NCBI RefSeq assembly: GCF_014656095.1
Contig: NZ_BNBT01000025.1
Location: 1-64,000, forward strand
Reading direction: 5' to 3'
Origin: Streptomyces longispororuber
GTDB lineage: Bacteria > Actinomycetota > Actinomycetes > Streptomycetales > Streptomycetaceae
DNA length: 64,000 nt
Shown here one piece after another: positions 1 through 64,000 of this stretch (its first letter is position 1; every line of letters begins with the position of its first letter). Made by a program: the position numbers and the translations under genes. Under the pieces are notes generated by a model. That model searched no databases and was not told where the DNA came from. It saw only the letters and a program-made list of their open reading frames with translations.

Positions 1-2397
1 CCCCGCGGCATCCGCCGCGCCCCGACGGCCGGACCGCCCCGCCCGCCGGACGGCACCACGAACTTCGCGACGGGCCGCTCCCGGGCGGCGTGGCCCGGGA
101 CGACCGCCTCCGGCGAGCCGGGGGAGCCCGGCCCGGGCCGTGAGGGCGGGGCGGGGGCCCTGGCGGGAGCTGCCGCCGACGGGGCTGCCCCTGGCGGGGG
201 AGAGCGGACGGGGTCCGTCCCGAGCACGGAGGACCGGGTTGGGCCCCGTGGGGGCGGGGAAGCCCGGTCCGAGGCCGCCCCGGGTGGGCGAGGACGTGCG
301 GTCCCGGCCGGGCGGGAGGCTGAGATGTCCGACCTGGCTGGGCAGGAGGCTGCGGAGTCCGACTCGGCCGGGAGGAAGGCCGCGGGGACCGGCCCGGCCG
401 GGCGGAAGACCGACCCGGCTGCGGAAAAGGCCGCGGAGACCACCCTGGCCGCGCGGAAGGCTGCCCCGGCTGGGCGGGAGCCCGTGCCCGGTGCGGTTCC
501 GGGCCAACGAGGCGCCCACGCCGAGGACTCGCCCCCGCAGCACGCCACCCTCGCAGCCCGGCCGTCACGACCCGCCGAACCGCCCTCGCCGCCTGCCGAA
601 CCGCCTCCGGCGGCCGGGTCGCCCGCGCCGCCCACCGGCTCCCCGGCGGCTGAGCGGCCCTCACGGTCCACCGGCTCCACGGCCGCCGGCACGTCGCCCA
701 CCGCCACCGGGCCAACGGCGGCCGAGCCACCGGCGCCCTCCGCCGGGCCACGCCCGCCCTCCGACGAGCCACTTGCCCCACCTGCCGGATCACGGGCGCC
801 CTCCGCCGGGCCGCCCAAACCTCCCGAGCCTCCCGCCGGGGCGCCCGCGCCTCCCGCCGGGCCACCCAAGCCGTCCGCCGGGCCGCCCTCGCCGTCCGCC
901 AAACCGCTTCCGACATCCGCCGAGCCCCCGGCGGCACCCGTCGGACCGCCCGCGCCAGCCGCTAGGCCACCCGCACCGCCCGCAGGACCACCGGCGGCGC
1001 CCGCCCAGCCCCCCGCGACACCCACCGGGGCACCGGCCGAAGGCGCACCGCCGGCCCTCGCCAAGCCACCGGCCGGAGGTGCCGAAGGCGCACCGCCGGC
1101 CCTTGCCAAGCCACCGGCCGGAGGCACACCACCAGCGCCCGCCAGGCCACCCGCCCAAGGTGACCCTCTCTCCAAGCCTCCCGCCGAAGGCGAACCCTCG
1201 GCCACACCCCCGCCCGCCCCAGGGACACGCGCACAGCCACCCCGACCCGCCGACGGAGGCGCGGGGCCCGGGTCTCCCCGCCCCGAGGGGCCCGCACGCT
1301 CGGTGCCCCCCACCTACCGCGCCCCCGCCCCCTGGGCCCCCGCCGCCCCCTCCGGCCCCGTCAGCTTTCCCTCGGCGCCCGGGGCGTCCGTCCAGGGCCG
1401 GGGTGCCGGTGTCCCGGAGGTGGCCGAAAAGGCGGAGGCGGCGTACGTGGGGGACGGGCCGCCGACCTATGAGCCCGAGCCGACCGGGCTGCCCGCGGCC
1501 GACCCGGACGACCTCGGCAGCCTCGTCGCCGACACCGTGCTCGACGGCGCCCGCTACGGCACCAGCACGCTGCGCGCGGTGTCCCTGCGCGGGGACTCGG
1601 CGCGGTACCGGGGCGAGCCGCGCAGGGACGCCCTGCTCACCGCCCGGTTCGGGTCCGGCGAGGACGCGCTGGTCCTGGTCGCCATGGCCACCGGCGCCCG
1701 CGCCACGGCGGGGGCGCACCGCGCGGCGGCCGACGCCTGCGCGTGGATCGGCAGGGCCGTGGGCCGCAGCCACGCGCGGCTCGCGCAGGACATCCGGGCC
1801 GCCCGCCGCGGCGACCTGAAGTCCGGCCTGCACCGGCTCACCGACCGCAGCCTCGGCAGGCTGCGCGCCCGCGCCGCCGACCTCGGCCTGGAGCCGGAGG
1901 AGTACACGGCGTCCCTGCGCTGCCTGCTGCTGCCCGCCGACCCGCGCTGCCGCACCCGGGTGTTCTTCGGCGTCGGCTCCGGCGGCCTGTTCCGGCTGCG
2001 CGGCGGCGCGTGGGAGGACATCGAGCCGCGGGTCGCCACCGCCACCGGCGCCGCCGTGGTCGGCTTCGGCTCGCCGACGGCGCGCACCCCCGAGGGCGAC
2101 CGGCTCACCGTGGACCTGGGCATCACCACGCCCCCGAGCCCGTACGAGCCCGCGCCCGCGCCGCCGCGCGACCCCTTCCGGTTCCGCGCCTCCGTCGCCC
2201 GCCCGGGTGACACCCTGCTGCTGTGCACCGGCGGCCTCGCCGAACCGCTGCGCGGGGAGCCCGAGCTGGCCCGCCACCTCACCCGCCGCTGGGCCGGGAG
2301 CGGCCCGCCCGGCCTCGCCGCGTTCCTCGCCGACACCCAGGTGCGGGTCAAGGGGTACGCCGATGACCGTACGGCCGCCGCCGTGTGGGAGGCGTGA
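1..2397 (+). CDS. PP2C-family phosphatase-like protein with long Pro/Ala-rich N-terminus, 5'-truncated by the window
   Basis: The frame is open from base 1 to the TGA at 2395-2397. There is an ATG at 325 with a GGGAGG-like ribosome site. However, the decapeptide-like repeat around it (units resembling xxAGREAAES) already begins upstream of that ATG and G/C stays high at third positions, so I treat the gene as running in from outside. Several hundred residues of Pro/Ala/Gly-rich, probably disordered sequence precede a C-terminal domain (about 1500-2390) that resembles bacterial PP2C regulatory domains. The metal-binding motifs look lost: where active enzymes have DGMGGH it reads VAMATGARA, and where they have SDGL it reads CTGGLAEPL. 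It is therefore probably a catalytically dead regulator. The substrate is unknown. Confidence 0.75.
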   Translation, partial: PRGIRRAPTAGPPRPPDGTTNFATGRSRAAWPGTTASGEPGEPGPGREGGAGALAGAAADGAAPGGGERTGSVPSTEDRVGPRGGGEARSEAAPGGRGRAVPAGREAEMSDLAGQEAAESDSAGRKAAGTGPAGRKTDPAAEKAAETTLAARKAAPAGREPVPGAVPGQRGAHAEDSPPQHATLAARPSRPAEPPSPPAEPPPAAGSPAPPTGSPAAERPSRSTGSTAAGTSPTATGPTAAEPPAPSAGPRPPSDEPLAPPAGSRAPSAGPPKPPEPPAGAPAPPAGPPKPSAGPPSPSAKPLPTSAEPPAAPVGPPAPAARPPAPPAGPPAAPAQPPATPTGAPAEGAPPALAKPPAGGAEGAPPALAKPPAGGTPPAPARPPAQGDPLSKPPAEGEPSATPPPAPGTRAQPPRPADGGAGPGSPRPEGPARSVPPTYRAPAPWAPAAPSGPVSFPSAPGASVQGRGAGVPEVAEKAEAAYVGDGPPTYEPEPTGLPAADPDDLGSLVADTVLDGARYGTSTLRAVSLRGDSARYRGEPRRDALLTARFGSGEDALVLVAMATGARATAGAHRAAADACAWIGRAVGRSHARLAQDIRAARRGDLKSGLHRLTDRSLGRLRARAADLGLEPEEYTASLRCLLLPADPRCRTRVFFGVGSGGLFRLRGGAWEDIEPRVATATGAAVVGFGSPTARTPEGDRLTVDLGITTPPSPYEPAPAPPRDPFRFRASVARPGDTLLLCTGGLAEPLRGEPELARHLTRRWAGSGPPGLAAFLADTQVRVKGYADDRTAAAVWEA

Positions 2398-2451
2398 GCG
2401 CGTTCCCTGTGAATTCATGGACCCACAGCGACCGAAGGGGTGCGTGAAGAC

Positions 2452-4194
2452 ATGGCCAAGCAGAACGTCGCCGAGCAGTTCGTCGACATCGTCGTCCGCG
2501 CCGGGGTGAAACGCCTCTACGGCGTCGTCGGCGACAGCCTGAACCCCGTCGTGGACGCGATCCGGCGCACCAAGGGCATCGAGTGGATCCAGGTCCGGCA
2601 CGAGGAGACCGCCGCCTTCGCCGCCGGGGCGGAGGCGCAGATCACCGGCTCGCTCGCCGCCTGCGCGGGCTCCTGCGGCCCCGGCAACCTCCACCTCATC
2701 AACGGCCTGTACGACGCCCACCGCTCCATGGCCCCGGTCCTCGCCCTGGCCTCGCAGATCCCCTCCTCCGAGATCGGCCTCGGCTACTTCCAGGAGACCC
2801 ACCCCGACCATCTGTTCCGCGAGTGCAGCCACTACTGCGAACTGATCTCCAGCCCGCGGCAGATGCCCCGCCTGCTGCACACCGCCATCCAGCACGCCGT
2901 GGGCCGGTCCGGCGTCAGCGTCGTCTCCCTGCCGGGCGACCTCGCCTCCGAGCCCGCCCCGGAGAAGGCCGTCGAGACCGCCCTCGTCACCACCCGCCCC
3001 ACCGTGCGCCCCGGCGACGCCGAGATCGACGCGCTCGCCGCGATGGTCGACGAGGCCGACAAGGTCACGCTGTTCTGCGGCAGCGGCACGGCCGGCGCGC
3101 ACGCCGAGGTGATGGCCTTCGCCGAGAAGGTCAAGTCCCCGGTGGGGCACGCCCTGCGTGGCAAGGAGTGGATCCAGTACGACAACCCGTACGACGTGGG
3201 CATGAGCGGGCTGCTCGGCTACGGCGCCGCCTACGAGGCCACCCACGGGTGCGACCTGCTCATCCTGCTCGGCACCGACTTCCCGTACAACGCCTTCCTG
3301 CCCGACGACGTGAAGATCGCCCAGGTCGACGTGCGCCCCGAGCGCCTCGGCCGTCGCTCGAAGCTGGACCTCGCGGTGTGGGGCGACGTACGCGAGACGC
3401 TGCGCTGCCTGACCCCGCGCGTCTCGCCGAAGTCGAACCGCAAGTTCCTCGACAAGATGCTGAAGAAGCACGCCGACGCGCTGGAGGGCGTGGTCAAGGC
3501 CTACACCCGCAAGGTCGACAAGCACGTCCCGATCCACCCCGAGTACGTCGCCTCCGTCCTCGACGACCTCGCCGACGATTCGGCGATCTTCACGGTCGAC
3601 ACCGGCATGTGCAACGTCTGGGCCGCCCGCTACCTCACGCCCAACGGCAGGCGCCGCGTCATCGGCTCCTTCAGCCACGGCTCCATGGCCAACGCGCTGC
3701 CGCAGGCCATCGGCGCGCAGTTCACCGACCGGCGGCGGCAGGTCGTGGCGATGTCGGGCGACGGCGGCTTCTCCATGCTGATGGGCGACTTCCTCACCCT
3801 GGTGCAGTACGACCTGCCGGTGAAGGTGGTCCTCTTCAACAACTCCTCGCTGGGGATGGTGGAGCTGGAGATGCTGGTCGCGGGCCTGCCCTCGCACGGC
3901 ACCACCAACCACAACCCGGACTTCGCGGCCGTGGCCCGCGCGGCCGGGGCCCACGGCGTCCGCGTGGAGAAGCCCAAGCAGCTCGCGGGCGCCCTCAAGG
4001 ACGCCTTCGCCCACAAGGGCCCCGCCCTCGTCGACGTCGTCACCGACCCCAACGCCCTGTCCATCCCGCCCAAGATCAAGTCCGAGATGGTCACCGGCTT
4101 CGCGCTCTCCGCCAGCAAGATCGTCCTGGACGGCGGGGTGGGCCGCATGCTCCAGATGGCCCGCTCCAACCTCCGTAACGTGCCCCGGCCCTGA
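2452..4194 (+). CDS. poxB: Pyruvate dehydrogenase (quinone) / pyruvate oxidase
   Basis: 580-residue thiamine-diphosphate enzyme of the PoxB type, predicted to decarboxylate pyruvate to acetate and CO2 and pass electrons to the quinone pool. The N-terminal TPP domain has the activating Glu in VRHEETAAFAAGAE. The central FAD/Rossmann-like domain follows, and the C-terminal domain has the TPP/Mg motif GDGGFS...FNNSSLG. I chose the ATG at 2452 (MAKQNVAEQFVDIV) with AAGGGG upstream. A GTG at 2440 in frame would add four residues. It stands alone, 54 bases after the PP2C-like gene and converging on a LysR gene only 7 bases away. An acetolactate synthase-like role is less likely, given the closer match to PoxB sequences I recall. 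Confidence 0.9.
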   Translation: MAKQNVAEQFVDIVVRAGVKRLYGVVGDSLNPVVDAIRRTKGIEWIQVRHEETAAFAAGAEAQITGSLAACAGSCGPGNLHLINGLYDAHRSMAPVLALASQIPSSEIGLGYFQETHPDHLFRECSHYCELISSPRQMPRLLHTAIQHAVGRSGVSVVSLPGDLASEPAPEKAVETALVTTRPTVRPGDAEIDALAAMVDEADKVTLFCGSGTAGAHAEVMAFAEKVKSPVGHALRGKEWIQYDNPYDVGMSGLLGYGAAYEATHGCDLLILLGTDFPYNAFLPDDVKIAQVDVRPERLGRRSKLDLAVWGDVRETLRCLTPRVSPKSNRKFLDKMLKKHADALEGVVKAYTRKVDKHVPIHPEYVASVLDDLADDSAIFTVDTGMCNVWAARYLTPNGRRRVIGSFSHGSMANALPQAIGAQFTDRRRQVVAMSGDGGFSMLMGDFLTLVQYDLPVKVVLFNNSSLGMVELEMLVAGLPSHGTTNHNPDFAAVARAAGAHGVRVEKPKQLAGALKDAFAHKGPALVDVVTDPNALSIPPKIKSEMVTGFALSASKIVLDGGVGRMLQMARSNLRNVPRP

Positions 4195-4201
4195 CGCGTC
4201 A

Positions 4202-5101
4202 TCAGTCCTCGGGGTCGGCGCCCCGGACCCCGAGGACGTCCAGCATCGCCCGCGTCGCCGGGCTCGGGTTGAACCGCCCCCACGCCAGGTACTCGACGCG
4301 GCGCGGCCCGTCCGCCACCGGCACCAGGGCCAGTTCCGGATCGCCGGCGGCCAGCGGCCGCACGAACGCCGACGGCAGCAGCGCGACGCCGAGGTCCCGC
4401 GCGACCAGCCGGGTGATCAGCTCCGCGACCCCGGCCTCGTACGCGACGTCGCGGGCCAGGCCCGCGGCGGCGAACGCCTGGTCGGACTGGGCCCGCGCGG
4501 GCGTCCCCGCCACGAAGTCCACGAACGTCTCGTCGGCGATGTCGAGGAGCGTGACCCGGGCGGCGCCCGCGAGGCGGTGACCGGTGGGCACCACCAGCAC
4601 GTGCTCGTCGCGGTCGAGGGCGAGGGTCTCCACGCCGGGCGGCCGCGCGCCCTCGGGCAGGCCGAGGAAGGCGATGTCCAGGTCGCCCCGCCGCACCGCC
4701 GCCGCGAGTTCGTCGCTGCCCCCGGCGCGCAGCAGGACCCGCACGTCCGGGTGGCGGGCCCGGTACCGCTGCAGCACCTCGGGTACGTCGACGGCGGCCG
4801 TGGTCACTATGACGCCCACCGCGAGGGTGCCGCGCACCACGCCCGTCGCGGCGGCGGCGTCGGCCACCGCCCGGTCGGCGGCGGTCAGGCACTCGCGCGC
4901 GCCGACGAGGAACGCCTCCCCGGCGCTGGTCAGTTCGACCCGGCGGCTGGACCGGGCGAACAGCTTGACCCCGAGCTCCCGCTCCAGGTTCGCGATCCGG
5001 TGACTGAGCGACGACTGCACCACCAGGCAGCGCTCCGCCGCCCGTGTGAAGTTGCGGGTCTCGGCGACGGCGACGACGTACCGGAGCTGTTGGAGGTCCA
5101 T
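4202..5101 (-). CDS. LysR-family transcriptional regulator
   Basis: 299 residues. The N-terminal winged helix-turn-helix is classic for the family (MDLQQLRYVVAVAETRNFTRAAERC, then SLSHRIANLERELGVKLFAR split over residues 1-60). It is followed by a LysR effector-binding domain with two periplasmic-binding-protein-like lobes. Family members usually start two or three residues before the LQQLR motif, so I prefer the ATG at 5101; upstream in-frame ATGs reach 5140. It is divergent from the EamA exporter gene (78 bases between the chosen starts), which makes that exporter and the coupled NAD(P)-binding gene the likely targets. The effector is unknown. Confidence 0.88.
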   Translation of the reverse strand: MDLQQLRYVVAVAETRNFTRAAERCLVVQSSLSHRIANLERELGVKLFARSSRRVELTSAGEAFLVGARECLTAADRAVADAAAATGVVRGTLAVGVIVTTAAVDVPEVLQRYRARHPDVRVLLRAGGSDELAAAVRRGDLDIAFLGLPEGARPPGVETLALDRDEHVLVVPTGHRLAGAARVTLLDIADETFVDFVAGTPARAQSDQAFAAAGLARDVAYEAGVAELITRLVARDLGVALLPSAFVRPLAAGDPELALVPVADGPRRVEYLAWGRFNPSPATRAMLDVLGVRGADPED

Positions 5102-5179
5102 GGAGCCATCGTTCCCGTTCATGGCTGTCATCGCAATCATGCTTTGGATTCATGGCCGCTCGGCGCCGAGACTACCGCC

Positions 5180-6244
5180 ATGCAGACCTCGACCCCACGG
5201 TCGCCGGGCCCGTCGCGGACCTCGTCCGCGCAGCGCGCCGCGACCGTCGCGCTGACCGCCCTCGCCCCGATCTCCTGGGGCACCACGTACGCCGTGACCA
5301 CGGAGCTGCTGCCGCCGGGTCACCCGCTGTTCGCCGGACTGATGCGCGCCCTGCCCGCCGGGCTGCTCGCGCTGGCCCTCACCCGCGTCCTGCCGCGCGG
5401 GGACTGGTGGTGGAAGGCCGCCGTCCTGGGCGCGCTCAACATCGGCGCCTTCTTCCCGCTGCTGTTCCTGGCGGCCGAACGGCTGCCCGGCGGGGTCGCC
5501 GCCACCCTCGGCGCCGCCCAGCCGCTGCTTGTCGCGGTGCTGGCCGTCGCGGTGCTCCGCGACCGGCCGACGGCCTGGCGGCTGTGCTGGGGCGTCGTCG
5601 GTGTGGTCGGCGTCGGCTTCGTCGTGCTCGGGCCGCGCGCCCGCCTCGACGCCGTCGGGGTGCTCGCGGGCCTCGCCGGTACGGCGACCATGGCCCTCGG
5701 CCTGGTCCTCGCCAAGCGCTGGGGGCGCCCGGCGGGGGTCGGCCCCATGGCCCTGGCCGGCTGGCAGCTCGCGGTGGGCGGTCTGATGCTGCTTCCGCTG
5801 ACCCTCGCGGTCGAGGGGGTGCCGCAGCGGATCGACGCCGGTGCCGCGGCCGGCTACCTCTGGCTCGGCTCCATGGGCGGGCTCATCGCGTACACCCTGT
5901 GGTTCCGCGGGATCGGCAGGCTGCCGGTGGGCGCCTCCGCGCCGCTGGTACTGCTGTCCCCGTTGGTCGCGACCCTCGTCGGTCTCGGCCTCGGCGAGTC
6001 CCTCGGCCTCCTCCAGAGCCTCGGCTTCGTGCTCGCCCTGGCCGCCCTGCTCGCGGCGCAGCTCGACTCCCCACGCGGGCCCCGCCGCGCACCCGGCGAG
6101 GGCGTACGGAACCCGAAGCACGCGGACCGCCCCGCCGACGCCCGGCCTGCGGACGACCGGCCTGCGGAAGACCGCCCCGCACACCACGCACCCGAAGACG
6201 ACCGCCCCCGAGAGGGCCACGCGGCAGGAGGACGAGCCCGATGA
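5180..6244 (+). CDS. EamA-family (DMT) transporter
   Basis: 354-residue inner-membrane protein with about ten hydrophobic segments in two homologous halves (EamA domains roughly residues 25-150 and 165-295), typical of drug/metabolite exporters. Characteristic stretches are WGTTYAVTTELLPPG at the start and LGAAQPLLVAVLAV in the first repeat. The C-terminal 60 residues are charged low-complexity sequence (repeated PADxRPxD) that is not part of the fold. The start ATG at 5180 follows the divergent LysR gene. The stop overlaps the next start as ATGA, so translation is probably coupled. The substrate is not predictable. Confidence 0.88.
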   Translation: MQTSTPRSPGPSRTSSAQRAATVALTALAPISWGTTYAVTTELLPPGHPLFAGLMRALPAGLLALALTRVLPRGDWWWKAAVLGALNIGAFFPLLFLAAERLPGGVAATLGAAQPLLVAVLAVAVLRDRPTAWRLCWGVVGVVGVGFVVLGPRARLDAVGVLAGLAGTATMALGLVLAKRWGRPAGVGPMALAGWQLAVGGLMLLPLTLAVEGVPQRIDAGAAAGYLWLGSMGGLIAYTLWFRGIGRLPVGASAPLVLLSPLVATLVGLGLGESLGLLQSLGFVLALAALLAAQLDSPRGPRRAPGEGVRNPKHADRPADARPADDRPAEDRPAHHAPEDDRPREGHAAGGRAR

Positions 6245-6348
6245 CGCAGAGCGGGATGACGGATACCGGGATGACGGATACCGGGATGACGAAGGCCAGG
6301 ACGGTGAAGACAGGGATGACGGAGGCCGGGATGACGGAGAACGGGACG
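6241..6348 (+). repeat. In-frame 15-bp repeats encoding MTxxG pentapeptides
   Basis: Imperfect tandem copies of ATGACGGATACCGGG at the 5' end of the NAD(P)-binding gene, with a 30-base variant in the middle. Each unit offers another in-frame ATG preceded by a G-rich stretch, so unit number could change the start without shifting the frame. Confidence 0.7.
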
Positions 6349-7185
6349 ACGACGGCCGGTGCGGTGGCGGCCGGGACGGTGGCGGACGGAGCCGTGGCGG
6401 CCGGAGCCGCGGACCGGGCGCAGGGAGCGGGCCGGGTGGAGGGAGCGGATCGGGTAGGTCGGGTGGCGCGGGCCCGGGCCACGGAGGCAGGCCCGGCGGG
6501 CGCGGCCCCGGACGGGGCGCGGGCGGGGCTGCGGATCGTGGTGCTCGGGGCCAGTGGGATGGTCGGGAGCCGGGTGACCCGGGAGGCCGCCGCGCGCGGG
6601 CACCGGGTGCTCGCCCTGGCGCGGAAGCCCGCGAGCGACGACCCGGCCGTGACGCCGGTGGCGGTGGACGCGCGCGACCCCGCGACGCTGCGCGCCGCGC
6701 TCGCCGCCTCCCGCGCGGACGCCGTCGTCCTGGCCGTGCGGACCGAGCCGGCCGACCGGGACTTCCTCGTCGACACCGCCCGCACCGTCCTCGACGCGGC
6801 CGCCCGGACCGGGGCGCGCGTCCTGGTGGTGGGCGGGGCCGGGGCGCTGCGCAGCCCGGGCCGGCCGGAGCTGCTGGTCGCCGACGACCCCGCGTACGTC
6901 CCCGAGGACCTGCGGCCGGTCGCCGCCGCCGGGGTCGCCCAGCTCCGCGCCGCCCAGGAGCACGCCCACGGCGACTGGGTCTACCTGAGCCCGCCCGCCC
7001 TGCTGGAGCCCGGCCGCCGGACCGGCCGCTACCGGCGCGGCGGCGACACCCTGCTCACCGCAGCCGACGGCCGCTCCTGGATCAGCGCCGAGGACCTGGC
7101 CGCCGCCGTGGTCGACGAACTGGAGAGCCCCGGTTCCGAGCGCCACGTCACGGTCGTCCACCGCGAGGGGCCCCCGGCCGCGTAG
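6241..7185 (+). CDS. NAD(P)H-binding protein (atypical SDR / NmrA-like) with repeat-rich N-terminus
   Basis: 314 residues. From about residue 97 there is a Rossmann fold with the dinucleotide motif LRIVVLGASGMVGSRV and a later SWISAEDLAAAVVDEL segment, typical of NAD(P)H-binding YwnB/NmrA-like proteins. There is no clear SDR catalytic YxxxK, so it may sense or bind NAD(P) rather than act as a standard dehydrogenase. The first about 95 residues are low complexity and begin with repeated MTxxG pentapeptides, so several in-frame ATGs exist. The ATG at 6241 is chosen for the ATGA overlap with the exporter, but translation might really begin later. It ends 1 base from the convergent GntR gene. Confidence 0.78.
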   Translation: MTQSGMTDTGMTDTGMTKARTVKTGMTEAGMTENGTTTAGAVAAGTVADGAVAAGAADRAQGAGRVEGADRVGRVARARATEAGPAGAAPDGARAGLRIVVLGASGMVGSRVTREAAARGHRVLALARKPASDDPAVTPVAVDARDPATLRAALAASRADAVVLAVRTEPADRDFLVDTARTVLDAAARTGARVLVVGGAGALRSPGRPELLVADDPAYVPEDLRPVAAAGVAQLRAAQEHAHGDWVYLSPPALLEPGRRTGRYRRGGDTLLTAADGRSWISAEDLAAAVVDELESPGSERHVTVVHREGPPAA

Positions 7186-7186
7186 C

Positions 7187-7948
7187 TCAGCTCCCGGCGA
7201 AGTGCTCCCGCACCAGCGTCTGCACCACGGCCAGGTCCCCCGCGGTGAGCGCGTCGAGCAGGGCCGTGTGCTCGGCCGCGTCGGCCACCAGGTCCGCGCG
7301 CCGGGCGTGCACCGGGCCGGTGACGAGGGGCCACTGGGAGCGCCGGTGGAGGTCGTCGGCGACCTGGACGAGCTGCTCGTTCCCGCAGAGCCCGAGCAGC
7401 GCCCGGTGGAAGGCCCGGTCCGCGTCGGCGTACCGGGCGCGGTCCCCGGCGGCCGCGGCCACCACGGTCGCCTCGGCCAGCGGCCGCAGCTCGGCCCAGC
7501 GCCCCGCGGGCACGGTCCGCGCCAGGCGCAGCATCACCGGCACCTCGATCAGCGCGCGGACCTCGGCCAGCTCCCCGAGCTCCCGCGCGCTGCGCCGGGT
7601 GACCCGGAACCCGCGGTTCGGGACCACCTCGACCGCCCCCTCGACGGCGAGCTGCTGCATCGCCTCGCGCACCGGCGTGGCCGAGACGCCCAGGCGCTCG
7701 CCGAGCACGGGCGCCGAGTAGACCTCGCCGGGCGTCAGCTCCCCGTCGACGAGGGCCGCGCGCAGGGCGTCGAGCACCTGCCCGCGCACGGAGCTGCGCC
7801 GTACGACGGCCCGCGGCGCGGGCGCCGCGTGCGGGTGCTCGCCCCGCGTCACCGCCCGGTCGCCCGGCCCGGCACCGGGCTGCTCCGGCACTCGCGCGGC
7901 GGCGCAGCGGGCGGACCCCTCCGCCGCGCCCGCTCTGGCCCGCTCCAC
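7187..7948 (-). CDS. GntR-family transcriptional regulator (FCD subfamily)
   Basis: 253 residues. An N-terminal basic extension is followed by a GntR winged helix (VRGQVLDALRAALVDGELTPG, then SAPVLGERLGVSATPVREAM) at about residues 54-110, and then an all-helical FCD ligand domain to the end. FCD regulators usually respond to carboxylic acids and often control sugar-acid or amino-acid catabolism. The GTG at 7948 is supported by GGGAGGT a few bases upstream; a second GTG at 7852 would remove the extension. It is divergent from the FhuF-type gene, but the iron box between them argues that iron is the main control there. The ligand is unknown. Confidence 0.85.
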   Translation of the reverse strand: MERARAGAAEGSARCAAARVPEQPGAGPGDRAVTRGEHPHAAPAPRAVVRRSSVRGQVLDALRAALVDGELTPGEVYSAPVLGERLGVSATPVREAMQQLAVEGAVEVVPNRGFRVTRRSARELGELAEVRALIEVPVMLRLARTVPAGRWAELRPLAEATVVAAAAGDRARYADADRAFHRALLGLCGNEQLVQVADDLHRRSQWPLVTGPVHARRADLVADAAEHTALLDALTAGDLAVVQTLVREHFAGS

Positions 7949-8088
7949 TCGCTACCTCCCGCGTCCCCGCGATCCCGCGTCCCACCCGTCACGTATCGGA
8001 TCGCACCGGACCGGAAACGTACGATCCGGAACATCCGAGCAGCACCCTAGGCGGACCGCCCCCCAGTTGAAACCTCGATCATGTTGGG

Positions 8089-8107
8089 TAAGGTTAGGCT
8101 TACCTGC
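8089..8107 (+). promoter_or_regulatory. Iron box (DmdR/IdeR-type operator)
   Basis: TAAGGTTAGGCTTACCTGC matches 15 of 19 positions of the DtxR/IdeR/DmdR consensus TTAGGTTAGGCTAACCTAA, including the central GGTTAGGC. It lies 28 bases upstream of the FhuF-type gene, where iron-loaded repressor would block transcription. Confidence 0.8.
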
Positions 8108-8134
8108 AATCGATCGTGATTCGGCGGTCCCCGC

Positions 8135-9007
8135 ATGTCCGTTCCCACCCTGGAATCCGGCGCCCGGCACACGGAGCGCGTCCCCGGCCCGCTCACGGGC
8201 GCGTACGCCCGCCTGGCCGAGGTGTACCCCGGGCTGCGGATCCAGGAGCTGGCCCCGGACGAGCCGGCCCCGCGCGGCGAGGGCTGGATCACCGCCGGGC
8301 AGCTCGCGGCGGCCGGGCCCGAGTTCGAGGAGTTCCTGGCCTGGGACGACGCGCAGGTGCTCAAGGACTACGGGCAGCGGGCCCGCCCCGACGTGGTGGC
8401 CAGCTTCGCCCTGCACCGCTACGCCTGGCCCGCCTGCCTGCTGATCACCGTGCCCTGGTTCCTGCACCGCCGCGTGCCGCGCTTCCCGGTCGAGCACGTC
8501 GCCTACCAGCGCGTCCTCGGCGCCATGGCGGTGCGCCCGACCACCTTCGCCTGCCTGCCGGACGACCCGGCGGCCACGCTGCCCGGCGCCCGGGTGGTGC
8601 CGGACGAGGAGGCCCTGCGCGCGGAGGTGCGGGCCGCGGTGGCCGAGCACCTGGGGCCGCTCCTCGACGGCTTCGGGCCGCGCATGCGACGCCGCGGGCG
8701 CGCCCTGTGGGCCATGGCGACCGACGAGATCGTCGAGGGCATCTGGTACGTCGCCCACCTCCTGGGCGAGGAGGAGCGGGCCACCGCCGAGCTGGAGCGG
8801 CTCCTGCCGGGCGCCACCCAGCCGTACGTCGGCACCGCCGCCTTCCGCGAGCTGACCGGGCCGAACGGCGAGAAGCTGCCGACCCGCGACCGCGCGAGCT
8901 GCTGCATGTTCTACACGCTGCGGCCCGAGGAGACCTGCGTCACCTGCCCGCGCATGTGCGACGCCGACCGCGCCGCCAAGCTCGCGGCCTCGGCCGCCGG
9001 GGCCTGA
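8135..9007 (+). CDS. FhuF-like ferric-siderophore reductase, 2Fe-2S protein
   Basis: 290 residues with the FhuF-type C-terminal iron-sulfur motif: SCCMFYTLRPEETCVTCPRMC contains C-C-x10-C-x2-C, which binds a [2Fe-2S] cluster. The N-terminal domain is IucA/FhuF-like. The protein is expected to reduce ferric iron in imported siderophore complexes in the cytoplasm. The ATG at 8135 follows the iron box, so expression should rise under iron starvation. No siderophore biosynthesis or ABC importer genes lie nearby, so it probably serves importers encoded elsewhere. Confidence 0.88.
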   Translation: MSVPTLESGARHTERVPGPLTGAYARLAEVYPGLRIQELAPDEPAPRGEGWITAGQLAAAGPEFEEFLAWDDAQVLKDYGQRARPDVVASFALHRYAWPACLLITVPWFLHRRVPRFPVEHVAYQRVLGAMAVRPTTFACLPDDPAATLPGARVVPDEEALRAEVRAAVAEHLGPLLDGFGPRMRRRGRALWAMATDEIVEGIWYVAHLLGEEERATAELERLLPGATQPYVGTAAFRELTGPNGEKLPTRDRASCCMFYTLRPEETCVTCPRMCDADRAAKLAASAAGA

Positions 9008-9343
9008 CGCCACCGGCCGCCGACGCCGTTCCCGGGCCGTGCGCCGGGGCCCGCCGGGCCCTCGTACGCGCCCTCGCGAGGGCCCGTTGCCCGCGTCTTC
9101 TGCCGGGCCCCCGCGGTCGCCACCTGATCGGGGTGATCGCGGCCCGGTCGCGCCCGGTCACTCTTCCGGGTGATCGCAATCGAACTCAACTCGCCCAGGA
9201 CCCGCAGGAGTTCGAGCGATTCCGGGTGTGTCGCGGCCCGCGCCGCCCACTTGGCGCTCTCTTGCCGGAAAACCCCTTGAGCGCTGTCGGGCGTGGGTCA
9301 CTATGGCGCCCGAAACGCCCCACCGCGACGCAAGGGACCCCAG
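9008..9343 (+). other. Intergenic region before the DUF2637 gene
   Basis: 336 bases without a convincing gene. A GC-rich first half gives way to a less GC-rich half (from about 9160). A weak promoter-like pair, TTGAGC at 9277 and TATGGC at 9302, has a long 19-base spacer. I see no RNA gene. Confidence 0.45.
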
Positions 9344-10408
9344 ATGAGACTGACCGACATATCGCTCGACTGGCTGCTGCCGGGCGGCGTCCTGCTGCTG
9401 GGCCTGGCAGTGGCGGTGGCGGTGCTCGCCCGGGGCAGGAAAGCCCAGACGAAGGCGGCCGCCTCCGCCGACGACACGTGGGAGCGCAGCGAGGAGCGCC
9501 GCAGGCGCAAGGAAGTCGTCTACGGCACCGCCTCCTACGTCCTCCTGTTCTGCTGCGCGGCCGTCGCCGCGGCCCTCTCCTTCCACGGCCTGGTCGGCTT
9601 CGGCCGGCAGAACCTGAACCTCTCCGGCGGCTGGGAGTACCTGGTGCCGTTCGGGCTCGACGGCGCGGCGATGTTCTGCTCCGTGCTCGCCGTCCGCGAG
9701 GCCAGCCACGGCGACGCGGCCCTCGGCTCGCGGCTCCTGGTGTGGACCTTCGCCGGGGCCGCCGCCTGGTTCAACTGGGTGCACGCGCCGCGCGGCCTCG
9801 GCCACGCGGGCGCGCCCCAGTTCTTCGCCGGGATGTCCCTGTCGGCCGCCGTCCTCTTCGACCGCGCTCTCAAGCAGACGCGCCGCGCGGCGCTGCGCGA
9901 GCAGGGGCTCGTGCCGCGGCCGCTGCCGCAGATCCGGATCGTACGGTGGCTGCGGGCGCCACGGGAGACGTTCGGCGCGTGGTCGCTGATGCTCCTGGAG
10001 GGCGTGCGCACCCTCGACGAGGCCGTCGAGGAGGTCCGCGAGGACCGGCGCGAGAAGGAGCAGGCGCGCACGCGGCGGCGCGACAAGGAGAAGCTGGAGC
10101 GGGCCCAGCTCAAGGCCCTCAGCCGGGGGCGCCGCTACCACGCCCGGGGCGGCCGGCAGGTCGACGTGGGGGCCGTCGGGGCCGTACCGGACCAGGCCGG
10201 GTCCGCGCCGGTCGGCGCGGACCCCGCCATAGCGGCCGCGCCGCAGCAGGAGCAGTTGCCCGTACGGTCGCGTCCCTCCCTCCAGGCCGTCAGGAACGGG
10301 CCTGAGACCGTCACCGTCGACCTCACCGCGGAGGACGACACGCAGACGATTCCCCGCCTCGACTCCTTGGAGCGCAAGCTGAAGGACCTGGAACAGCAGT
10401 TCGGCTGA
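9344..10408 (+). CDS. DUF2637 membrane protein
   Basis: 354 residues. A first hydrophobic segment (WLLPGGVLLLGLAVAVAVLA, about residues 11-30) is followed by a charged linker and a second membrane bundle (about residues 65-180), including SYVLLFCCAAVAAALSFHG and FGLDGAAMFCSVLAVREAS. This is the DUF2637 module, also known from actinomycete plasmid spread proteins (SpdB-like). The C-terminal half is cytoplasmic, strongly charged, and ends in a predicted helix (LERKLKDLEQQ). The ATG at 9344 has AAGGGA seven bases upstream. A role in DNA transfer or cell-wall growth is suggested only by family membership; here it is chromosomal and alone. Confidence 0.82.
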   Translation: MRLTDISLDWLLPGGVLLLGLAVAVAVLARGRKAQTKAAASADDTWERSEERRRRKEVVYGTASYVLLFCCAAVAAALSFHGLVGFGRQNLNLSGGWEYLVPFGLDGAAMFCSVLAVREASHGDAALGSRLLVWTFAGAAAWFNWVHAPRGLGHAGAPQFFAGMSLSAAVLFDRALKQTRRAALREQGLVPRPLPQIRIVRWLRAPRETFGAWSLMLLEGVRTLDEAVEEVREDRREKEQARTRRRDKEKLERAQLKALSRGRRYHARGGRQVDVGAVGAVPDQAGSAPVGADPAIAAAPQQEQLPVRSRPSLQAVRNGPETVTVDLTAEDDTQTIPRLDSLERKLKDLEQQFG

Positions 10409-10416
10409 CCCGTCCA

Positions 10417-10431
10417 GGGGGCTCGGCCCCC
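10417..10431 (+). terminator. Hairpin 3' of DUF2637 gene
   Basis: GGGGGC-TCG-GCCCCC perfect 6-bp stem nine bases after the DUF2637 stop, without a T-run. It is followed at once by a sense copy of the two-hairpin 3' element. Confidence 0.5.
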
Positions 10432-10442
10432 GGGCGCCTCAT

Positions 10443-10481
10443 CGGCGCTCCGCGCCTCGTCCTCAAACGCCGGACGGGCTG
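10443..10481 (+). repeat. Two-hairpin 3' element, copy 1
   Basis: Contains GGCGC-TCC-GCGCC and CGTCC-(9)-GGACG stems and the core TCCTCAAACGCCGGACGG. It lies 3' of the DUF2637 gene in the sense orientation, as do the other copies in this window relative to their upstream genes. Confidence 0.75.
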
Positions 10482-10552
10482 AATATCCCTCGTCCCGCCG
10501 CCTTCGTCCGTCCGTCCGCTCGGCCCCGTGGAGGGGGCGGGCGGACGGGGCA

Positions 10553-11029
10553 TCAGGCGTTCGCGTCCAGTTCGAACCAGACCGACTTGCCGACGCCGTG
10601 GGCGCTGACCCCCCACGCGTCCGCGAGCGCCTGCACCAGCATCAGGCCGCGGCCGTGCGTGCCGTCGCCGGTGTCCGCGCCGCGCAGCCGGGGGCGGCGG
10701 CCCGTGAAGTCCCGCACCTCGACCCGCAGCCGCCGCGGCTCCACCGTGGCCGTGAACACCGCGTCCCGGTCCGTGTGCACCAGCGCGTTCGTCACCAGCT
10801 CGCTGGCCAGCAGCTCGGCCGTCTCCGCCGAGCCGGGCCGGCCCCAGTGCCGCAGCAGGTCCCGCAGCGCCCCCCTGACCTCGGACACCGCCCGCAAATC
10901 GGCGCGCCCGAGCCTGCGCCGCAGCCGGACCCCGCCGTCCCCCCTGACGCCGTCGACCGGACCGTCCTCGTGTCCCGGTGAGAGTGCCCCCCAACCGATG
11001 GCGGCACCTCCTCGCGCGTATCTCGTCAT
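10553..11029 (-). CDS. RsbW-like anti-sigma factor / ATP-binding serine kinase-like protein
   Basis: 158 residues with a GHKL (HATPase_c) fold: N-box ELLASELVTNALVHT (about residues 75-90), then DFTGRRPRLRG and the G-box-like GTHGRGLMLVQALADAWGV. Such short stand-alone ATPases in Streptomyces act as anti-sigma factors or switch kinases in RsbW/SpoIIAB-type partner switching. No anti-sigma antagonist or sigma gene is adjacent, although SpoIIE-type phosphatases occur elsewhere in the window. The start at 11029 gives the whole domain with a short basic leader. Its partners are unknown. Confidence 0.85.
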   Translation of the reverse strand: MTRYARGGAAIGWGALSPGHEDGPVDGVRGDGGVRLRRRLGRADLRAVSEVRGALRDLLRHWGRPGSAETAELLASELVTNALVHTDRDAVFTATVEPRRLRVEVRDFTGRRPRLRGADTGDGTHGRGLMLVQALADAWGVSAHGVGKSVWFELDANA

Positions 11030-11233
11030 GACCCCCGCCCAGACTGTTCTCGAACACGCTCACGGGATGCATGCCCGTCCCGCTTCGCCCCACTCATGTC
11101 CATTCGTCAATCAATGAAGTGGGTGCGCGGACGGGTTGAGGGGAAGTGAAGCCCCGTACGACTCCGCACCGAGCGGAACGACCGCCCGCCCGAACCCCGA
11201 CCGACCCGGTGAACGACCCCTGGAGGAGCCGCC

Positions 11234-14200
11234 GTGCACGACGACCGACCCCTGGTGGAGGAGCGCCTCGCCCGCGCGGTGCGGCAGTTCCTCCGGCCCG
11301 CGCAGTACGCGGACCGCGTGCCGCTCACGCTGTCCGTGTGGCACGCGCCGGGCGAGCCCGTGCCCGTCGCGGACGCGCTCGGGGCGGCGTACGAGCCCTT
11401 CACCCCCGGCACCGCCTGGGGAAAGCCCTGGTCGACGAGTTGGTTCCGGCTGGAGGGGGAGGTGCCCGAGGCGTGGCGGGGGCGGCGCGTGGAGGTGGTC
11501 GTCGACCCAGGCTTCACCGGCGAGGGGCCCGGCTTCCAGGTCGAGGGCCTGGTGTACGACGCCACCGGCGTCCCGGTGAAGGGCATTCACCCCCGCAACC
11601 GTCACGTACCCGTCGCGGCCCGCGCGCGGGGCGGGGAGCCGGTCCGGCTGCTCCTGGAGGCGGCGGCCAATCCGACGGTCCTGCACGACTTCGTACCGAC
11701 CCGTCTCGGCGACGTCCTGACCGCCGGCGATCGGCCGATGTACCGATTCGCGGCTGCCGATCTGGCCGTACTCGACGAGACCGTCTGGCAGCTCGTGCTC
11801 GACATCGAGGTGCTCACCGAGCTGATGGGGGAGCTGGATCCGGCCCGGCCCCGCCGCCACGAGATCCTGCGGGCCCTGGAGGACATGCTCGACGCGCTGG
11901 ACCCGCACGACGTGGCGGGCACCGCCGCCGCGGCCCGGGCCGCGCTCACCGAGGTGCTCGCGCGGCCCGCGCACGCCAGCGCCCACCGCGTATCGGCTGC
12001 CGGGCACGCGCATATCGACTCGGCCTGGCTGTGGCCGCTGCGGGAGACGGTGCGCAAGGCGTCACGGACGTTCGCCAATGTGACGGCGCTCGCGCGTGAC
12101 TATCCGGAGCTGGTCTTCGCCTGCTCGCAGGCGCAGCAGTACGCGTGGGTGAAGGAGCACCAGCCGCACATCTGGGAGCGGATCACGAAGGCGGTCGCCG
12201 ACGGCACCTGGGCGCCCGTCGGGTCCATGTGGGTGGAGTCGGACGCCAACATGCCCGGCGGGGAGGCCCTCGCCCGGCAGCTCGTGCACGGCAAACGGTT
12301 CTTCCTGGAGGAGTTCGGCGTCGAGACCGAGGAGGTCTGGCTGCCGGACTCCTTCGGGTACACGGCCGCGTTCCCGCAGCTCGCCCGGCTCGCGGGGGTG
12401 CGCTGGTTCCTCACCCAGAAGCTGAGCTGGAACCAGTCCAACAAGATGCCGCACCACACGTTCTGGTGGGAGGGCATCGACGGCACCCGCGTCTTCACCC
12501 ACTTCCCGCCCGTCGACACCTACAACTCCCAGTTCCTCGGCTCCGAACTCGCCCACGCCGAGCGGAACTTCGCCGAGAAGGGCCGCGCGACCCGGTCCCT
12601 GGTGCCGTTCGGCTTCGGCGACGGCGGGGGCGGGCCCACCCGCGAGATGCTGGAGCGGGCGCGCCGGCTGCGCTCCCTGGAGGGCTCGCCGCGGGTGGAG
12701 ATCGAGAAGCCGTCGGCGTTCTTCGCCGCGGCCGAGGAGGAGTACGGCGAGCGGGCGCCGGTGTGGTCCGGCGAGCTCTACCTGGAGCTGCACCGGGCGA
12801 CGTACACCACGCAGGCCGCGACCAAGCGCGGCAACCGGCGCAGCGAACACGCCCTGCGTGAGGCCGAGTTGTGGTGCACGGCCGCCGCGCTGCGCGATCC
12901 CGGGTACGCCTACCCGTACGACGCGCTCGACCGGCTGTGGAAGACGGTGCTCCTGCACCAGTTCCACGACATCCTGCCGGGCTCGTCCATCGCGTGGGTG
13001 CACCGGGAGGCCCGCGAGACGTACGCGCGCGTGCTCGCCGAGCTGGCGGAGCTCACGGCGGACGCGGTACGCCACCTGGGCGACGGCGAGGTGTCCGTCC
13101 TGAACGCGTCACCGTACGCCCGCGGCGAGGTCGTCGAGCACGAGGGCGCACTCCGGCACGTGTACGTCGGGCCGCTCGGCACCCGGAGCCTGGCCGTCGC
13201 CGCCGACCAGGAGCACGGCCCGGACCCGGTCACCTCGGCCACCCGCACCGGCACCGAGATCATCCTGACCAACGAGCACCTGCGCGTCACCGTCGACGCC
13301 GACGGCCTGCTCGCCTCCGTACGAGACCTCGCCCACGACCGCGAGGTCCTCGCGCCCGGCGCCCGCGGCAACCTCCTCCAGCTCCACCCCGACCACCCCA
13401 CGCGCTACGACGCCTGGGACCTGGACCCGCACTACCGCCACCGGCACACCGACCTGACCGGCGCCGAGTCCGTGGAGCTCGTCGAGGACGGGCCGCTGCG
13501 CGCCGCCGTACGCGTCGTACGCTCCTTCGGCGACGGCTCCCGGATCACGCAGGAGCTGCGGCTCGCCGCGGGCAGCCGCCGCCTCGACGTCGTCACGGAC
13601 GTGGACTGGCGCGAGTCGGAGAAGGTGCTCAAGGCGGCGTTCCCGCTGGACGTGCACGCCGAACGGTCCACCGCCGAGATCCAGTTCGGGCACGTGCACC
13701 GGCCCACCCACGCCAACACCGGCTGGGACGCGGCCCGCTTCGAGATCTGCGCGCACCGGTGGCTGCGGGTGGGGGAGGAGGGGTACGGGGTCGCGGTCCT
13801 CAACGACTCCACGTACGGCCACGACGTGACGCGCGCCGCGCACGCCGACGGCCTCGGCACCACCGTGCGGCTCACGCTGCTGCGGGCGCCGCACAGCCCC
13901 GACCCCGAGACGGACCTGGGCACGCACCGGTTCACGTACGCGCTGCTGCCGGGGGCGGCGACGGGGGACGCGGTCGCCGAGGGGCTCGCGCTGAATCTGC
14001 CGCTGCGGGTGGCGGAGGTGGCGGACGTCGCGCCCGTCGTGCGGGTGGATCATCCGGGGGTGGTGGTGGAGTCGGTGAAGCTTGCGGAGGACCGGAGCGG
14101 GGATGTCGTGGTGCGGCTGTACGAGGCCCTCGGCGGGAGGGCCCGCGCCCTCCTCACCACGTCCTTCCCCGTCGCCCGGGCCGACGTCACCGACCTCCTG

Positions 14201-14296
14201 GAGCGCCCCCTCCACCCCGCCACCACCTCCTCCACCGGCCTCGCCCTGACCCTGCGCCCCTTCCAGATCCTCACCTTGCGCCTGAGCCCGGCGTAA
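11234..14296 (+). CDS. Alpha-mannosidase, glycoside hydrolase family 38
   Basis: 1020 residues, the normal length for a bacterial GH38 enzyme. N-terminal accessory beta domain (about 1-235), then the catalytic alpha/beta barrel starting at AAGHAHIDSAWLWPLRETVRK (zinc His and Asp), MWVESDANMPGGE, and WLPDSFGYTAAF with the Asp that acts as nucleophile in the family. A helical bundle follows (LHQFHDILPGSSI, zinc His), and then the large C-terminal beta sandwiches. It has no signal peptide, so it probably acts in the cytoplasm on mannosides taken up by the cell. The GTG start at 11234 has GGAGGA seven bases upstream. It is monocistronic. Confidence 0.93.
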   Translation: MHDDRPLVEERLARAVRQFLRPAQYADRVPLTLSVWHAPGEPVPVADALGAAYEPFTPGTAWGKPWSTSWFRLEGEVPEAWRGRRVEVVVDPGFTGEGPGFQVEGLVYDATGVPVKGIHPRNRHVPVAARARGGEPVRLLLEAAANPTVLHDFVPTRLGDVLTAGDRPMYRFAAADLAVLDETVWQLVLDIEVLTELMGELDPARPRRHEILRALEDMLDALDPHDVAGTAAAARAALTEVLARPAHASAHRVSAAGHAHIDSAWLWPLRETVRKASRTFANVTALARDYPELVFACSQAQQYAWVKEHQPHIWERITKAVADGTWAPVGSMWVESDANMPGGEALARQLVHGKRFFLEEFGVETEEVWLPDSFGYTAAFPQLARLAGVRWFLTQKLSWNQSNKMPHHTFWWEGIDGTRVFTHFPPVDTYNSQFLGSELAHAERNFAEKGRATRSLVPFGFGDGGGGPTREMLERARRLRSLEGSPRVEIEKPSAFFAAAEEEYGERAPVWSGELYLELHRATYTTQAATKRGNRRSEHALREAELWCTAAALRDPGYAYPYDALDRLWKTVLLHQFHDILPGSSIAWVHREARETYARVLAELAELTADAVRHLGDGEVSVLNASPYARGEVVEHEGALRHVYVGPLGTRSLAVAADQEHGPDPVTSATRTGTEIILTNEHLRVTVDADGLLASVRDLAHDREVLAPGARGNLLQLHPDHPTRYDAWDLDPHYRHRHTDLTGAESVELVEDGPLRAAVRVVRSFGDGSRITQELRLAAGSRRLDVVTDVDWRESEKVLKAAFPLDVHAERSTAEIQFGHVHRPTHANTGWDAARFEICAHRWLRVGEEGYGVAVLNDSTYGHDVTRAAHADGLGTTVRLTLLRAPHSPDPETDLGTHRFTYALLPGAATGDAVAEGLALNLPLRVAEVADVAPVVRVDHPGVVVESVKLAEDRSGDVVVRLYEALGGRARALLTTSFPVARADVTDLLERPLHPATTSSTGLALTLRPFQILTLRLSPA

Positions 14297-14335
14297 CCCT
14301 CGCGGGTGCGCCCCAGACCCGCCCCTTCTCCGTAA

Positions 14336-14355
14336 CCAGGGGCTGCCGCCCCTGG
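14336..14355 (+). terminator. Hairpin 3' of the alpha-mannosidase gene
   Basis: CCAGGGGC-TGCC-GCCCCTGG, a perfect 8-bp stem with a 4-base loop, 40 bases after the stop. It is part of a larger module (C-rich tract, hairpin, two-hairpin element) repeated in reverse at 14746-14840 for the facing gene. Confidence 0.65.
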
Positions 14356-14367
14356 ACCCCGCTCCAT

Positions 14368-14646
14368 CGGCGCTCCGCGCCTCGTCCTCAAACGCCGGAC
14401 GGGCTGGATCCCCCGGCTCGCCGTCGTTGGCTGTCCCCGTTCCATCGGCGCTCCGCGCCTTGTCCTCAAGCGCCGGACGGGCTGGATCTTTCCAGTTCGC
14501 CGTCGTCGGCTGTGCCCGCTTCATTGGCGCTGCGCGCCTTGTCCTCAAGCGCCGGACGGGCTGGGTCTTCCCGGCTCGCCGTCGTTGGCTGTCCCCGCTC
14601 CATCGGCGCTCCGCGCCTTGTCCTCAATCGCCGGACGGGCTGGATG
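14368..14646 (+). repeat. Tandem array of four ~79-bp units carrying the two-hairpin 3' element
   Basis: Element copies start at 14368, 14446, 14525 and 14604, so the period is 78-79 bases. The cores differ by one or two bases (CAAACG, CAAGCG, CAATCG). Between cores is a conserved spacer including GGCTCGCCGTCGTTGGCTGT. All copies are in the sense direction of the alpha-mannosidase gene. Confidence 0.85.
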
Positions 14647-14745
14647 CACCTCGCCCATCCGCCCCCGGGAGGGGGCGGGTGGGTGGGGAACATCCGCCGC
14701 GGAGTGGTGGATCACCGTTGGGCGACGACGGCGCGAGGCACGTTG

Positions 14746-14784
14746 CAGCCTGTCCGGCGTTTGAGGACGAGCGCGTCAGCGCGA
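14746..14784 (-). repeat. Two-hairpin 3' element, inverted copy
   Basis: Reverse-orientation copy, followed on the minus strand by the matching hairpin (GGGGGCGGAGCCCC) and C-rich tract up to about 14840. It is in the sense direction for the minus-strand TPR-like gene that ends at 14853. Confidence 0.75.
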
Positions 14785-14852
14785 TGCGGGGGTCCAGGGG
14801 GCGGAGCCCCTTGGTTTCGGGAAGGGGCGGGATTGGGGAGCTCCCGGCAGGG

Positions 14853-15620
14853 TTACGCCGCCGGGGGCAGGTGGGTGGCGAGCCAGGAGGGGACTCCGCC
14901 GAGGAGGCGGAAGAGGCGGGTGGCCTCGGCGCGGAGGCGGGACGCCTCGGGCTCCGGCTCGGCGTCGGCGAGCGCGGCCAGCGCCGGAGCCGTCCCCACC
15001 AGGAAGCCCAACTCCTCCCGCAGCCGCAGCGATTCGGCGAACCCGTGCCGCGCCTCCGCCACCTCCCCCTCCCGCAGCGCGAGCCCGGCCAGATGCCGCC
15101 AGGTGAAGGAGAGCAGCAGCGCGTCCCCCTGCGCCGTGGCCCCGGCGTGCGCCCGCCGGTACGCGGCCCGCGCGGCCTGCGGCGAGTCCGCCAGGTGCTC
15201 GGCGACGAGCCCGCGCCGGAAGTCGAGCAGGGCCCGCCCCGCCCCGCCGGGCGCGAGCAGCGCGGCGGCCCGCCCGAGCGCGGTCCGGGCCTCGTCGGCC
15301 CGGTCGCGCACGCCCAACACGGTGGCGGCATACGCCAGTTGGCCCCGCTCGCAGGCCGCGGCCCCCCGCGCGTCGTCATCGTCGGCGACGGCCTCCGCCG
15401 TGCGCAGGCTGTCCTCGGCCTCACCCCACCCCTCCCCGGTGAACAGGCAGCGCTCGACGAGCAGGGAGGTTCTCTGGAGCGCGGCGGCCGCGCCCTGCCG
15501 GGGCGCGAGGAGCGCCGCCGCGTCGGTCCAGCAGCCGCGCGAGCGCAGCCGCCATACCGCGGTCTGGAGTGGATCGTGCTCGGCGTCAGTTCCGGTACCA
15601 GACATGGCGGTAGGCGCCAC
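14853..15620 (-). CDS. TPR-like helical repeat protein of unknown function
   Basis: 255 residues, almost entirely alpha-helical and alanine-rich, with repeated patterns such as LRTAEAVADDDDARGAAACERGQLAY and AARAAYRRAHAGATAQGDALLL (each recalling A-rich tetratricopeptide helices). It has no signal peptide or membrane segment. The GTG at 15620 is chosen because GGGGAGGG lies five bases upstream; an internal ATG at 15605 is the alternative. A helical-repeat scaffold role is inferred only from the repeat pattern. The gene points away from pucR, 161 bases from that gene's stop. Confidence 0.7.
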   Translation of the reverse strand: MAPTAMSGTGTDAEHDPLQTAVWRLRSRGCWTDAAALLAPRQGAAAALQRTSLLVERCLFTGEGWGEAEDSLRTAEAVADDDDARGAAACERGQLAYAATVLGVRDRADEARTALGRAAALLAPGGAGRALLDFRRGLVAEHLADSPQAARAAYRRAHAGATAQGDALLLSFTWRHLAGLALREGEVAEARHGFAESLRLREELGFLVGTAPALAALADAEPEPEASRLRAEATRLFRLLGGVPSWLATHLPPAA

Positions 15621-15781
15621 GTTGCCCTCCCCTAGCGCACCGTTGAGCTGTTGAGTCGTGGGCGAATCTCAGCACGGATCGCGGCGCCGGGCCAAGGGGG
15701 CGGGTGAAGGATTTCACAAAGTTGGGGGAGGGGGACGGGGCGCGGCCGGTGTCCGCCGGCCGCGCCCCGCGCGCCCCGGGC

Positions 15782-17647
15782 TCAGCTCATCCGCAGGGCC
15801 AGGAAGAAATCGAGCTTGTCCTCCAGGCGCGACAGGTCACGCCCCGTCAACTGCTCGATCCGCCCCACGCGGTAGCGCAGCGTGTTGACGTGCAGGTGCA
15901 GCCGGGACGCGCAGCGCGTCCAGGAGCCGTCGGAGTCGAGGAACGCCTCCAGCGTCGGGATGAGCTCCGCCCGGTGCCTGCGGTCGTACTCACGCAGCGG
16001 GTCGAGGAGGCGCGCGGTGAACGCCCGGCGCACGTCGTCGGGGACGAAGGGCAGCAGCAGGACGTGCGAGGCCAGCTCCTGGTGGCCCGCCGCGCACACC
16101 CGGCCGGGGCGCGCCGCCGCGACCCGGCGCGCGTGCCGGGCCTCCTCCAGGGCGCCGCGCAGGCCCTCCGCGGAGTGCACGGCCGCGCTGACGCCGAGGG
16201 TGAGGCGGCCGTCGTCGGCGAGGCCCGCGGCGAGCGGCTCGCGCACGGTGGCGAGGAGGGCGTCGGCGATCAGGCCCGTCTGGGCGCCGTCGGCGTCGGA
16301 GGACATCGCGGGCAGCGGCACGAGCGCGATGGCCTCGTCGCCGGTGTGCGCGACGGCGATCCGGTCGGACGGGTCGGGCCCGGCCGTCGCCGGGTCGACG
16401 AGGATCTCCTCCAGGAGCGCCTGGGCGACCGGGCCGCCCTCGATCCCGGCCGGCCGCCGACCGCCGCCACCGCCGTCCGTCTCTCCCGCCCGTCGCCCGC
16501 CACCACTCTCGTACGAGAGCCCACCGGGCCCGCCGTGCTCGTGCGCCCGTCGCCCGCCGGTGCCCTCGTACGAGGACCCCGCGGACGCGCCCTGCTCGCC
16601 CGCCCGGCGCGCACCACCCTCAGCCGCCGCGCCCTGCGTGTCGTCCCACTCCACGCGCGCCACCACGACCTGCCAGTGCGGGGCCGCGCCGAGCCCCGGC
16701 AGCAGTACCGGCGCCGCGACGCGCAGCCGGGCGGCGATCTCGGCGGGCGGGGCGCCCGTCTGGACCAGTTCGAGCACCTCCTGGGCGAGGCGGCGGCGCA
16801 CCGTGCGCGCGGCGTCCCTGCGGTCCCGCTCCACGGCGATGAGCTGGGTGACGCCCTGGAGCAGGTCGAGCCGCTCCTCGGGCCAGTCGCCCGCGTCGGC
16901 CTCGACGGCGAGCAGCCAGTCCGACAGGACGGTCTCGCGCACGTCCCGGGAGGCGCCCGCGGCGCCCCGGCCGCTGGAGCGGATGGGGAACAGGGAGTAC
17001 GTGACGCCGTCCACGCCCACCCGGTGCGGCCCGCGCCGCCCCGTGCGGGCGGCGGCCAGGTGCTCCCCGGCGAGCCGCGCGCGCACCGGCGCGGGCAGCG
17101 GGGACCCGGCGGAGCTCGCCCCGGCGATGGCGCGCCCCGCGGGGGAGAGCACCCACGCGCGCAGGTCCAGGTCGGAGCCGAGCAGGTCGAGCACCACGTC
17201 CGGGCCGCCGCCCGCGGGTCCCGACGTCATCAGCCGGCGGTGCCGGTCGACGACGGCCGCGAGGTCCCCGGCGCGCTCGCCCGACACCTGCCGTACGACG
17301 TGCTCGGTGATGGTCGCGAACGCCACCGACTCGTTCACCGCGAACAGCGGCAGGCGGTGCCGGGCGCAGGCCTCCACGAGGTCCTCGGGGATGTCGCCGA
17401 GCTCCGCCTCGCCCGCGGCGAGCGCGGCCACCCCGGCGGTCGCGAGGATGCGGACGAACGGCTCCGTGTCGGCCGCGTCCCGGCGCCAGGCCAGGCCCGT
17501 GAGCACCAGCTCGCCGCCGCCCAGGTACCGGCTGGGGTCGCGCAGGTCCGTGGTCATCACGCCCCGCACGGTGCGGTCCAGCTCGTCCTCTCCGCCGAGC
17601 AGCCTGAGGCCCAGGGCGTCGGTGTCAAGGAGTGCGCGCAGCCGCAT
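15782..17647 (-). CDS. pucR: PucR-family transcriptional regulator of purine catabolism
   Basis: 621 residues. The N-terminal PucR domain (about 1-125: MRLRALLDTDALGLRLLGGED, TTDLRDPSRYLGGGELVLTG) is followed by a GGDEF-like central region and the C-terminal PucR helix-turn-helix (SRLHLHVNTLRYRVGRIEQL, then TGRDLSRLEDKLDFFLALR). It is divergent from the xanthine dehydrogenase operon, which matches the family's role in switching purine degradation on or off. A glycine/arginine-rich insertion with 18-residue repeats (bases about 16440-16632) interrupts the central part and looks like a tandem duplication in a loop. The gene name is assigned by family and location. Confidence 0.85.
   Translation of the reverse strand: MRLRALLDTDALGLRLLGGEDELDRTVRGVMTTDLRDPSRYLGGGELVLTGLAWRRDAADTEPFVRILATAGVAALAAGEAELGDIPEDLVEACARHRLPLFAVNESVAFATITEHVVRQVSGERAGDLAAVVDRHRRLMTSGPAGGGPDVVLDLLGSDLDLRAWVLSPAGRAIAGASSAGSPLPAPVRARLAGEHLAAARTGRRGPHRVGVDGVTYSLFPIRSSGRGAAGASRDVRETVLSDWLLAVEADAGDWPEERLDLLQGVTQLIAVERDRRDAARTVRRRLAQEVLELVQTGAPPAEIAARLRVAAPVLLPGLGAAPHWQVVVARVEWDDTQGAAAEGGARRAGEQGASAGSSYEGTGGRRAHEHGGPGGLSYESGGGRRAGETDGGGGGRRPAGIEGGPVAQALLEEILVDPATAGPDPSDRIAVAHTGDEAIALVPLPAMSSDADGAQTGLIADALLATVREPLAAGLADDGRLTLGVSAAVHSAEGLRGALEEARHARRVAAARPGRVCAAGHQELASHVLLLPFVPDDVRRAFTARLLDPLREYDRRHRAELIPTLEAFLDSDGSWTRCASRLHLHVNTLRYRVGRIEQLTGRDLSRLEDKLDFFLALRMS
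16440..16632 (-). repeat. In-frame ~54-60-bp repeats inside pucR
   Basis: Two to three imperfect copies encode units like GGxRRAxExG...SYE. They form a low-complexity linker inside the regulator and keep the reading frame. Confidence 0.6.
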
Positions 17648-18264
17648 GGTGTCGTCGCCGCCGATCTGTCTCGATTTCGTGTGTGGCCGGCCGCGCCGGG
17701 GGTTCCGGGGGCCGCGGAGCCCGTGGGGCCTGGCGGTGTTCCGGGGGAATCCGCGAGGTTACTGGGGCCCGTTCTTCATACGAATCTACAAGACTCACGG
17801 CGTGGCCAGCCAACTCCTTCATGGTTTCGGTGACTGACCCCACCGGAGGGCCGGGCGGTGTACTTGCCCCACTCCGCGTTAACAGCACATGAACGAGCAG
17901 TCGAGAGGCGGACGGCCCCACATGGCCGGATCGATCGCCTCCGCGCCGAAGCGGCGCCCTCGCCTCCACCCGGACGGCGTACGCCCGCTTCCCCCGTACG
18001 ACCCCGGTCACCGCTCACGATCGGCAGCACCGGCCCGCAGCCGACCGCGACGCCCGGCACGCCGGCGGGCGCGACCGTCGTCACGCCCCACGGCAGGGCA
18101 CGGCACGACACGCACGACACGGCACACCGCACGGCCGCAGAGAACGCACACAGCACCGCGGACAGCACGACCCACAGCACGACCACACAGCAGGACACAC
18201 AGCACGACCACACAGCACGGCAGACAGCACGACCGACAGCACGATTACGAAGAGAGAGCCACTC
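17648..18264. promoter_or_regulatory. Divergent regulatory region between pucR and the xanthine dehydrogenase operon
   Basis: 617 bases without a supported gene. The part nearest pucR (about 17760-17890) is the least GC-rich and is the likely place for both promoters and the PucR operator. The operon side ends in a 163-base T-free tract just before the first start codon. I could not pick out an operator with confidence. Confidence 0.6.
18082..18244 (+). repeat. T-free CACAGCACGAC-type repeat tract in the xdh leader
   Basis: 163 consecutive bases without a single T, built from irregular repeats of CACAGCACGAC and relatives. It ends 20 bases before the ATG of the FAD subunit, so the mRNA leader would be U-free and nearly unstructured here. 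Confidence 0.85.
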
Positions 18265-19155
18265 ATGGACTTCCTTCGCCCCGCAAGCTGGGAGGAGGCG
18301 CTCGCCGCGAAGGCCGAGCACCCCACGGCTGTGCCGATCGCGGGTGGGACCGACGTCATGGTCGAGATCAACTTCGACCACCGGCGTCCGGAGTACCTCC
18401 TGGACCTCAACCGCATCGGTGAGCTGAGCCAGTGGGAGGTCGGCGAGGACACCGTCCGGCTCGGCGCCTCCGTCCCGTACTCCCAGATCATGGAGCACCT
18501 GCGCGCCGAGCTGCCGGGCCTCGCGCTCGCCTCGCACACGGTGGCCTCGCCGCAGATCCGCAACCGCGGCGGCGTCGGCGGCAACCTCGGCACCGCGTCC
18601 CCGGCCGGCGACGCCCACCCGGCGCTGCTCGCCGCGGGCGCCGAGGTCGAGGCGGAGTCCGTACGCGGCTCCCGGCGCATCCCCATCGACGACTTCTACA
18701 CCGGGGTGAAGCGCAACGCCCTCGCGCCCGACGAGCTCATCCGGGCCGTGCACATCAAGAAGGCGGACGGACCGCAGCAGTACTCCAAGGTCGGCACCCG
18801 CAACGCGATGGTCATCGCCGTGTGCGCCTTCGGCATCGCGCTGCACCCCGAGACCCGCACCGTGCGCACCGGCATCGGCTCCGCGGCGCCCACCCCGATC
18901 CGCGCCACGGCCGCCGAGGAGTTCCTGGCCGCGGCGCTCGACGAGGGCGGTTTCTGGGACAGCCGGAAGATCATCACGCCGTCGGTCGCCAAGCAGTTCG
19001 CGGACCTGGCCGCCGGGGCCGCCAACCCGATCGACGACGTCCGCGGCACGGCGAGCTACCGCCGCCACGCCGTCGGCATCATGGCCCGCCGCACGCTCGG
19101 CTGGACCTGGGAGTCCTACCGCGGCGCGGGCCGCGGCACGGAGGGAGTCGCGTAA
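18265..19155 (+). CDS. Xanthine dehydrogenase FAD-binding subunit (subunit M)
   Basis: 296 residues, molybdopterin dehydrogenase FAD domain. The N-terminal PCMH-type FAD segment shows AGGTDVMVEINF and GGVGGNLGTASPAGDAHPALLA, which contacts the flavin, and there is a CO dehydrogenase flavoprotein C-terminal domain from about residue 170. It passes electrons from the iron-sulfur subunit to NAD+. It is the first gene of a three-subunit operon. The stop overlaps the next start by one base (TAATG), a sign of translational coupling. Confidence 0.92.
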   Translation: MDFLRPASWEEALAAKAEHPTAVPIAGGTDVMVEINFDHRRPEYLLDLNRIGELSQWEVGEDTVRLGASVPYSQIMEHLRAELPGLALASHTVASPQIRNRGGVGGNLGTASPAGDAHPALLAAGAEVEAESVRGSRRIPIDDFYTGVKRNALAPDELIRAVHIKKADGPQQYSKVGTRNAMVIAVCAFGIALHPETRTVRTGIGSAAPTPIRATAAEEFLAAALDEGGFWDSRKIITPSVAKQFADLAAGAANPIDDVRGTASYRRHAVGIMARRTLGWTWESYRGAGRGTEGVA

Positions 19156-19757
19156 TGCGTGTCAACTTCACGGTCAACGGCCGTCCGCAGGAAGCCGACG
19201 ACGTGTGGGAGGGCGAGTCCCTGCTGTACGTGCTGCGCGAGCGGCTCGGCCTGCCCGGCTCCAAGAACGCCTGCGAGCAGGGCGAGTGCGGCTCCTGCAC
19301 GGTCCGCCTCGACGGCGTGCCGGTGTGTTCCTGCCTGGTCGCGGCCGGACAGGCGGAGGGCCGCGAGGTCGTCACCGTCGAGGGCCTCGCCGACTTCGCC
19401 AAGCAGCGCGCCGAGCACGGCGGCTGCGCCACCGGCGCCTGCGGCACCGAGGGCACCTCCCTCCAGGACGCCCGGCGGTGGAGCGCCCGGCCGCAGGACT
19501 CGCAGACCGGCGAGGGCGGCGAACTCGCGCCCGTCCAGCAGGCGTTCATCGACGCCGGCGCCGTCCAGTGCGGCTTCTGCACCCCCGGCCTGCTCGTCGC
19601 CGCCGACGAGATGCTGGAGCGCAACCCGTCCCCGACGGACGCCGACATCCGCGAGGCGCTCTCCGGCAACCTGTGCCGCTGCACCGGCTACGAGAAGATC
19701 CTGGACGCCGTCCGCCTCGCGGCCGCGCGCCAGGCCGAACTCGCGGAAGGGGTCTGA
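19155..19757 (+). CDS. Xanthine dehydrogenase [2Fe-2S] subunit
   Basis: 200 residues. The plant-ferredoxin-type first cluster motif CEQGECGSCTVRLDGVPVCSC is followed by the second cluster in a four-helix domain with QCGFCTPG and LCRCTGY. Between them is a roughly 45-residue insertion (about residues 92-120) with extra cysteines in GGCATGACGTEG, longer than in the shortest homologues. The small subunit relays electrons from the molybdenum site to FAD. It starts at the ATG that overlaps the upstream stop and is followed after 3 bases by the large subunit gene. Confidence 0.93.
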   Translation: MRVNFTVNGRPQEADDVWEGESLLYVLRERLGLPGSKNACEQGECGSCTVRLDGVPVCSCLVAAGQAEGREVVTVEGLADFAKQRAEHGGCATGACGTEGTSLQDARRWSARPQDSQTGEGGELAPVQQAFIDAGAVQCGFCTPGLLVAADEMLERNPSPTDADIREALSGNLCRCTGYEKILDAVRLAAARQAELAEGV

Positions 19758-19760
19758 GCC

Positions 19761-22142
19761 ATGGGAACCACCGGCACCCCCACGAAGATCACCCAGGGGT
19801 CGCAGACCAAGGGCGGCATCGGCGAGTCCACGCTGCGCCCGGACGGCACCCTGAAGGTCACCGGCGAGTTCGCGTACTCGTCCGACATGTGGCACGAGGA
19901 CATGCTGTGGGGCCAGATCCTGCGCTCCACCGTCGCCCACGCCGAGATCGTCTCCCTCGACACCGCCGAGGCCCTCGCGACCTCGGGCGTCTACGCCGTC
20001 CTCACGTACGACGACCTGCCCACCGACGTGAAGAACTACGGCCTCGAGCTCCAGGACACCCCGGTCCTCGCGCACGGCAAGGTCCGCCACCACGGCGAGC
20101 CCGTCGCCCTGGTCGCCGCCGACCACCCGGAGACCGCGCGCCGCGCCGCCGCCAAGATCAAGGTCGAGTACCGCGACCTGCCCGTCGTCACCGACGAGGC
20201 GAGCGCCCTGGCGCCGGACGCGGTCCTCGTCCACGAGGGCCGCGACGACGAATACGCCCGGATCGTCCCGCACCAGAACATCGTGCACCGCCAGCCGATC
20301 GTCCGCGGCGACGCCGCCGCGGCCGCGGCGCGGGCCGACGTGATCGTCACGGGCGAGTACACCTTCGGCATGCAGGACCAGGCGTTCCTCGGCCCCGAAT
20401 CCGGCCTCGCCGTGCCCGCCGAGGACGGCGGCGTCGACCTGTACATCGCCACCCAGTGGCTGCACAAGGACCTGGACCAGATCGCGCCCGTCCTCGGCCT
20501 GCCCAAGGACAAGGTCCGCATGACGCTGTCCGGCGTCGGCGGCGCCTTCGGCGGCCGCGAGGACATCTCGATGCAGATCCACGCCTGCCTGCTCGCGCTG
20601 CGCACCGGCAAGCCCGTCAAGATGGTCTACAACCGGTTCGAGTCCTTCTTCGGGCACGTCCACCGCCACCCGGCGAAGCTCTTCTACGAGCACGGCGCCA
20701 CCAAGGACGGCAAGCTCACCCACATGAAGTGCCGCATCGTCCTGGACGGCGGCGCCTACGCCTCCGCGTCCCCGGCCGTGGTCGGCAACGCCTCGTCCCT
20801 GTCCGTCGGCCCGTACGTCGTCGACGACGTGGACATCGAGGCCATCGCCCTCTACACCAACAACCCGCCCTGCGGCGCCATGCGCGGCTTCGGCGCGGTC
20901 CAGGCCTGCTTCGCCTACGAGGCCCAGATGGACAAGCTGGCGGCGAAGCTGGGCATGGACCCCGTCGAGTTCCGGCAGCTCAACGCCATGGAGCAGGGCA
21001 CGCTCCTGCCGACCGGGCAGGTCGTGGACTCCCCGGCGCCGGTCGCCGAGATCCTGCGCCGCGTCAAGGCGCGCCCGCTGCCGCCCGAGCGCCAGTGGGA
21101 GAGCTCCGAGGGTGCCGACGTGCGCCAGCTCCCCGGCGGCCTGTCCAACACCACGCACGGCGAGGGCGTCGTCCGCGGCGTCGGCTACGCCGTCGGCATC
21201 AAGAACGTCGGCTTCTCCGAGGGCTTCGACGACTACTCCACCGCCCGCGTGCGCATGGAGGTCGTCGCGGGCGAGCCCGTCGTCACCGTGCACACCGCGA
21301 TGGCCGAGGTCGGCCAGGGCGGCGTCACCGTGCACGCGCAGATCGCCCGTACCGAACTCGGCGTCACGCAGGTGACGATCCACCCCGCCGACACCCGGGT
21401 GGGCAGCGCCGGTTCGACGTCCGCGTCGCGGCAGACGTACGTCACCGGCGGCGCGGTCAAGAACTCCTGCGAGGCCGTGCGCGAGAAGGTCCTGGAGCTC
21501 GGCCGCCGCAAGTTCGGCAGCTACCACCCGGCGTGGGCCACCGCCGAGCTGCTGCTCGAGGGCGGCAAGGTCGTCACCGACGGCGGCGAGGTCCTCGCCG
21601 ACCTCGTCGACGTCCTTCAGGACGAGGCCGTCGACATCGAGCTGGAGTGGCGCCATCGGCCCACCGAGGCCTTCGACCTGGTCACCGGCCAGGGCAACGG
21701 CCACGTCCAGTACTCCTTCGCCGCGCACCGCGCCGTCGTCGAGGTCGACACCGAACTCGGCCTCGTCAAGGTCATCGAGCTGGCCTGCGCGCAGGACGTC
21801 GGCAAGGCGCTCAACCCGCTGTCGGTGGTCGGCCAGATCCAGGGCGGCACCACCCAGGGCCTGGGCATCGCCGTCATGGAGGAGATCGTCGTCGACCCCA
21901 GGACGGCGAAGGTCAAGAACCCCTCCTTCACGGACTATCTGATCCCCACCATCCTCGACACCCCGACCATCCCGGTCGACGTGCTCGAACTCGCCGACGA
22001 CCACGCCCCCTACGGGCTGCGCGGCATCGGCGAGGCCCCGACCCTGTCGTCCACCCCGGCGGTCCTCGCGGCCATCCGGAACGCGACGGGGCTGGAGCTG
22101 AACAAGACGCCGGTACGCCCCGAGCACCTCACCGGGACCTGA
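19761..22142 (+). CDS. Xanthine dehydrogenase molybdopterin-binding subunit
   Basis: 793 residues, the catalytic subunit that hydroxylates hypoxanthine and xanthine to urate with water as the oxygen source. The N-terminal aldehyde oxidase/xanthine dehydrogenase a/b hammerhead domain (about 25-140) precedes the large molybdopterin domain, with GGAFGGRED, RGFGAVQ, GGVTVHAQIARTELG and the C-terminal RGIGEAPTLSSTPAV containing the active-site Glu. Spacing of 3 bases to the previous gene shows one operon. The cofactor probably needs XdhC, encoded downstream. Confidence 0.93.
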   Translation: MGTTGTPTKITQGSQTKGGIGESTLRPDGTLKVTGEFAYSSDMWHEDMLWGQILRSTVAHAEIVSLDTAEALATSGVYAVLTYDDLPTDVKNYGLELQDTPVLAHGKVRHHGEPVALVAADHPETARRAAAKIKVEYRDLPVVTDEASALAPDAVLVHEGRDDEYARIVPHQNIVHRQPIVRGDAAAAAARADVIVTGEYTFGMQDQAFLGPESGLAVPAEDGGVDLYIATQWLHKDLDQIAPVLGLPKDKVRMTLSGVGGAFGGREDISMQIHACLLALRTGKPVKMVYNRFESFFGHVHRHPAKLFYEHGATKDGKLTHMKCRIVLDGGAYASASPAVVGNASSLSVGPYVVDDVDIEAIALYTNNPPCGAMRGFGAVQACFAYEAQMDKLAAKLGMDPVEFRQLNAMEQGTLLPTGQVVDSPAPVAEILRRVKARPLPPERQWESSEGADVRQLPGGLSNTTHGEGVVRGVGYAVGIKNVGFSEGFDDYSTARVRMEVVAGEPVVTVHTAMAEVGQGGVTVHAQIARTELGVTQVTIHPADTRVGSAGSTSASRQTYVTGGAVKNSCEAVREKVLELGRRKFGSYHPAWATAELLLEGGKVVTDGGEVLADLVDVLQDEAVDIELEWRHRPTEAFDLVTGQGNGHVQYSFAAHRAVVEVDTELGLVKVIELACAQDVGKALNPLSVVGQIQGGTTQGLGIAVMEEIVVDPRTAKVKNPSFTDYLIPTILDTPTIPVDVLELADDHAPYGLRGIGEAPTLSSTPAVLAAIRNATGLELNKTPVRPEHLTGT

Positions 22143-22452
22143 CCGGAACCCAGCCCTCCGGGCGGTGCGCGCCTCCCAGGAACGTCACACTTCCCGCGCC
22201 CGCACCGCCCGGAGCCGGTCCGTCGTACGACCGTCGTACGAGGTCCCGCGACGGCCGCACCGGCAGCCGTACGCAGGGAAGTACCGCACCGCTCGCGGTC
22301 CTCGGCGCCACCGCTCCGCCTTCGCCCCGCCCGCACCGCAGGCCGGCGGAGCCCTTCTCGTCTCGGGCCGTCCCCCGGGTCGTGCAGCCAAGCAGCATCC
22401 CAAATCCCGCGCTGTGACGCGGGTGCCCCTATGAACCTTGGGAGTAGGCATC
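22143..22452 (+). other. Intergenic region before the NCS2 permease
   Basis: 310 bases. Apart from the 14-bp inverted repeat it holds the 10-base palindrome GTCGTACGAC at 22222-22231 followed by a half copy (CGTCGTACGAGG), a possible operator for a purine-locus regulator. There is no gene and no recognisable purine riboswitch. Confidence 0.45.
22156..22214 (+). terminator. 14-bp perfect inverted repeat after the xdh large-subunit gene
   Basis: CTCCGGGCGGTGCG (22156-22169) pairs exactly with 22201-22214 across a 31-base loop. It starts 13 bases after the stop and lies between the dehydrogenase genes and the permease, so it may terminate, attenuate or protect the upstream mRNA end. Confidence 0.55.
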
Positions 22453-23910
22453 ATGACCCAGCAGTCGCTGGAGCCCAGGACCACCCCGGAGGACGCGGGC
22501 CACGGCTCGCGCGTCCCCGCAGGGCGGTCCTGGCTCGACCGGTACTTCCACATATCCCACCGGGGATCGACGGTCGCGCGTGAGGTGCGCGGCGGCATCA
22601 CGACCTTCATGGCGATGGCGTACATCGTCCTGCTCAACCCGCTGATCCTGTCCGGCAAGGACGCCGCGGGCGACACGATGGGCCAGAAGGCGCTCATCAC
22701 CGCGACGGCCTTCGCCGCGGCCGTCACCACCCTGCTCATGGGCTTCGTCGGCAAGGTGCCGCTCGCGCTCGCCGCCGGGCTCTCGGTGTCCGGCGTCATC
22801 GCCTCCCAGGTCGCGCCCGAGATGACCTGGCCGCAGGCCATGGGCATGTGCGTGCTGTACGGCGTCGTGATCATGCTCCTGGTGGTCACCGGCCTGCGCG
22901 AGATGATCATGAACGCGATCCCGCTCGCCCTCAAGCACGGCATCACCATGGGCATCGGCCTGTTCATCGCCATCATCGGCCTGGTCAAGGGCGGCTTCGT
23001 GCACCCGGGCAAGGCCACCCCGCTCACCCTCGGCCCCGCCGGCGAACTCTCCGGCTGGCCCGTGCTGCTCTTCGCGGGCACCCTGCTCCTGATCTTCATG
23101 CTCCAGGCCCGGGACACCCCCGGCGCGATCCTCATCGGCATCGTCACCGGCACCGTCGTCGCGGTCGTCCTGAACGCGATGGACGTCATCGACCCCGAGC
23201 AGTGGGCCAACGGTGCCCCTGAACTGCACGGCAGCGCGGTGTCGTCACCCGACTTCTCGCTCTTCGGCGACGTCGCGTTCGGCGGCTGGGGCGAGGTCGG
23301 CGCGATGACCGTCGGCATGATCGTCTTCACCCTCGTCCTCGCGGGCTTCTTCGACGCGATGGCCACGATCATCGGCGTCGGCACCGAGGCCAACCTCGCC
23401 GACGACAAGGGCCGGATGCCGGGCCTGTCCAAGGCGCTGTTCATCGACGGCGCGGGCGGCGCGATCGGCGGCGTCGCCGGCGGCTCCGGCCAGACGGTCT
23501 TCGTGGAGTCCGCCACGGGCGTCGGCGAGGGCGCCAGGACCGGCCTGGCCTCCGTGGTCACCGGCCTGTTCTTCGCCGCCTGCCTGTTCTTCACCCCGCT
23601 GACCGCGATCGTCCCGCAGGAGGTCGCGTCCGCCGCGCTGGTCGTCATCGGCGCGATGATGATGTCGAACGCGCGGCACGTCGACTGGGCCGACCGGGGC
23701 ACCGCGATCCCGGTCTTCCTGACCGTGGTCCTGATGCCCTTCACCTACACCATCACCACCGGCGTCGCCGCGGGCGTCATCGCCTGGGTCGCCATCAAGA
23801 TCGCCCAGGGCAGGGCGCGGGAGATCGGGGCCTTCATGTGGGGCCTGACCGTGATCTTCCTCGTGTACTTCGCCCTCAACCCCATCGAGAGCTGGCTGGG
23901 CGTCCACTAG
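22453..23910 (+). CDS. NCS2-family purine permease
   Basis: 485 residues with about 12-14 hydrophobic helices. The family pattern is clear: STVAREVRGGITTFMAMAYI at the start, the conserved GFFDAMATIIGVG and EANLADDKGRMPG helices, and GGSGQTVFVESATGVGEGARTGLA, typical of the AzgA-like hypoxanthine/guanine/adenine group. It should import a purine base by proton symport and feed the dehydrogenase encoded upstream. The ATG at 22453 follows GGGAG by eight bases; an in-frame TTG at 22438 is less likely. Its own promoter is likely, given the hairpin upstream. Confidence 0.9.
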   Translation: MTQQSLEPRTTPEDAGHGSRVPAGRSWLDRYFHISHRGSTVAREVRGGITTFMAMAYIVLLNPLILSGKDAAGDTMGQKALITATAFAAAVTTLLMGFVGKVPLALAAGLSVSGVIASQVAPEMTWPQAMGMCVLYGVVIMLLVVTGLREMIMNAIPLALKHGITMGIGLFIAIIGLVKGGFVHPGKATPLTLGPAGELSGWPVLLFAGTLLLIFMLQARDTPGAILIGIVTGTVVAVVLNAMDVIDPEQWANGAPELHGSAVSSPDFSLFGDVAFGGWGEVGAMTVGMIVFTLVLAGFFDAMATIIGVGTEANLADDKGRMPGLSKALFIDGAGGAIGGVAGGSGQTVFVESATGVGEGARTGLASVVTGLFFAACLFFTPLTAIVPQEVASAALVVIGAMMMSNARHVDWADRGTAIPVFLTVVLMPFTYTITTGVAAGVIAWVAIKIAQGRAREIGAFMWGLTVIFLVYFALNPIESWLGVH

Positions 23911-23934
23911 GCGCGCACGCCGTCCGTCCCGACC

Positions 23935-24030
23935 CGCCGGTGCCGCTCGTACCGCAGGTTCCGCGCGTACCACCGCGTTTGCGGGTACCGCTGGTTCTGC
24001 TGGTATCGCTGGTACCACTGGTACTGCCAA
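23935..24030 (+). repeat. Degenerate 9-bp tandem repeats upstream of xdhC
   Basis: Units resembling GGTACCGCT run up to the ribosome site of xdhC (for example GGTTCTGCT, GGTATCGCT, GGTACCACT, GGTACTGCC). The tract is in frame with xdhC and free of stop codons, reading like G-T-A/G-S-A triplets, but it has no start codon of its own. Confidence 0.65.
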
Positions 24031-24040
24031 GGAGGCCGAC

Positions 24041-25204
24041 ATGCTGGACATCGCCGAGGAACTGCACCGGTGGGTCGAGCAGGGACGCGACTTCGCGGTC
24101 GCCACCGTGGTGGCGACCGGCGGCAGCGCGCCCCGCCAGCCCGGCGCCGCGCTCGCCGTCGACCGCGACGGCACGGCGATCGGCTCGGTCTCCGGCGGCT
24201 GCGTCGAGGGCGCGGTGTACGAGCTGTGCCGACAGGCCCTGGAGGACGGCTCGACGGTCCTCGAACGCTTCGGCTACAGCGACGACGACGCCTTCGCCGT
24301 GGGCCTCACCTGCGGCGGCGTCATCGACATCCTGGTCACACCGGTCCGCGCGGACGGTCCCGCGCGGCCGGTGTACGCCGCCGCCCTCGCCGGGGCCGCG
24401 CGGGGCGAGGCGGCGGCCGTCGCCCGCGTGACCTCGGGGCCGGAGGCGCTGCTCGGGCGGGTGCTCCTGGTGCGTGGCGCCGCCGGTCAGGAGGGCGGCT
24501 TCGGCGGTCACGAGGGCGGCCTCGGCGGCCACCCCGCGCTGGACCGGGCGGTGGCGGGGCAGGCCCGGGCGATGCTCGACGCGGGGCGGACCGGCACCGT
24601 GGAGATCGGCGCGGACGGCTCCCGCTGCGGGCAGCCGCTGACCGTCCTGGTCGAGTCCTCCGTGCCGCCGCCCCGCATGATCGTCTTCGGCGCCATCGAC
24701 TTCGCGTCGGCGCTGGTGCGGGCGGGCAAGTTCCTCGGCCACCACGTGACCGTGTGCGACGCCCGGCCCGTCTTCGCCACCCGGGAGCGCTTCCCCGAGG
24801 CCGACGAGGTGGTGGTGCGCTGGCCGCACGAGTACCTCGCGGACACGGAGGTCGACGGGCGCACCGTGCTGTGCGTCCTCACCCACGACGCCAAGTTCGA
24901 CGTGCCGCTGCTGCGGCTCGCGCTGCGCCTGCCCGTCGCGTACGTGGGCGCGATGGGGTCGCGCCGTACCCACCTGGACCGGCTGGCGCGGCTGCGGGAG
25001 GTCGGCGTGAGCGACCTCGAACTGGCCCGGCTGCGGTCGCCGATCGGCCTGGACCTCGGGGCGCGGACGCCGGAGGAGACGGCGCTGTCGATCGCGGCGG
25101 AGGTCGTGGCGCTGCGGCGGGGCGGGTCGGGCGTGCCCCTGACCGGGGCACACACTCCCATTCACCATGAGGGGGGTGGGGGGAGGGTGGGCTCGGTCGC
25201 CTGA
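24041..25204 (+). CDS. xdhC: XdhC-family molybdenum cofactor maturation protein
   Basis: 387 residues. The N-terminal XdhC/CoxI domain (VVATGGSAPRQPGAALAV, GSVSGGCVEGAVYE, LTCGGVIDILV) binds molybdenum cofactor. The C-terminal Rossmann-type XdhC domain has IVFGAIDFASALVRAGKFLG, LTHDAKFDVPLL and YVGAMGSRRTH. XdhC proteins protect, sulfurate through a partner, and insert the cofactor into xanthine dehydrogenase. A glycine-rich loop (GGFGGHEGGLGGH, about residues 152-165) sits between the domains. The ATG at 24041 has an excellent AAGGAGG. It closes the purine locus. Confidence 0.9.
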   Translation: MLDIAEELHRWVEQGRDFAVATVVATGGSAPRQPGAALAVDRDGTAIGSVSGGCVEGAVYELCRQALEDGSTVLERFGYSDDDAFAVGLTCGGVIDILVTPVRADGPARPVYAAALAGAARGEAAAVARVTSGPEALLGRVLLVRGAAGQEGGFGGHEGGLGGHPALDRAVAGQARAMLDAGRTGTVEIGADGSRCGQPLTVLVESSVPPPRMIVFGAIDFASALVRAGKFLGHHVTVCDARPVFATRERFPEADEVVVRWPHEYLADTEVDGRTVLCVLTHDAKFDVPLLRLALRLPVAYVGAMGSRRTHLDRLARLREVGVSDLELARLRSPIGLDLGARTPEETALSIAAEVVALRRGGSGVPLTGAHTPIHHEGGGGRVGSVA

Positions 25205-25283
25205 AGGGCTGCGCCCGCGGCTGTTTTCACTGGGGCTGCTGCCTGCTGCCCTGCCTGCCTGCCTGGCTGGGCTGTGGGGGTGT

Positions 25284-25499
25284 CGCGCTTCGCGCTTGTC
25301 CTCAAACGCCGGACGGGCTGGGTGGGTGGGTGGGTTGTTGTTTGTTGGGTGTGTGCTGGTTGTCGGGGGGTTGTCGCGCTTCGCGCTCGTCCTCAAACGC
25401 CGGCGGGCTGGGGGAGCTGCTGGGTCTGGCTGGCTGGCTGCCTGGCCGAGTTGTGGGGGTGTCGCGCTTCGCGCTTGTCCTCAATCGCCGGACGGGCTG
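25284..25499 (+). repeat. Tandem array of two-hairpin 3' elements, period 89-90 bp
   Basis: Copies at 25284-25320, 25374-25410 and 25463-25499, with a partial copy at 25506-25518. Each starts CGCGCTTCGCGC and contains the CAAACGCC or CAATCGCC core. Sense for xdhC. Confidence 0.8.
25320..25334 (+). other. Canonical G-quadruplex motif 1
   Basis: GGGTGGGTGGGTGGG: four G3 runs with single-T loops, the pattern known to give very stable parallel quadruplexes in vitro. Confidence 0.8.
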
Positions 25500-25591
25500 G
25501 GGGGTGCCGGACGGGCTGGGGGGGGTGCCTGCCTGGCTGGCTGGGGGGCTGCGGGGTTGTGGGGGTGTCGTGGTGCGTGGTTGTTGTGCAG

Positions 25592-25606
25592 GGGTGGGTG
25601 GGTGGG
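25592..25606 (+). other. Canonical G-quadruplex motif 2
   Basis: An identical GGGTGGGTGGGTGGG, 272 bases after the first and on the same strand, preceded by one more G. Confidence 0.8.
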
Positions 25607-25787
25607 TAAGTGGGCTGGCGGGCCGGGCTGGCTGTGCGTGTGCCTGTGGTTGGGTGCGTGGTGGCGTGACGAGGTCGGCGGTGAGCCCGTGTTGTGGGGG
25701 CGCGGCGCGGGGTCGGGCCTGATTGCTCTCGTACTCCCTACCGTCGGCATGGAGCGCGGCACTTGAGGGCGCCCGAGTGGCGACTGT

Positions 25788-25826
25788 CAGCCCGTCCGGC
25801 GTTTGCGGACGAGCGCGTAGCGCGAT
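25788..25826 (-). repeat. Two-hairpin 3' element, inverted copy
   Basis: Minus-strand copy (core reads GTCCGCAAACGCCGGAC) just 3' of the DUF1707 gene, sense for that gene. Confidence 0.7.
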
Positions 25827-25859
25827 GTCCCCGCAGCCGGCCGGGCCCGCCGGGCGTGG

Positions 25860-26531
25860 TCACGCGGGTCCGCGGCGCAGCCACTGGCCGAGTGTCCGGC
25901 GTGGAGGGCGTACCACCACGCGGCCGTGGGCCTTCTGCCCGACCAGTTCCACGCGCAGCACGACCGGCGCCCCGGGACGCGCCGGGGTCCCGCGGTACGT
26001 GATCCGGCTGTGCACCAGGTGCAGGGCGTCCGTGTCGACCACGATGCCGGGCCTCGTGACCAGCGTCAGGGTCTTCCCCGTCATGGCCACGTCGATGCGC
26101 AGGGTGTCGTGCGTGATCACCGCGTCCGTGAAGTCGAGCGTCACCTCGCAGTAGGTCACCGCGAGTTCCAGTCTGCGCGGCACCACCCAGCGCCCCGTGC
26201 GCTCGACCGGGCCGCTGTGGACCTGGTCGATCCGGACCACGTCCTTGACCTCCGCGACGGTCGCGCCGGTGGTGGCCGACACGGGCGGCAGGTCCGCGGT
26301 CAGCGCGGCCAGTTCGCGCCGGGTCCGGGCCGACAGGGCGGCCTCCACGCGCTCGTCCAGTTCGTCGGCGGTCAGCAGGCCGTCCCCGGCCGCGATGCGC
26401 AGCACGTCCACCACCCGGTCCCGGTCCGCGTGCGAGGCCCGCACGTCGGGCGGCGAACCGGGGTCGGCACGCTGTCCGGTGGGCGACACCTCTCCCGACA
26501 TCTCTCCCGGCATGCTTCCGTCCTGGTCCAC
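25860..26531 (-). CDS. DUF1707 (SHOCT-like) domain protein
   Basis: 223 residues. A DUF1707 module, RASHADRDRVVDVLRIAAGDG followed by LLTADELDERVEAALSARTRREL (about residues 28-80), is followed by a beta-rich C-terminal half without clear membrane helices (WVVPRRLELAVTYCEVTLDF, then TLTLVTRPGIVVDTD). Many actinobacterial homologues are small, surface- or membrane-associated proteins of unknown role. A GTG at 26531 opens the frame; ATGs six and ten codons further in are alternatives, the latter with GGGAGA before it. Transcribed alone. Confidence 0.8.
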   Translation of the reverse strand: MDQDGSMPGEMSGEVSPTGQRADPGSPPDVRASHADRDRVVDVLRIAAGDGLLTADELDERVEAALSARTRRELAALTADLPPVSATTGATVAEVKDVVRIDQVHSGPVERTGRWVVPRRLELAVTYCEVTLDFTDAVITHDTLRIDVAMTGKTLTLVTRPGIVVDTDALHLVHSRITYRGTPARPGAPVVLRVELVGQKAHGRVVVRPPRRTLGQWLRRGPA

Positions 26532-26595
26532 TCGAAGGTCCCCGCGCGATGCGGCGTCGGCACAGGGAGAAGGCTAGCGCTATATCGCGACAGGG

Positions 26596-26609
26596 GCCCC
26601 GGCCGGGGC
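26596..26609 (-). terminator. GC palindrome between two minus-strand genes
   Basis: GCCCCGGCCGGGGC, a perfect 14-base palindrome 16 bases after the stop of the small hypothetical gene. It could end that transcript before DUF1707. No T-run. Confidence 0.4.
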
Positions 26610-26624
26610 GAGCGGCGCGCGCGT

Positions 26625-26954
26625 TCAGAGACCCGACAGCCGCGGGTCGACGTCGCCCCGGCGGATGGTGATTTCCGCTACGCCGCGGTCCGCGGGGCCT
26701 CCGGCGGACCTCAGCGCCCGGCGCGTCACGGCGACCGCCGTGTCCGCCGCCTCGCCGGGCGTGCCGGCCGTCACCTGGAGGGTGGCGCCGACGGAGAAGA
26801 CGGCACCGGTCGGACTGTTGGACGTGGCCGTCGGCACGATCTCGTAGCGCGGCTCCTCCGCCAGCGCGTCGACCATGCCCTCCAGGAGCCGCGCCCACGC
26901 GTCGTCGGCGACCTCCAGCAGGAGCTGTACGTCGACTTCCCAGTCACCGGCCAT
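26625..26954 (-). CDS. Small conserved-looking protein of unknown function
   Basis: 109 residues, beginning MAGDWEVDVQLLLEVADDAW with a helical N-terminal part and ending in a beta-rich part with ITIRRGDVDPRLSGL. It has no membrane or signal segment. Third-position G/C is strong throughout and the composition is protein-like, so I consider it real. The ATG at 26954 has AGGG about eight bases upstream; another ATG at 26969 would add five residues. I do not recognise the family. It lies between DUF1707 and a small membrane protein, all on the minus strand. Confidence 0.65.
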   Translation of the reverse strand: MAGDWEVDVQLLLEVADDAWARLLEGMVDALAEEPRYEIVPTATSNSPTGAVFSVGATLQVTAGTPGEAADTAVAVTRRALRSAGGPADRGVAEITIRRGDVDPRLSGL

Positions 26955-27073
26955 GCCGAGAACCCTCATCCGTGTGCGCGTCCGTGTCCGTCTGCCCGGG
27001 CCCGCGTCGGCCGCCCGCCCGGAACCGCGCACTGTACTGCACCGCTGCGGCGCCCGGACCGAGCCGTCACAGG

Positions 27074-27511
27074 TCAGGCCCGGCCGCCGGACCGCTTGCC
27101 CCACCACAGCGCGACCGCCCCCAGGGCCACGCCCGCGCCGATGGCCCCCAGCGCCGCCGGGTGCTGCTCCACCCACATGCGCCGGCCGTCCGCCAGGGTG
27201 AGAGAGCCGAACAGGCGGCCGTGGCGGGCCGGGACGCAGCAGGCCAGGGCGAGGAACGCGAGGCTCCCCAGGGCCGCGAAGCCGGTGCCGCGCACCCACC
27301 GGCCCCGCTTCAGGGCGGCCCCCGCCGGTCCCCAGGCGCAGACGACGGCGCTGCCGCAGAACGAGCCGAAGGCGTAGGCGGCACCCGGACCGAGTCCCGC
27401 CACCCACCGCCACAGCCGGTCGCCCGCGAAGGCCGACACTCCGCCGCCGGCGAGGAGGAGCCAGGCCAGCTTCGTGGCGTGGCGCTCGGACAAGGTGAAT
27501 GTACGGGGCAT
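27074..27511 (-). CDS. Small membrane protein of unknown function
   Basis: 145 residues with four hydrophobic segments: LAWLLLAGGGVSAFAG, YAFGSFCGSAVVCAWGPAG, FAALGSLAFLALACCV and ALGAIGAGVALGAVALWW, followed by a short basic tail (GKRSGGRA). The pattern fits an integral membrane protein with both ends inside. The ATG at 27511 starts MPRTFTLSERHATK. I do not recognise a named family. It is 119 bases upstream of the small hypothetical gene on the same strand and divergent from the P450. Confidence 0.7.
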   Translation of the reverse strand: MPRTFTLSERHATKLAWLLLAGGGVSAFAGDRLWRWVAGLGPGAAYAFGSFCGSAVVCAWGPAGAALKRGRWVRGTGFAALGSLAFLALACCVPARHGRLFGSLTLADGRRMWVEQHPAALGAIGAGVALGAVALWWGKRSGGRA

Positions 27512-27767
27512 TCAGTTAAGGCTACGGGAGGGCGCGGAGCATGATCGGGCCGAGGTCCGGTTCCCGGGCGCGGGCAGGGTGCGCCGGACCGGCTCCCGTG
27601 CGCCAGGGGCGCAAGTCGTGGCCCACGCGCGCCGGCGGCGCGAGCCGTGACCCCCGTACCGCAGCGACGGGCGCTGAACCGGGGGCCGGGGTGGGGGACG
27701 GGGCGGGGGAGAAGCGGAGCAGGTCCGCCGGGTTCCGGTGGTGCGGGCGGGGCGTCACCATGGGGAG

Positions 27768-29024
27768 ATGGACCCCCAACGGCTCGCCAGGCGCGACGAG
27801 TTGATGCGTGACCCGTATCCGCTGTACGCGCGGGCCCGGAGGGCGGAAGGGCTCACGTACGTGCCCGAGTTCGGTGCCTGGCTCGTCGCCAGGGACGCCG
27901 ACGTACGGGAGGTGCTGCGCAGGCCCGACGTGTTCTCGTCGGCGAACGCGGTCCGCGGCGGCGTGCTGCCCTCCCCGGCGGCGCTGGCCGTGCTCGCCGA
28001 GGGCGACGGCGGCGGCCCGCGCGGGCGCGTGGTGGTCACCGCGGACGGGCCGACGCACCGGCGGCTGCGCGCGCCGCTGCTGCGCGGCCTCGCCCCGGCC
28101 CGCGTAGCCGCCGTGCTGCCGTACGTGACCGGGCGCGCGGAGGCGCTCGTCGACGCGTTCGCGGACGACGGCCGCGTGGAGGTGATGGGGGCGTACGCCA
28201 TGCGCCTGCCGGGGCAGGTGATCGGGCACGTCCTCGGCTTCGACCCCGCCGACGTACCGCTGGTCGTGCGCGGCGGACACCGTACCGAACAACTGCTGCA
28301 CCGGCCGTCCGGCGAGGACGAGCAGGTCGCGGCGGCGCGCGACATGGTCGCCCTGCGGCGGCTCCTCGACCGCTACGTGCGCGAGCGGTACGCGGCGCCG
28401 CGCGACGACCTGTGCAGCGAGCTGGTCACCTCGCTGGTCCGCCCGGACGACGGGGAGGAGGGGGAGCCGGGCGAGCTGACCCTCGACCGGCGCAGGGAGC
28501 TGGTCGCCCACCTGAACAACTTCCTGCTCGCCGGGCACCTCACCACCACGGCCCTCATCGGCACGGCGCTGCTGCACCTGGCGCGCCACCCGGAGCAGTG
28601 GCGGCTGGTGTGCGAGCGGCCGGAGCGGATGGTGCCCGCCGCCATCGAGGAGACGGCCCGCTACGACACCGCGCTCCAGGGGTTCCGCCGGGTCACGACG
28701 CGGCCGGCGACCCTCGCGGGGACCGAACTGCCCGCGGGCGCCGAGCTGCTCGTCGGGTTCGGCTCGGCGGGGCGTGACGGCGCCCGCCACCCGCGCCCGG
28801 ACGTCTTCGACATCACGCGGCGGTCCGCCGCCCGGCACATCGCCTTCGGGCTCGGCGCCCACGCCTGCCCCGGGGCGCAGCTCGCGCGGGAGCAGGTGCG
28901 GGTGACCCTGGAGCTGTTCGCGCGCCGGTTCCCGGAGCTGCGGATCGACCCGGACCGCCCGCGGGTCACGATGCGGCCCACGCTCATCCACCGCGCCCCG
29001 GAGGCGCTGCACCTGACGTGGTGA
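27768..29024 (+). CDS. Cytochrome P450
   Basis: 418 residues, a soluble bacterial class I P450. The heme-binding loop is FGLGAHACPGAQLAR with the axial Cys. The K-helix ExxR is in EETARYD. The I-helix has AGHLTT, close to the usual AGxxTT oxygen-activation motif. No ferredoxin or reductase gene is next to it, so redox partners come from elsewhere, and no biosynthetic cluster is adjacent to suggest a substrate. The ATG at 27768 (MDPQRLARRDELMRDPYPLY) matches the usual family start. The ribosome site is unclear, and an in-frame GTG at 27738 is possible. Confidence 0.92.
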   Translation: MDPQRLARRDELMRDPYPLYARARRAEGLTYVPEFGAWLVARDADVREVLRRPDVFSSANAVRGGVLPSPAALAVLAEGDGGGPRGRVVVTADGPTHRRLRAPLLRGLAPARVAAVLPYVTGRAEALVDAFADDGRVEVMGAYAMRLPGQVIGHVLGFDPADVPLVVRGGHRTEQLLHRPSGEDEQVAAARDMVALRRLLDRYVRERYAAPRDDLCSELVTSLVRPDDGEEGEPGELTLDRRRELVAHLNNFLLAGHLTTTALIGTALLHLARHPEQWRLVCERPERMVPAAIEETARYDTALQGFRRVTTRPATLAGTELPAGAELLVGFGSAGRDGARHPRPDVFDITRRSAARHIAFGLGAHACPGAQLAREQVRVTLELFARRFPELRIDPDRPRVTMRPTLIHRAPEALHLTW

Positions 29025-29035
29025 CCGGCCGCGCC

Positions 29036-29048
29036 CGGCCCGGGGCCG
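29036..29048. terminator. GC-rich hairpin between convergent P450 and deacetylase genes
   Basis: CGGCCCGGGGCCG can form a 5-6-bp stem in the 42-base gap between the two stops and could serve both directions. No T-run; weak evidence. Confidence 0.35.
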
Positions 29049-29066
29049 GCCGCCCCGACCTGGTGC

Positions 29067-29879
29067 CTAGCGGTACACCTTGCCCGGCTCCGCCTTGCCG
29101 GGCGCGAGGAGCTGGGGCACGGTGACGAAGACGTAGCCGCGCTTCTTCAGGTCCGCGATGATGCCGGGCACGGCCGGCACGGTGCCCTTGTAGATGTCGT
29201 GCAGCAGGATGATGCCGTCGCGGCTCGACTGCTCCAGGACCCGCTTGCGTATCAGCGCGGAGTCGTTGGTCGTGTAGTCCTTCGCCGTCACCGTCCACAG
29301 GATCTCGGCCAGACCGAGATCGCGGGAGATCTTGTTGACGGTGTCGTTCGTGCGGCCCTGCGGCGGGCGCATCAGCGTGGGCTTCTTGCCGATGAGCTTC
29401 TCGATCGCCTCGTTCGGGCGCTGGAGCTCCTTGCGCGCCTCCGCCGGGTCCAGCTTCGTCAGGATCTTGTGCGACCAGGTGTGGCTGGCGACCTCGTGCC
29501 CCTCGCGGTCCATCTGCTTCACGAGCTCGGGGTACTTCACGATGTGGTTCCTGCCGAGCGTGAAGAAGGTCGCGGGCACCTTCTCCTCCTTGAGGATGCG
29601 CAGCAGGCGCGGGGTGTTCTCGCTGGGGCCCGCGTCGAAGGTCAGCGCGATGCACTTGGCCTTGCGGCAGTCGACCGTGCCGAACGCCCCCGCGTCCTTC
29701 CCCTTCGCGCCCGCGGCGTCCTTGCGGACCGTGCTCGGCGAGACGGTGTCGAGGCTCGTGCACCCGGTGAGGGCGAGGGGCGCCGTCAGGCCCAGGGCGA
29801 GCGCGGCGGCGCCGAGGAGGGGGCGGCGCGGGCGCAACCTCTTCCCCGGGTTCTTCATCTTGGCAGTGGGACGACGCAT
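29067..29879 (-). CDS. Polysaccharide deacetylase family lipoprotein (NodB-like)
   Basis: 270 residues. A basic leader and hydrophobic segment end in a lipobox (APLALTGC), so it is probably lipid-anchored outside the membrane. The NodB domain has motif 1 as LTFDAGPSENTP, motif 2 as HTWSH and a later DGIILLHDIY. In motif 1 the second Asp, normally a metal ligand (TFDDG), is Ala, as I recall for some other actinobacterial members, so metal binding may differ. The likely substrate is an N-acetylated cell-wall or extracellular polysaccharide. Start chosen at 29879; ATGs at 29858 and 29894 are possible because no clear ribosome site exists. Confidence 0.85.
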   Translation of the reverse strand: MRRPTAKMKNPGKRLRPRRPLLGAAALALGLTAPLALTGCTSLDTVSPSTVRKDAAGAKGKDAGAFGTVDCRKAKCIALTFDAGPSENTPRLLRILKEEKVPATFFTLGRNHIVKYPELVKQMDREGHEVASHTWSHKILTKLDPAEARKELQRPNEAIEKLIGKKPTLMRPPQGRTNDTVNKISRDLGLAEILWTVTAKDYTTNDSALIRKRVLEQSSRDGIILLHDIYKGTVPAVPGIIADLKKRGYVFVTVPQLLAPGKAEPGKVYR

Positions 29880-29887
29880 GCGGGCAC

Positions 29888-29904
29888 TATACATGTCGTG
29901 TATA
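29888..29904 (-). promoter_or_regulatory. AT-rich inverted repeat at the 5' end of the deacetylase gene
   Basis: TATACA-TGTCG-TGTATA (6-bp arms) is striking in this GC context and overlaps the likely start region of the deacetylase. It could be a repressor operator or a core promoter. No regulator is assigned. Confidence 0.5.
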
Positions 29905-30130
29905 CGCCCTGTTCATAGTGGTCCGGCGGTCCCGTGGGCGGCGCCGGGCCGTCTCGAACGGGTGGTCGGACCGTCGCGGTGCATGAGGCGGCAGGGGCCG
30001 ATGGGCTCACTGGGAGTGGCCGGGAGTCGGCGCAATCTCCTCTATCGGAATGGCCGGATCACACCCCAGCATGGCGAGTTGCCTGTGGCCTCGCCAGGGG
30101 GCCCCGGGTGTACGAAACGGGGGAACGACC

Positions 30131-30907
30131 ATGCCAGGGACAAGACTGTCATCAGCCATGCCCGCACGCGGGCCGGGGGCGCCGCGACGTGCGACACCCC
30201 GCGACGAGGAGCCTCCACCGCCGGACCGGCGAGCATCCCTCCAGCAGGGCCGGGGCGTGCTCGCCGGAGCCTTCGCCCTGCTGGAGGCGTTGCGCCGGCG
30301 CGGCGGCGAGGCGAGCCTGACCGAACTCGCCCTCGCCTGCGCCCTGCCCAAGGGCAGCGCCCACCGCCTCCTCGACCAGCTCGGGCTGCTCGGCGCCGTG
30401 GAGCGCCGCGGCAACCGCTACGCCGTCGGGCCGCAGCTCTTCCGCCTCGGCCAGGCCTGGGACCCGCACCCGGGGCTGCGGGCCGCCGCGCGCATCCCGC
30501 TGCACCGGCTGCGCGCCTCGACCGGGGCCAGCGTCGTCCTCACCGTGCTGCGCGACGAACTCGCCCTCACGGTCGCCTCGGTGCCGGGCCGCGTCGAGGG
30601 CCTCGTCCCGGTCCGCAACGGCATGAGCTTCCCGCTGGACACCGCCGCGGGGCGCGTCTTCACCGACGGGCCCCGCGGCCCGGTCCTGGACCGCGAACAG
30701 GTGCAGGAGGGCGTGTCCTGCGTCGCCATGCCCGTGCGGGCGCCGGACGGGCGCACCGTCGCCGCCCTCGCGGCCGTGGTGCCCGCGAGCCAGCGGCTCG
30801 CCCAGGTGTCGGCGGCCACGGCCGCCGCGGCGGCCGCCGCCGAGGCGCGCCTCGCGCGCATGCCGCCGCGCGAACTCGCCGGGCGCCCGACGGTGCTCCT
30901 GTACTGA
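30131..30907 (+). CDS. IclR-family transcriptional regulator
   Basis: 258 residues. A winged helix-turn-helix at about residues 40-95 (GVLAGAFALLEALRRRGGEA, then LTELALACALPKGSAHRLLDQL) is followed by an IclR effector domain to the end (ARIPLHRLRASTGASVVLTVL, GRVFTDGPRG). The effector domain is somewhat short and lacks the usual C-terminal extension. The ATG at 30131 is preceded by GGGGGA with good spacing. It precedes the lanthipeptide operon on the same strand but is separated from it by a very strong hairpin, so it is not cotranscribed; it might still regulate the operon. Confidence 0.85.
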   Translation: MPGTRLSSAMPARGPGAPRRATPRDEEPPPPDRRASLQQGRGVLAGAFALLEALRRRGGEASLTELALACALPKGSAHRLLDQLGLLGAVERRGNRYAVGPQLFRLGQAWDPHPGLRAAARIPLHRLRASTGASVVLTVLRDELALTVASVPGRVEGLVPVRNGMSFPLDTAAGRVFTDGPRGPVLDREQVQEGVSCVAMPVRAPDGRTVAALAAVVPASQRLAQVSAATAAAAAAAEARLARMPPRELAGRPTVLLY

Positions 30908-30934
30908 ATTCCGCGCTCCTTCCTCCTCCTGCCC

Positions 30935-30990
30935 GCGGGGGGCCGCAAGGGAGTTCCGGTGAGCGGAACTCCCGTAGCGCGGCCCCCCGC
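30935..30990 (+). terminator. Strong two-tier terminator hairpin
   Basis: Outer stem GCGGGGGGCCGC / GCGGCCCCCCGC (12 bp, perfect) and inner stem GGGAGTTCCG / CGGAACTCCC (10 bp, perfect) with a five-base loop. Only small bulges (AA and GTAGC) lie between them. It sits 27 bases after the IclR stop and insulates the RiPP operon. Confidence 0.85.
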
Positions 30991-31112
30991 GCCTTCGACA
31001 TCGTGAGTCACCCGAAGCCGGGGAATAGCCCGCCGGATTCGGGGGCGGCGGACCGTGCGGCCCGCCGCGGGAAGCCCGGACGAGCGACTGCCGAACGATT
31101 CTGGGGGAATTC

Positions 31113-32177
31113 ATGTACGGTGCCGAAGGTCCGGAGATCATCATCTGGGACATCACGTACGCGTGTCCCCTCCGCTGCGTCCACTGCTATTCCGAATCCG
31201 GCCGGCGGCCCTCGCGGCAATTGCGCTCCCCGGCGGACGCTCTGCGCGTCGCGGACGCCTTCCTCGCGCTGAAGCCGCGGGTGGTCTCCCTCGCGGGCGG
31301 TGAGCCGCTGCTCGTCAAGAACCTCCTGGACATCGCCCGGAAGCTGACCGACGCCTCCGTCTCCACCTGCCTGTACACCAGCGGCTGGCTCTTCGACGAG
31401 GCGCTGCCCGACCGGCTCGCCGAGGTCTTCGGCCAGATCACCGTCAGCGTCGACGGGGCGCGCAAGGCCACGCACGACCTCGTCCGCGGCCGGGCCGGAT
31501 CCTTCGACCGGGCCCTGACGGCACTGGGCCACCTCGACGCGGCGGCCGCGCGCCGCGCCGCGGCCGGCGACAAGCCGCTGAATTTCACCGTGGAATACGT
31601 GGTCCTGCGCAGCAACTTCGGCGAGCTGGAGGATTTCGTACGCCTCATGGCCGAAAGGTTCCCGCGGCTGACGAGTATCACCTTCAACGCGGCCGCGCCC
31701 GCCGGACTCGGCAGCGGCATCGAATTCGGCGAGACGGAACTGCTGTTCGACGACCAGATGGAACTGCTGGTCTCGCCGGAATTCCGGGAACGCCTCCAGA
31801 GCGCCGCGGGCGCCGGTATCCGGGTGTACACCACCGACAATCTCGGTCTCGTCAGGCCGCCGGACCCGCGCCTGCCGCGCGACGGCTCCCACGTCATGCA
31901 GGTCGAGCCCGACGGCGAGGTCCGCTGGATGCCCGTGTACGAGGGTTCCGTCGGCAACCTGCTGCACGACGACCCGCACGCCGTCTGGGCGCGCGCCAAG
32001 GAGCGCTGGCTCGACCCGGGCGTCCTGGAGACGCTCGAACCGGTGCGGACCGTGCGCCAGTGGGCCCACGCGGTCCGGGAGCTCAACGACCGCTTCGCCG
32101 CCGACGCCGACCGGGAGCGGCTCGCACGCCGCAAGGCGCCGGTGCCGGTCGCCCTCTCGGCCAGGCCGTCCCGATGA
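31113..32177 (+). CDS. Radical SAM enzyme, MftC/PqqE-like, lacking SPASM cysteines
   Basis: 354 residues. The radical SAM motif is CPLRCVHCYSESGRRPSRQL near the N-terminus (CxxxCxxC binds the SAM-cleaving 4Fe-4S cluster), followed by the glycine motif SLAGGEPLL. The sequence resembles peptide-modifying enzymes such as MftC and PqqE. The C-terminal region keeps the SPASM-like layout (QVEPDGEVRWMPVYEGSVGNLL), but the expected Cys before xxxxxGN is Met and no cysteine cluster follows, so auxiliary Fe-S clusters are unlikely. It is the first gene of the lanthipeptide operon, and its stop overlaps LanKC1 as ATGA. Its substrate is probably the precursor at 34810. Confidence 0.88.
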   Translation: MYGAEGPEIIIWDITYACPLRCVHCYSESGRRPSRQLRSPADALRVADAFLALKPRVVSLAGGEPLLVKNLLDIARKLTDASVSTCLYTSGWLFDEALPDRLAEVFGQITVSVDGARKATHDLVRGRAGSFDRALTALGHLDAAAARRAAAGDKPLNFTVEYVVLRSNFGELEDFVRLMAERFPRLTSITFNAAAPAGLGSGIEFGETELLFDDQMELLVSPEFRERLQSAAGAGIRVYTTDNLGLVRPPDPRLPRDGSHVMQVEPDGEVRWMPVYEGSVGNLLHDDPHAVWARAKERWLDPGVLETLEPVRTVRQWAHAVRELNDRFAADADRERLARRKAPVPVALSARPSR

Positions 32178-34813
32178 CCTCGGCGGCCACACCCCCGGCG
32201 GCCTCTCCCGAGGCGGGTCCCCCCGCGGCGACACCACCCGCCGCCACGCCACCGCCCCCCTCGGCCCAGGCGCCCGCCACCGCCCCGGCGTCGCCGATGA
32301 TGACGCCCGAGGACTTCCACCGCTTCTGCCTCGCCGACCCCGTCTTCTTCGAGCGCCCCGAGCTGCTCGCCGACGACGCCGAGCGGTTCACGGCCACGCA
32401 CCTCCCGCCGCCGCCCGGCTGGCGGCGCACCGAGTCGGACTGGTGGGTGCGGCTGCGGCCCGCGGGCCCGGCGCTGCCCGCGGCGGGCTGGCTCGTGCAC
32501 GTCTCCGTCGGCCCCGCCGACCTGGAGAAGACCGTCGAGATCGTCCGGGGCCACTGCGTCGAGCACGGGGTGCCCTTCGACTTCGTCCGCAGCACCACCA
32601 CCGCCCGCGAGGTCAACGGCGACCGCGCGGACCGCTTCGGCTGCGGCCGCCTGATCACGGTGTACGCCGTCGACGACGCCGTCCTGACCAGGACGCTCAC
32701 CGACCTGCACGCGCTCCTGCACGGCATGAGCGGCCCCGGCGTCCTCGGCGCCCTCGCCCACCGCGACGGACCGCTGCACGTCCGCCACGGCCCGTACGAC
32801 GACCGCGCCCGCCCCGGCGGTGCCGTCTTCACCCCGCCGCGGGACCGGCCCCTGCCGCCCGTCCTCGCCGAGGACCTCGCGGCCCGGCGCGCCGCCCCCG
32901 TCGGTGACTTCCCGTACCGGGTCCGACGCGCCCTGCGGCTCGGCTGCGGCGGCGGCACCTACCTGGCCGACGCCAGAGGCGGGCGCACCGTCGTCCTCAA
33001 GGAGGCCCGGCCCGGCGCCGGCCTCGACCCCGGCGGCACCGACGCCGTCGCCCGGCTCGCCCGGGAGGAGGAGAACCTCCGGCACCTCGAAGGCCTGCCG
33101 TGCGTCCCGGCGGTGGGACCCCACCGCATCGCCTCCGGGCACCACTTCCTGGAGGTCGAGCACGTCGAGGGCACCAACCTGTTCGCCGAGAGCCTCCGCC
33201 TGCCCCTGACGGGCCCGGCCGCGTACGCCCGGCGGGAAGCCCCGCGCCACGCCCGGTGGGCCCACCGCGTCCTGGGCCGCCTTGCCCAGGCCCTGGACGC
33301 CGTCCGCGCACGCGGCCTGCGCCTCGGCGAGCTGAAGCCGCACAACGTCGTCCTGCGCCCGGACGGCGGCGTCGTGCTCGTCGACCTCGCCTCCGCGACC
33401 GCCCTGGACGACACCCGCCCGCCCGCGCACGGCGACCCCGCCTTCACCGTGCCCCCGGGCCTGACCGCCGCCCAGGCGCACGCCTACCTGCTGGCCTGCG
33501 TCCGCGTGGCGCTGCTGCTGCCCGTCGACCACCACGACCCGGTCAAGGTGCCCACCGTCGTCTCCGCGATCGCCCGCCACTACCCGCTGCCGCCCGGACA
33601 GGGGGACCAGATGCTCGCCGCGCTCCTTCCGCACGGCAGGCCGCGACGGCCCGACACCGCGGGCGAGTTGTTCGCCGCCGAGCCGTTCGACTGGCCGCTC
33701 GTCCGCGACGCGCTCGTCCGGGGCATCCACCTCTCCGCCACGCCCGAGCGCGCCGACCGGCTCTTCCCCGGTACGCCCACCGGGCCGCGGGCCCTCGGCG
33801 GCGCCTCGTTCGGGTACGGCGCGGCCGGGGTGCTGTACGCCCTGCACCAGGCGGGCGCGGAGGTCCCCGAGGAGTACGCGCGCTGGCTCGTCGACGCCGC
33901 CCGCGCCGTGGCGAACCCGCCGCCCGGCCTCTACGACGGCCTGCACGGCGTCGCGTACACCCTCGACGTGCTCGGCCACCGGGACGAGGCGCTCGCCCTG
34001 CTCGGCCGCTGCCCCGCCGCCCCGGAGGCAGACCTGGTCGGCGGGCGCGCCGGGATCGCCCTGAACCTGCTGCACTTCGCCGCCGCCACGGGCGACCAGC
34101 GCCACGCCGACGAGGCGCTGCGCCTGGCCGGGACGCTCGACGCCCAGGCGCCGCCGCCCGCGCGCCCCGACCGGTACGAACCCGTCGGCCTGCTGCACGG
34201 CCCGACGGGCGCCGCCCTCCTGCACTGCCGGCTGCACGAGCTGACCGGCGACGAGGGCCACCTCGACCGGGCCGAGCGCCACCTGGCGCACGACCTCGCC
34301 CGCTGCGTGACCGCGCCCGACGGCGGAGTCCACCTGCGGCACTCCACCACGATGCTGCCCTATCTGCACGGCGGGAGCTGGGGCCTGGCCGCCGTCCTGC
34401 CGTACCTGCTGCGCCACCGCCCGGACGCCGGACGCGCGGCGCTCCTCGCCGGGGTGTACCGCACCTGCGGCTCCGTGTACGTGCGCTTCCCCGGGCTGCT
34501 GCGGGGCCGCGCGGGCGCCGTCGCCACCCTGGCGGCGGCACAGCGCGACCCGGGCCGCGCGGCGCCGGACCGCGCCGCGCACCGCCGGGCGCTGGAGGCG
34601 CAGATCCGCCTGCTGGCCTGGCACGCCCGCACCTGGCGGGGGGCGCTCGCCTTCCCCGGGCTGCGGATGCCCCGCCTCTCCATGGACCTGGCCACCGGTT
34701 CCGCCGGTGTCCTGCTCGCCCTGGCCGCGGCGTTCGACGGGGCGACGGCCCTGCCGCACCTCCAGCCGCGGTCGGCCGCCCGACCGGACAGACGAAAGGA
34801 GGTGAACCCATGA
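32174..34813 (+). CDS. Class III lanthionine synthetase LanKC1, probable pseudoenzyme
   Basis: 879 residues in LanKC order: Pro/Ala-rich leader (1-42), lyase domain (about 43-230), kinase-like domain (about 245-480) and LanC-like cyclase with seven G-rich repeats (about 525-860). Several catalytic residues kept in LanKC2 are changed. The lyase lysines become D136 (FDFVR instead of FKFLR) and R159, with only H109 kept. The kinase catalytic Asp becomes E386 (GELKPHN), although K276, N391 and D404 remain. It may therefore bind nucleotide or leader peptide without full catalysis. The 5' end overlaps the radical SAM stop, and its last codons hold the ribosome site of the precursor gene. Confidence 0.88.
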   Translation: MTSAATPPAASPEAGPPAATPPAATPPPPSAQAPATAPASPMMTPEDFHRFCLADPVFFERPELLADDAERFTATHLPPPPGWRRTESDWWVRLRPAGPALPAAGWLVHVSVGPADLEKTVEIVRGHCVEHGVPFDFVRSTTTAREVNGDRADRFGCGRLITVYAVDDAVLTRTLTDLHALLHGMSGPGVLGALAHRDGPLHVRHGPYDDRARPGGAVFTPPRDRPLPPVLAEDLAARRAAPVGDFPYRVRRALRLGCGGGTYLADARGGRTVVLKEARPGAGLDPGGTDAVARLAREEENLRHLEGLPCVPAVGPHRIASGHHFLEVEHVEGTNLFAESLRLPLTGPAAYARREAPRHARWAHRVLGRLAQALDAVRARGLRLGELKPHNVVLRPDGGVVLVDLASATALDDTRPPAHGDPAFTVPPGLTAAQAHAYLLACVRVALLLPVDHHDPVKVPTVVSAIARHYPLPPGQGDQMLAALLPHGRPRRPDTAGELFAAEPFDWPLVRDALVRGIHLSATPERADRLFPGTPTGPRALGGASFGYGAAGVLYALHQAGAEVPEEYARWLVDAARAVANPPPGLYDGLHGVAYTLDVLGHRDEALALLGRCPAAPEADLVGGRAGIALNLLHFAAATGDQRHADEALRLAGTLDAQAPPPARPDRYEPVGLLHGPTGAALLHCRLHELTGDEGHLDRAERHLAHDLARCVTAPDGGVHLRHSTTMLPYLHGGSWGLAAVLPYLLRHRPDAGRAALLAGVYRTCGSVYVRFPGLLRGRAGAVATLAAAQRDPGRAAPDRAAHRRALEAQIRLLAWHARTWRGALAFPGLRMPRLSMDLATGSAGVLLALAAAFDGATALPHLQPRSAARPDRRKEVNP
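34794..34805 (+). promoter_or_regulatory. Perfect Shine-Dalgarno sequence for the precursor peptide
   Basis: GAAAGGAGGTGA is a 12-base match to the anti-SD end of 16S rRNA, four bases before the ATG at 34810, and is embedded in the last codons of LanKC1. It predicts much stronger translation of the precursor than of the enzymes. Confidence 0.85.
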
Positions 34814-34908
34814 CCGACATCCTCGAACTCCAGGAGCTGGAGGAGGACACCCTGTCGCTGTGGCCTTGCAACTCCGGCAGCAGCGCGAGTGGTTTCGCGT
34901 TCCTCTGA
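34810..34908 (+). CDS. Class III lanthipeptide precursor (labyrinthopeptin-like leader, single-Cys core)
   Basis: 32 codons; the start overlaps the LanKC1 stop (ATGA). Residues 4-11 are ILELQELE, the class III leader motif also found in labyrinthopeptin leaders (ILELQ[ND]L/ILELQDLE, from memory). The likely core, from about residue 14, contains SLWPC (16-20), then N-S-G-S-S-A-S and the end SGFAFL. The only cysteine is C20. S16 with C20 has the SxxxC spacing of a lanthionine ring, as in SapB, but the SxxS part needed for labionin is missing (T14 and S16 are one residue apart). Compared with labyrinthopeptin A2 (SLWECC...SLFACC), the other Cys positions are replaced. Too short for routine gene callers. 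Confidence 0.88.
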   Translation: MTDILELQELEEDTLSLWPCNSGSSASGFAFL

Positions 34909-34931
34909 GCGCCACGGCGCCGCTGAGAAGA

Positions 34932-34979
34932 GGGGTCGGGCGGCCGACGGCGATGCCCTGGCCGCGACCGCCCGGCCCC
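34932..34979 (+). terminator. 12-bp hairpin between the precursor gene and LanKC2
   Basis: GGGGTCGGGCGG (34932-34943) pairs with CCGCCCGGCCCC (34968-34979) with a single G-T pair. The 24-base loop can form a further CGGC/GCCG stem. It is placed like the partial terminators that raise the precursor-to-enzyme mRNA ratio in RiPP operons. Confidence 0.65.
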
Positions 34980-35006
34980 GGGCCACGGAAGGAAGTGCAC
35001 CGCCCC

Positions 35007-37712
35007 ATGAGCCATCCGGACGCCACCCCGATGGACGCCACCCCGACGGACGCCACCCCGACGGACGCCGTCCCGCCGGTCGCCGCCCCGGCCGAGGCCC
35101 CGCTGTTCGCCGACGGGCCGGAGCACCTCGACGACGACAGGACGTGGTTCGCCCGCACCCGCGCCCCCGCGCCGGACGGCTGGGACCGCCTCGACAAGGG
35201 CACCTGGGTCAACCTCAGGCCCACCGGCGCCCGGCTGCCCCGGCAGGGCTGGAAGGTGCACGCCTCGGCGACCCTGGCCGACGCCGAGCGGGTCGTCGAC
35301 ACCGTCTGGGAGTACTGCGTCGCGCACGGCATCGCGTTCAAGTTCCTGCGCGGCACGGCGATCCTCCACCAGGTCGACGGCAAGCCCGCGCCCCGCTCCT
35401 CCGGCGGCAAGCTCGTCACCCTCTACCCGGCCGACGAGACCGTGCTCGACCTCACCCTCAAGGAGCTGTCCCCGCTCCTGCACGGCGTCCGGGGGCCGTA
35501 CGTCCTCAACGACCTGCGCTGGGGCGGGGGACCGCTGTTCGTGCGCTACGGCGCCTTCGAGGAGCGCTACTGCTTCTCGCCGGAGGGCGCGTACGTGGCC
35601 GCCGTGGAGCGGCCCGACGGCGTACTCGTCCCGGACACGCGCGGCGCCTCCTTCCAGGTGCCCGACTGGGTGGAGGTCCCGGCGTCCGTCCAGGAGCAGA
35701 TCGACGCCGCCCGGGCCGAACGCGCGGGCGCCTTCCCGTTCCGCGTCGAGAAGGTCCTCCGCTTCAGCAACGGCGGCGGGGTCTACCGCGCGGTGGAACG
35801 CGACACGGGCCGCACGGTCGTGCTGCGCGAGGCCCGCCCGCACGCCGGCCTCGACCTGCACGGCGCCGACGCCGTCGCCCGGCTCGTCCGCGAGCACGCG
35901 ACGCTGGTGCGCCTGGACGGCCTCGGCGGCCGCGCCCCGAAGGCGTACGGGCGCCTGCGCCACTGGGAACACCACTACCTCGTCGAGGAGTTCGTCGAGG
36001 GCGAGCCGCTGCACGAGGCCGTCGGCCGCCGCCACCCGCTGCTGCGCCCGGGCCCCACCGAGGACGAGATCGCCGCCTACGCCGCCTGGGCGCACACCAC
36101 GTACACGCGCATCGAGGAGGCCCTGGCCGCCCTGCACGCGCGCGGCGTCGCCCTCGGCGACCTCAAGCCCGGCAACGTCATGGTCCGCCCCGACGGCTCG
36201 GTCTGCCTCGTGGACTTCGAGACCGCCCACGACGTCCGCGGGACCGGCGCCCGGCCCGCCCTGGCCACCGAGGGGTTCAGCGCCCCCTGGGCCCCCACGG
36301 GCGTGGCCGCCGACGAGTACGCCCTGGCCTGCGTCCGGCTCGCGCTGTACCTGCCGCTGACGGAGCTGCTGCGGTTCGCGCCCGGCGGCTCGCACGACCC
36401 CGGTGACCCGGGCAAGCACCGCCAGCTCGTCGCGGCGGCCGCGCGCCGCTTCCCGGTCCCCGACGACTTCGCCCCCGCCCTGTTGCGCCGCCTCACACCC
36501 CCGCCGACCGCGCGGACGCCGTACACAGGGGAGACGCCGTACACAGGGGACACGGGCGACACGTCGTACGCGGACACCCCGTACGACGACATCCCGTACG
36601 ACGACATCCCGCACGCGGGGACACCGGACGTGCGGGCACGCGGCTGGGGCGAGGGCGGCGACCGGGACGCCCTCCTCGACGGTCTGCGCGACGCCATCAC
36701 CGCCAGTGCGACACCCGACCGGGAGGACCGGCTCTTCCCGGGCGACGTGCGGCAGTTCGACCACCAGGGCGCCGCGTTCGCGTTCGGCGCGGCCGGGGTG
36801 CTGCACGCCCTGCACCGCACCGGCCGCGCCGACCACCCCGGCTTCGCGGAGCACACCGCCTGGCTCGTCCGGGCCGCCCGCCGCACCCGGTGGCCGCGCC
36901 CCGGCCTGTACGACGGCGTGGCCGGTGTCGCCTACGTCCTCGACGAACTCGGCCTGCGCGCCGAGGCCCACGAGGCCCTGGACCGGCTCGACGCCTTCGA
37001 CCCGCACCGCTGCGGCTCCGGGCTCTTCGGCGGCCTCGCGGGCATCGGCCTCACCCTGCTGCACTTCGCCGCCGACGGGCGCGACAGCGGCACCGGCCGG
37101 GCGGTCGCCCTCGGCCGTGAACTGGTCCACCGGCTCGGCGCCGACCCGGGCACCCCCGGCCTGCTGCACGGCTGGTCGGGCCCGGCCCTGTTCTTCATCC
37201 GCCTGGCCACGGCCACGGGTGACCCGTCCTGGCTGCGGCACGCCGAAACAGCCCTGGCCCGGGACCTCGGCCGGCTGGGCGTCCCCCGCGGGAACCGCCT
37301 CCAGGCGCGCACCGGACCGCGCTGGGACACCGCCCTCGGCCACGGCAGCGCGGGCATCGGCCTCGCCCTCGACGCGTACCTGCGCGTCCGCGACGACCCG
37401 CACCTGGCCGGGGTCCGCGACCGCGTCCGGGACGGCCTCGACACCGAACTCCTCTTGAACGCGGGCCTGTTGAACGGCCAGGCGGGCGTCCTGCTCGCCT
37501 GCGCCCACCTCGGCGCGCCCACCGCGACGCACCTGAGGTCCCTCGGCCTGCACGCCGTGCGCTACCGCAGGCACCCCGCGTTCGCCCTCGACGGCCGGCT
37601 GCGCCTGTCGATGGACCTCGCCACCGGCACGGCGGGCGTCCTGCTCGCCGCCCACGCCGCGCACACCGGCGTCACGGCCCACGCGCTGCCCTTCCTCACC
37701 ATCGGCCCGTGA
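35007..37712 (+). CDS. Class III lanthionine synthetase LanKC2
   Basis: 901 residues: repeat-rich leader (DATPxDATPT), lyase domain (about 30-230), kinase domain (about 245-490), repeat-rich linker and LanC-like cyclase (about 575-895, ending LRLSMDLATGTAGVLLA). Lyase residues look intact (H85, K112 in FKFLR, K135), as do the kinase catalytic Asp and metal ligands (D385 in GDLKPGN, N390, D403). The ATP-binding lysine position is Arg (R274 in VLREARP, where LanKC1 has VLKEARP). It should phosphorylate Ser/Thr of the precursor, eliminate phosphate and cyclise. The ATG at 35007 follows GGAAGGA at a long 12-13-base spacing. The stop overlaps the exporter start (GTGA). Confidence 0.92.
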   Translation: MSHPDATPMDATPTDATPTDAVPPVAAPAEAPLFADGPEHLDDDRTWFARTRAPAPDGWDRLDKGTWVNLRPTGARLPRQGWKVHASATLADAERVVDTVWEYCVAHGIAFKFLRGTAILHQVDGKPAPRSSGGKLVTLYPADETVLDLTLKELSPLLHGVRGPYVLNDLRWGGGPLFVRYGAFEERYCFSPEGAYVAAVERPDGVLVPDTRGASFQVPDWVEVPASVQEQIDAARAERAGAFPFRVEKVLRFSNGGGVYRAVERDTGRTVVLREARPHAGLDLHGADAVARLVREHATLVRLDGLGGRAPKAYGRLRHWEHHYLVEEFVEGEPLHEAVGRRHPLLRPGPTEDEIAAYAAWAHTTYTRIEEALAALHARGVALGDLKPGNVMVRPDGSVCLVDFETAHDVRGTGARPALATEGFSAPWAPTGVAADEYALACVRLALYLPLTELLRFAPGGSHDPGDPGKHRQLVAAAARRFPVPDDFAPALLRRLTPPPTARTPYTGETPYTGDTGDTSYADTPYDDIPYDDIPHAGTPDVRARGWGEGGDRDALLDGLRDAITASATPDREDRLFPGDVRQFDHQGAAFAFGAAGVLHALHRTGRADHPGFAEHTAWLVRAARRTRWPRPGLYDGVAGVAYVLDELGLRAEAHEALDRLDAFDPHRCGSGLFGGLAGIGLTLLHFAADGRDSGTGRAVALGRELVHRLGADPGTPGLLHGWSGPALFFIRLATATGDPSWLRHAETALARDLGRLGVPRGNRLQARTGPRWDTALGHGSAGIGLALDAYLRVRDDPHLAGVRDRVRDGLDTELLLNAGLLNGQAGVLLACAHLGAPTATHLRSLGLHAVRYRRHPAFALDGRLRLSMDLATGTAGVLLAAHAAHTGVTAHALPFLTIGP
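36521..36630 (+). repeat. In-frame repeats in the LanKC2 kinase-cyclase linker
   Basis: Direct repeats around ACGCCGTACACAGGGGA and GTACGACGACATCCC encode TPYTG- and PYDDI-type repeats. They lengthen the linker between the kinase and cyclase domains without frameshift. Confidence 0.65.
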
Positions 37713-38938
37713 CCACCGCCGGGGCCCCGAAAACGCGCCACCGCCTGCTGCGCAACCGCGACTTCCAGCTCCTGGTGTGGGGGCAGGGCCTGTCCGCGCT
37801 CGGCACCGGCGCCGCCGCGCTCACCCTGCCGCTGCTCGTCCTCGCGGAGACCGGGTCGCCGCTGCGCGTGGGCCTGGTGGAGGCGGTGTGGACGGGCGCC
37901 GTCGCCGTGGCGTGCCTGGCGGCGGGCACCCTCGCCGACCGCTTCGACCGGCGCGCCCTCATGCTGTGGTGCGAGTACGGCCGCGTGGCCGTCAGCGCCG
38001 CCTTCGCGGCCGCCGTCGCCCTCGGCCACACCACCCTGCCCGTCCTCTTCGGCGCCGGGGTGCTGCTCGGGCTGCTCACCGCGCCGTTCAGCACGGCCGG
38101 GCTCGCCTCGCTGCCCAAGCTCGTCCCCGCGGACCGGCTCGCCGCCGCGCTCGCCGTCACCCGGGTGCGCGGCCAGCTCGCCGCGCTGCTCGGGCCCCTC
38201 GCGGGCGGCGCCCTGTTCGCCGTCGGGCGGAGCCTGCCGTTCTGGCTGAACGCCGCCTCGTTCCTCGTCTCCGCGGCCACCGTGCACGCCCTGCGCACCC
38301 CGCTCGACGCCGCCGAACGGGCCGAACCGCGCTGGTGGGCGGCGTTCCGCGACGGCGTCCGCTTCCTCTGGCGCGACCAGGTGCTGCGCCGCCTCACCCT
38401 CATCGCCTCCGCGCAGGCCTTCGCCGTCGACGGCATCGCCCTCACCGTCGTCGTGGTCAGCCGCGAGCACGGCACCTCCGGCCTCACCATCGGCCTGCTG
38501 TACGACTGCTGGGCCGCCGGGGCGCTCGCCGGGGCACTGCTCGCGCCGCGCCTCGTCGACCGGGTCCCGTACCGCACCGTGCTCCTGGCGAGCGGCGCGG
38601 TGTGCTCGCTCGTGGTGCCGCCGATGGCGCTCAGCGCGGCCCCGGCCGCCCTCGCCCCGCTGCTCGCCGTGTGCGCGACCGCCGTCGCCGCGTCCGGCTC
38701 CGTCATGACGTACGCCCAGGTCGTGCGCACCCCCGACACCTTGCAGGGCCGCGTGCACAGCGGCATCGCGCTGCTGCTGCTCGCGGCGCCCCCGCTCGGC
38801 TCGGCGCTCGCGGGCCTGCTCCTCGAACGGCTCCCGGACGCGGTGCCCTACCTCGCCTTCGGCGGGCTGCTCCTGCTGCTCACCCTGGCCACGTCGCAGA
38901 TGCCGCCGACGTCGACGGTCTCGCCGCGCCCGGCGTAG
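37709..38938 (+). CDS. MFS exporter of the lanthipeptide operon
   Basis: 409 residues with about twelve membrane helices. The loop between helices 2 and 3 carries the MFS signature as AGTLADRFDRRALML. It is closest in style to EntS-like MFS_3 exporters. The GTG start overlaps the LanKC2 stop, which ties it to the operon and suggests export of, or immunity to, the modified peptide. Characterised class III clusters I recall mostly use ABC transporters, so an MFS pump is less usual. The last 91 bases overlap the 3' end of the carboxypeptidase gene on the other strand. Confidence 0.9.
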   Translation: MTTAGAPKTRHRLLRNRDFQLLVWGQGLSALGTGAAALTLPLLVLAETGSPLRVGLVEAVWTGAVAVACLAAGTLADRFDRRALMLWCEYGRVAVSAAFAAAVALGHTTLPVLFGAGVLLGLLTAPFSTAGLASLPKLVPADRLAAALAVTRVRGQLAALLGPLAGGALFAVGRSLPFWLNAASFLVSAATVHALRTPLDAAERAEPRWWAAFRDGVRFLWRDQVLRRLTLIASAQAFAVDGIALTVVVVSREHGTSGLTIGLLYDCWAAGALAGALLAPRLVDRVPYRTVLLASGAVCSLVVPPMALSAAPAALAPLLAVCATAVAASGSVMTYAQVVRTPDTLQGRVHSGIALLLLAAPPLGSALAGLLLERLPDAVPYLAFGGLLLLLTLATSQMPPTSTVSPRPA

Positions 38939-41388
38939 ACCTCCGTGATCCCGACGGTCCGGCCCCGTGGCGAGACGCACGAGAGCTGGTAGGCCTCCTT
39001 CTCGCCGTACGTGGTCGGCACCGGCGAGGCGAAGTCGACGCGCCCCCTCCAGTCGTCGACGGCGGCGGGGTCGGCCTGCGCGACGTTGACGAGGACCGCG
39101 CGGTAGGTGCCGGGGGGCGGGTCGAACAGCACGGCGCGGGCCGACGTCTCGCCACTGGTGTCCGAGGCGACGGGCGCCCCGGAGGCGTCGTACACGTACA
39201 GGTCCCAGTGCGTGCGGGGCGAGCCCCACGAGACGGCGACCGCCATCCTGCCGTTGTCCGCCTCCGGCGGCCCGGCGACCCGGAACGTGAAGCTCTCCGC
39301 GGCCGGGTCCGCCGGGTAGTCCTCGTTGACCGGCGGCACGCCCGGCGGGTTGACCACCGCGATGCCTGCCTGCGGCGGCCCCTGCGGGTCGCGGCCCAGG
39401 CGCCCGGCGACGTACGGCCGCGTGGACGGGTTGACCGCCCACCGGAACCGCCCGCCGGGCGCGGTGAGCGACGAGCGGAGGTCGTCCCGCACGGACAGCG
39501 GCGGCTTCGTCGAACCGTCCGGCTGGAGCACCGGCGAGGTCGGCGTGCGGAACGTCTTGCGCAGCGCCAGCCGGTGGCCCGCGGGCGCCCGCCCGGTCAG
39601 CGTCGCGTGCGTGGCCGGGTCGGCGGCGTGCCCGAGCACGGCGAGCAGCGCCCCGCGGTTGCCGCCCCTGCCCGCCCCGGGCGCCGGGGGCAGCCCCGCG
39701 TACTCGGCGACCACGGACCGCGCGTACGGCCCGTGGAAGCCGGGGCCCGCGAGCTCCACCGTGAACCCCCAGCCGCCGGTCGCCCAGTACGACCAGTCCT
39801 CCGTGGAGCCGGTGTTGTCGTAGAGCTGCCAGCTCGGCCGCGACGGGTAGCCCGTACGGGCGGCGAGCACGTCGCCCAGGGCCCGGTACGCGGGCTCGTC
39901 CAGCGGCGGCCGGGTGTCGGCGAGGCCGGGCGGGCGCAGCACCACGGCGGCCGGGGTGTGCAGCGTGGTCAGGTTCGTCACCTGGCGGGACGACACGAGG
40001 GCCCGGACGTTGCGCACCTCGGGCTCGCTGAACGGGGCGGGCCCCCGGTAGGTGTCGCCGTTCCAGTCGAGCCCGGCGCCGGGGCCGCCCCAGAAGCCGC
40101 CGTAGTTGCGGTTGGGGTCGGTGCCGCGCTCGCGGCCCGCCGGGTTGGCCTTGCAGACACCGGTCGCGTACGCGGGCGGTGAGTCCCGCAGGCTGCAGTT
40201 CTTCCGCTTCATCTCGTAGTCGAAGCGGCTGTGGTCGCCCCTCGGCTCCGCCTCGCGCGAGACCGCGAACCCGTCCGGGTTGACCACGGGCACCACCACG
40301 CTGCGCACCCGCGCGACCAGCCCCTTGACGGGCCCGCGCCGCCGGAGCAGGTCGTACGCCCACTCCAGGGCGACCTCGCCGCTCGGCCACTCGCGGGCGT
40401 GGTGCAGCCCCAGGGTGAGGTTCACCGGCCTGCCGTCGTCCGCGCGCCGGACGCCGGCGGCGATCTCCAGAGCGACGACGTCCCGGCCCTCCCGGGTCGG
40501 CTCGGGCAGCGTGAACGCCCGGGCCAGGCGGGGGTGCCGGCGGGCCAGCTCCTTCATCTCGTACTCGTAGTCGTACAGGTGCCGGTAGGCGGTACGCCCC
40601 GACGGCAGTGGGGACGTCGCGGTGCGCGCGGCGTACGCCCGGTCCGCCCGCGCGTCCCGCAGCGCGCGGCGCGCCAGGTCCGGCTCCACCACCCGCCAGG
40701 TGAACCCGGCCCGGGCCAGCGCCGTCCGCTCGGCCGCCCCGGACAGGACGACGTCGAGCCCGCGCGCGTCGCCCCCGCCGGTGACGTCGAAGCCGAGCCG
40801 GGCGAGCCGGTCGCGGTCGGCGCGGCCCGGGGCGTGGACGCGGACGAGCTGGGGCGGCGTACTCGCGCGCGGCCCGGCCGGTCCCGGCGCACGCGAGGGC
40901 CCCACGGCCCCCGCGAGGAAGTCGAGGCCCAGGCGCGCCTCCCGGGCCGCCCCGCCGTACCGGCACCCCTGCACCACGAGCCGCTGCCCGCGCCGCACGA
41001 AGCCCTCGGCGAGCTCCCGCGAGCGCGGCGCGGCCGAGGCGGCGACGACCCGGCCGGTGCCCCGGTCGAAGACCGCCACGTCCCAGTCGCCGCCGGGCCG
41101 GTGCCCGCCGCGCCCCCGCCCGGGGAACAGCCGGGCCTGCACGATCCCGTCCACCCGGGCGGTGACCTCCCGCCGGTCGGCGCCCGCGGCCCCCTCGGGC
41201 AGCAACCGCCCGAAGCAGGGCCGCGCCACGGCCCGCTCGGCCCGCAGCACCTCCGCCGGGGCGGCCCGCGCGGCACCCTTGGACGGCACGGCGAGCACCG
41301 CCCCCACGACCACCAGCACCGCCCCCGCGGCAACGCCCCCGCGCACCCCGCGTCCGCCCGCGCCCGGACCCCCCACGCTGCCCACCAC
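38848..41388 (-). CDS. Secreted M14-family zinc carboxypeptidase
   Basis: 846 residues. An N-terminal basic and hydrophobic export signal (GGVAAGAVLVVVGAVLAV) is followed by a propeptide-like part, the M14 domain (about 270-600) and a C-terminal beta-sandwich, possibly a proprotein-convertase-P-like domain. Zinc ligands HxxE are in LGLHHAREWPSGE, the third His in TLHTPAAVVL and the catalytic Glu in WGFTVELAGPGFHG. It is expected to cleave C-terminal residues outside the cell. The start is uncertain (two GTGs right after an in-frame stop). Its 3' end overlaps the MFS gene by 91 bases, tail to tail. It might trim the lanthipeptide or simply be a neighbour. Confidence 0.9.
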   Translation of the reverse strand: MVGSVGGPGAGGRGVRGGVAAGAVLVVVGAVLAVPSKGAARAAPAEVLRAERAVARPCFGRLLPEGAAGADRREVTARVDGIVQARLFPGRGRGGHRPGGDWDVAVFDRGTGRVVAASAAPRSRELAEGFVRRGQRLVVQGCRYGGAAREARLGLDFLAGAVGPSRAPGPAGPRASTPPQLVRVHAPGRADRDRLARLGFDVTGGGDARGLDVVLSGAAERTALARAGFTWRVVEPDLARRALRDARADRAYAARTATSPLPSGRTAYRHLYDYEYEMKELARRHPRLARAFTLPEPTREGRDVVALEIAAGVRRADDGRPVNLTLGLHHAREWPSGEVALEWAYDLLRRRGPVKGLVARVRSVVVPVVNPDGFAVSREAEPRGDHSRFDYEMKRKNCSLRDSPPAYATGVCKANPAGRERGTDPNRNYGGFWGGPGAGLDWNGDTYRGPAPFSEPEVRNVRALVSSRQVTNLTTLHTPAAVVLRPPGLADTRPPLDEPAYRALGDVLAARTGYPSRPSWQLYDNTGSTEDWSYWATGGWGFTVELAGPGFHGPYARSVVAEYAGLPPAPGAGRGGNRGALLAVLGHAADPATHATLTGRAPAGHRLALRKTFRTPTSPVLQPDGSTKPPLSVRDDLRSSLTAPGGRFRWAVNPSTRPYVAGRLGRDPQGPPQAGIAVVNPPGVPPVNEDYPADPAAESFTFRVAGPPEADNGRMAVAVSWGSPRTHWDLYVYDASGAPVASDTSGETSARAVLFDPPPGTYRAVLVNVAQADPAAVDDWRGRVDFASPVPTTYGEKEAYQLSCVSPRGRTVGITEVYAGRGETVDVGGICDVARVSSRSSPPKAR

Positions 41389-41466
41389 CCCTCAGGCCCG
41401 GCGCCGGTCGCGCCGGTTGAGGACGAGGGTGGCGAAGCCACGGCCGCGGGTCCAGACCGCCGTACG
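41389..41466 (-). repeat. Degenerate copy of the two-hairpin 3' element
   Basis: CGCCGGTTGAGGACGAGG at 41411-41428 is a shortened minus-strand form of the element core, 3' of the SDR gene in the sense orientation. Confidence 0.45.
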
Positions 41467-42363
41467 TCACACTCCGGGGCCCGCCCCCGGCCGGTCCGCC
41501 CCCGGCCGGTCCGCGCGCCCCCCGGCCCCGAGCGGGCCCGTGTCCCGGAACGGCGTGGCGGCCTCGATGCGGGGCAGGCGCCGCCGGGCCACCCGCAGCA
41601 CCACCGGGGGCAGCGCCGCCCGCACCGGCTGCACGAGCCGCAGCCAGCCCGGTACGTACACCGCCGTGCGGCGCCGCTCCACGGCCCGCGCGAGGCGCGC
41701 CGCCACCGTGCCCGCGCCCGTGGACCCGCGTGCGGGCGGCGGCATGCTCGCCCGCAGGCCGCGCAGCACGCCGTGCTCCTCGACGCCGCCCAGCATGGCG
41801 GTGTCCACCCAGTTGAGGTAGGCGATGCCCACGGCGACACCCCGGTGCGCCGTCTCGGCCCGCAGCGTGTGCGCGAACGCCTCCACCCCGGCCTTGGACA
41901 CGGAGTAGGCGCTCAGCAGGGGCGCGCCGCCGACCGCCGCCAGCGAGGCGATCTGGAGGAAGTAGCCCGAGGTCGCCAGCAGGTCGGGAAGGAAGGCGCG
42001 GGCCGTGTGCGCGCTGCCGACGACGTTCACGTCGAGCACCCGCCGCCAGCCCTCCGGGTCGCTGGCCAGGAACGGGCCGCCCGCCGCGATCCCGGCGTTG
42101 GCGACCACGGCGGACGGCGGAGCCAGGCGCTCGCGCACCTCCCGCGCCGCAGCACGCAGGGCGTCGAGGTCGGTGACGTCGACCTCGCGGACCAGGGAGG
42201 GGCCCGGCAGGGCGGCGGCCGTGGCCTCCAGGCCCGCCCGCTCGTGGCCGAGCAGGGCGACCCGCGCGCCCCGCCGCGCCAGCTCGTGCGCGAGGGCGGC
42301 GTCGATGCCGCGCGCGGCCCCCGTCACCACGACCGTCCGGCCGCGCAGCGGACCGGTGTCCAT
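41467..42363 (-). CDS. Short-chain dehydrogenase/reductase
   Basis: 298 residues with the SDR fold: cofactor motif VVVTGAARGIDAALAHELA (the last Gly of TGxxxGxG is Asp), VANAGIAAGG, and catalytic Ser with SAYSVSKAG (YxxxK). It has a C-terminal extension (VPGWLRLVQPVRAALP, then a Gly/Pro tail). It lies 8 bases downstream of the FAD oxidoreductase gene on the same strand, so the two are cotranscribed. This type often reduces or oxidises ketone/alcohol groups on lipids or terpenoids. The substrate here is unknown. Confidence 0.9.
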   Translation of the reverse strand: MDTGPLRGRTVVVTGAARGIDAALAHELARRGARVALLGHERAGLEATAAALPGPSLVREVDVTDLDALRAAAREVRERLAPPSAVVANAGIAAGGPFLASDPEGWRRVLDVNVVGSAHTARAFLPDLLATSGYFLQIASLAAVGGAPLLSAYSVSKAGVEAFAHTLRAETAHRGVAVGIAYLNWVDTAMLGGVEEHGVLRGLRASMPPPARGSTGAGTVAARLARAVERRRTAVYVPGWLRLVQPVRAALPPVVLRVARRRLPRIEAATPFRDTGPLGAGGRADRPGADRPGAGPGV

Positions 42364-42371
42364 GAAGCCCC

Positions 42372-43991
42372 CTACAGCTTGCGGCCCGTGCGGTCGCGGC
42401 GGGCCAGGAGCCGCTGCGTACCGGCCAGGGCGGGGAAGCGGCGGCGGCGCAGCGCGGCCCGCGCGGCGTTGGCGCCGGGCGCGCCGTGCACGCCACCGCC
42501 CGGGTGCGCGCCCGAGGACGCCAGGTACAGCCCCGCCACGGGCGTCTCGGGGCGTCCCGTTCCGGGCAGCGGCCTGAAGAAGAGCTGCTGGTGGAGGGCG
42601 GTGGTGCCGCCGTTGATGGCCCCTCCGGCGAGGTTGGCGTCCATGGACTGCAGCGTGGGCGGGGCCAGGATCCGCCGGGCGCGGACCAGACGCCGGAAGC
42701 CCGGCGCGAACCGCTCGACCTGGCGCTCCACCCGCTCGGCCATCAGCTCCTGCTCCTTGGCGTCCCAGGCGCCGGTGAGGCCGTCGTCGCCGGCGTCCCC
42801 GCGCACGTCGTGCGGCACGTGGGTGTACGCCCAGGCGGACTCGGTGCCCCGCGGGGAGCGGGACGGGTCGGAGGTGCTCATCTGGCCGAACAGCAGGAAG
42901 GGCCGGTCCGGGATCCGGTGCATGGCGATCTGGGCGGCGAACCGGGTCAGCTCGTCCACCCCGTCGGCCAGGTGGACGGTGCCGGCGCGGGCGGCCTGCT
43001 CCGCCTGCCAGGGCACCGGGCCGTCGAGCGCCCAGTCCACCTTGAACGTCGCGAAGTCCCACTGGAAGCGGCGCAGGTCCTCCAGGACCTGCCCGGGCAG
43101 GTGCTCCGGCTCGACCAGCTCCCCGTACAGGGCGGGCACCGACACATCCGCGAGCACCGCGCGCCGGGCGGGCACCGCGTCCCCGGCCGCCGTGCGCACG
43201 CCGACGGCCCGCCCGCCCCGGACGACGATCCGCTCCACCCGCTGCCCGCAGTGCACGCTGCCGCCGCGGGCGTTCAGGCGCGCGATCAGCGCCTGGGTCA
43301 GGGCGCCGGAGCCGCCGACCGGCACGGGGAAGCCGTAGCTCTGCCCGAGCATCGACATGAGCCAGCCGTAGCCGCCGCTGCCGGCCGCCTCGGGCGCGAG
43401 GTCGGCGTGCAGGGCGTTGCCGGCCAGGAGCAGCCGCCCGCCCTCCCCGCGGAACTCCTCCTCGCCCAGGCGGCGCACCGGCAGCACCAGGGAGCGCGCC
43501 ATGCGGAGCCCGCCGCCCGCCCGCAGCCGCAGCGCGAGCCGGGAGCCGGCGCGCACGGGCGGGAAGGGCGTGAACAGGGCGTCGATGAGGGCGGAGCGCA
43601 GGTCCTTCCACACGTCGTGCAGCCGGACCCAGGCGGCCCCGTCGCCCGGCGCGAAGGCGTCGAGGGACGCGGCGGTCGTGGCGACGTTCCGGTCGAGCAC
43701 GGCGCAGCGCCCGTCGGTGAGCGGGTGCGCCAGGACGGCCGGGGCGTGCGACCAGCGCAGCCCGTAGTCCTCCAGGCGCAGCCGGGCCAGCACCGGCGAG
43801 GCGGCGGCCAGCGGGTAGAAGGAGCTGAAGAGGTCGTTGACGAAGTCGGGGTGGACGCCGCTGTCGTGGCGCACCGCGCCCCCGGGCTCCGGCTGCGCCT
43901 CCAGGACCCGTACGCTCCACCCGGCGTCGGCCAGCAGGTTAGCGGCCACGAGCCCGTTGGGGCCCGCGCCGACGACCACGGCGTCAGGCAT
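42372..43991 (-). CDS. FAD-dependent oxidoreductase, phytoene desaturase-like
   Basis: 539 residues. The N-terminal dinucleotide motif is VVVGAGPNGLVAANLLADAG followed by VLEAQPEPGGAVR, and the C-terminal FAD signature is GLYLASSGAHPGGGVHGAPG. This belongs to the CrtI-like/amine-oxidase superfamily, in the subgroup usually annotated NAD(P)/FAD-dependent oxidoreductase. There is no carotenoid gene nearby, so a carotenoid role is not supported. The ATG at 43991 has GGGGA eight bases upstream and overlaps the SRPBCC stop by eight bases. It is the middle gene of a three-gene operon. Confidence 0.9.
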   Translation of the reverse strand: MPDAVVVGAGPNGLVAANLLADAGWSVRVLEAQPEPGGAVRHDSGVHPDFVNDLFSSFYPLAAASPVLARLRLEDYGLRWSHAPAVLAHPLTDGRCAVLDRNVATTAASLDAFAPGDGAAWVRLHDVWKDLRSALIDALFTPFPPVRAGSRLALRLRAGGGLRMARSLVLPVRRLGEEEFRGEGGRLLLAGNALHADLAPEAAGSGGYGWLMSMLGQSYGFPVPVGGSGALTQALIARLNARGGSVHCGQRVERIVVRGGRAVGVRTAAGDAVPARRAVLADVSVPALYGELVEPEHLPGQVLEDLRRFQWDFATFKVDWALDGPVPWQAEQAARAGTVHLADGVDELTRFAAQIAMHRIPDRPFLLFGQMSTSDPSRSPRGTESAWAYTHVPHDVRGDAGDDGLTGAWDAKEQELMAERVERQVERFAPGFRRLVRARRILAPPTLQSMDANLAGGAINGGTTALHQQLFFRPLPGTGRPETPVAGLYLASSGAHPGGGVHGAPGANAARAALRRRRFPALAGTQRLLARRDRTGRKL

Positions 43992-44502
43992 GGGCCGGTC
44001 CCCTCCCGCGACCGGCGGCGGCCCCGGCATCGGCGGCGTCCCCGGCGTCCCCGGTGGCCCGCCCGTCGCGCGCGTCGTGCTCGCACAGCCGGGCGAGGCG
44101 GCCGAGCATCGCGCGGTGCCGCACCTGGATCAGCGCCTCGAACCCGGCGTTGTGCAGCCGCCCGCCCGCGCCCTGCAGCGGGTGCTCGTCGAAGACGACC
44201 AGGCAGTGGTCGCCCCAGGGGCGCAGCTCTATGGCGATGCGCGCCGTGCCGAGCGGACCGGCCTTGGCCTCCAGCTCCAGGACGGAGCCCTCCTCGCAGC
44301 GGCGCACGACCGTCTCGCTGGACAGCTCCAGCGGACCCAGGCGGACCTTGTAGGCGATGGCCGCGTCCTTGTGCGGCCACCGGCCGCGCACGGGACGGGA
44401 CGACGCGGTCCCCACGACCCACTCGGCGTACCGGTTGCCGTCGGCCAGCACGGCCCAGACGTCGGCCGGCGGCCTCTTGATCAGTCGGTGGCGAACGGCC
44501 AC
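43984..44502 (-). CDS. SRPBCC-family protein (polyketide cyclase/START-like)
   Basis: 172 residues. HRLIKRPPADVWAVLADGNRYAEWVVG at the N-terminus and later beta strands (ETVVRRCEEGSVLELEAKAG, ARIAIELRPWGDHCLVVFDE) form the helix-grip fold that holds hydrophobic ligands. The GTG at 44502 is supported by AGGAGG five bases upstream. It is the first gene of the operon with the FAD oxidoreductase and SDR, which suggests a shared small hydrophobic substrate. The C-terminal tail (DAADAGAAAGRGRGPA) is low complexity. Confidence 0.85.
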   Translation of the reverse strand: MAVRHRLIKRPPADVWAVLADGNRYAEWVVGTASSRPVRGRWPHKDAAIAYKVRLGPLELSSETVVRRCEEGSVLELEAKAGPLGTARIAIELRPWGDHCLVVFDEHPLQGAGGRLHNAGFEALIQVRHRAMLGRLARLCEHDARDGRATGDAGDAADAGAAAGRGRGPAHA

Positions 44503-44854
44503 AACTACCTCCTGTCGTCCCCCTCGCTCCTGGACATCCCGGGTGCCCCCGCCGCACGGGACCAACCCTCGCGCCGCCCGGAGCCGGGCCGGCGCCGTGC
44601 GGCTCCCGGCGGGCCGGTGACGAGGGCCGCCTCCGGGCAACGTACGTCCGTACGGTGCGGGGTGCCACACGGTGGCGCCGCGCGGACCCGGCCCCCGGTA
44701 CGCGCTCCCGCGCCGCACGGCAGACTTGTCCCGGCCCTGTAGATTTCTGTGATTGCCCGGCCGTCCTCGGCACGGGGCCCGGCGCGCGCGTGCCGGCGCC
44801 CGCCCGGGGCCGGGCAGCGGACGCGGGGCCGCTACGAGGCGTGGAGGCGCGGGA
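44503..44854. other. Divergent intergenic region between SRPBCC operon and PP2C gene
   Basis: 352 bases with start codons at both ends, so it must hold two promoters. The least GC-rich part, about 44738-44756 (TGTAGATTTCTGTGATTG), is the best promoter candidate for the phosphatase. I see no gene or clear operator. Confidence 0.4.
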
Positions 44855-46588
44855 ATGCACGTTCCGTCCGATCCGACCGGCGGCCAGGAGCACGCCGGCA
44901 CGGTGCGGCGCCTGCTGGGCAGGACGCTGGACCGCCTCGGCGCCGGCGCCTACGCGGTCGACGCCGACGGCGCCGTCCTCGCGGTGAACGCGCAGGCCGA
45001 GGCCCTCCTCGGCCGCCGGGCTGCGGACATGGTCGGCCAGGACGCGCACGACCTGCTGCACCGCCAGGCCAACGGGATGGCCATGCCCCGCAGCCGGTGC
45101 CCGATGATGACGGCCTTCGTCGCGGGCCGGCCCCGCCAGCAGGACGTGGGCTACTTCGAACGCGGCGACGGCTCGCTGCTGACCATGTCGTGGCTGGTGG
45201 TGCCGCTGCGGCTCACCCCGCACGACACCGGGGCGCTGGTGGTGTTCCACCCGAACGAGCCGTCCGGCTTCCCGCTGCCGGTGTCGGCCTACCAGGGGGA
45301 AGGGCTCACCGAACTGGAGCGCCTGGCCCTGCTGGCCGAGACCACCACGCAGCTCACCGCCACCCTCGACATCAACGAGGCCCTGGACCGGCTGGTCCGC
45401 CTCGTCGTCCCCCTGCTGGCGGACTGGGTCGTGATCGACTTGATGACCGACAGCGGCGAGGTGCAGCGCGCCCTGGTCGCCTGCGGCGAGGGCGGCCGGA
45501 TCACGCGCAGGGAGGACCTCCAGGGGGCCGTGCTGCCCGTGCCGGAGACCTCGCCGCTGCCCCTGTCCCGCGCGCTGCGCGGCGCGGGCTCGACGCTGGC
45601 GACCCCGCTGACGTACCAGGGCCCGCCGGACTCCGACGTCGCCGTCGAGCAGCGCAGGCTCTTCGACGTCACCGGCATGCACTCCGCGGTCGTCGCGCCC
45701 ATCAGCAGCCTGCGGGAGGTCCTCGGCGCCCTCACGCTCGGCCGGTCGAAGCGGCCCGAGCCCTTCACCACGGCCGAGATCCCGCTCCTGGAGGACATCA
45801 CCCGCCGGGCCGGGCTCGCCCTGGAGAACGCCCGCCTCTACCAGCGCCAGCGCAAGGTCGCCGAGACCATGCAGCGCCACCTGCTGCCGCAGCTCCCCCG
45901 GGTGCCGGGCCTGCGCATGACGGCCCGCTACCTGCCCGCGCCGCGCGCCTCCCAGGTCGGCGGCGACTGGTACGACGTCTTCCGCCTGCCCCACCAGGCC
46001 CTCGCCCTGGTCATCGGGGACGTCGCCGGACACGACCTGGACGCCGCGGCCGACATGGCCCAGCTCCGCAACATCCTGCGGGCCTACACCTGGTCGCAGG
46101 CGGGCCCGCCCAGCGTCGTCGTCACCCGGTTCGACCAGGCCCTGCCGCACATCACGGACGTCGGCATCGCCACCATGGTCCTCGGCCACCTCTCGCCCCT
46201 GCCCACCGGGGGCTGGGAGCTGACCTGGACGAACGCCGGGCACCCGCCGCCCCTGCTCGTCACGCCCGACGGCACGGCCCGCTACCTGGGCGGCGGGCAG
46301 GGCATCCTGCTCGGCACCCACGCCGACACCCCCCGCGCGGACGCCACCGTCACGCTGCCGCCGCTGTCGACGCTGGTGCTGTACACGGACGGGCTCGTCG
46401 AGTCGCCCCGGCACCCCATCGACGACGGTCTGGAGCGGCTCCGCGGGCACGCCGCCGCCCTCGCCGGGCACTCGCTCGAGACCTTCACCGACGTCCTCCT
46501 GGACCGCGCCCGGCCGCCCGACAACGACGACGACGTCGCCGTCCTCGTCGTGCGCGTGCCGGGCCCGGAGGAGGCGCCGCCGCGCTGA
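44855..46588 (+). CDS. PAS-GAF-SpoIIE-type PP2C phosphatase
   Basis: 577 residues. PAS domain (about 15-130: LGAGAYAVDADGAVLAVNAQAEALLG), GAF domain (about 150-310), and a C-terminal PP2C/SpoIIE domain with SQVGGDWYDVF, VIGDVAGHDLDAAADMAQLR and a late VLYTDGLVESPRHPIDDGLERL, DDDVAVLVV, so the metal-binding Asp residues are present. Such proteins dephosphorylate anti-anti-sigma factors in response to a sensed signal. A GGAGG seven bases before the ATG at 44855 supports the start. The target could be an RsbV-like protein elsewhere; the RsbW-like ATPase at 10.6 kb may be related. Confidence 0.92.
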   Translation: MHVPSDPTGGQEHAGTVRRLLGRTLDRLGAGAYAVDADGAVLAVNAQAEALLGRRAADMVGQDAHDLLHRQANGMAMPRSRCPMMTAFVAGRPRQQDVGYFERGDGSLLTMSWLVVPLRLTPHDTGALVVFHPNEPSGFPLPVSAYQGEGLTELERLALLAETTTQLTATLDINEALDRLVRLVVPLLADWVVIDLMTDSGEVQRALVACGEGGRITRREDLQGAVLPVPETSPLPLSRALRGAGSTLATPLTYQGPPDSDVAVEQRRLFDVTGMHSAVVAPISSLREVLGALTLGRSKRPEPFTTAEIPLLEDITRRAGLALENARLYQRQRKVAETMQRHLLPQLPRVPGLRMTARYLPAPRASQVGGDWYDVFRLPHQALALVIGDVAGHDLDAAADMAQLRNILRAYTWSQAGPPSVVVTRFDQALPHITDVGIATMVLGHLSPLPTGGWELTWTNAGHPPPLLVTPDGTARYLGGGQGILLGTHADTPRADATVTLPPLSTLVLYTDGLVESPRHPIDDGLERLRGHAAALAGHSLETFTDVLLDRARPPDNDDDVAVLVVRVPGPEEAPPR

Positions 46589-46724
46589 GCCGGTGCGGGC
46601 CGCGCGCCTTCCGAGGCCCGTCTGCTGGGGCCCGCCTGCTGGCCCGCCTTCCGAGGCCCGCCTTCCGGATGAGGCACTCTCGGCGGGATGAGGCACCCCC
46701 GGCCGCCCGCGGGGCGGCCCCGGC

Positions 46725-47261
46725 TCACCGCCCGTACGCCTCGCGGCGGGGCAGCGGTCCCACGCCCGTGCGGCGGCCGGGCTCGGCGGCGGCGTGCCGC
46801 TGCCCGGGGCCGGGGCCCGAGCGGGCGGCCAGGGCGTCCGCGACGGCGCCCGTGGTGAAGGCGTAGACGGCCTTGTGCAGCAGGTCCACCGCCAGTTCCG
46901 CGCGGGGCCAGGTCTGCGGCGGCGCGCCGACGCCGGTGGCGTTCTCCAGGATCTGGTCGTTGGTCAGCCGCACCACGGTGAACTTCGCCGACGCCACCGG
47001 GCCGCGCAGCCCCGCGTGCGCCATCACCGACCGGAGCACCCCGAGCAGTACGCCCTGCCCGTAGTGCATCGCCCAGTTCACCGCCCGCGGCTGCCGGCCG
47101 CCCGGCCGCTCGGGCAGGCCGGTCAGGCGCTCCAGGGTGCGCGCGGGCACATGGGAGTCGGGCCGGCCGGTCAGGCGCTGCTCCGCCTTCTCGCCCAGCG
47201 TCATCACCGCCACGCCGACCGCCCCGGCCGCGAGTCCTTGCCACAGTGCACGTTTGCTCAT
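46725..47261 (-). CDS. Membrane-associated protein of unknown function
   Basis: 178 residues. One N-terminal hydrophobic segment (ALWQGLAAGAVGVAVMTLGEKAEQ) is followed by a moderately hydrophobic region (NWAMHYGQGVLLGVLRSVMAHAG, VDLLHKAVYAFTTGAVADAL) that recalls small inner-membrane DUF1440/YagU-like proteins; I am not sure of the family. Start MSKRALW at 47261; an ATG six codons upstream (47279) is equally possible. It is divergent from DUF2243. Confidence 0.65.
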   Translation of the reverse strand: MSKRALWQGLAAGAVGVAVMTLGEKAEQRLTGRPDSHVPARTLERLTGLPERPGGRQPRAVNWAMHYGQGVLLGVLRSVMAHAGLRGPVASAKFTVVRLTNDQILENATGVGAPPQTWPRAELAVDLLHKAVYAFTTGAVADALAARSGPGPGQRHAAAEPGRRTGVGPLPRREAYGR

Positions 47262-47425
47262 GCCGCCACGGGTACCCATGCACCGGGTTCCCATCGCCCG
47301 CCCGGCGAAGCCGCTACCCGCGCGGCAGCGGTCCGCCACCCGGATGCGGCGCCGGGCCGACGACCGGGGCGCACCCCGGGTACACGTGCCAGAGCCGCCC
47401 GCGACGAGAGGGAGACCAGCCGCCG

Positions 47426-48013
47426 ATGAGCAGCGAACCGGCCCGCCCCGCCCCCACCGCCGAAGGCCCGCTCCCGAGGCGGTCCCTGGCCGTCTGCGCG
47501 CTGATCGGCGCGGCCGTGATGGCGGCCGTCGACGAGGTGGTCTTCCACCAGATCCTGCACTGGCACCACTTCTACGACCGCTCCACCCGGGGCGTCGGCC
47601 TGCTCTCCGACGGCCTGCTGCACACCGCCGAACTGCTCGGCCTGGTCGCCGGGTTCTTCCTCTACGCCGACCTGCGCCGGCGCCGCGCCCTGGCCCCCGC
47701 CCACGGCGTGGCCGGCGTCCTCCTCGGCCTCGGCGCCTTCCAGCTCTTCGACGGGGTCGTCGACCACAAGCTGCTGCGCCTGCACCAGATCCGCTACGGC
47801 GTCGACGTCACCGGCTACGACGTGGCCTGGAACGCCGGCGGCCTCCTCCTGCTCCTGGCCGGCGCCGCCCTGGCCGTACGGGCCGGGCGCCGCGACCGGG
47901 ACCACGAGCGGGACCGGGACCACGACCGGGACCGGGACCACGAGCGGGACCGGGACCACGACCGCGACCGGGACCAGGGGCGGGACCGGAACCCGGACCG
48001 GCCGACGGCATGA
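47426..48013 (+). CDS. DUF2243 membrane protein with charged repeat tail
   Basis: 195 residues. Four hydrophobic segments with family signature residues MAAVDEVVFHQILHWHHFYD, LHTAELLGLVAGFFLYADL, GAFQLFDGVVDHKLLRLHQI and WNAGGLLLLLAGAALAV. His-rich DUF2243 proteins usually accompany cytochrome oxidase assembly genes, and here the stop overlaps a CtaG-like start (ATGA). The last about 40 residues are an unusual Arg/Asp/His repeat (RDRDHE units) that extends the usual C-terminus and is probably cytoplasmic. RBS GAGGGAGA precedes the ATG at 47426. Confidence 0.88.
   Translation: MSSEPARPAPTAEGPLPRRSLAVCALIGAAVMAAVDEVVFHQILHWHHFYDRSTRGVGLLSDGLLHTAELLGLVAGFFLYADLRRRRALAPAHGVAGVLLGLGAFQLFDGVVDHKLLRLHQIRYGVDVTGYDVAWNAGGLLLLLAGAALAVRAGRRDRDHERDRDHDRDRDHERDRDHDRDRDQGRDRNPDRPTA
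47880..47998 (+). repeat. In-frame RDRDHE repeats at the DUF2243 C-terminus
   Basis: Repeats of about 12-18 bases based on GACCGGGACCACGAGCGG encode alternating RDxDxx units just before the stop, with near-identical copies. Confidence 0.75.
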
Positions 48014-48885
48014 TCCTCACGCTCGCCCACGCCCACGCCCCCGCCGCCTCGCACGTCCACGCCCCCGCCCACGCCGGTCACGGCGGCACCGGCCTCTTCG
48101 GGACCGTCGTCGCCGCGGCCGCGCTGCTGGCCGCCCTGACCTATCTGTCGGCGGCCGCCCGGCTGCGCGGGCGCGGTGACGCCTGGCCCCGCCTCCGGGA
48201 CCTGTGCTTCGCCACCGGCTGCGCCGCCCTGGCCCTCGCCCTCACCGTCACGCTGCCCGGCGGGCCGTTCACCGCCCACATGGCCCAGCACCTCACCGTC
48301 GCCATGGCCGCGCCGCTGCTCCTCGTCCTGGGCCGCCCCCTCACGCTGGTCCTGCGGGCCCTGCCCGGCGGCTCCCCGGCCCGCCGCGCCCTGCTGGCCG
48401 TGGCGCACGCGCGGCCCGTCGGCGTGCTGCTCTTCCCGCCGCTGGCCGCGGTCCTGGACATCGGGGGCCTGTGGCTGCTGTACCGCACCCCGCTGTCGGC
48501 GCAGGCCGCGCACCACCCGCTGCTCGGCGCCGCCGTCCACGCGCACGTGCTGGTGGCCGGGCTGCTGTACACCTTCGCCGTCTGCCAGCTCGACCCGGTA
48601 CGGCGGCGCTGGGGCCCCGGCCGGCGCGGCGCCACGCTGCTGGCCGCGGGCTGGGCCCACGCCGTCCTCGCCAAGAGCCTCTACGCCACGCCGCCGCCGG
48701 GCACCGCCTACGCCGCCGGCGACCTGCACACCGGGTCCCAGCTCATGTACTACGGCGGCGACCTCGTCGAGGTCGCCCTCGCCACCGTCCTCGCCACGCG
48801 CTGGTACGCCGCCACGGGCCGCGCGCGCCGCCGCCGCGCCCGCGGAACCCCGTACGGCCCGAGCCGGTCCTCCGCCACCGCGTGA
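48010..48885 (+). CDS. CtaG-like cytochrome c oxidase assembly protein
   Basis: 291 residues with about seven membrane helices and a His-rich N-terminus (AHAHAPAASHVHAPAHAGHGG) that could bind copper. Conserved caa3_CtaG features include HMAQHLTVAMAAPLLLVLGRPL, YRTPLSAQAAHHPLLGAAVHAHVLVAGLLY and LMYYGGDLVEVALA. CtaG-type proteins help insert copper into cytochrome oxidase. It is translationally coupled to DUF2243. The orphan oxidase subunit I gene lies about 10 kb away. Confidence 0.88.
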   Translation: MILTLAHAHAPAASHVHAPAHAGHGGTGLFGTVVAAAALLAALTYLSAAARLRGRGDAWPRLRDLCFATGCAALALALTVTLPGGPFTAHMAQHLTVAMAAPLLLVLGRPLTLVLRALPGGSPARRALLAVAHARPVGVLLFPPLAAVLDIGGLWLLYRTPLSAQAAHHPLLGAAVHAHVLVAGLLYTFAVCQLDPVRRRWGPGRRGATLLAAGWAHAVLAKSLYATPPPGTAYAAGDLHTGSQLMYYGGDLVEVALATVLATRWYAATGRARRRRARGTPYGPSRSSATA

Positions 48886-48913
48886 GCGTGCCGCCCGCGC
48901 GGGGCGCGTCCGC

Positions 48914-49507
48914 TCAGCCGTCCTTGCCCATGGCCCGGCGGACGGCGTCCTTCGTGCGGTCCATCAGCGCGGCCACGGGACCGAGGGTCATGTTCGCCGC
49001 CCCCGACTCCACGCCGGGGTGGGGCCGGGTGGGCGCCATGGCCTCGGCGGCCCTGACCGCCTTGGCCATCGCGGCCAGGTTCGTCACGTCGGTGCTGCGG
49101 CGGATGTGGGTGAACTCGTAGCGCTCCTCGGCCCGGGCGTGCTCCTGCACGTCCGCGCGCAGCGCGAGGAGCTGCGGCATGAACTTCGGGTCGTCGGTGT
49201 CCACGTCGTCGAGGGCCGCGAGGGTCTCCTTGGCGGCCTTCTCCTCCGCGAGCCGGTCCTCGACGACCTGCCCGCCACCGGCGAGCCCCCGGCGGGCGAA
49301 GGGGTGGACGACCTCCTCCTCGGCGGTCTCGTGCACGGCGAGCAGCCGCACCAGCCGCCGGAAGGCGTCCCGGCGCTCGTCGCCGGTGGACGCCTCGACC
49401 TCGTCGAAGAGGTTGCGGATGTCGCCGTGCTGGCGCATCAGCAGGGACACCACGTCGCTGTCCCGGTCGTGGTCGTCACCGGCCTGCGGGGTCGTGAGCT
49501 CGGCCAT
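48914..49507 (-). CDS. Hemerythrin domain protein
   Basis: 197 residues. The diiron hemerythrin bundle is evident from LLMRQHGDIRNLFDEVE, VRLLAVHETAEEEVVHPFAR and LRADVQEHARAEERYEF with spaced His/Glu ligands (about residues 20-135). The C-terminal 60 residues are a helical extension (LMDRTKDAVRRAMGKDG). It probably binds O2, NO or iron and serves a redox-stress role. It lies 12 bases after the ferritin-like gene on the same strand, so the two are probably one operon. Confidence 0.9.
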   Translation of the reverse strand: MAELTTPQAGDDHDRDSDVVSLLMRQHGDIRNLFDEVEASTGDERRDAFRRLVRLLAVHETAEEEVVHPFARRGLAGGGQVVEDRLAEEKAAKETLAALDDVDTDDPKFMPQLLALRADVQEHARAEERYEFTHIRRSTDVTNLAAMAKAVRAAEAMAPTRPHPGVESGAANMTLGPVAALMDRTKDAVRRAMGKDG

Positions 49508-49519
49508 GTCGGCAGCCTC

Positions 49520-50719
49520 CTACTTCTCCCGCAGCGCGGGGTCGGGGTGCTCGCCCTCGGTCTGTACGCGGTACTCGCGGCCGAACATGGCGTCGTGCTC
49601 GGCCATGACCCGCTCGCTGGGCGGCGCCTCGCCGCCGTGGATCTCCTCCTGCATCTTCTCGAAGCGCTCGTGGGCCTCGCGGACGTAGCCCGCGCCCAGC
49701 GTGGTGAGGTCGATCTGCGTGTCGAGCAGTTCGCGCACGTAGGCCTTGTTGGGCTCGAAGGTGAGCACGTTGGGCAGCTCCGTGGCCAGCACCGACTCCG
49801 GCTCACGCCCGTCGTGACGCCGCATCAGGTCGCAGGCCTGGTGGAGGTGTTCCAGCTCCATGTTCAGGTGCAGCTCCCAGATGGCCTTCACCCTGGGGTC
49901 GCTCTCCTGCTCCATGAAGGAGTAGTAGAGGTAGCACTCGTTGTACTCGTGGTTGACGAGCTGCTCCCACCAGGTCTCACCCGGGTCCACCAGGGACTCG
50001 TAGTGCGTGACGTGCTCCTCCTCGATGAGCCCGATCTCCTGGTAGAGCCGGCGGGCGATCGGCTCCATGTAGGTCGGGCCGACGTTCATGTAGAAGTTCA
50101 TGGTCTGCTGCTCGGCCGACATGATCGTCAGGGCGTGCAGCTTCGAGAGCGGGTTCGTCTCGTCCTTCGCGTACGGGTCGCGCACGTTGTCCACCGGGTC
50201 GCGGTGGTGGAACTTGGTCGGCCGGCCCGGGATGACCTCGGTGAGCCCGTCCACGATCGACTCCGCCTTGCGGTGCTCGATCATCTCGTACAGGTTCGCG
50301 TACCGGTACAGGTGGTCGAAGTCCTCCAGGACTCCGAACTGGTACGCCTGCTTCAGGTACGGGTCCGGCTCCATGCGCGCCACCCACGCCGTGAGGTCCA
50401 CGGCGACCTGCTCGTAGGCGATCGTCGTCTCCAGGACCGAGGAGACGCCGGGAAGCAGCCAGTTGACCACCTTCTGCTGCTGCGCCTCGATGTAGCGGAC
50501 GCGGGCGAGCCGGCGCTTGACCTCGGGGTCGACCGTGTTCCGCGCGAGCTGGTGGCTGAACAGGATCGCCTCCACCTCGATCCCGTTCATGGTGATGATC
50601 CGACAGCGCGTGTACGGGTCGCAGTGGTCGGGGTCGATCGGTTTCACGTCGAGCTCGCGCCAGTTGCGGAGCTGACGGTCCAGCGGGATGCCTCGTTGTT
50701 CGAGCGGGTTGAAGGTCAC
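49520..50719 (-). CDS. Ferritin-like diiron protein of unknown function
   Basis: 399 residues, mostly helical and less Ala-rich than neighbours. Ligand-like motifs ETTIAYEQVAVD, LIEEEHVTHYESLVD and LNMELEHLHQACDLM give Glu and ExxH pairs expected for a four-helix diiron site. Other His/Glu-rich segments (HRKAESIVDGL) occur. I do not know a named function. Its operon with a hemerythrin gene suggests iron or reactive-oxygen handling. The ATG at 50719 is followed by TFNPLEQRGIPLDRQLRNW and preceded by AGGAGG. Confidence 0.75.
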   Translation of the reverse strand: MTFNPLEQRGIPLDRQLRNWRELDVKPIDPDHCDPYTRCRIITMNGIEVEAILFSHQLARNTVDPEVKRRLARVRYIEAQQQKVVNWLLPGVSSVLETTIAYEQVAVDLTAWVARMEPDPYLKQAYQFGVLEDFDHLYRYANLYEMIEHRKAESIVDGLTEVIPGRPTKFHHRDPVDNVRDPYAKDETNPLSKLHALTIMSAEQQTMNFYMNVGPTYMEPIARRLYQEIGLIEEEHVTHYESLVDPGETWWEQLVNHEYNECYLYYSFMEQESDPRVKAIWELHLNMELEHLHQACDLMRRHDGREPESVLATELPNVLTFEPNKAYVRELLDTQIDLTTLGAGYVREAHERFEKMQEEIHGGEAPPSERVMAEHDAMFGREYRVQTEGEHPDPALREK

Positions 50720-50979
50720 GATCGTTCCTCCTGTGGGGAGTGGGGGATCGGGTGAGCGAAGTACCCCCCTCGGTCGCGTCCAGTCCGGGCGATGTGCGGG
50801 GGCGCCTCACTCATGCTTGGCACACCGGTGAGGTCGCGCCACCGCACCGCAGTGGCCGCGCGAGCCCCAGGACGGGGCGCGACGGCCGGTGCGCGTACGG
50901 GACACGCCGGAGGGTGCGCGCGGCCGGGCGCGGGCGGCCTCGGCCCCGGGCAGGGGGACACCGCCGTTCGGGTGGCACG

Positions 50980-51261
50980 CCCAGAGGGCCCGTTGCCGGG
51001 CGGGCGCCGGGGCACGACGGGGCGCGGGTGCGTGGGGGCGCTCCCGCACCCCGCCTCCCACGCCGCGCCGAGCCGACGCAGGGACGCCGCGTCCACGGCG
51101 TCCTGGGGGCGGGGCAGGGGCTGGTCCTGCTCGTCCCTGGTGTCCCGGCGGATCAGGGCACGGGTGAGCGCGTCACCGTCCGGTACGTGGCGCCGCACGG
51201 CCGGCCACGGCACGGTCTCCTCGGCGGACGCGTGGCTGAGGACGAGCGGGACGAGGTCCAT
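50980..51261 (-). pseudogene. Decayed hemerythrin-like gene fragment
   Basis: Minus-strand translation gives LVLSHASAEETVPWPAVRRH, then VPDGDALT followed directly by RALIRRDTRDEQDQPLPRPQ, DAVDAASLRRLGAAWE and PVVPRRPPGN. From memory, intact Streptomyces hemerythrins of this type have similar blocks but with about 40 more residues, including a ligand helix, between DGDALT and the DEQD region. The part after PPGN no longer looks protein-like. I infer an internal deletion plus C-terminal decay. The remaining frame runs on to 50716, into the upstream region of the ferritin-like gene. Confidence 0.55.
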
Positions 51262-51410
51262 GACGCTCCCGCTCCTCGCCGGGGCCGAGCTCCTGGTGGC
51301 GGCCCCTCAGCCGGTCCGCTCGGCGTGGTCGCGGCGCTGCCGCGCCGGCACGCTGTCCGGGCCGCCCAGCTCCTCGGTGGTCCGGCCCTCGACGGTGGTG
51401 GGCACGTCCG

Positions 51411-51869
51411 TCACCGGCCGGGCCCGGTCGTGGCGGAACGGCGGGTGAGCAGCGCGCCCAGCGCGATCATGCCGATGCCGAGGGCGAAGTGCAGCCAGTC
51501 GTCGGCGGTGTTCAGCGGCACGAAGTTGGCGCTGCTGTGGTGGTCGACGAGCAGCCCGTACAGCCAGAGGACCAGATAGACGGCGCCCCCGACCAGCAGG
51601 AACGTCCGGGCGGTGGCGGCGGAGCGGGACAGGGCGAGGCCCGCGGCGCCGAACGCCAGGTGGACGAGGTTGTGCAGGACCGAGATCTGGAAGATGCCGA
51701 GGAGCTCGGCGCCGGAGTCGTGCGAGGCGAACTTCATGCTGTCGTAGTCCGTGGTGACGCCGGGGATGAACCCCAGTACCCCCACCAGCAGGAATACCAG
51801 CGCGACGAGCAGCGCGGCCTGCTGCACCGGAGTACGGGCCGTGCGGGACGCGCGCGTACGTGTGCTCAT
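51411..51869 (-). CDS. DUF4383 membrane protein
   Basis: 152 residues with four membrane helices: AALLVALVFLLVGVLGFIPG, HLAFGAAGLALSRSAATAR with a NLVHLAFG motif, FLLVGGAVYLVLWLYGLLVD and LHFALGIGMIALGALL. The pattern GVTTDYDSMKFASHDSGAELLGIFQISVLHN is typical for the family. Function unknown; often found among stress-induced genes. The ATG at 51869 follows a GAAAGAAGGCC site. Confidence 0.88.
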   Translation of the reverse strand: MSTRTRASRTARTPVQQAALLVALVFLLVGVLGFIPGVTTDYDSMKFASHDSGAELLGIFQISVLHNLVHLAFGAAGLALSRSAATARTFLLVGGAVYLVLWLYGLLVDHHSSANFVPLNTADDWLHFALGIGMIALGALLTRRSATTGPGR

Positions 51870-52003
51870 GGTGGTGGCCTTCTTTCTCGGGGCGCGTCGT
51901 GGTGCGCGCCGTCGTGCGGCGGGTACCCCCGACTCGCTTCACTATCTCCGAGGGCGAAGGGTTGTGCAGCCGCAAACGACGGCGGTGACGCGGGCCCGGC
52001 CGG

Positions 52004-52207
52004 TCAGGCGGCCTCCCGCTCCGCGGGGTCCGCGCGCCGGGCGCGGCGGGCGTCGGCCCCGGCCCTTCCCCCGGGGATCAGTCGCAGATGTCGCCGGGGC
52101 CCCGCGTGACGTGCCGCGGTGGGCCGCAGGAGGCTGTCCTCCAGGCGGTCCATCGCGAACAGGAGCAGCCCCAGCGCGGGCAACAGCAGGATGGCTACCA
52201 CAAGCAC
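52004..52207 (-). CDS. Small single-helix membrane protein
   Basis: 67 residues: one N-terminal transmembrane helix (MLVVAILLLPALGLLLFAMD) and an Arg-rich, Pro-containing cytoplasmic tail. Small proteins with the same layout (VAILLLPALGLLL then DRLE) recur in Streptomyces. GTG start at 52207 with AGGGAG nearby. Function unknown. Confidence 0.65.
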   Translation of the reverse strand: MLVVAILLLPALGLLLFAMDRLEDSLLRPTAARHAGPRRHLRLIPGGRAGADARRARRADPAEREAA

Positions 52208-52324
52208 GCCGAACTCCCTCTCGGCTGACGGCTCAGGGACGGGTGCCCGTCCCGCCGCCCCCGATGAGCGACTCCTTGTGAAGATGGCGCAACGAATGCG
52301 AACACCGGGAAACCGGTGTGGCGG

Positions 52325-52918
52325 TCAGGCGCCGCCCGCCGCCAGGCCGTCCAGGTAGCCGTCCAGGAGCTCGACCTGCCGCCGCGGCGGGAACTCCGCC
52401 GGGGCGAACAGCGCCTGCACCACCAGGCCGAGCACGAAGGACTGGGCCGCGGCCGCGGTGGAAGCGGGGTCGCCGGGAGGCAGTTCGCCGAGCTCCTGCG
52501 CCGCGGCCACCCGCTCCCGCAGCCGGTCGCGGCCCGCGGCGTACTTGCGGGCGTACTCGGCGCTCAGCGCGGAATCGCAGAGCGCGGCGTCCCAGGAGGA
52601 CACCCAGATCCGGTTCCGGTCGGTGGCCTCGGGGGTCAGCGGCAGGATGTCGAGCAGCGCGTCCCGCAGGGCGGCGAGGCCGGTGCCCGGGCGCCGCCGG
52701 GGGCGGGCGAGGGTGCGCTGTTCGAGCAGGTCGAGCGCGTACTCCAACAGGGCGCGCTTGGTGGGGAAGTAGTGCGTGAGCAGGCCGGTGGTCGCCCCCA
52801 GCTCGGTGGCGACGGCGCGCAGGGTCAGACCGGCGAAGCCGCGGGTGGCCATGACCTGCCAGACCGCCTCCGAGACGGCGTGCCGCCGGGCCTCGTGATC
52901 TCCCTTGGTGCGTGGCAT
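52325..52918 (-). CDS. TetR-family transcriptional regulator
   Basis: 197 residues. N-terminal helix-turn-helix (AVSEAVWQVMATRGFAGLTL, then RAVATELGATTGLLTHYF and PTKRALLEYAL, about residues 10-60) is followed by a helical ligand domain of the BetI/TetR_C_6 style (WDAALCDSALSAEYARKYAAG). It is divergent from the GNAT gene with an inverted repeat between them, so autorepression and control of GNAT/YbaK are likely. Start MPRTKGDHEARR at 52918; a further in-frame ATG lies at 52933. Confidence 0.9.
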   Translation of the reverse strand: MPRTKGDHEARRHAVSEAVWQVMATRGFAGLTLRAVATELGATTGLLTHYFPTKRALLEYALDLLEQRTLARPRRRPGTGLAALRDALLDILPLTPEATDRNRIWVSSWDAALCDSALSAEYARKYAAGRDRLRERVAAAQELGELPPGDPASTAAAAQSFVLGLVVQALFAPAEFPPRRQVELLDGYLDGLAAGGA

Positions 52919-52938
52919 GCCGCCACGGTACATTGCCG

Positions 52939-52950
52939 TAACGCTTGTTA
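52939..52950. promoter_or_regulatory. Candidate TetR operator between the divergent TetR and GNAT genes
   Basis: TAAC-GCTT-GTTA is a perfect inverted repeat in the 50-base AT-richer gap between both start codons, well placed for a repressor that blocks both promoters. Confidence 0.5.
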
Positions 52951-52968
52951 TGTGAAAAGGGGGTCGGC

Positions 52969-53520
52969 ATGTTCTCGCTGGAGCTGCGCGACGGCGCGCG
53001 TCTGGGGCCGCTGGAGGTCCATCACGCCGAGGAGTTCGCCGCGCACCTGGACCGGGCGCGCGAGCACATCAGGCCGTGGGTCGGCGCCGCGTTCGTCACC
53101 GACGACGTCGACGGCGCGCGGGCCACGCTCCGGCGCTACGCGGAGCGCCGGGCCGCGGACGGGGCGCGGCTGTACGGCATCTGGCGCGCGGGGGTGCTGG
53201 TGGGCGGCGTGATGTTCACCGCGTTCGACGCGGACGCCGGCTCGTGCGAGGTCGGCTGCTGGCTGGAGCCGGCCGCCGAAGGGCACGGCCTGGTCACCGG
53301 CGCCTGCCGCGCGCTGCTCGAGTGGGCGTTCACGACCCGGGGGCTGCACCGGGCCGAGTGGCACTGCCGGGCCGACAACGACCGCAGCGCCGCGGCGGCG
53401 AAGCGGCTCGGCATGACCCTGGAGGGCGTGCGGCGCGAGGCGTGGCCGTACGACGGCGTGCGCCACGACGCGCAGTTGTGGGCGGTCCTGGCCACCGAGT
53501 GGCGGGACCGGGACCGGTGA
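52969..53520 (+). CDS. GNAT-family N-acetyltransferase (RimJ/RimL-like)
   Basis: 183 residues. The acetyl-CoA fold is shown by EVHHAEEFAAHLDRAREHIRPWVG at the N-terminus, GSCEVGCWLEPAAEGHGLVTGAC for the pyrophosphate-binding region, and HCRADNDRSAAAAKRLGMTLEGVRRE with the Asn and final strand common to ribosomal-protein Ser acetyltransferases. The substrate is unknown. The ATG at 52969 has AAGGGGG just upstream. The stop overlaps the YbaK start (GTGA). Confidence 0.9.
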   Translation: MFSLELRDGARLGPLEVHHAEEFAAHLDRAREHIRPWVGAAFVTDDVDGARATLRRYAERRAADGARLYGIWRAGVLVGGVMFTAFDADAGSCEVGCWLEPAAEGHGLVTGACRALLEWAFTTRGLHRAEWHCRADNDRSAAAAKRLGMTLEGVRREAWPYDGVRHDAQLWAVLATEWRDRDR

Positions 53521-54143
53521 GCGGCGAGGGCCTGGCCGCCGATGCGGTGAACGAGCCCGCCGCTCGCATGGACCGGGTGCGAGCTGCCCGGGCGGCGGAC
53601 GAGCCCGCCGCTCGCGTGGACCGGGTCCGCACTGCCCGGGCGGCGGACGAGCACGCCGCTCGCGTGGACCGGGTCCGCGCGGCGCTGCGCGCGAGCGGCG
53701 CAGCCGGGGAGGTCGTGGAGCTCGACGGCCCCGCCCCCACGGCGGCGGCCGCCGCGGCCCGGCTCGGCTGCGCGGTGGGGGCGGTCGCCAACAGCCTCGT
53801 CTTCGCCGTCGACGGCGCGCCGCTGCTCGTCCTCACCAGCGGCGCCCACCGGGTGGACACCCGCCTCCTGGCCCGGCTCCTGGGCGTGGGCCGCGGCAGG
53901 ATCCGCCGGGCCGACCCCGCCTTCGTCCTCGCCGTCACGGGCCAGGAGGTCGGGGGAGTGGCGCCCGTGGGCCACCCCCGCCCGGTGCGGACGCTCGTCG
54001 ACGCCGCCCTGGCCGGGCACCCGTACGTCTGGGCGGGCGCCGGGGCCGCGCACGCGGTCTTCCGTACGACGTTCGCGGAGCTGGTGCGGCTGACGGGCGG
54101 GGAGGCCGCCGTGGTCGCCGCCGACGGGCCCGGGGACCGCTGA
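53517..54143 (+). CDS. YbaK/ProX-like aminoacyl-tRNA deacylase with triplicated N-terminus
   Basis: 208 residues. From about residue 55 there is a YbaK/EbsC domain (RLGCAVGAVANSLVFAVDG, VLTSGAHRVDTRLLA, GGVAPVGHPRPVRTLVD) that in this family hydrolyses mischarged tRNA, for example Cys- or Ala-tRNAPro. Ahead of it are three 16-residue repeats (EPAARxDRVRxARAAD) from 48-bp tandem duplications. The third copy merges into the normal first helix of the domain (DRVRAALRASG), so the gene was probably lengthened by duplication of its own 5' end. The GTG start overlaps the GNAT stop. Confidence 0.88.
   Translation: MSGEGLAADAVNEPAARMDRVRAARAADEPAARVDRVRTARAADEHAARVDRVRAALRASGAAGEVVELDGPAPTAAAAAARLGCAVGAVANSLVFAVDGAPLLVLTSGAHRVDTRLLARLLGVGRGRIRRADPAFVLAVTGQEVGGVAPVGHPRPVRTLVDAALAGHPYVWAGAGAAHAVFRTTFAELVRLTGGEAAVVAADGPGDR
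53553..53696 (+). repeat. Three 48-bp tandem repeats at the 5' end of the ybaK-like gene
   Basis: Units 53553-53600, 53601-53648 and 53649-53696, each beginning GAGC[CA]CGCCGCTCGC. Units 1 and 2 are nearly identical; unit 3 diverges in its last third. All stay in frame. Confidence 0.9.
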
Positions 54144-54278
54144 GGCCGCGCGCGGCCACGGGCGGTGTCCGGGAACCGGCCGCGCACGAACGACGGCTGG
54201 GACAGTCGGGCACAGCGCTCGCTGTACCCGGCTGCCCCAGCCGTCCTGCGGGTCAGGGCTCCCGCCGCCCTCCCGCGG

Positions 54279-54539
54279 TCAGGCGCGTCGTCGGGCCCAC
54301 ATGGGCGTGACGAGGGCGATGAGGACCGCCGCGATGCCGATCTGGAGGACGTGGCGGATCCAGTCGATGCCGCCGGTGTCGCGCACACCGAAGGCGCTGG
54401 CGAGCGCGTTGCCCCCGACGGCGCCGACGATGCCCAGGAGGACCGTCAGCCACAGGGGAATGGGCTGGCGCCCCGGAACGACCAGCTTCGCCAGCAGGCC
54501 GACGATGAGCCCCGCGATGATGGCCCAGAGGAACGACAC
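54279..54539 (-). CDS. GlsB/YeaQ/YmgE-family stress membrane protein
   Basis: 86 residues with three glycine-rich membrane helices: FLWAIIAGLIVGLLAKLVVPG, PLWLTVLLGIVGAVGGNALAS and VLQIGIAAVLIALV, the standard layout of transglycosylase-associated/GlsB proteins. GTG at 54539 with GGAAGGAG five bases upstream. Homologues are induced by osmotic or envelope stress. The adjoining SpoIIE phosphatase on the same strand, 14 bases upstream, suggests one transcript. Confidence 0.9.
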   Translation of the reverse strand: MSFLWAIIAGLIVGLLAKLVVPGRQPIPLWLTVLLGIVGAVGGNALASAFGVRDTGGIDWIRHVLQIGIAAVLIALVTPMWARRRA

Positions 54540-54553
54540 GACATCTCCTTCCG

Positions 54554-55828
54554 TCACTGCCCCGAACTTCGGGTGACCTCCGCGTTCCCGCTCGAAGCGG
54601 TCGTAAGCCCTCCGTTTGAAGATCCGTGCAGCTCGGCGTCGTCCGCGACGGGGTCGTGGCCCGTGCGCCGCGCGCCGTACCAGTCCAGGCACAGCACCGT
54701 CGCGTCGTCCTGGAGGTGCCCGCCACAGGCGTCGCGGACGGCGGTGACCAGGACCCGGACGGCCTCACGCGGGTGCAGGCGCCGGGTGTCGCGCACGAGC
54801 GCGGGCAGGTCCACCTCGGCGGCGGCCCGCTCCTGCATGCCGTCGGTGAGCAGGAGCAGCCGGTCGCCCGGGCGCAGCTCCAGCTCCTGTACGTGGTAGG
54901 CGTGGGTCGCGGAGGCGACGCCGAAGGGCAGGTTGGGCCGCAGGGCCAGCTCCTCCACGGCGCCGTCGCGCAGGAGCAGCGGTCTCGGGTGGCCGGCGTT
55001 GATCAGCTCGACGTGCCCGTCCTGGAGTCTGATGCGCAGCAACTGCCCCGTGGCCAGGCCGCGGTGGTGGTCCAGGAGGGCCTGGTGCGCGCTGCGGGCC
55101 TGGTCCGCGATGTCGTGCCCGGCCCGCCGGGCGCCGCGCAGCGCGCCGAGCAGCAGCGTGGCGAGCAGCGCGGACTCGGTGTCGTGGCCCATGGCGTCCG
55201 TGATGGACAGGTGCAGGGTGCCGCGGTCCAGGGCGTAGTCGTAGGTGTCGCCGCCGATGTCGTCGGCCGGTACGAGGCCGCCCGCGACGGAGAACTCCGC
55301 GGCCTCGCAGCACGCCGAGGACGGCAGCAGGTGGTGCTGGATCTCGGCGGCCAGACTGGTGGGCGTGGTGCGGCGGGCCCGGTGGTAGAGGTCGGTGAAG
55401 CGCCGGTCGGTGACGATGATGTACGCCAACGCGTGCGCCCCGTCGGCCACTTGGCGCAGGACGGAGTCGTCGGCGAGCGGCAGCGTCGCCTCCAGCACGC
55501 CGACGCAGTCGCCCCGGTTGGTGACCGGCGCGACCACGTACGTGCCGCCCTCACCGTCCGGCTCGACGTGCGGGCGCTGGGACCGCAGCACCCTCTCGTA
55601 CACGCTGCCCCGCAGGGCGACGCGCTGCATCTTGTGTCCGCTCTCCGGTCCGTCGGCCGTGGTGAGCCGTACCAGCTCCTCGCCGATCAGGTCGACGAGC
55701 AGGAACGACACGCGGTCGGCCCCGAACCGCTTCTGCAGGTTGCGCGCCACGACATCGACGGACTCCACCGGCGAGGCGTCCTCCGCCTCCGCCAGGACAT
55801 CCCCCAAGCCCAGCACATCGCCGTCCAT
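54554..55828 (-). CDS. GAF-SpoIIE-type PP2C phosphatase
   Basis: 424 residues. N-terminal GAF-like sensor (about 20-150: [21 protein letters not shown]) is followed by a SpoIIE/PP2C domain with [41 protein letters not shown] and [18 protein letters not shown], and [10 protein letters not shown] near the end, so metal-binding Asp residues are intact. It should dephosphorylate an anti-anti-sigma factor. The C-terminal 40 residues are low complexity. The ATG at 55828 has AGGAGG five bases upstream. It precedes GlsB, so it may share stress control. Confidence 0.92.
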
Positions 55829-56031
55829 GGCAGCCTCCTTCGATCGCCGCTACTTCTTCCCCGGGTGGGTTCGCTCTCACCCGGCGGCTCGGAGGCGGCG
55901 GGACGGAACCGGCTCGTCCGCGGCGCGCGGCCCCGCCGGACGCACGTCCGCGCGGGTGCGTGGGGCGCGTGGGACGCGCGGGAGGTTCAGGCACGGTGAC
56001 CGAGCGCTCCGCGCGCTCCGCCCGCGCGGGC

Positions 56032-57141
56032 TCAGTCGGCGGCCAGCAGGTGCTCCGCGGCGCCTTCGAGGGCGCGGGCGGTCCGGGCCGCGCGGGGGAG
56101 CATGGCCGCCTCGTAGGCGCGGACGGCGTCGTCGACGGTCGCGGCGCCCGCGAGGGCCAGGGCGAGGTCACTGGCGTCCAGCAGGGCGAGGTTGACGCCG
56201 ACCCCCAGCGGCGGCATGAGGTGGGCGGCGTCGCCGAGCAGGGTGACCGTCGGGCTGTGCTCCCAGGTGTGCGGCACGGGCAGGGCGAGGATCGGGCGGT
56301 CGACGTAGGGCCCGTCGTTGTCGGTGATCATCCGTCGCATGCGGGGCGACCAGTGGGCGTAGCTCTTCAGGAGCCGGTCGCGGAGGGCGTCGGTGTCGTC
56401 GGCCGCGAGGCCGCTCGCGGCGATCCAGTCGGCGGGCACGCGCTGGATGAGGTACGCGCGGATGTGGTCGCCGCCGTTGCGCTGCGCGAAGAGGCCGCGT
56501 TCGCCGTCGGCGGCGTGCGCGCCGCCCTGGCCGACCAGTGCGGCGATGTCGGGGTGACGGGCCTCGACGTCGGTGAACCACGCCTCCAGGAAGCTGACGC
56601 CGGTGTACGCCGGTACCGCGGACGAGACGGCCGGGCGTACCCGCGAGAAGGCGCCGTCGGCCCCGATGACCAGGTCGGCCTCGACGGTGGTGCCGTCGGT
56701 GAAGCGCAGCCGCCGCGGCCCCTGCGCGGGCCCGCCGACGCGGTCGAGGCCCTGGCCCCAGCGCACCGTGCCGGGCCGCAGCGAGCCGAGGAGCAGCTCG
56801 CGCAGGCGGCCGCGGTCGATCTCCGGCTTGAACAGCTCGCCGGGCGCCGGGAGGTGGTGGAAGGTGAGCGCGCCCGCCGGGTCGAGGCGGCGCATCTCCT
56901 GCCCCTCGGGCCGGGCCAGCGCGAGGAACTCGTCGAGCAGCCCGGCTTCGCGCAGCGCGACCTGGCCGTTGTCGGCGTGCAGGTCCAGGGTGCCGCCCTG
57001 GTCGCGCGCGCCGGGCCCGGCGTCGCGCTCGTGCACGGTGACCTCGATGCCGTGCCGCTGGAGTATCCGGGCGCAGATCAGGCCGCCGGGCCCGGCGCCG
57101 ATGACGTGGATCCGGGCGTGGCGGGGGTGCGGGGATGTCAT
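56032..57141 (-). CDS. TetX-like FAD-dependent monooxygenase
   Basis: 369 residues. FAD motif IHVIGAGPGGLICARILQRHG, then the TetX-like block GGTLDLHADNGQVALREAGLLDE, DLVIGADGAFSRVR, and the second FAD motif LLGDAAHLMPPLGVGVNLALLD. The GGTLDLHxxxGQ and GDAAHLMPP segments recall tetracycline-destroying enzymes of the TetX type, though environmental homologues often act on other aromatic compounds. Start ATG at 57141 with AAGGAC. Divergent from a TetR regulator with operator-like repeats between, so it should be inducible by its substrate. Confidence 0.88.
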   Translation of the reverse strand: MTSPHPRHARIHVIGAGPGGLICARILQRHGIEVTVHERDAGPGARDQGGTLDLHADNGQVALREAGLLDEFLALARPEGQEMRRLDPAGALTFHHLPAPGELFKPEIDRGRLRELLLGSLRPGTVRWGQGLDRVGGPAQGPRRLRFTDGTTVEADLVIGADGAFSRVRPAVSSAVPAYTGVSFLEAWFTDVEARHPDIAALVGQGGAHAADGERGLFAQRNGGDHIRAYLIQRVPADWIAASGLAADDTDALRDRLLKSYAHWSPRMRRMITDNDGPYVDRPILALPVPHTWEHSPTVTLLGDAAHLMPPLGVGVNLALLDASDLALALAGAATVDDAVRAYEAAMLPRAARTARALEGAAEHLLAAD

Positions 57142-57244
57142 GGGGTGTCCTTCGCTGGGGCGGGGCGGGTGGCCGCGCGGCACCACGACGGCGCAGCGCG
57201 GCCCGAGGCCTGCGGGCCGCACCGAGCACGCGGTCGCCGCATTC

Positions 57245-57271
57245 GAAAAGTAGAGTAGAAAGAAAAGTAGA
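57245..57271. promoter_or_regulatory. AT-rich direct repeats in the TetX-like/TetR divergent region
   Basis: Two copies of GAAAAGTAGA (57245-57254 and 57262-57271) in a 30-base AT-rich block, exceptional in this genome. Likely promoter and/or operator half-sites. Confidence 0.6.
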
Positions 57272-57275
57272 ATGT

Positions 57276-57289
57276 GACAACTGATTGTC
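57276..57289. promoter_or_regulatory. Inverted repeat, candidate TetR operator
   Basis: GACAA-CTGA-TTGTC is perfect and lies 29 bases before the TetR start, next to the AT-rich block. Suitable for autoregulation and control of the monooxygenase. Confidence 0.6.
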
Positions 57290-57317
57290 GCGTGGCACCT
57301 TCGGATAGGGTCACGTC

Positions 57318-57920
57318 ATGACCGAGCCCGTTGTCAGCCGCCGTGAGCGCAAGAAGGCCGCCACGCGCCAGGCGATCGCCGACGCCGCCCTCCGGCTCTT
57401 CCTGGAGCGCGGCTACGACCAGGTGAGCATCAAGGACATCGCCGAGACCGCGGACGTGTCGACCGCCACGGTCTTCAAGCACTTCTCCGGCAAGGAGGCC
57501 CTCGTCTTCGACCAGGAGGAGAGCACGGAGGCCGGACTGGTCGCGGCCGTGCGCGAGCGGCCCGCGGGGCGGGGCGTCCTCGACGCCCTGCGCGAGCACG
57601 TGCTCACCACCTGGCTGCCGATCGCCGCGCACCCCCAGGCGGAGGAGTTCACCCGCCTGGTCAACACCACCCCGGCGCTGCGCGCCTACGCCGAACGCAT
57701 GTGGACCCGGCACACCGACACCCTCGGCGCGGCGCTCGCCGACGAGTGCGGCGTCGCCCACGACGACCTCGCCTGCACCGCCCTGGCCCGCTTCGTCCTG
57801 GAGGTCCCCACCCTGGCCCGGCGCCACCCGGACCGCGGGGCGGCCGTGGAGCAGCTCTTCGACATCCTCGCCCACGGCTGGCGGCCCCCCGGCCGGGCCG
57901 GCGCTCCCGCGGACGCCTGA
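57318..57920 (+). CDS. TetR-family transcriptional regulator
   Basis: 200 residues. Helix-turn-helix in AIADAALRLFLERGYDQVSI, then KDIAETADVSTATVFKHF and SGKEALVF (about residues 18-62) is followed by a helical domain ending VEQLFDILAHGWRPPGR. Divergent from the TetX-like gene, its likely target. The start ATG at 57318 (MTEPVVSRRERKKAATRQA) gives a typical basic leader. Its 3' end faces a strong bidirectional hairpin. Confidence 0.9.
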   Translation: MTEPVVSRRERKKAATRQAIADAALRLFLERGYDQVSIKDIAETADVSTATVFKHFSGKEALVFDQEESTEAGLVAAVRERPAGRGVLDALREHVLTTWLPIAAHPQAEEFTRLVNTTPALRAYAERMWTRHTDTLGAALADECGVAHDDLACTALARFVLEVPTLARRHPDRGAAVEQLFDILAHGWRPPGRAGAPADA

Positions 57921-58060
57921 CCGGGCCGGGCCCGGCGACGGAGCTGCCGGAGGCGGTCCGGAATGCGGCGCTCCGGCCCGGCGGCGCTCAAGAAGTACGT
58001 GTACGACCGGAAACGCGCACACACGCCCACGCGGAAACGCGCACACGCGGGCACCGAGAA

Positions 58061-58110
58061 CGCGAAACGGGTGCGAGGCGGCTCCGTGGCCGTCCCGCAC
58101 CCGTTCCGCG
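58061..58110. terminator. Bidirectional hairpin terminator
   Basis: CGCGAAACGGGTGCG (58061-58075) pairs with CGCACCCGTTCCGCG (58096-58110), 14 of 15 positions, 20-base loop. It sits between convergent TetR and the small helical protein gene. Confidence 0.75.
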
Positions 58111-58124
58111 GGGGTGCGTGCCCG

Positions 58125-58499
58125 TCAGCGGGTCAGCAGGCAGGTGACCGTGCCCGCCAGGGTGGCGGTGCAGGTCATCAGGGCCGCGGTGACGGTGTGC
58201 CGGATCAGCAGGGTCCGTCTGAGGGCGGCGTAGCGGGCCTCGTACTCGGCGCGGAGCTGCGCGGCCCGCTCGACGGTGCCGCGCAGCATCTGCCGGGTCA
58301 GGGCGAGGCGGTGCCGGGTGTAGTGGTGGGTGAGGTCCTCCGCCTGACCGGTGGTCAGCCAGGGCAGGCCGGCGCACAGGGCCTCCGCCTCGCGCCGGGC
58401 CTGCTGCCGCTCGCTCTCCAGGAGCAGGTACCCCTCGGCCTCGCGGACGAGCGCCGCGCCCTGGTGCTCCCGCGCGGCGGTGTGGCGGCGCCTGGTCAT
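58125..58499 (-). CDS. Small helical membrane protein coupled to cytochrome oxidase subunit I
   Basis: 124 residues. Long, charged, probably coiled-coil helices ([40 protein letters not shown]) are followed by one C-terminal membrane segment ([21 protein letters not shown]). The ATG at 58499 overlaps the ctaD stop (ATGA), so it is made together with the oxidase subunit and could be an accessory or stabilising partner. I do not recognise a family. GC and codon pattern match neighbours. Confidence 0.7.
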
Positions 58500-60208
58500 G
58501 AGCGGTCGCCCTCGTGGCCGGAGGCGTCGATGACGTCGCGCTGACCCGTGTTCTCCTTCTGGTCGAGCCGGGCCACGTCCGGGTGGTGCAGGTCGAAGGC
58601 GGGGGACTCGGAGCGGACGCGGGGCAGGGTGGTGAAGTTGTGGCGCGGGGGCGGGCAGGACGTGGCCCACTCCAGGGAGCGCCCGAAGCCCCAGGGGTCG
58701 TCGACCTCGATCTTCTTGCCGTACTTGGCGGTCTTCCACACGTTGTACAGGAACGGCAGGGTCGACAGGCCCAGCAGGAAGGCGCCGATGGTGGAGACGG
58801 TGTTCAGGGCGGTGAACCCGTCGGCGTCCAGGTAGTCGGCGTACCGGCGGGGCATGCCCTCGGCGCCGAGCCAGTGCTGGACCAGGAACGTGGTGTGGAA
58901 GCCGATGAACAGCGTCCAGAAGTGGATCTTCTCCAGGCGCGCGTCCAGCATGGTGCCGGTCATCTTCGGCCACCAGAAGCTGAACCCGCCGAACATCGCG
59001 AACACGATCGTGCCGAACAGCACGTAGTGGAAGTGCGCGACGACGAAGTACGAGTCGGTGACGTGCCAGTCCAGGGGCGGTGAGCCGAGGATGACGCCGG
59101 TCAGACCGCCGAAGAGGAACGTCACCAGGAAGCCGACGGACCACAGCATCGGGGGCTCGAAGGACAGCGAGCCCCGCCACATGGTGCCGATCCAGTTGAA
59201 GAACTTCACCCCGGTCGGGACGGCGATCAGATACGTCATGAAGGAGAAGAAGGGCAGCAGCACGGCCCCCGTGGCGAACATGTGGTGGGCCCACACGGTG
59301 ACGGAGAGGCCGGCGATCGCGATGGTCGCCCCCACCAGGCCCATGTAGCCGAAGATGGGCTTGCGCGAGAACACCGGGATGATCTCGCTGATCACCCCGA
59401 AGAACGGCAGCGCCAGGATGTACACCTCGGGGTGGCCGAAGAACCAGAACAGGTGCTGCCACAGGACGGCCCCGCCGTTCTCGGAGGCGAAGACCTGCGC
59501 GCCGAAGCGCCGGTCGGCCTCGAGCACCAGCAGCGCCGCCGCCAGGACGGGGAAGGCGAGCAGGACCAGCACCGAGGTCAGCAGCACGTTCCAGGTGAAG
59601 ATCGGCATGCGGAACATGGTCATGCCCGGGGCGCGCATGCAGATGATGGTGGTGATGAAGTTGACCGAGCCGAGGATCGTGCCGAAGCCGGAGAGCGCCA
59701 GACCCATGATCCACAGGTCGCCGCCGACGTACGGGGTTCGCTCGCCGCTGCTCAGCGGCGTGTACGCGGTCCAGCCGAAGTCCGCCGCCCCCTGGGGGGT
59801 GAGGAAGCTGCCGAGCACGATCAGGCCGCCGAAGAGGAACAGCCAGTAGGAGAACATGTTCAGGCGCGGGAAGGCCACGTCCGGGGAGCCGATCTGCAAC
59901 GGCATGATCGCGTTGGCGAACCCGGCGAAGGTGGGCGTCGCGAACAGCAGCAGCATGATCGTGCCGTGCATGGTGAACGACTGGTTGTACTGCTCCGGGG
60001 AGAGGATCTGCAGGCCGGGCCGGGCGAGTTCGGCCCGGATCGCCATGGCCAGCAGGCCGCCGACGAGGAAGAACGCGAACGACGTGATCAGGTACAGGTG
60101 CCCGATCTTCTTGTGGTCCGTCGTGGTCAGCCACGAGACGAGCACGCGTCCCCGGCTACGGCGTCCGTGGACCGGTACCAGGGTGACCGGCGCCGCCTGT
60201 TGAGTCAT
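58496..60208 (-). CDS. ctaD: Cytochrome c oxidase subunit I (orphan copy)
   Basis: 570 residues, twelve membrane helices. Heme a and a3/CuB ligands are visible: [28 protein letters not shown] with the His-Tyr pair, [10 protein letters not shown] and [17 protein letters not shown]. Key proton-channel residues [19 protein letters not shown] are present. It reduces O2 to water in the membrane. No subunit II, III or heme assembly gene is adjacent, unlike the main cta locus expected elsewhere, so this is probably a second copy. The ATG at 60208 has AAGGA six bases upstream; ATG at 60214 is an alternative. Confidence 0.93.
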
Positions 60209-60710
60209 CAACATTCCTTACGTCAGTGACATGTGCCGCATGGGGTTATCAACCTGCCGTAAACCCACCAAGTTGGCGCGATGACGCGCTTGAGAGCGGG
60301 TACCGCGTAACCAGATCACCGCCGTCCACACCCTCAGGTCCTCACTCCGTTCGGTTCTCGCACAACGGGTGCGCTCCCGTCCCGCCCGGCCCTGGCGCAC
60401 CGGAGGTGTTCCCCCGTTCGCATCCGCAGCCGTTGCCGCTGCACACGTGGCCCATGTCGGCGATAGGGGGACGGGGTGCGGGTACCCGGCGCGCATCGGC
60501 GCGCACCAGGGCGCGCCCCGGCGGCTGGCGATGACGGAGCGGCACATCGGCAGCGAGGTCATCGGCTACACCCGGCTGCGTACGGGCCGTCATCCGCCCG
60601 GACGGCTGAGCCGCGGCCGGCGAGGGCGGCCGGAGCGCCCCGCCGGCCACCGAGACCTCGTCCATGCCCCTGTCCAAGGCGCTGCGCGGGGTCACCCCCG
60701 CGGTGCGTGC
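60209..60710. other. Intergenic region between ctaD and the GAF-ANTAR gene
   Basis: 502 bases. The first 100 bases next to ctaD are AT-richer (for example AACCTGCCGTAAACCCACCAA) and should hold its promoter. The rest carries only unconvincing open frames, including a Cys-containing minus-strand frame at 60342-60695. No RNA gene seen. Confidence 0.45.
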
Positions 60711-61424
60711 CTAAGGCGTGCGCGGTGGGTCGCGCAGGACGTCGGCGGTGATGGCCGCCAGGGACCGGCCGGTGCGGAAGGCCTGGGCGCGCAGGAGGGC
60801 GAGGGCGTCCTCCGGGGTGACGCCCTGCCGGGCCGCCAGGGTGCCGACGGCGCGCGACGTGTCGTACCAGTGGGCGCGCACCACCTCCTCCGGCTCCCAC
60901 GACGGGGCCTCGGAACCGGTCAGGAGCATCTCGCGGGTGGGCATGAGGGCGGCCGTCACCGCGTCGGCCACGGCGGCCGCCTCCTCCATGGCCTCCGCGT
61001 CGAGAGCGTGGGAGTCGTACGCCAGCAGGTCGACCGAGCCGAGGACGTAGTCGCCGAAGAAGAGCGGGAAGCCGTACACGGACCGCACCTGCGGCAGCTT
61101 CTCCCGCACCTGCGCCCCGAACAGGGGCCAGGGCGTCACGTCCCGCCACAGATCGTCCAGCGCCACGGGCTCACCCGTCTGCGCGGCCTCGATGCAAGGC
61201 CCCTCCAACACCGTGAACTGGGTCTCCTCAAGCAGCAGGGCATCCTCGTTGGACGCGGCGAGCAGTTGGCGCGACGGGGTGTCGGTGAGCAGCGACAGCG
61301 TGGCACCGTCCACCCCGAGCCCCTCGCACACCGCCGCGCACACCCGCCGGGGAACCTCCCGGTCGGGCGCGCCCGCCGCGGCCTCCGCCACCAGCCGCAC
61401 CGCCTTCATCGCCTCGGCCGCCAT
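60711..61424 (-). CDS. GAF-ANTAR regulator
   Basis: 237 residues. GAF domain (about 15-150: RVCAAVCEGLGVDGATLSLLT, VYGFPLFFGDYVLGSVDLL) and a C-terminal ANTAR helix bundle (RAVGTLAARQGVTPEDALALLR, AQAFRTGRSLAAITADVL), a domain that binds dual-hairpin RNA antiterminators. A signal-sensing antitermination role is typical. The ATG at 61424 has GGAGGG close upstream; a GTG at 61445 would extend it by seven residues. Confidence 0.88.
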   Translation of the reverse strand: MAAEAMKAVRLVAEAAAGAPDREVPRRVCAAVCEGLGVDGATLSLLTDTPSRQLLAASNEDALLLEETQFTVLEGPCIEAAQTGEPVALDDLWRDVTPWPLFGAQVREKLPQVRSVYGFPLFFGDYVLGSVDLLAYDSHALDAEAMEEAAAVADAVTAALMPTREMLLTGSEAPSWEPEEVVRAHWYDTSRAVGTLAARQGVTPEDALALLRAQAFRTGRSLAAITADVLRDPPRTP

Positions 61425-61688
61425 CCGTCCCTCCGCTGCCCTCACTCATGACGGGGGCCCGACCGTCCCGGCCGTACGCGTCGGCCGTACGGGCAAGGGG
61501 CCCCTGACGTGCGGGTACCGCTTCCCGCCGCGCACCCCGGGTGCCCCGGATCGCCCCGCGCACGCTCCCGCGGCGGGCCGCCCCGGTCGCCGGCCGGCGC
61601 GACGGAAAGGGCGGCCCGCCACCAGGGGCGATACGTCCGCGCCCTGGACGACCGACCCCGGCGCGCGTGAGGTGGCCCCGGCGGTCCG

Positions 61689-62075
61689 TCAGCCGGTGGA
61701 GCGGGGCTGGGCCGGGTTCTCGGGCGTGCCGTGGGAGGGCGGGTTCATCGCCGGGCCCGACGTGGCGGGCGAGACGGCGGACCCCGTGGCAGCGGCGGGC
61801 GCGAGTTCCGGCGCGGTCGCGGACGGTGAACCGCCGGACGGCTCCGCCCCCTCCCGCAGCTCCGCGAGCCGTGCGCGCAGGACCTGGAGCACGGGCAGTC
61901 GGCTGCCGTGGGCCGCCTCGTAGGCGAGCACCTCGCGCAGGCCCGCCTCGTCGAGCGTGCGCACGCGGTGCCGGAGGGCCGCCGGCGGGAGGAGGTCGTA
62001 GTCGGGCAGCGGCAGCTCTTCGTGGCGCGGCACGCGCGTCTCCGTCTTCTCCTCGGCCGTCTTCTCCTCAGCCAT
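61689..62075 (-). CDS. Small protein with conserved helical domain, unknown function
   Basis: 128 residues. A charged N-terminus (MAEEKTAEEKTETRVPRHEE) precedes a conserved-looking helical block LPDYDLLPPAALRHRVRTLD, then EAGLREVLAYEAAHGSRLPV and LQVLRARLAEL, with a Pro/Ala/Ser-rich tail. I recall this block in small actinobacterial proteins but do not know a function. The ATG at 62075 has AAAGGA upstream. Divergent from the decarboxylase gene with 145 bases between starts. Confidence 0.75.
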   Translation of the reverse strand: MAEEKTAEEKTETRVPRHEELPLPDYDLLPPAALRHRVRTLDEAGLREVLAYEAAHGSRLPVLQVLRARLAELREGAEPSGGSPSATAPELAPAAATGSAVSPATSGPAMNPPSHGTPENPAQPRSTG

Positions 62076-62220
62076 CGGGATGTCCTTTCTGCGTCGGTCC
62101 CTTGTGGAACAGGGGCAACAGGGCAAGTCCCGCGCCCGCGGCGGTCCAGACCTCCGGAAGTCGGACATGCGGGCGGCCGGGGCGGAGCGTACGGTCGGAA
62201 GGTCCCAGGAGGAGGCAGCG

Positions 62221-63684
62221 ATGGACCACTCCCGTGTTCCGGTGCTGGAGGCGCTGCTGGAGTTCCGGCGCCGCGGGGACGTCGTGTACGGGCCGCCCGG
62301 GCACAAGCAGGGCCGGGGAGCCGACCCGCGGGTCGTCGACGTCGTCGGCGCGGGGGTCTTCGCCTCGGACGTGCTCTCCCTCAACGGCCTCGACGACCGC
62401 CGCGAGTCGCAAGGCGTGCTCACCCGGGCCGAGGAGCTGATGGCCGACGCGGTCGGCGCCGACCAGGCCTTCTTCTCCACGTGCGGCAGCTCCCTGTCGG
62501 TGAAGAGCGCGATGCTGGCGGTGGCGGGCCCGGGCGAGAAGCTCCTGATCTCGCGCAACGCCCACAAGTCCGTGGTGGCCTCGGTGATCATCAACGGGGT
62601 GGAACCGGTGTGGGTGCACCCCAAGTTCGACGCCGAGCGGCACCTCGCGCACCCGCCGGAACCCGACGACGTACGACGGGCGCTGCGCGCGCACCCGGAC
62701 GCGAAGGGGATGCTGCTGATCACGCCCACCGACTGGGGCTCGTGCGCGGACATCGCCGGGGTCGCGCGCGTCTGCCACGACCACGACGTCCCGCTGATCG
62801 TCGACGAGGCCTGGGGAGCCCATCTGCCCTTCCACTCCGCGCTGCCCGCCTGGGGCATGGACGCGGACGCCGACCTGGTGGTCACCAGCGTGCACAAGAT
62901 GGGCGGCGCGATCGAGCAGAGCTCCGTCTTCCACCTGCGGGGCGACCGGGTCTGCCCCGACGTGCTCAAGCAGCGCGAGGACCTGCTGGGCACCACCAGC
63001 TCCTCGTCCCTGGTGTACGCGACGCTCGACGGGTGGCGCCGGCAGATGGTCGAGCAGGGGCACGAGCTGCTGGAGACGGCCCTGGGCCGCGCGGCACGCG
63101 TGCGCGAGGCCGTCGCCGCCCTGCCCGGGCTGCGCCTGATGGGCTTCGAGACCGTGGAGGCGGGGCTGACGGCGGAGCTGGACCCGCTGCGCCTCACCGT
63201 CGACGTACGGGAGTTGGGCATCAGCGGCATGCAGGCGGCGGAGTGGCTGCGGGCCCACTGCCACATCGACGTCGGCTCCTCCGACACCTGCCGGATCGGG
63301 GCGCAGCTCACGCACGCGGACGACGACCGCACCGAGGAGCTGTTCGTCGACTCGCTGCGCCGCCTCGTCGAAAGCGCGGACACCATCGAGGCCAAGGCCC
63401 CGGTGCGACTGCCCGAACCGCCCGACGTACTGGAGCTGGAGCAGGCCATGCTGCCCCGGGACGCCTTCTTCGCGTCGGCGGAGCAGGTCCCCGCCGACGA
63501 GGCCGTCGGCCGGGTCGCCGCCGAGATGCTCAGCCCCTACCCGCCCGGGGTCCCCGTGGTGGCGCCCGGGGAGGTCATCACCCCGGCCGTCGTCGACTAC
63601 CTGAGGAGCGGCGCCGCCGTCGGGATGCTGATCCCCGACGCGGCCGACCCCACCGCGCGGACGCTGCGGGTGACGGCCCGCTAG
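62221..63684 (+). CDS. Orn/Lys/Arg decarboxylase family, PLP-dependent
   Basis: 487 residues. Aminotransferase-fold decarboxylase with the PLP lysine in VTSVHKMGGAIEQSS, VDEAWGAHLPFHS contacting the cofactor and YGPPGHKQGRGADPRV in the N-terminal conserved block. The C-terminal domain (about 370-487: SPYPPGVPVVAPGEVI) is typical of the short, cytoplasmic members. It should decarboxylate lysine, ornithine or arginine to a diamine, and the exact substrate is not predictable. ATG at 62221 with AGGAGGAGG upstream. Confidence 0.9.
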   Translation: MDHSRVPVLEALLEFRRRGDVVYGPPGHKQGRGADPRVVDVVGAGVFASDVLSLNGLDDRRESQGVLTRAEELMADAVGADQAFFSTCGSSLSVKSAMLAVAGPGEKLLISRNAHKSVVASVIINGVEPVWVHPKFDAERHLAHPPEPDDVRRALRAHPDAKGMLLITPTDWGSCADIAGVARVCHDHDVPLIVDEAWGAHLPFHSALPAWGMDADADLVVTSVHKMGGAIEQSSVFHLRGDRVCPDVLKQREDLLGTTSSSSLVYATLDGWRRQMVEQGHELLETALGRAARVREAVAALPGLRLMGFETVEAGLTAELDPLRLTVDVRELGISGMQAAEWLRAHCHIDVGSSDTCRIGAQLTHADDDRTEELFVDSLRRLVESADTIEAKAPVRLPEPPDVLELEQAMLPRDAFFASAEQVPADEAVGRVAAEMLSPYPPGVPVVAPGEVITPAVVDYLRSGAAVGMLIPDAADPTARTLRVTAR

Positions 63685-63790
63685 TACGCCCGCGGCTGCC
63701 GTACGGCGGGATCGGCCCCGCCCCGCCGCGCGCGGTCCACGGAGTCGCCCCGTCTCCCACGGCTCAGGGCGGTGCCCCGTGCGCCACGGC

Positions 63791-64000
63791 TCACGGCGTC
63801 AACTCCTGCTGTGCGCAGCGCCATTCGGTGAGCAGGACCGTCGCGTCGTCGTCGAGCCTGCCGTCGTGGTGGTCGAGGACCGCGGCCATCAGGCGGCGCA
63901 GGGTCTCGTGCAGGGTGTGCCCGCCGGAGTGGTGCCGCAGCACGAAGTCGACGAACCGGTCCCGGCCGAACTGCCGGCCGCGGGCGTCCCGGGCCTCGAC
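63791..64000 (-). CDS. C-terminal fragment of a SpoIIE-type PP2C phosphatase (runs off the window)
   Basis: The last 69 residues and stop of a minus-strand gene whose start is outside. The translation VEARDARGRQFGRDRFVDFV, the segment GGHTLHETLRRLMAAVLDHH and DGRLDDDATVLLTEWR matches the end of SpoIIE/PP2C domains (GLVEARxxxG...F, and DDDATVLL with the final metal-binding Asp). Third SpoIIE-type phosphatase of the window. It converges on the decarboxylase gene, 106 bases away. Confidence 0.85.
   Translation of the reverse strand, partial: VEARDARGRQFGRDRFVDFVLRHHSGGHTLHETLRRLMAAVLDHHDGRLDDDATVLLTEWRCAQQELTP

Follow-up and report, generated by a model that had tools for sequence, protein, structure and literature searches.

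Organization of the locus

The locus lies in a 64,000-nucleotide stretch of Streptomyces longispororuber DNA (the window, to which all positions refer). Read directly from the sequence, five genes follow one another on the plus strand: a radical SAM enzyme (rSAM), a first LanKC (LanKC1, KC1), a precursor peptide, a second LanKC (LanKC2, KC2) and an MFS exporter.

30050..30907, + strand: IclR-type regulator (PF09339/PF01614), upstream and outside the operon proper
31113..32177, + strand: radical SAM enzyme, 354 aa (PF04055)
32174..34813, + strand: LanKC1, class III synthetase paralogue (NF038151, 675 bits), with lyase and kinase catalytic residues replaced and the cyclase domain kept
34810..34908, + strand: precursor peptide, 32 aa, MTDILELQELEEDTLSLWPCNSGSSASGFAFL, with an ILELQ leader and a single Cys
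34909..35006, + strand: hairpin-containing, GC-rich spacer separating precursor and KC2 (MFE -54.9 kcal/mol, weak signal)
35007..37712, + strand: LanKC2, class III synthetase (NF038151, 874 bits), with lyase and kinase residues intact
37709..38938, + strand: MFS exporter with a GTG start (PF07690 (MFS_1)/PF05977)

As an initial annotation of this DNA had described, the genes overlap by ATGA at rSAM/KC1 (32174-32177), ATGA at KC1/precursor (34810-34813) and GTGA at KC2/MFS. The precursor and KC2 do not overlap; 98 bases lie between them, and the hairpin in this spacer is weakly better than shuffles (z -1.78, with 8 of 200 shuffles equally good). Both LanKCs pass the NF038151 cut-off of 575 bits. 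Direct reading and family profiles bear out the gene set given in that annotation, in which a single-Cys precursor and two LanKCs are joined by an rSAM in a class III system. By its LanKC scores, the intact residues of KC2 and an LxLQ-type leader, the operon is predicted to encode a class III lanthipeptide synthetase system.

The IclR-type gene is a possible regulator of the cluster, and homologues at 43-51% identity lie near the rSAM loci L047, L049, L097, L101 and L126. IclR and M14 genes were dropped as general cluster genes because, among loci with two LanKCs, only the sister locus L031 has them. A search for a plasmid home for the cluster gave no match at 1e-40.

Recurrence of the gene set

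The five-gene operon holds up as a genuine, conserved unit and not a product of chance: outside the window the genus has 21 rSAM places, 9 of which show the order rSAM-KC1-precursor-KC2, and so do 17 of 77 named rSAM loci. With the window included and seven loci common to both sets, these amount to 20 distinct dual-LanKC loci, mostly in Streptomyces and also in Actinophytocola. An MFS homologue lies 3' of KC2 in 10 of the 17 named dual loci. Across 392 genus genomes, the places holding a KC1-clade gene number 10 and are identical to the 10 rSAM-linked loci; because two candidates were scored per genome (five in another search), some KC1-like genes without an rSAM may lie beyond this count. The rSAM family extends beyond the dual-LanKC loci and is also found next to lone synthetases of classes III and IV. 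In the open-access PMC literature, which leaves subscription journals mostly outside, no LanKC or LanL system accompanied by this rSAM came to light.

Divergence of LanKC1 and LanKC2

The two synthetases differ at residues required for dehydration. KC2 of the window keeps K83, K112, D169, D385 and D403, whereas residue tables place the following replacements in KC1:

32492..32494, + strand: KC1 Leu107, replacing a lyase Lys (ThurKC K65)
32579..32581, + strand: KC1 Asp136, replacing a lyase Lys (ThurKC K94)
33329..33331, + strand: KC1 Glu386, replacing the kinase catalytic Asp

The two lyase lysines and the kinase aspartate are replaced in all 19 readable KC1 copies, including those of L031 and L037, and kept in KC2. 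Equivalents of K65, K94, D152 and the catalytic Asp are replaced in 17/17 KC1s and kept in 18/18 KC2s and 13/13 single LanKCs. According to the accessible text on ThurKC, K65A gave no turnover, K94A gave unmodified peptide only, and modification was abolished by K65A, K94A and R163A (PMC10604976). At columns conserved in 43 other LanKCs, KC1 has lost 16 of 60 in the lyase domain and 23 of 84 in the kinase domain, versus 5 and 6 in KC2; cyclase losses are 15 of 100 in KC1 and 16 of 100 in KC2. LanKC1 seems to be inactive as a dehydratase, a feature that the initial annotation overlooked. Loss of phosphorylation is less sure than loss of elimination, because in 13 of 17 KC1s the kinase Asp has become Glu, and the window KC1 retains the kinase Asn and the DFG-type Asp. 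Since the cyclase domains of KC1 and KC2 have diverged to the same degree, a dedicated cyclase role for KC1 was not accepted as established.

KC1 might alternatively be a decaying duplicate without a role. Such decay would account for the loss of several dehydratase residues and for the KC1 of S. lilacinus (L061), which matches in three pieces; a single LanKC suffices in Actinoplanes and HPC-type loci, and L094 carries a KC2-type gene but lacks KC1. We nevertheless regard decay as quite improbable, since 19 of the 20 dual loci preserve KC1 as a long open frame, its start and stop overlap its neighbours in the window, its cyclase motifs are conserved, and KC1s form one clade across families (quick LG+G4 tree, with long-branch warnings). 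In the accessible text on ThurKC, moreover, dehydration requires the cyclase domain even when the latter is unlinked (PMC10604976).

Precursor peptides with a single cysteine

Two features of the window precursor recur throughout the 29 precursors of the 20 dual loci:

34861..34869, + strand: Trp18-Pro19-Cys20, the proposed rSAM target motif, invariant in 29/29 dual-locus precursors
34879..34890, + strand: Ser24-x-x-Ser27, a Ser pair C-terminal to Cys20, with C-x(2,3)-S-x-x-[ST] in 29/29

Each of these peptides has exactly one Cys, so the additional multi-Cys precursor that the initial annotation held would speak against its reading was not seen. Its statement that the core lacks SxxS was wrong; the window core holds this motif twice (S22xxS25 and S24xxS27), both times C-terminal to C20. 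None of the 29 precursors shows the canonical labionin order, [ST]xx[ST]x2-5C. The window precursor does not reach the precursor model NF038154 (17.5 bits, cut-off 22).

The initial annotation had favoured a product akin to labyrinthopeptin, in which S16 and C20 form a lanthionine and an rSAM modification replaces the lost rings. The SLWxC letters (on the labyrinthopeptin side as given in the initial annotation) and the ILELQ leader are shared, T14 and S16 lie upstream of C20, and Ser or Thr stands at C-4 (the S16 site) in 18 and at C-6 in 26 of the 29 precursors. The count at C-4 makes the S16-C20 thioether weak as a general product, and with the canonical labionin order absent throughout we consider this reading unlikely. 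Moreover, the rSAM is no simple substitute for lost rings, because rSAM-linked class IV precursors retain several Cys.

The radical SAM enzyme and the aromatic-Pro-Cys motif

The rSAM has one CX3CX2C cluster site and matches PF04055 at 67.8 bits:

31164..31187, + strand: CPLRCVHC, the [4Fe-4S]/SAM motif (C18, C22, C25), holding the only invariant Cys in 76/76 aligned family members

Its tail is SPASM-like (EPDGxVR...YEGxVGN) and has no Cys in the window protein; no tail Cys is conserved among the 76 family proteins, and the enzyme does not qualify as a SPASM-type peptide rSAM, which carries Cys ligands for auxiliary clusters in its C-terminal region. A structure model (pLDDT 76, pTM 0.78; below 50 at residues 17-33 around the Cys motif) is nearest in fold to the sactipeptide maturase SkfB (6efn, E 4e-12, Z 20.2, Foldseek), with further matches to SuiB, DesII, PqqE and viperins. 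In the open-access literature, no assigned reaction for this rSAM family was found.

Precursors with [W/Y/F/H]-Pro-Cys are present in 52 of the 77 rSAM-seeded loci; among untruncated loci, the motif is found in 29/30 of class III and 22/27 of class IV, where it occurs in precursors with several Cys. When the residue preceding Pro-Cys was left free, it was aromatic in 45 of 48 cases (W28, Y9, F6, H2), and the remaining three frames look like chance ORFs. The motif is absent from 59 recognised control precursors and, judged by eye, from 15 rSAM-less LanL-list loci with like leaders. The controls were not random, comprising the best 30 each of the LanKC and LanL score lists (two candidates scored per genome) and 40 middle or low LanL-list places. 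The contrast between 29/30 rSAM loci and 0/30 LanKC control loci gives a Fisher p of 5e-16, and a second Fisher test 1.6e-7, values that treat related genomes as independent and draw on chosen controls and on counts made partly by eye. L092 and L096 keep aromatic-Pro with no Cys at i+2. No aromatic-Pro-Cys precursor was found in 14 rSAM loci whose examined stretch lacks a synthetase, nor in L075, L094, L113 and L124; a small-ORF search for precursors found none in L054, L075, L080, L093, L094, L102, L110, L113-L117 and L119-L126.

G188, a single-LanKC relative (99% complete draft), retains the cluster with HPC replaced by APC, and the family rSAM was not found genome-wide. Loci without the rSAM had also been named in the initial annotation as evidence against its proposal; for the dual-LanKC gene set no such case was seen, all 10 KC1-clade places found being rSAM-linked, while the single-LanKC relative G188 lacks the rSAM and has a changed motif. 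Neither the wider spread of the rSAM family with its motif nor this relative figured in the initial annotation. Natural loss of the rSAM was seen in this one case only. The aromatic side chain itself appears to matter, because G188 keeps Pro and Cys but loses the aromatic residue. Taken across these loci, the rSAM seems to recognise aromatic-Pro-Cys in the precursor. An rSAM present in clusters without acting on the peptide would fit the 15 of 77 loci (six of them Microvirga) with no LanKC/LanL match in the examined stretch. It is very unlikely, given that the tie to aromatic-Pro-Cys spans three precursor families and that G188 loses rSAM and aromatic residue together.

Proposed pathway

Gene order, the precursor family, the KC1 replacements, the intact KC2, the single-cluster rSAM and its tie to aromatic-Pro-Cys are established by sequence comparison. 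We propose, as the probable reading, a split class III synthetase in which the rSAM modifies aromatic-Pro-Cys, LanKC2 dehydrates and LanKC1 is a leader-binding or cyclisation partner. The ILELQ leader would dock the precursor onto LanKC2, and possibly also LanKC1, and LanKC2 would phosphorylate core Ser/Thr residues and eliminate them to Dha/Dhb; LanKC1 would have no dehydration role. The rSAM would act on the aromatic residue of Trp18-Pro19-Cys20. Addition of Cys20 to a Dha further along the core (S22-S27) may follow; such a ring would have its Cys first, the reverse of the usual Ser-to-Cys order. The leader would be removed by a protease encoded outside the operon, and the product exported by the MFS pump.

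For the bond made by the rSAM, our best guess, by analogy with three-residue cyclophanes, is a link joining the aromatic side chain to residue i+2. Such a crosslink would lower the mass by 2.016 Da; for a core starting at S16 the calculated values are 1729.777 (M), 1727.761 (M-2H) and 1673.730 (M-2H-3H2O). Speaking against a cyclophane is the tail without conserved Cys, since triceptide enzymes are SPASM proteins in the accessible text of PMC11002830; an oxidative crosslink here would have to rely on another electron acceptor. Other chemistry on the same motif, namely epimerisation at the aromatic position, linkage to Pro or thioether formation with Cys20, is a serious possibility, if not the one we would expect. 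The aromatic-Pro sites of L092 and L096 are compatible with it, and the nearest folds fix no reaction; the loss of the aromatic residue alone in G188 argues against it. Known peptide epimerases use a conserved Cys as hydrogen donor, and the family has no invariant Cys outside the cluster motif, which opposes epimerisation.

More tentatively, a super-group spanning classes III and IV may exist, in which a single-cluster rSAM puts a strained link on the aromatic-Pro-Cys motif (W, Y, F or H), either ahead of lanthionine formation or following it. In the window branch, the synthetase would be split into an active KC2 and a dead-dehydratase partner KC1, with the sole Cys closing a ring or inverted labionin onto C-terminal-side Ser.

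With aromatic-Pro-Cys, an rSAM family adjoining two lanthipeptide classes gains a substrate rule that can be tested. The conserved pairing of an active LanKC with one that looks dead offers a natural system to probe non-catalytic parts of LanKCs, and the proposed Cys-before-Ser ring layout falls outside the usual labionin motif.

Comparison with known systems

The system shares with class III pathways (LanKC; SapB/AmfS, labyrinthopeptin, andalusicin/ThurKC) the LanKC fold, the NF038151 score, the LxLQ-type leader and the intact dehydratase residues of KC2. It differs in having two LanKCs, one with replaced dehydratase residues, an rSAM in the operon, and a sole Cys that precedes the Ser pair with no canonical labionin motif. 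The special tie to labyrinthopeptin suggested earlier finds no support, as LELQ leaders are general in class III (accessible text of PMC10206099), and close kinship was rejected on the missing labionin order. Noursin (NorA/NorKC) is likewise class III with one Cys and a similar leader; close kinship was rejected, since NF050143 gives 19 bits over precursor residues 1-12 (cut-off 40). The accessible text on noursin describes a labionin spanning residues 3, 7 and 15, together with a His-butyrine link that NorKC installs, and names no rSAM for its cluster (PMC10206099).

MftC, the mycofactocin maturase, is the best NCBIfam match of the rSAM (TIGR03962, residues 2-183). Membership was rejected at 98 bits against a cut-off of 265, and the rSAM lacks conserved SPASM Cys; the previous label of MftC-like is thus sub-threshold. 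Triceptides have the same four aromatics, Trp/Phe/Tyr/His, at i and a partner at i+2 in the accessible text of PMC11002830, a pattern that the aromatic-Pro-Cys precursors share. Their rSAMs are SPASM-containing and were found by other mining routes, whereas the present family has no conserved tail Cys, and its motif always has Pro at i+1 and, as a rule, Cys at i+2.

Walker et al. 2020 noted that lanthipeptide clusters can contain PF04055 proteins, possible sources of added modifications; the accessible text of that study describes no family, motif, paired LanKC or product (PMC7268733). The present comparison puts the rSAM on aromatic-Pro-Cys, a motif that multi-Cys class IV precursors also carry; the idea that it replaces lost rings is conjecture. 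If confirmed, a radical-SAM-tailored class III pathway with paired synthetases would be a new variant within the known lanthipeptide family and a new branch of these natural products.

Operon and distribution

The operon in the window comprises five genes, whose names are consistent with their Pfam and NCBIfam matches, and is preceded by a cytochrome P450 and a polysaccharide deacetylase gene.

27738-29024, + strand: cytochrome P450, upstream of the operon
29067-29894, - strand: polysaccharide deacetylase, upstream of the operon
31113-32177: radical SAM enzyme (rSAM)
32174-34813: LanKC1 (KC1)
34810-34908: precursor, 32 residues
35007-37712: LanKC2 (KC2)
37709-38938: MFS pump

As read in the window, the overlaps between operon genes are ATGA, ATGA and GTGA. 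Both LanKCs pass the NCBIfam cut-off for class III synthetases, and the genome holds at least two LanKC matches (two candidates scored). A low-complexity linker in KC2, PYTGDTGDTSYADTPYDDIPYDDIP (window 36500-36640), separates its kinase and cyclase domains. The sister locus L031 retains the upstream P450 (80%) and polysaccharide deacetylase (85%); among the remaining dual loci (rSAM, KC1, precursor, KC2), L066 alone has a P450, a distant one (30%). At two rSAM loci with the class IV synthetase LanL (L075, L092), the gene directly following LanL encodes an M14 carboxypeptidase whose main part shares 62-67% identity with the product of the window gene at 38848-41388.

The genus search covered G000, the genome that holds the window, and 391 others. 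Among these 392 genomes, 20 have rSAM at E<=1e-40, in 22 places counting the window's, and the order rSAM, KC1, precursor, KC2 recurs in nine of the other 21 places. One GTDB contig scan gave 77 named rSAM loci from the best 80 of 108 relatives, 17 of them with KC1 and KC2 downstream of rSAM; L056, a dual locus broken off at a contig end, was counted apart. Since seven of the nine genus loci coincide with named ones, there are 20 distinct dual loci, window included. Streptomyces accounts for 15 of the 17 named relatives, which also include L066, recorded as Streptosporangium nondiastaticum, and L052 of Actinophytocola xanthii (rSAM 70%, KC1 61%, KC2 59%, MFS 65%); an MFS homologue follows KC2 in ten. 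A KC1 profile (A2), built from 12 KC1s and run on the 392 genomes with two candidates scored in each, returned ten places at 1234-1452 bits, the next score being 920, and these ten are the rSAM-linked dual loci of the genus.

Precursor peptides and the aromatic-Pro-Cys motif

The 20 dual loci encode 29 precursors (26 distinct), some loci carrying two. Every one has a single Cys, a W-P-C motif and C-x(2,3)-S-x-x-[ST], and none has the canonical labionin order. The initial annotation's statement that the core lacks SxxS was thus wrong: the Ser pair is present, but C-terminal to the Cys, which is unusual. A ring on the C-6 side of the Cys is nonetheless possible, because Ser or Thr is common at that position (26/29); at C-4, which is S16 in the window precursor, it occurs in 18/29.

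Leader and ring residues vary among the precursors of rSAM loci, while aromatic-Pro-Cys is common, being found in 52 of the 77 loci (best 80 of 108 relatives). It appears as WPC in all 17 dual loci, as HPC, AWPC or AFPC in 12 of 13 with a single LanKC, and as LYPC, LWPC, LFPC, KFPC or RYPC in 22 of 29 with LanL, two of the seven misses being broken off at contig ends. The motif occurs in one of 15 loci with no synthetase in the retrieved stretch, and in neither of two distant archaeal matches nor the truncated dual locus. Two LanL exceptions, L092 and L096, have AWPEP and AWPPT, aromatic-Pro without Cys; similar SWPPP and AYPPT peptides occur in genomes G299 and G168 with no rSAM nearby, although both encode one elsewhere.

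Among ORFs bearing a ribosome-binding site, the motif occurs in 73/2114 on the rSAM strand, some of them chance ORFs, versus 14/2249 on the other. A search allowing any residue ahead of PC gave 48 precursor-like ORFs, 45 of them with an aromatic residue (W, Y, F or H) at that position; the other three look like chance, and the filter used overlooks many HPC peptides. Two Actinoplanes species, each with one intact LanKC (L082, L083), have precursors ending AWPCFSYITTFDCP and AFPCWSYLTTFDCL, with a Trp/Phe exchange at the motif. The class IV loci L072 and L095 carry four successive LWPC precursors between LanL and rSAM. L094 (Streptomyces orinoci) pairs rSAM with a KC2-type LanKC, and a search there found neither KC1 nor precursor.

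Controls were the 60 best-scoring LanKC and LanL loci without rSAM (1e-10, about 1.5 kb around the synthetase). A precursor was recognisable in 59, none of which has aromatic-Pro-Cys; two unrelated Arg-rich ORFs match by chance. In a second set of 40 further LanL-list loci, the three with rSAM, places already in the genus search, all have the motif. The other 37, several showing no recognised precursor, include two with an unrelated motif-bearing ORF and 15 whose precursors, judged by eye, have leaders resembling those of rSAM-linked precursors and lack the motif.

A natural loss is seen in G188, a 99% complete draft genome with an HPC-type cluster (single LanKC, His-Pro-Cys precursor in relatives). 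Its LanKC is 57-64% identical over the main piece and the neighbours resemble the P450-like genes of such clusters. The family rSAM was found neither beside the cluster nor elsewhere in the genome, the best profile match scoring 57.7 bits versus 463-531 in three rSAM-bearing genomes. The precursor has A-P-C where relatives have H-P-C, keeping Pro and Cys and losing the aromatic residue; this one case points at that residue as the rSAM site. Both the G188 cluster (L259) and L241 combine an HPC-type LanKC and an Ala-Pro-Cys precursor with a genome lacking the family rSAM.

Divergence of the two synthetases

Four positions were compared with the class III synthetase ThurKC: K65, K94, D152 and its catalytic Asp in the kinase domain. 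All four are substituted in the 17 KC1s compared (16 named and the window's, the fragmented L061 KC1 being left out), whereas 18/18 KC2s and 13/13 single LanKCs have them intact. The window KC1 has Leu107, Asp136, Ala193 and Glu386, and two further KC1s, of L031 and L037, likewise lack the two lysines and the kinase Asp. Substitutions K65A and R163A abolish ThurKC turnover, K94A yields unmodified peptide only and D152A leaves the peptide mostly unmodified (PMC10604976). From these residues, KC1 looks dead as a dehydratase. Because the catalytic Asp is Glu in 13/17 KC1s, and the Asn and DFG-type Asp are retained in the window KC1, the lyase appears more surely lost than the kinase.

Among alignment columns whose conservation across 43 other LanKCs reaches 90% or more, KC1 has lost 16/60 in the lyase, 23/84 in the kinase and 15/100 in the cyclase, versus 5/60, 6/84 and 16/100 for KC2; the KC1 loss is thus concentrated in the dehydratase half, the two cyclase halves being equally unusual. 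A quick tree, which carried long-branch warnings, places the KC1s in a single clade, which groups with the HPC and Actinoplanes single LanKCs and not with KC2.

The radical SAM enzyme

The rSAM has one cluster motif. An alignment of 76 proteins shows C18, C22 and C25 as the only invariant Cys; the tail of the enzyme resembles a SPASM segment without Cys. In its AlphaFold model (pLDDT 76, pTM 0.78), residues 17-33 are poorly modelled; the nearest structure to this model is SkfB, with SuiB, DesII, PqqE and viperins close behind. Three kinds of synthetase stand beside its relatives: dual LanKC, single LanKC and LanL-type. Relatives in Microvirga (L116, L117, L119-L122; 38-41% identical) have conserved small ORFs nearby, and neither LanKC nor LanL was matched in the stretches retrieved for them. 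At HPC-type loci (L073, L074, L079, L085, L087-L090, L099, L045, L046), P450-like genes 29-36% identical to the window P450 flank LanKC and rSAM.

Discussion

By analogy with the known family, leader docking would be followed by dehydration by KC2 and then export. KC1 may serve as a binding or cyclase partner; a non-catalytic helper is plausible because ThurKC dehydration requires the cyclase domain, even unlinked (PMC10604976). Action of the rSAM on Trp18-Pro-Cys20 is a prediction that the comparisons between loci support well. A bond of the three-residue-cyclophane type may be favoured, since the same aromatics, Trp, Tyr, Phe and His, are there linked to residue i+2 (PMC11002830); however, the founding cyclophane enzymes are SPASM proteins (PMC11002830), and the window rSAM has no extra Cys.

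Searches of the open-access literature found no account of this family of rSAM enzymes beside LanKC or LanL, nor any of the aromatic-Pro-Cys motif or of paired live and dead LanKCs; rSAM genes in lanthipeptide clusters are mentioned in one line of PMC7268733. The operon would represent a variant of the class III lanthipeptides.
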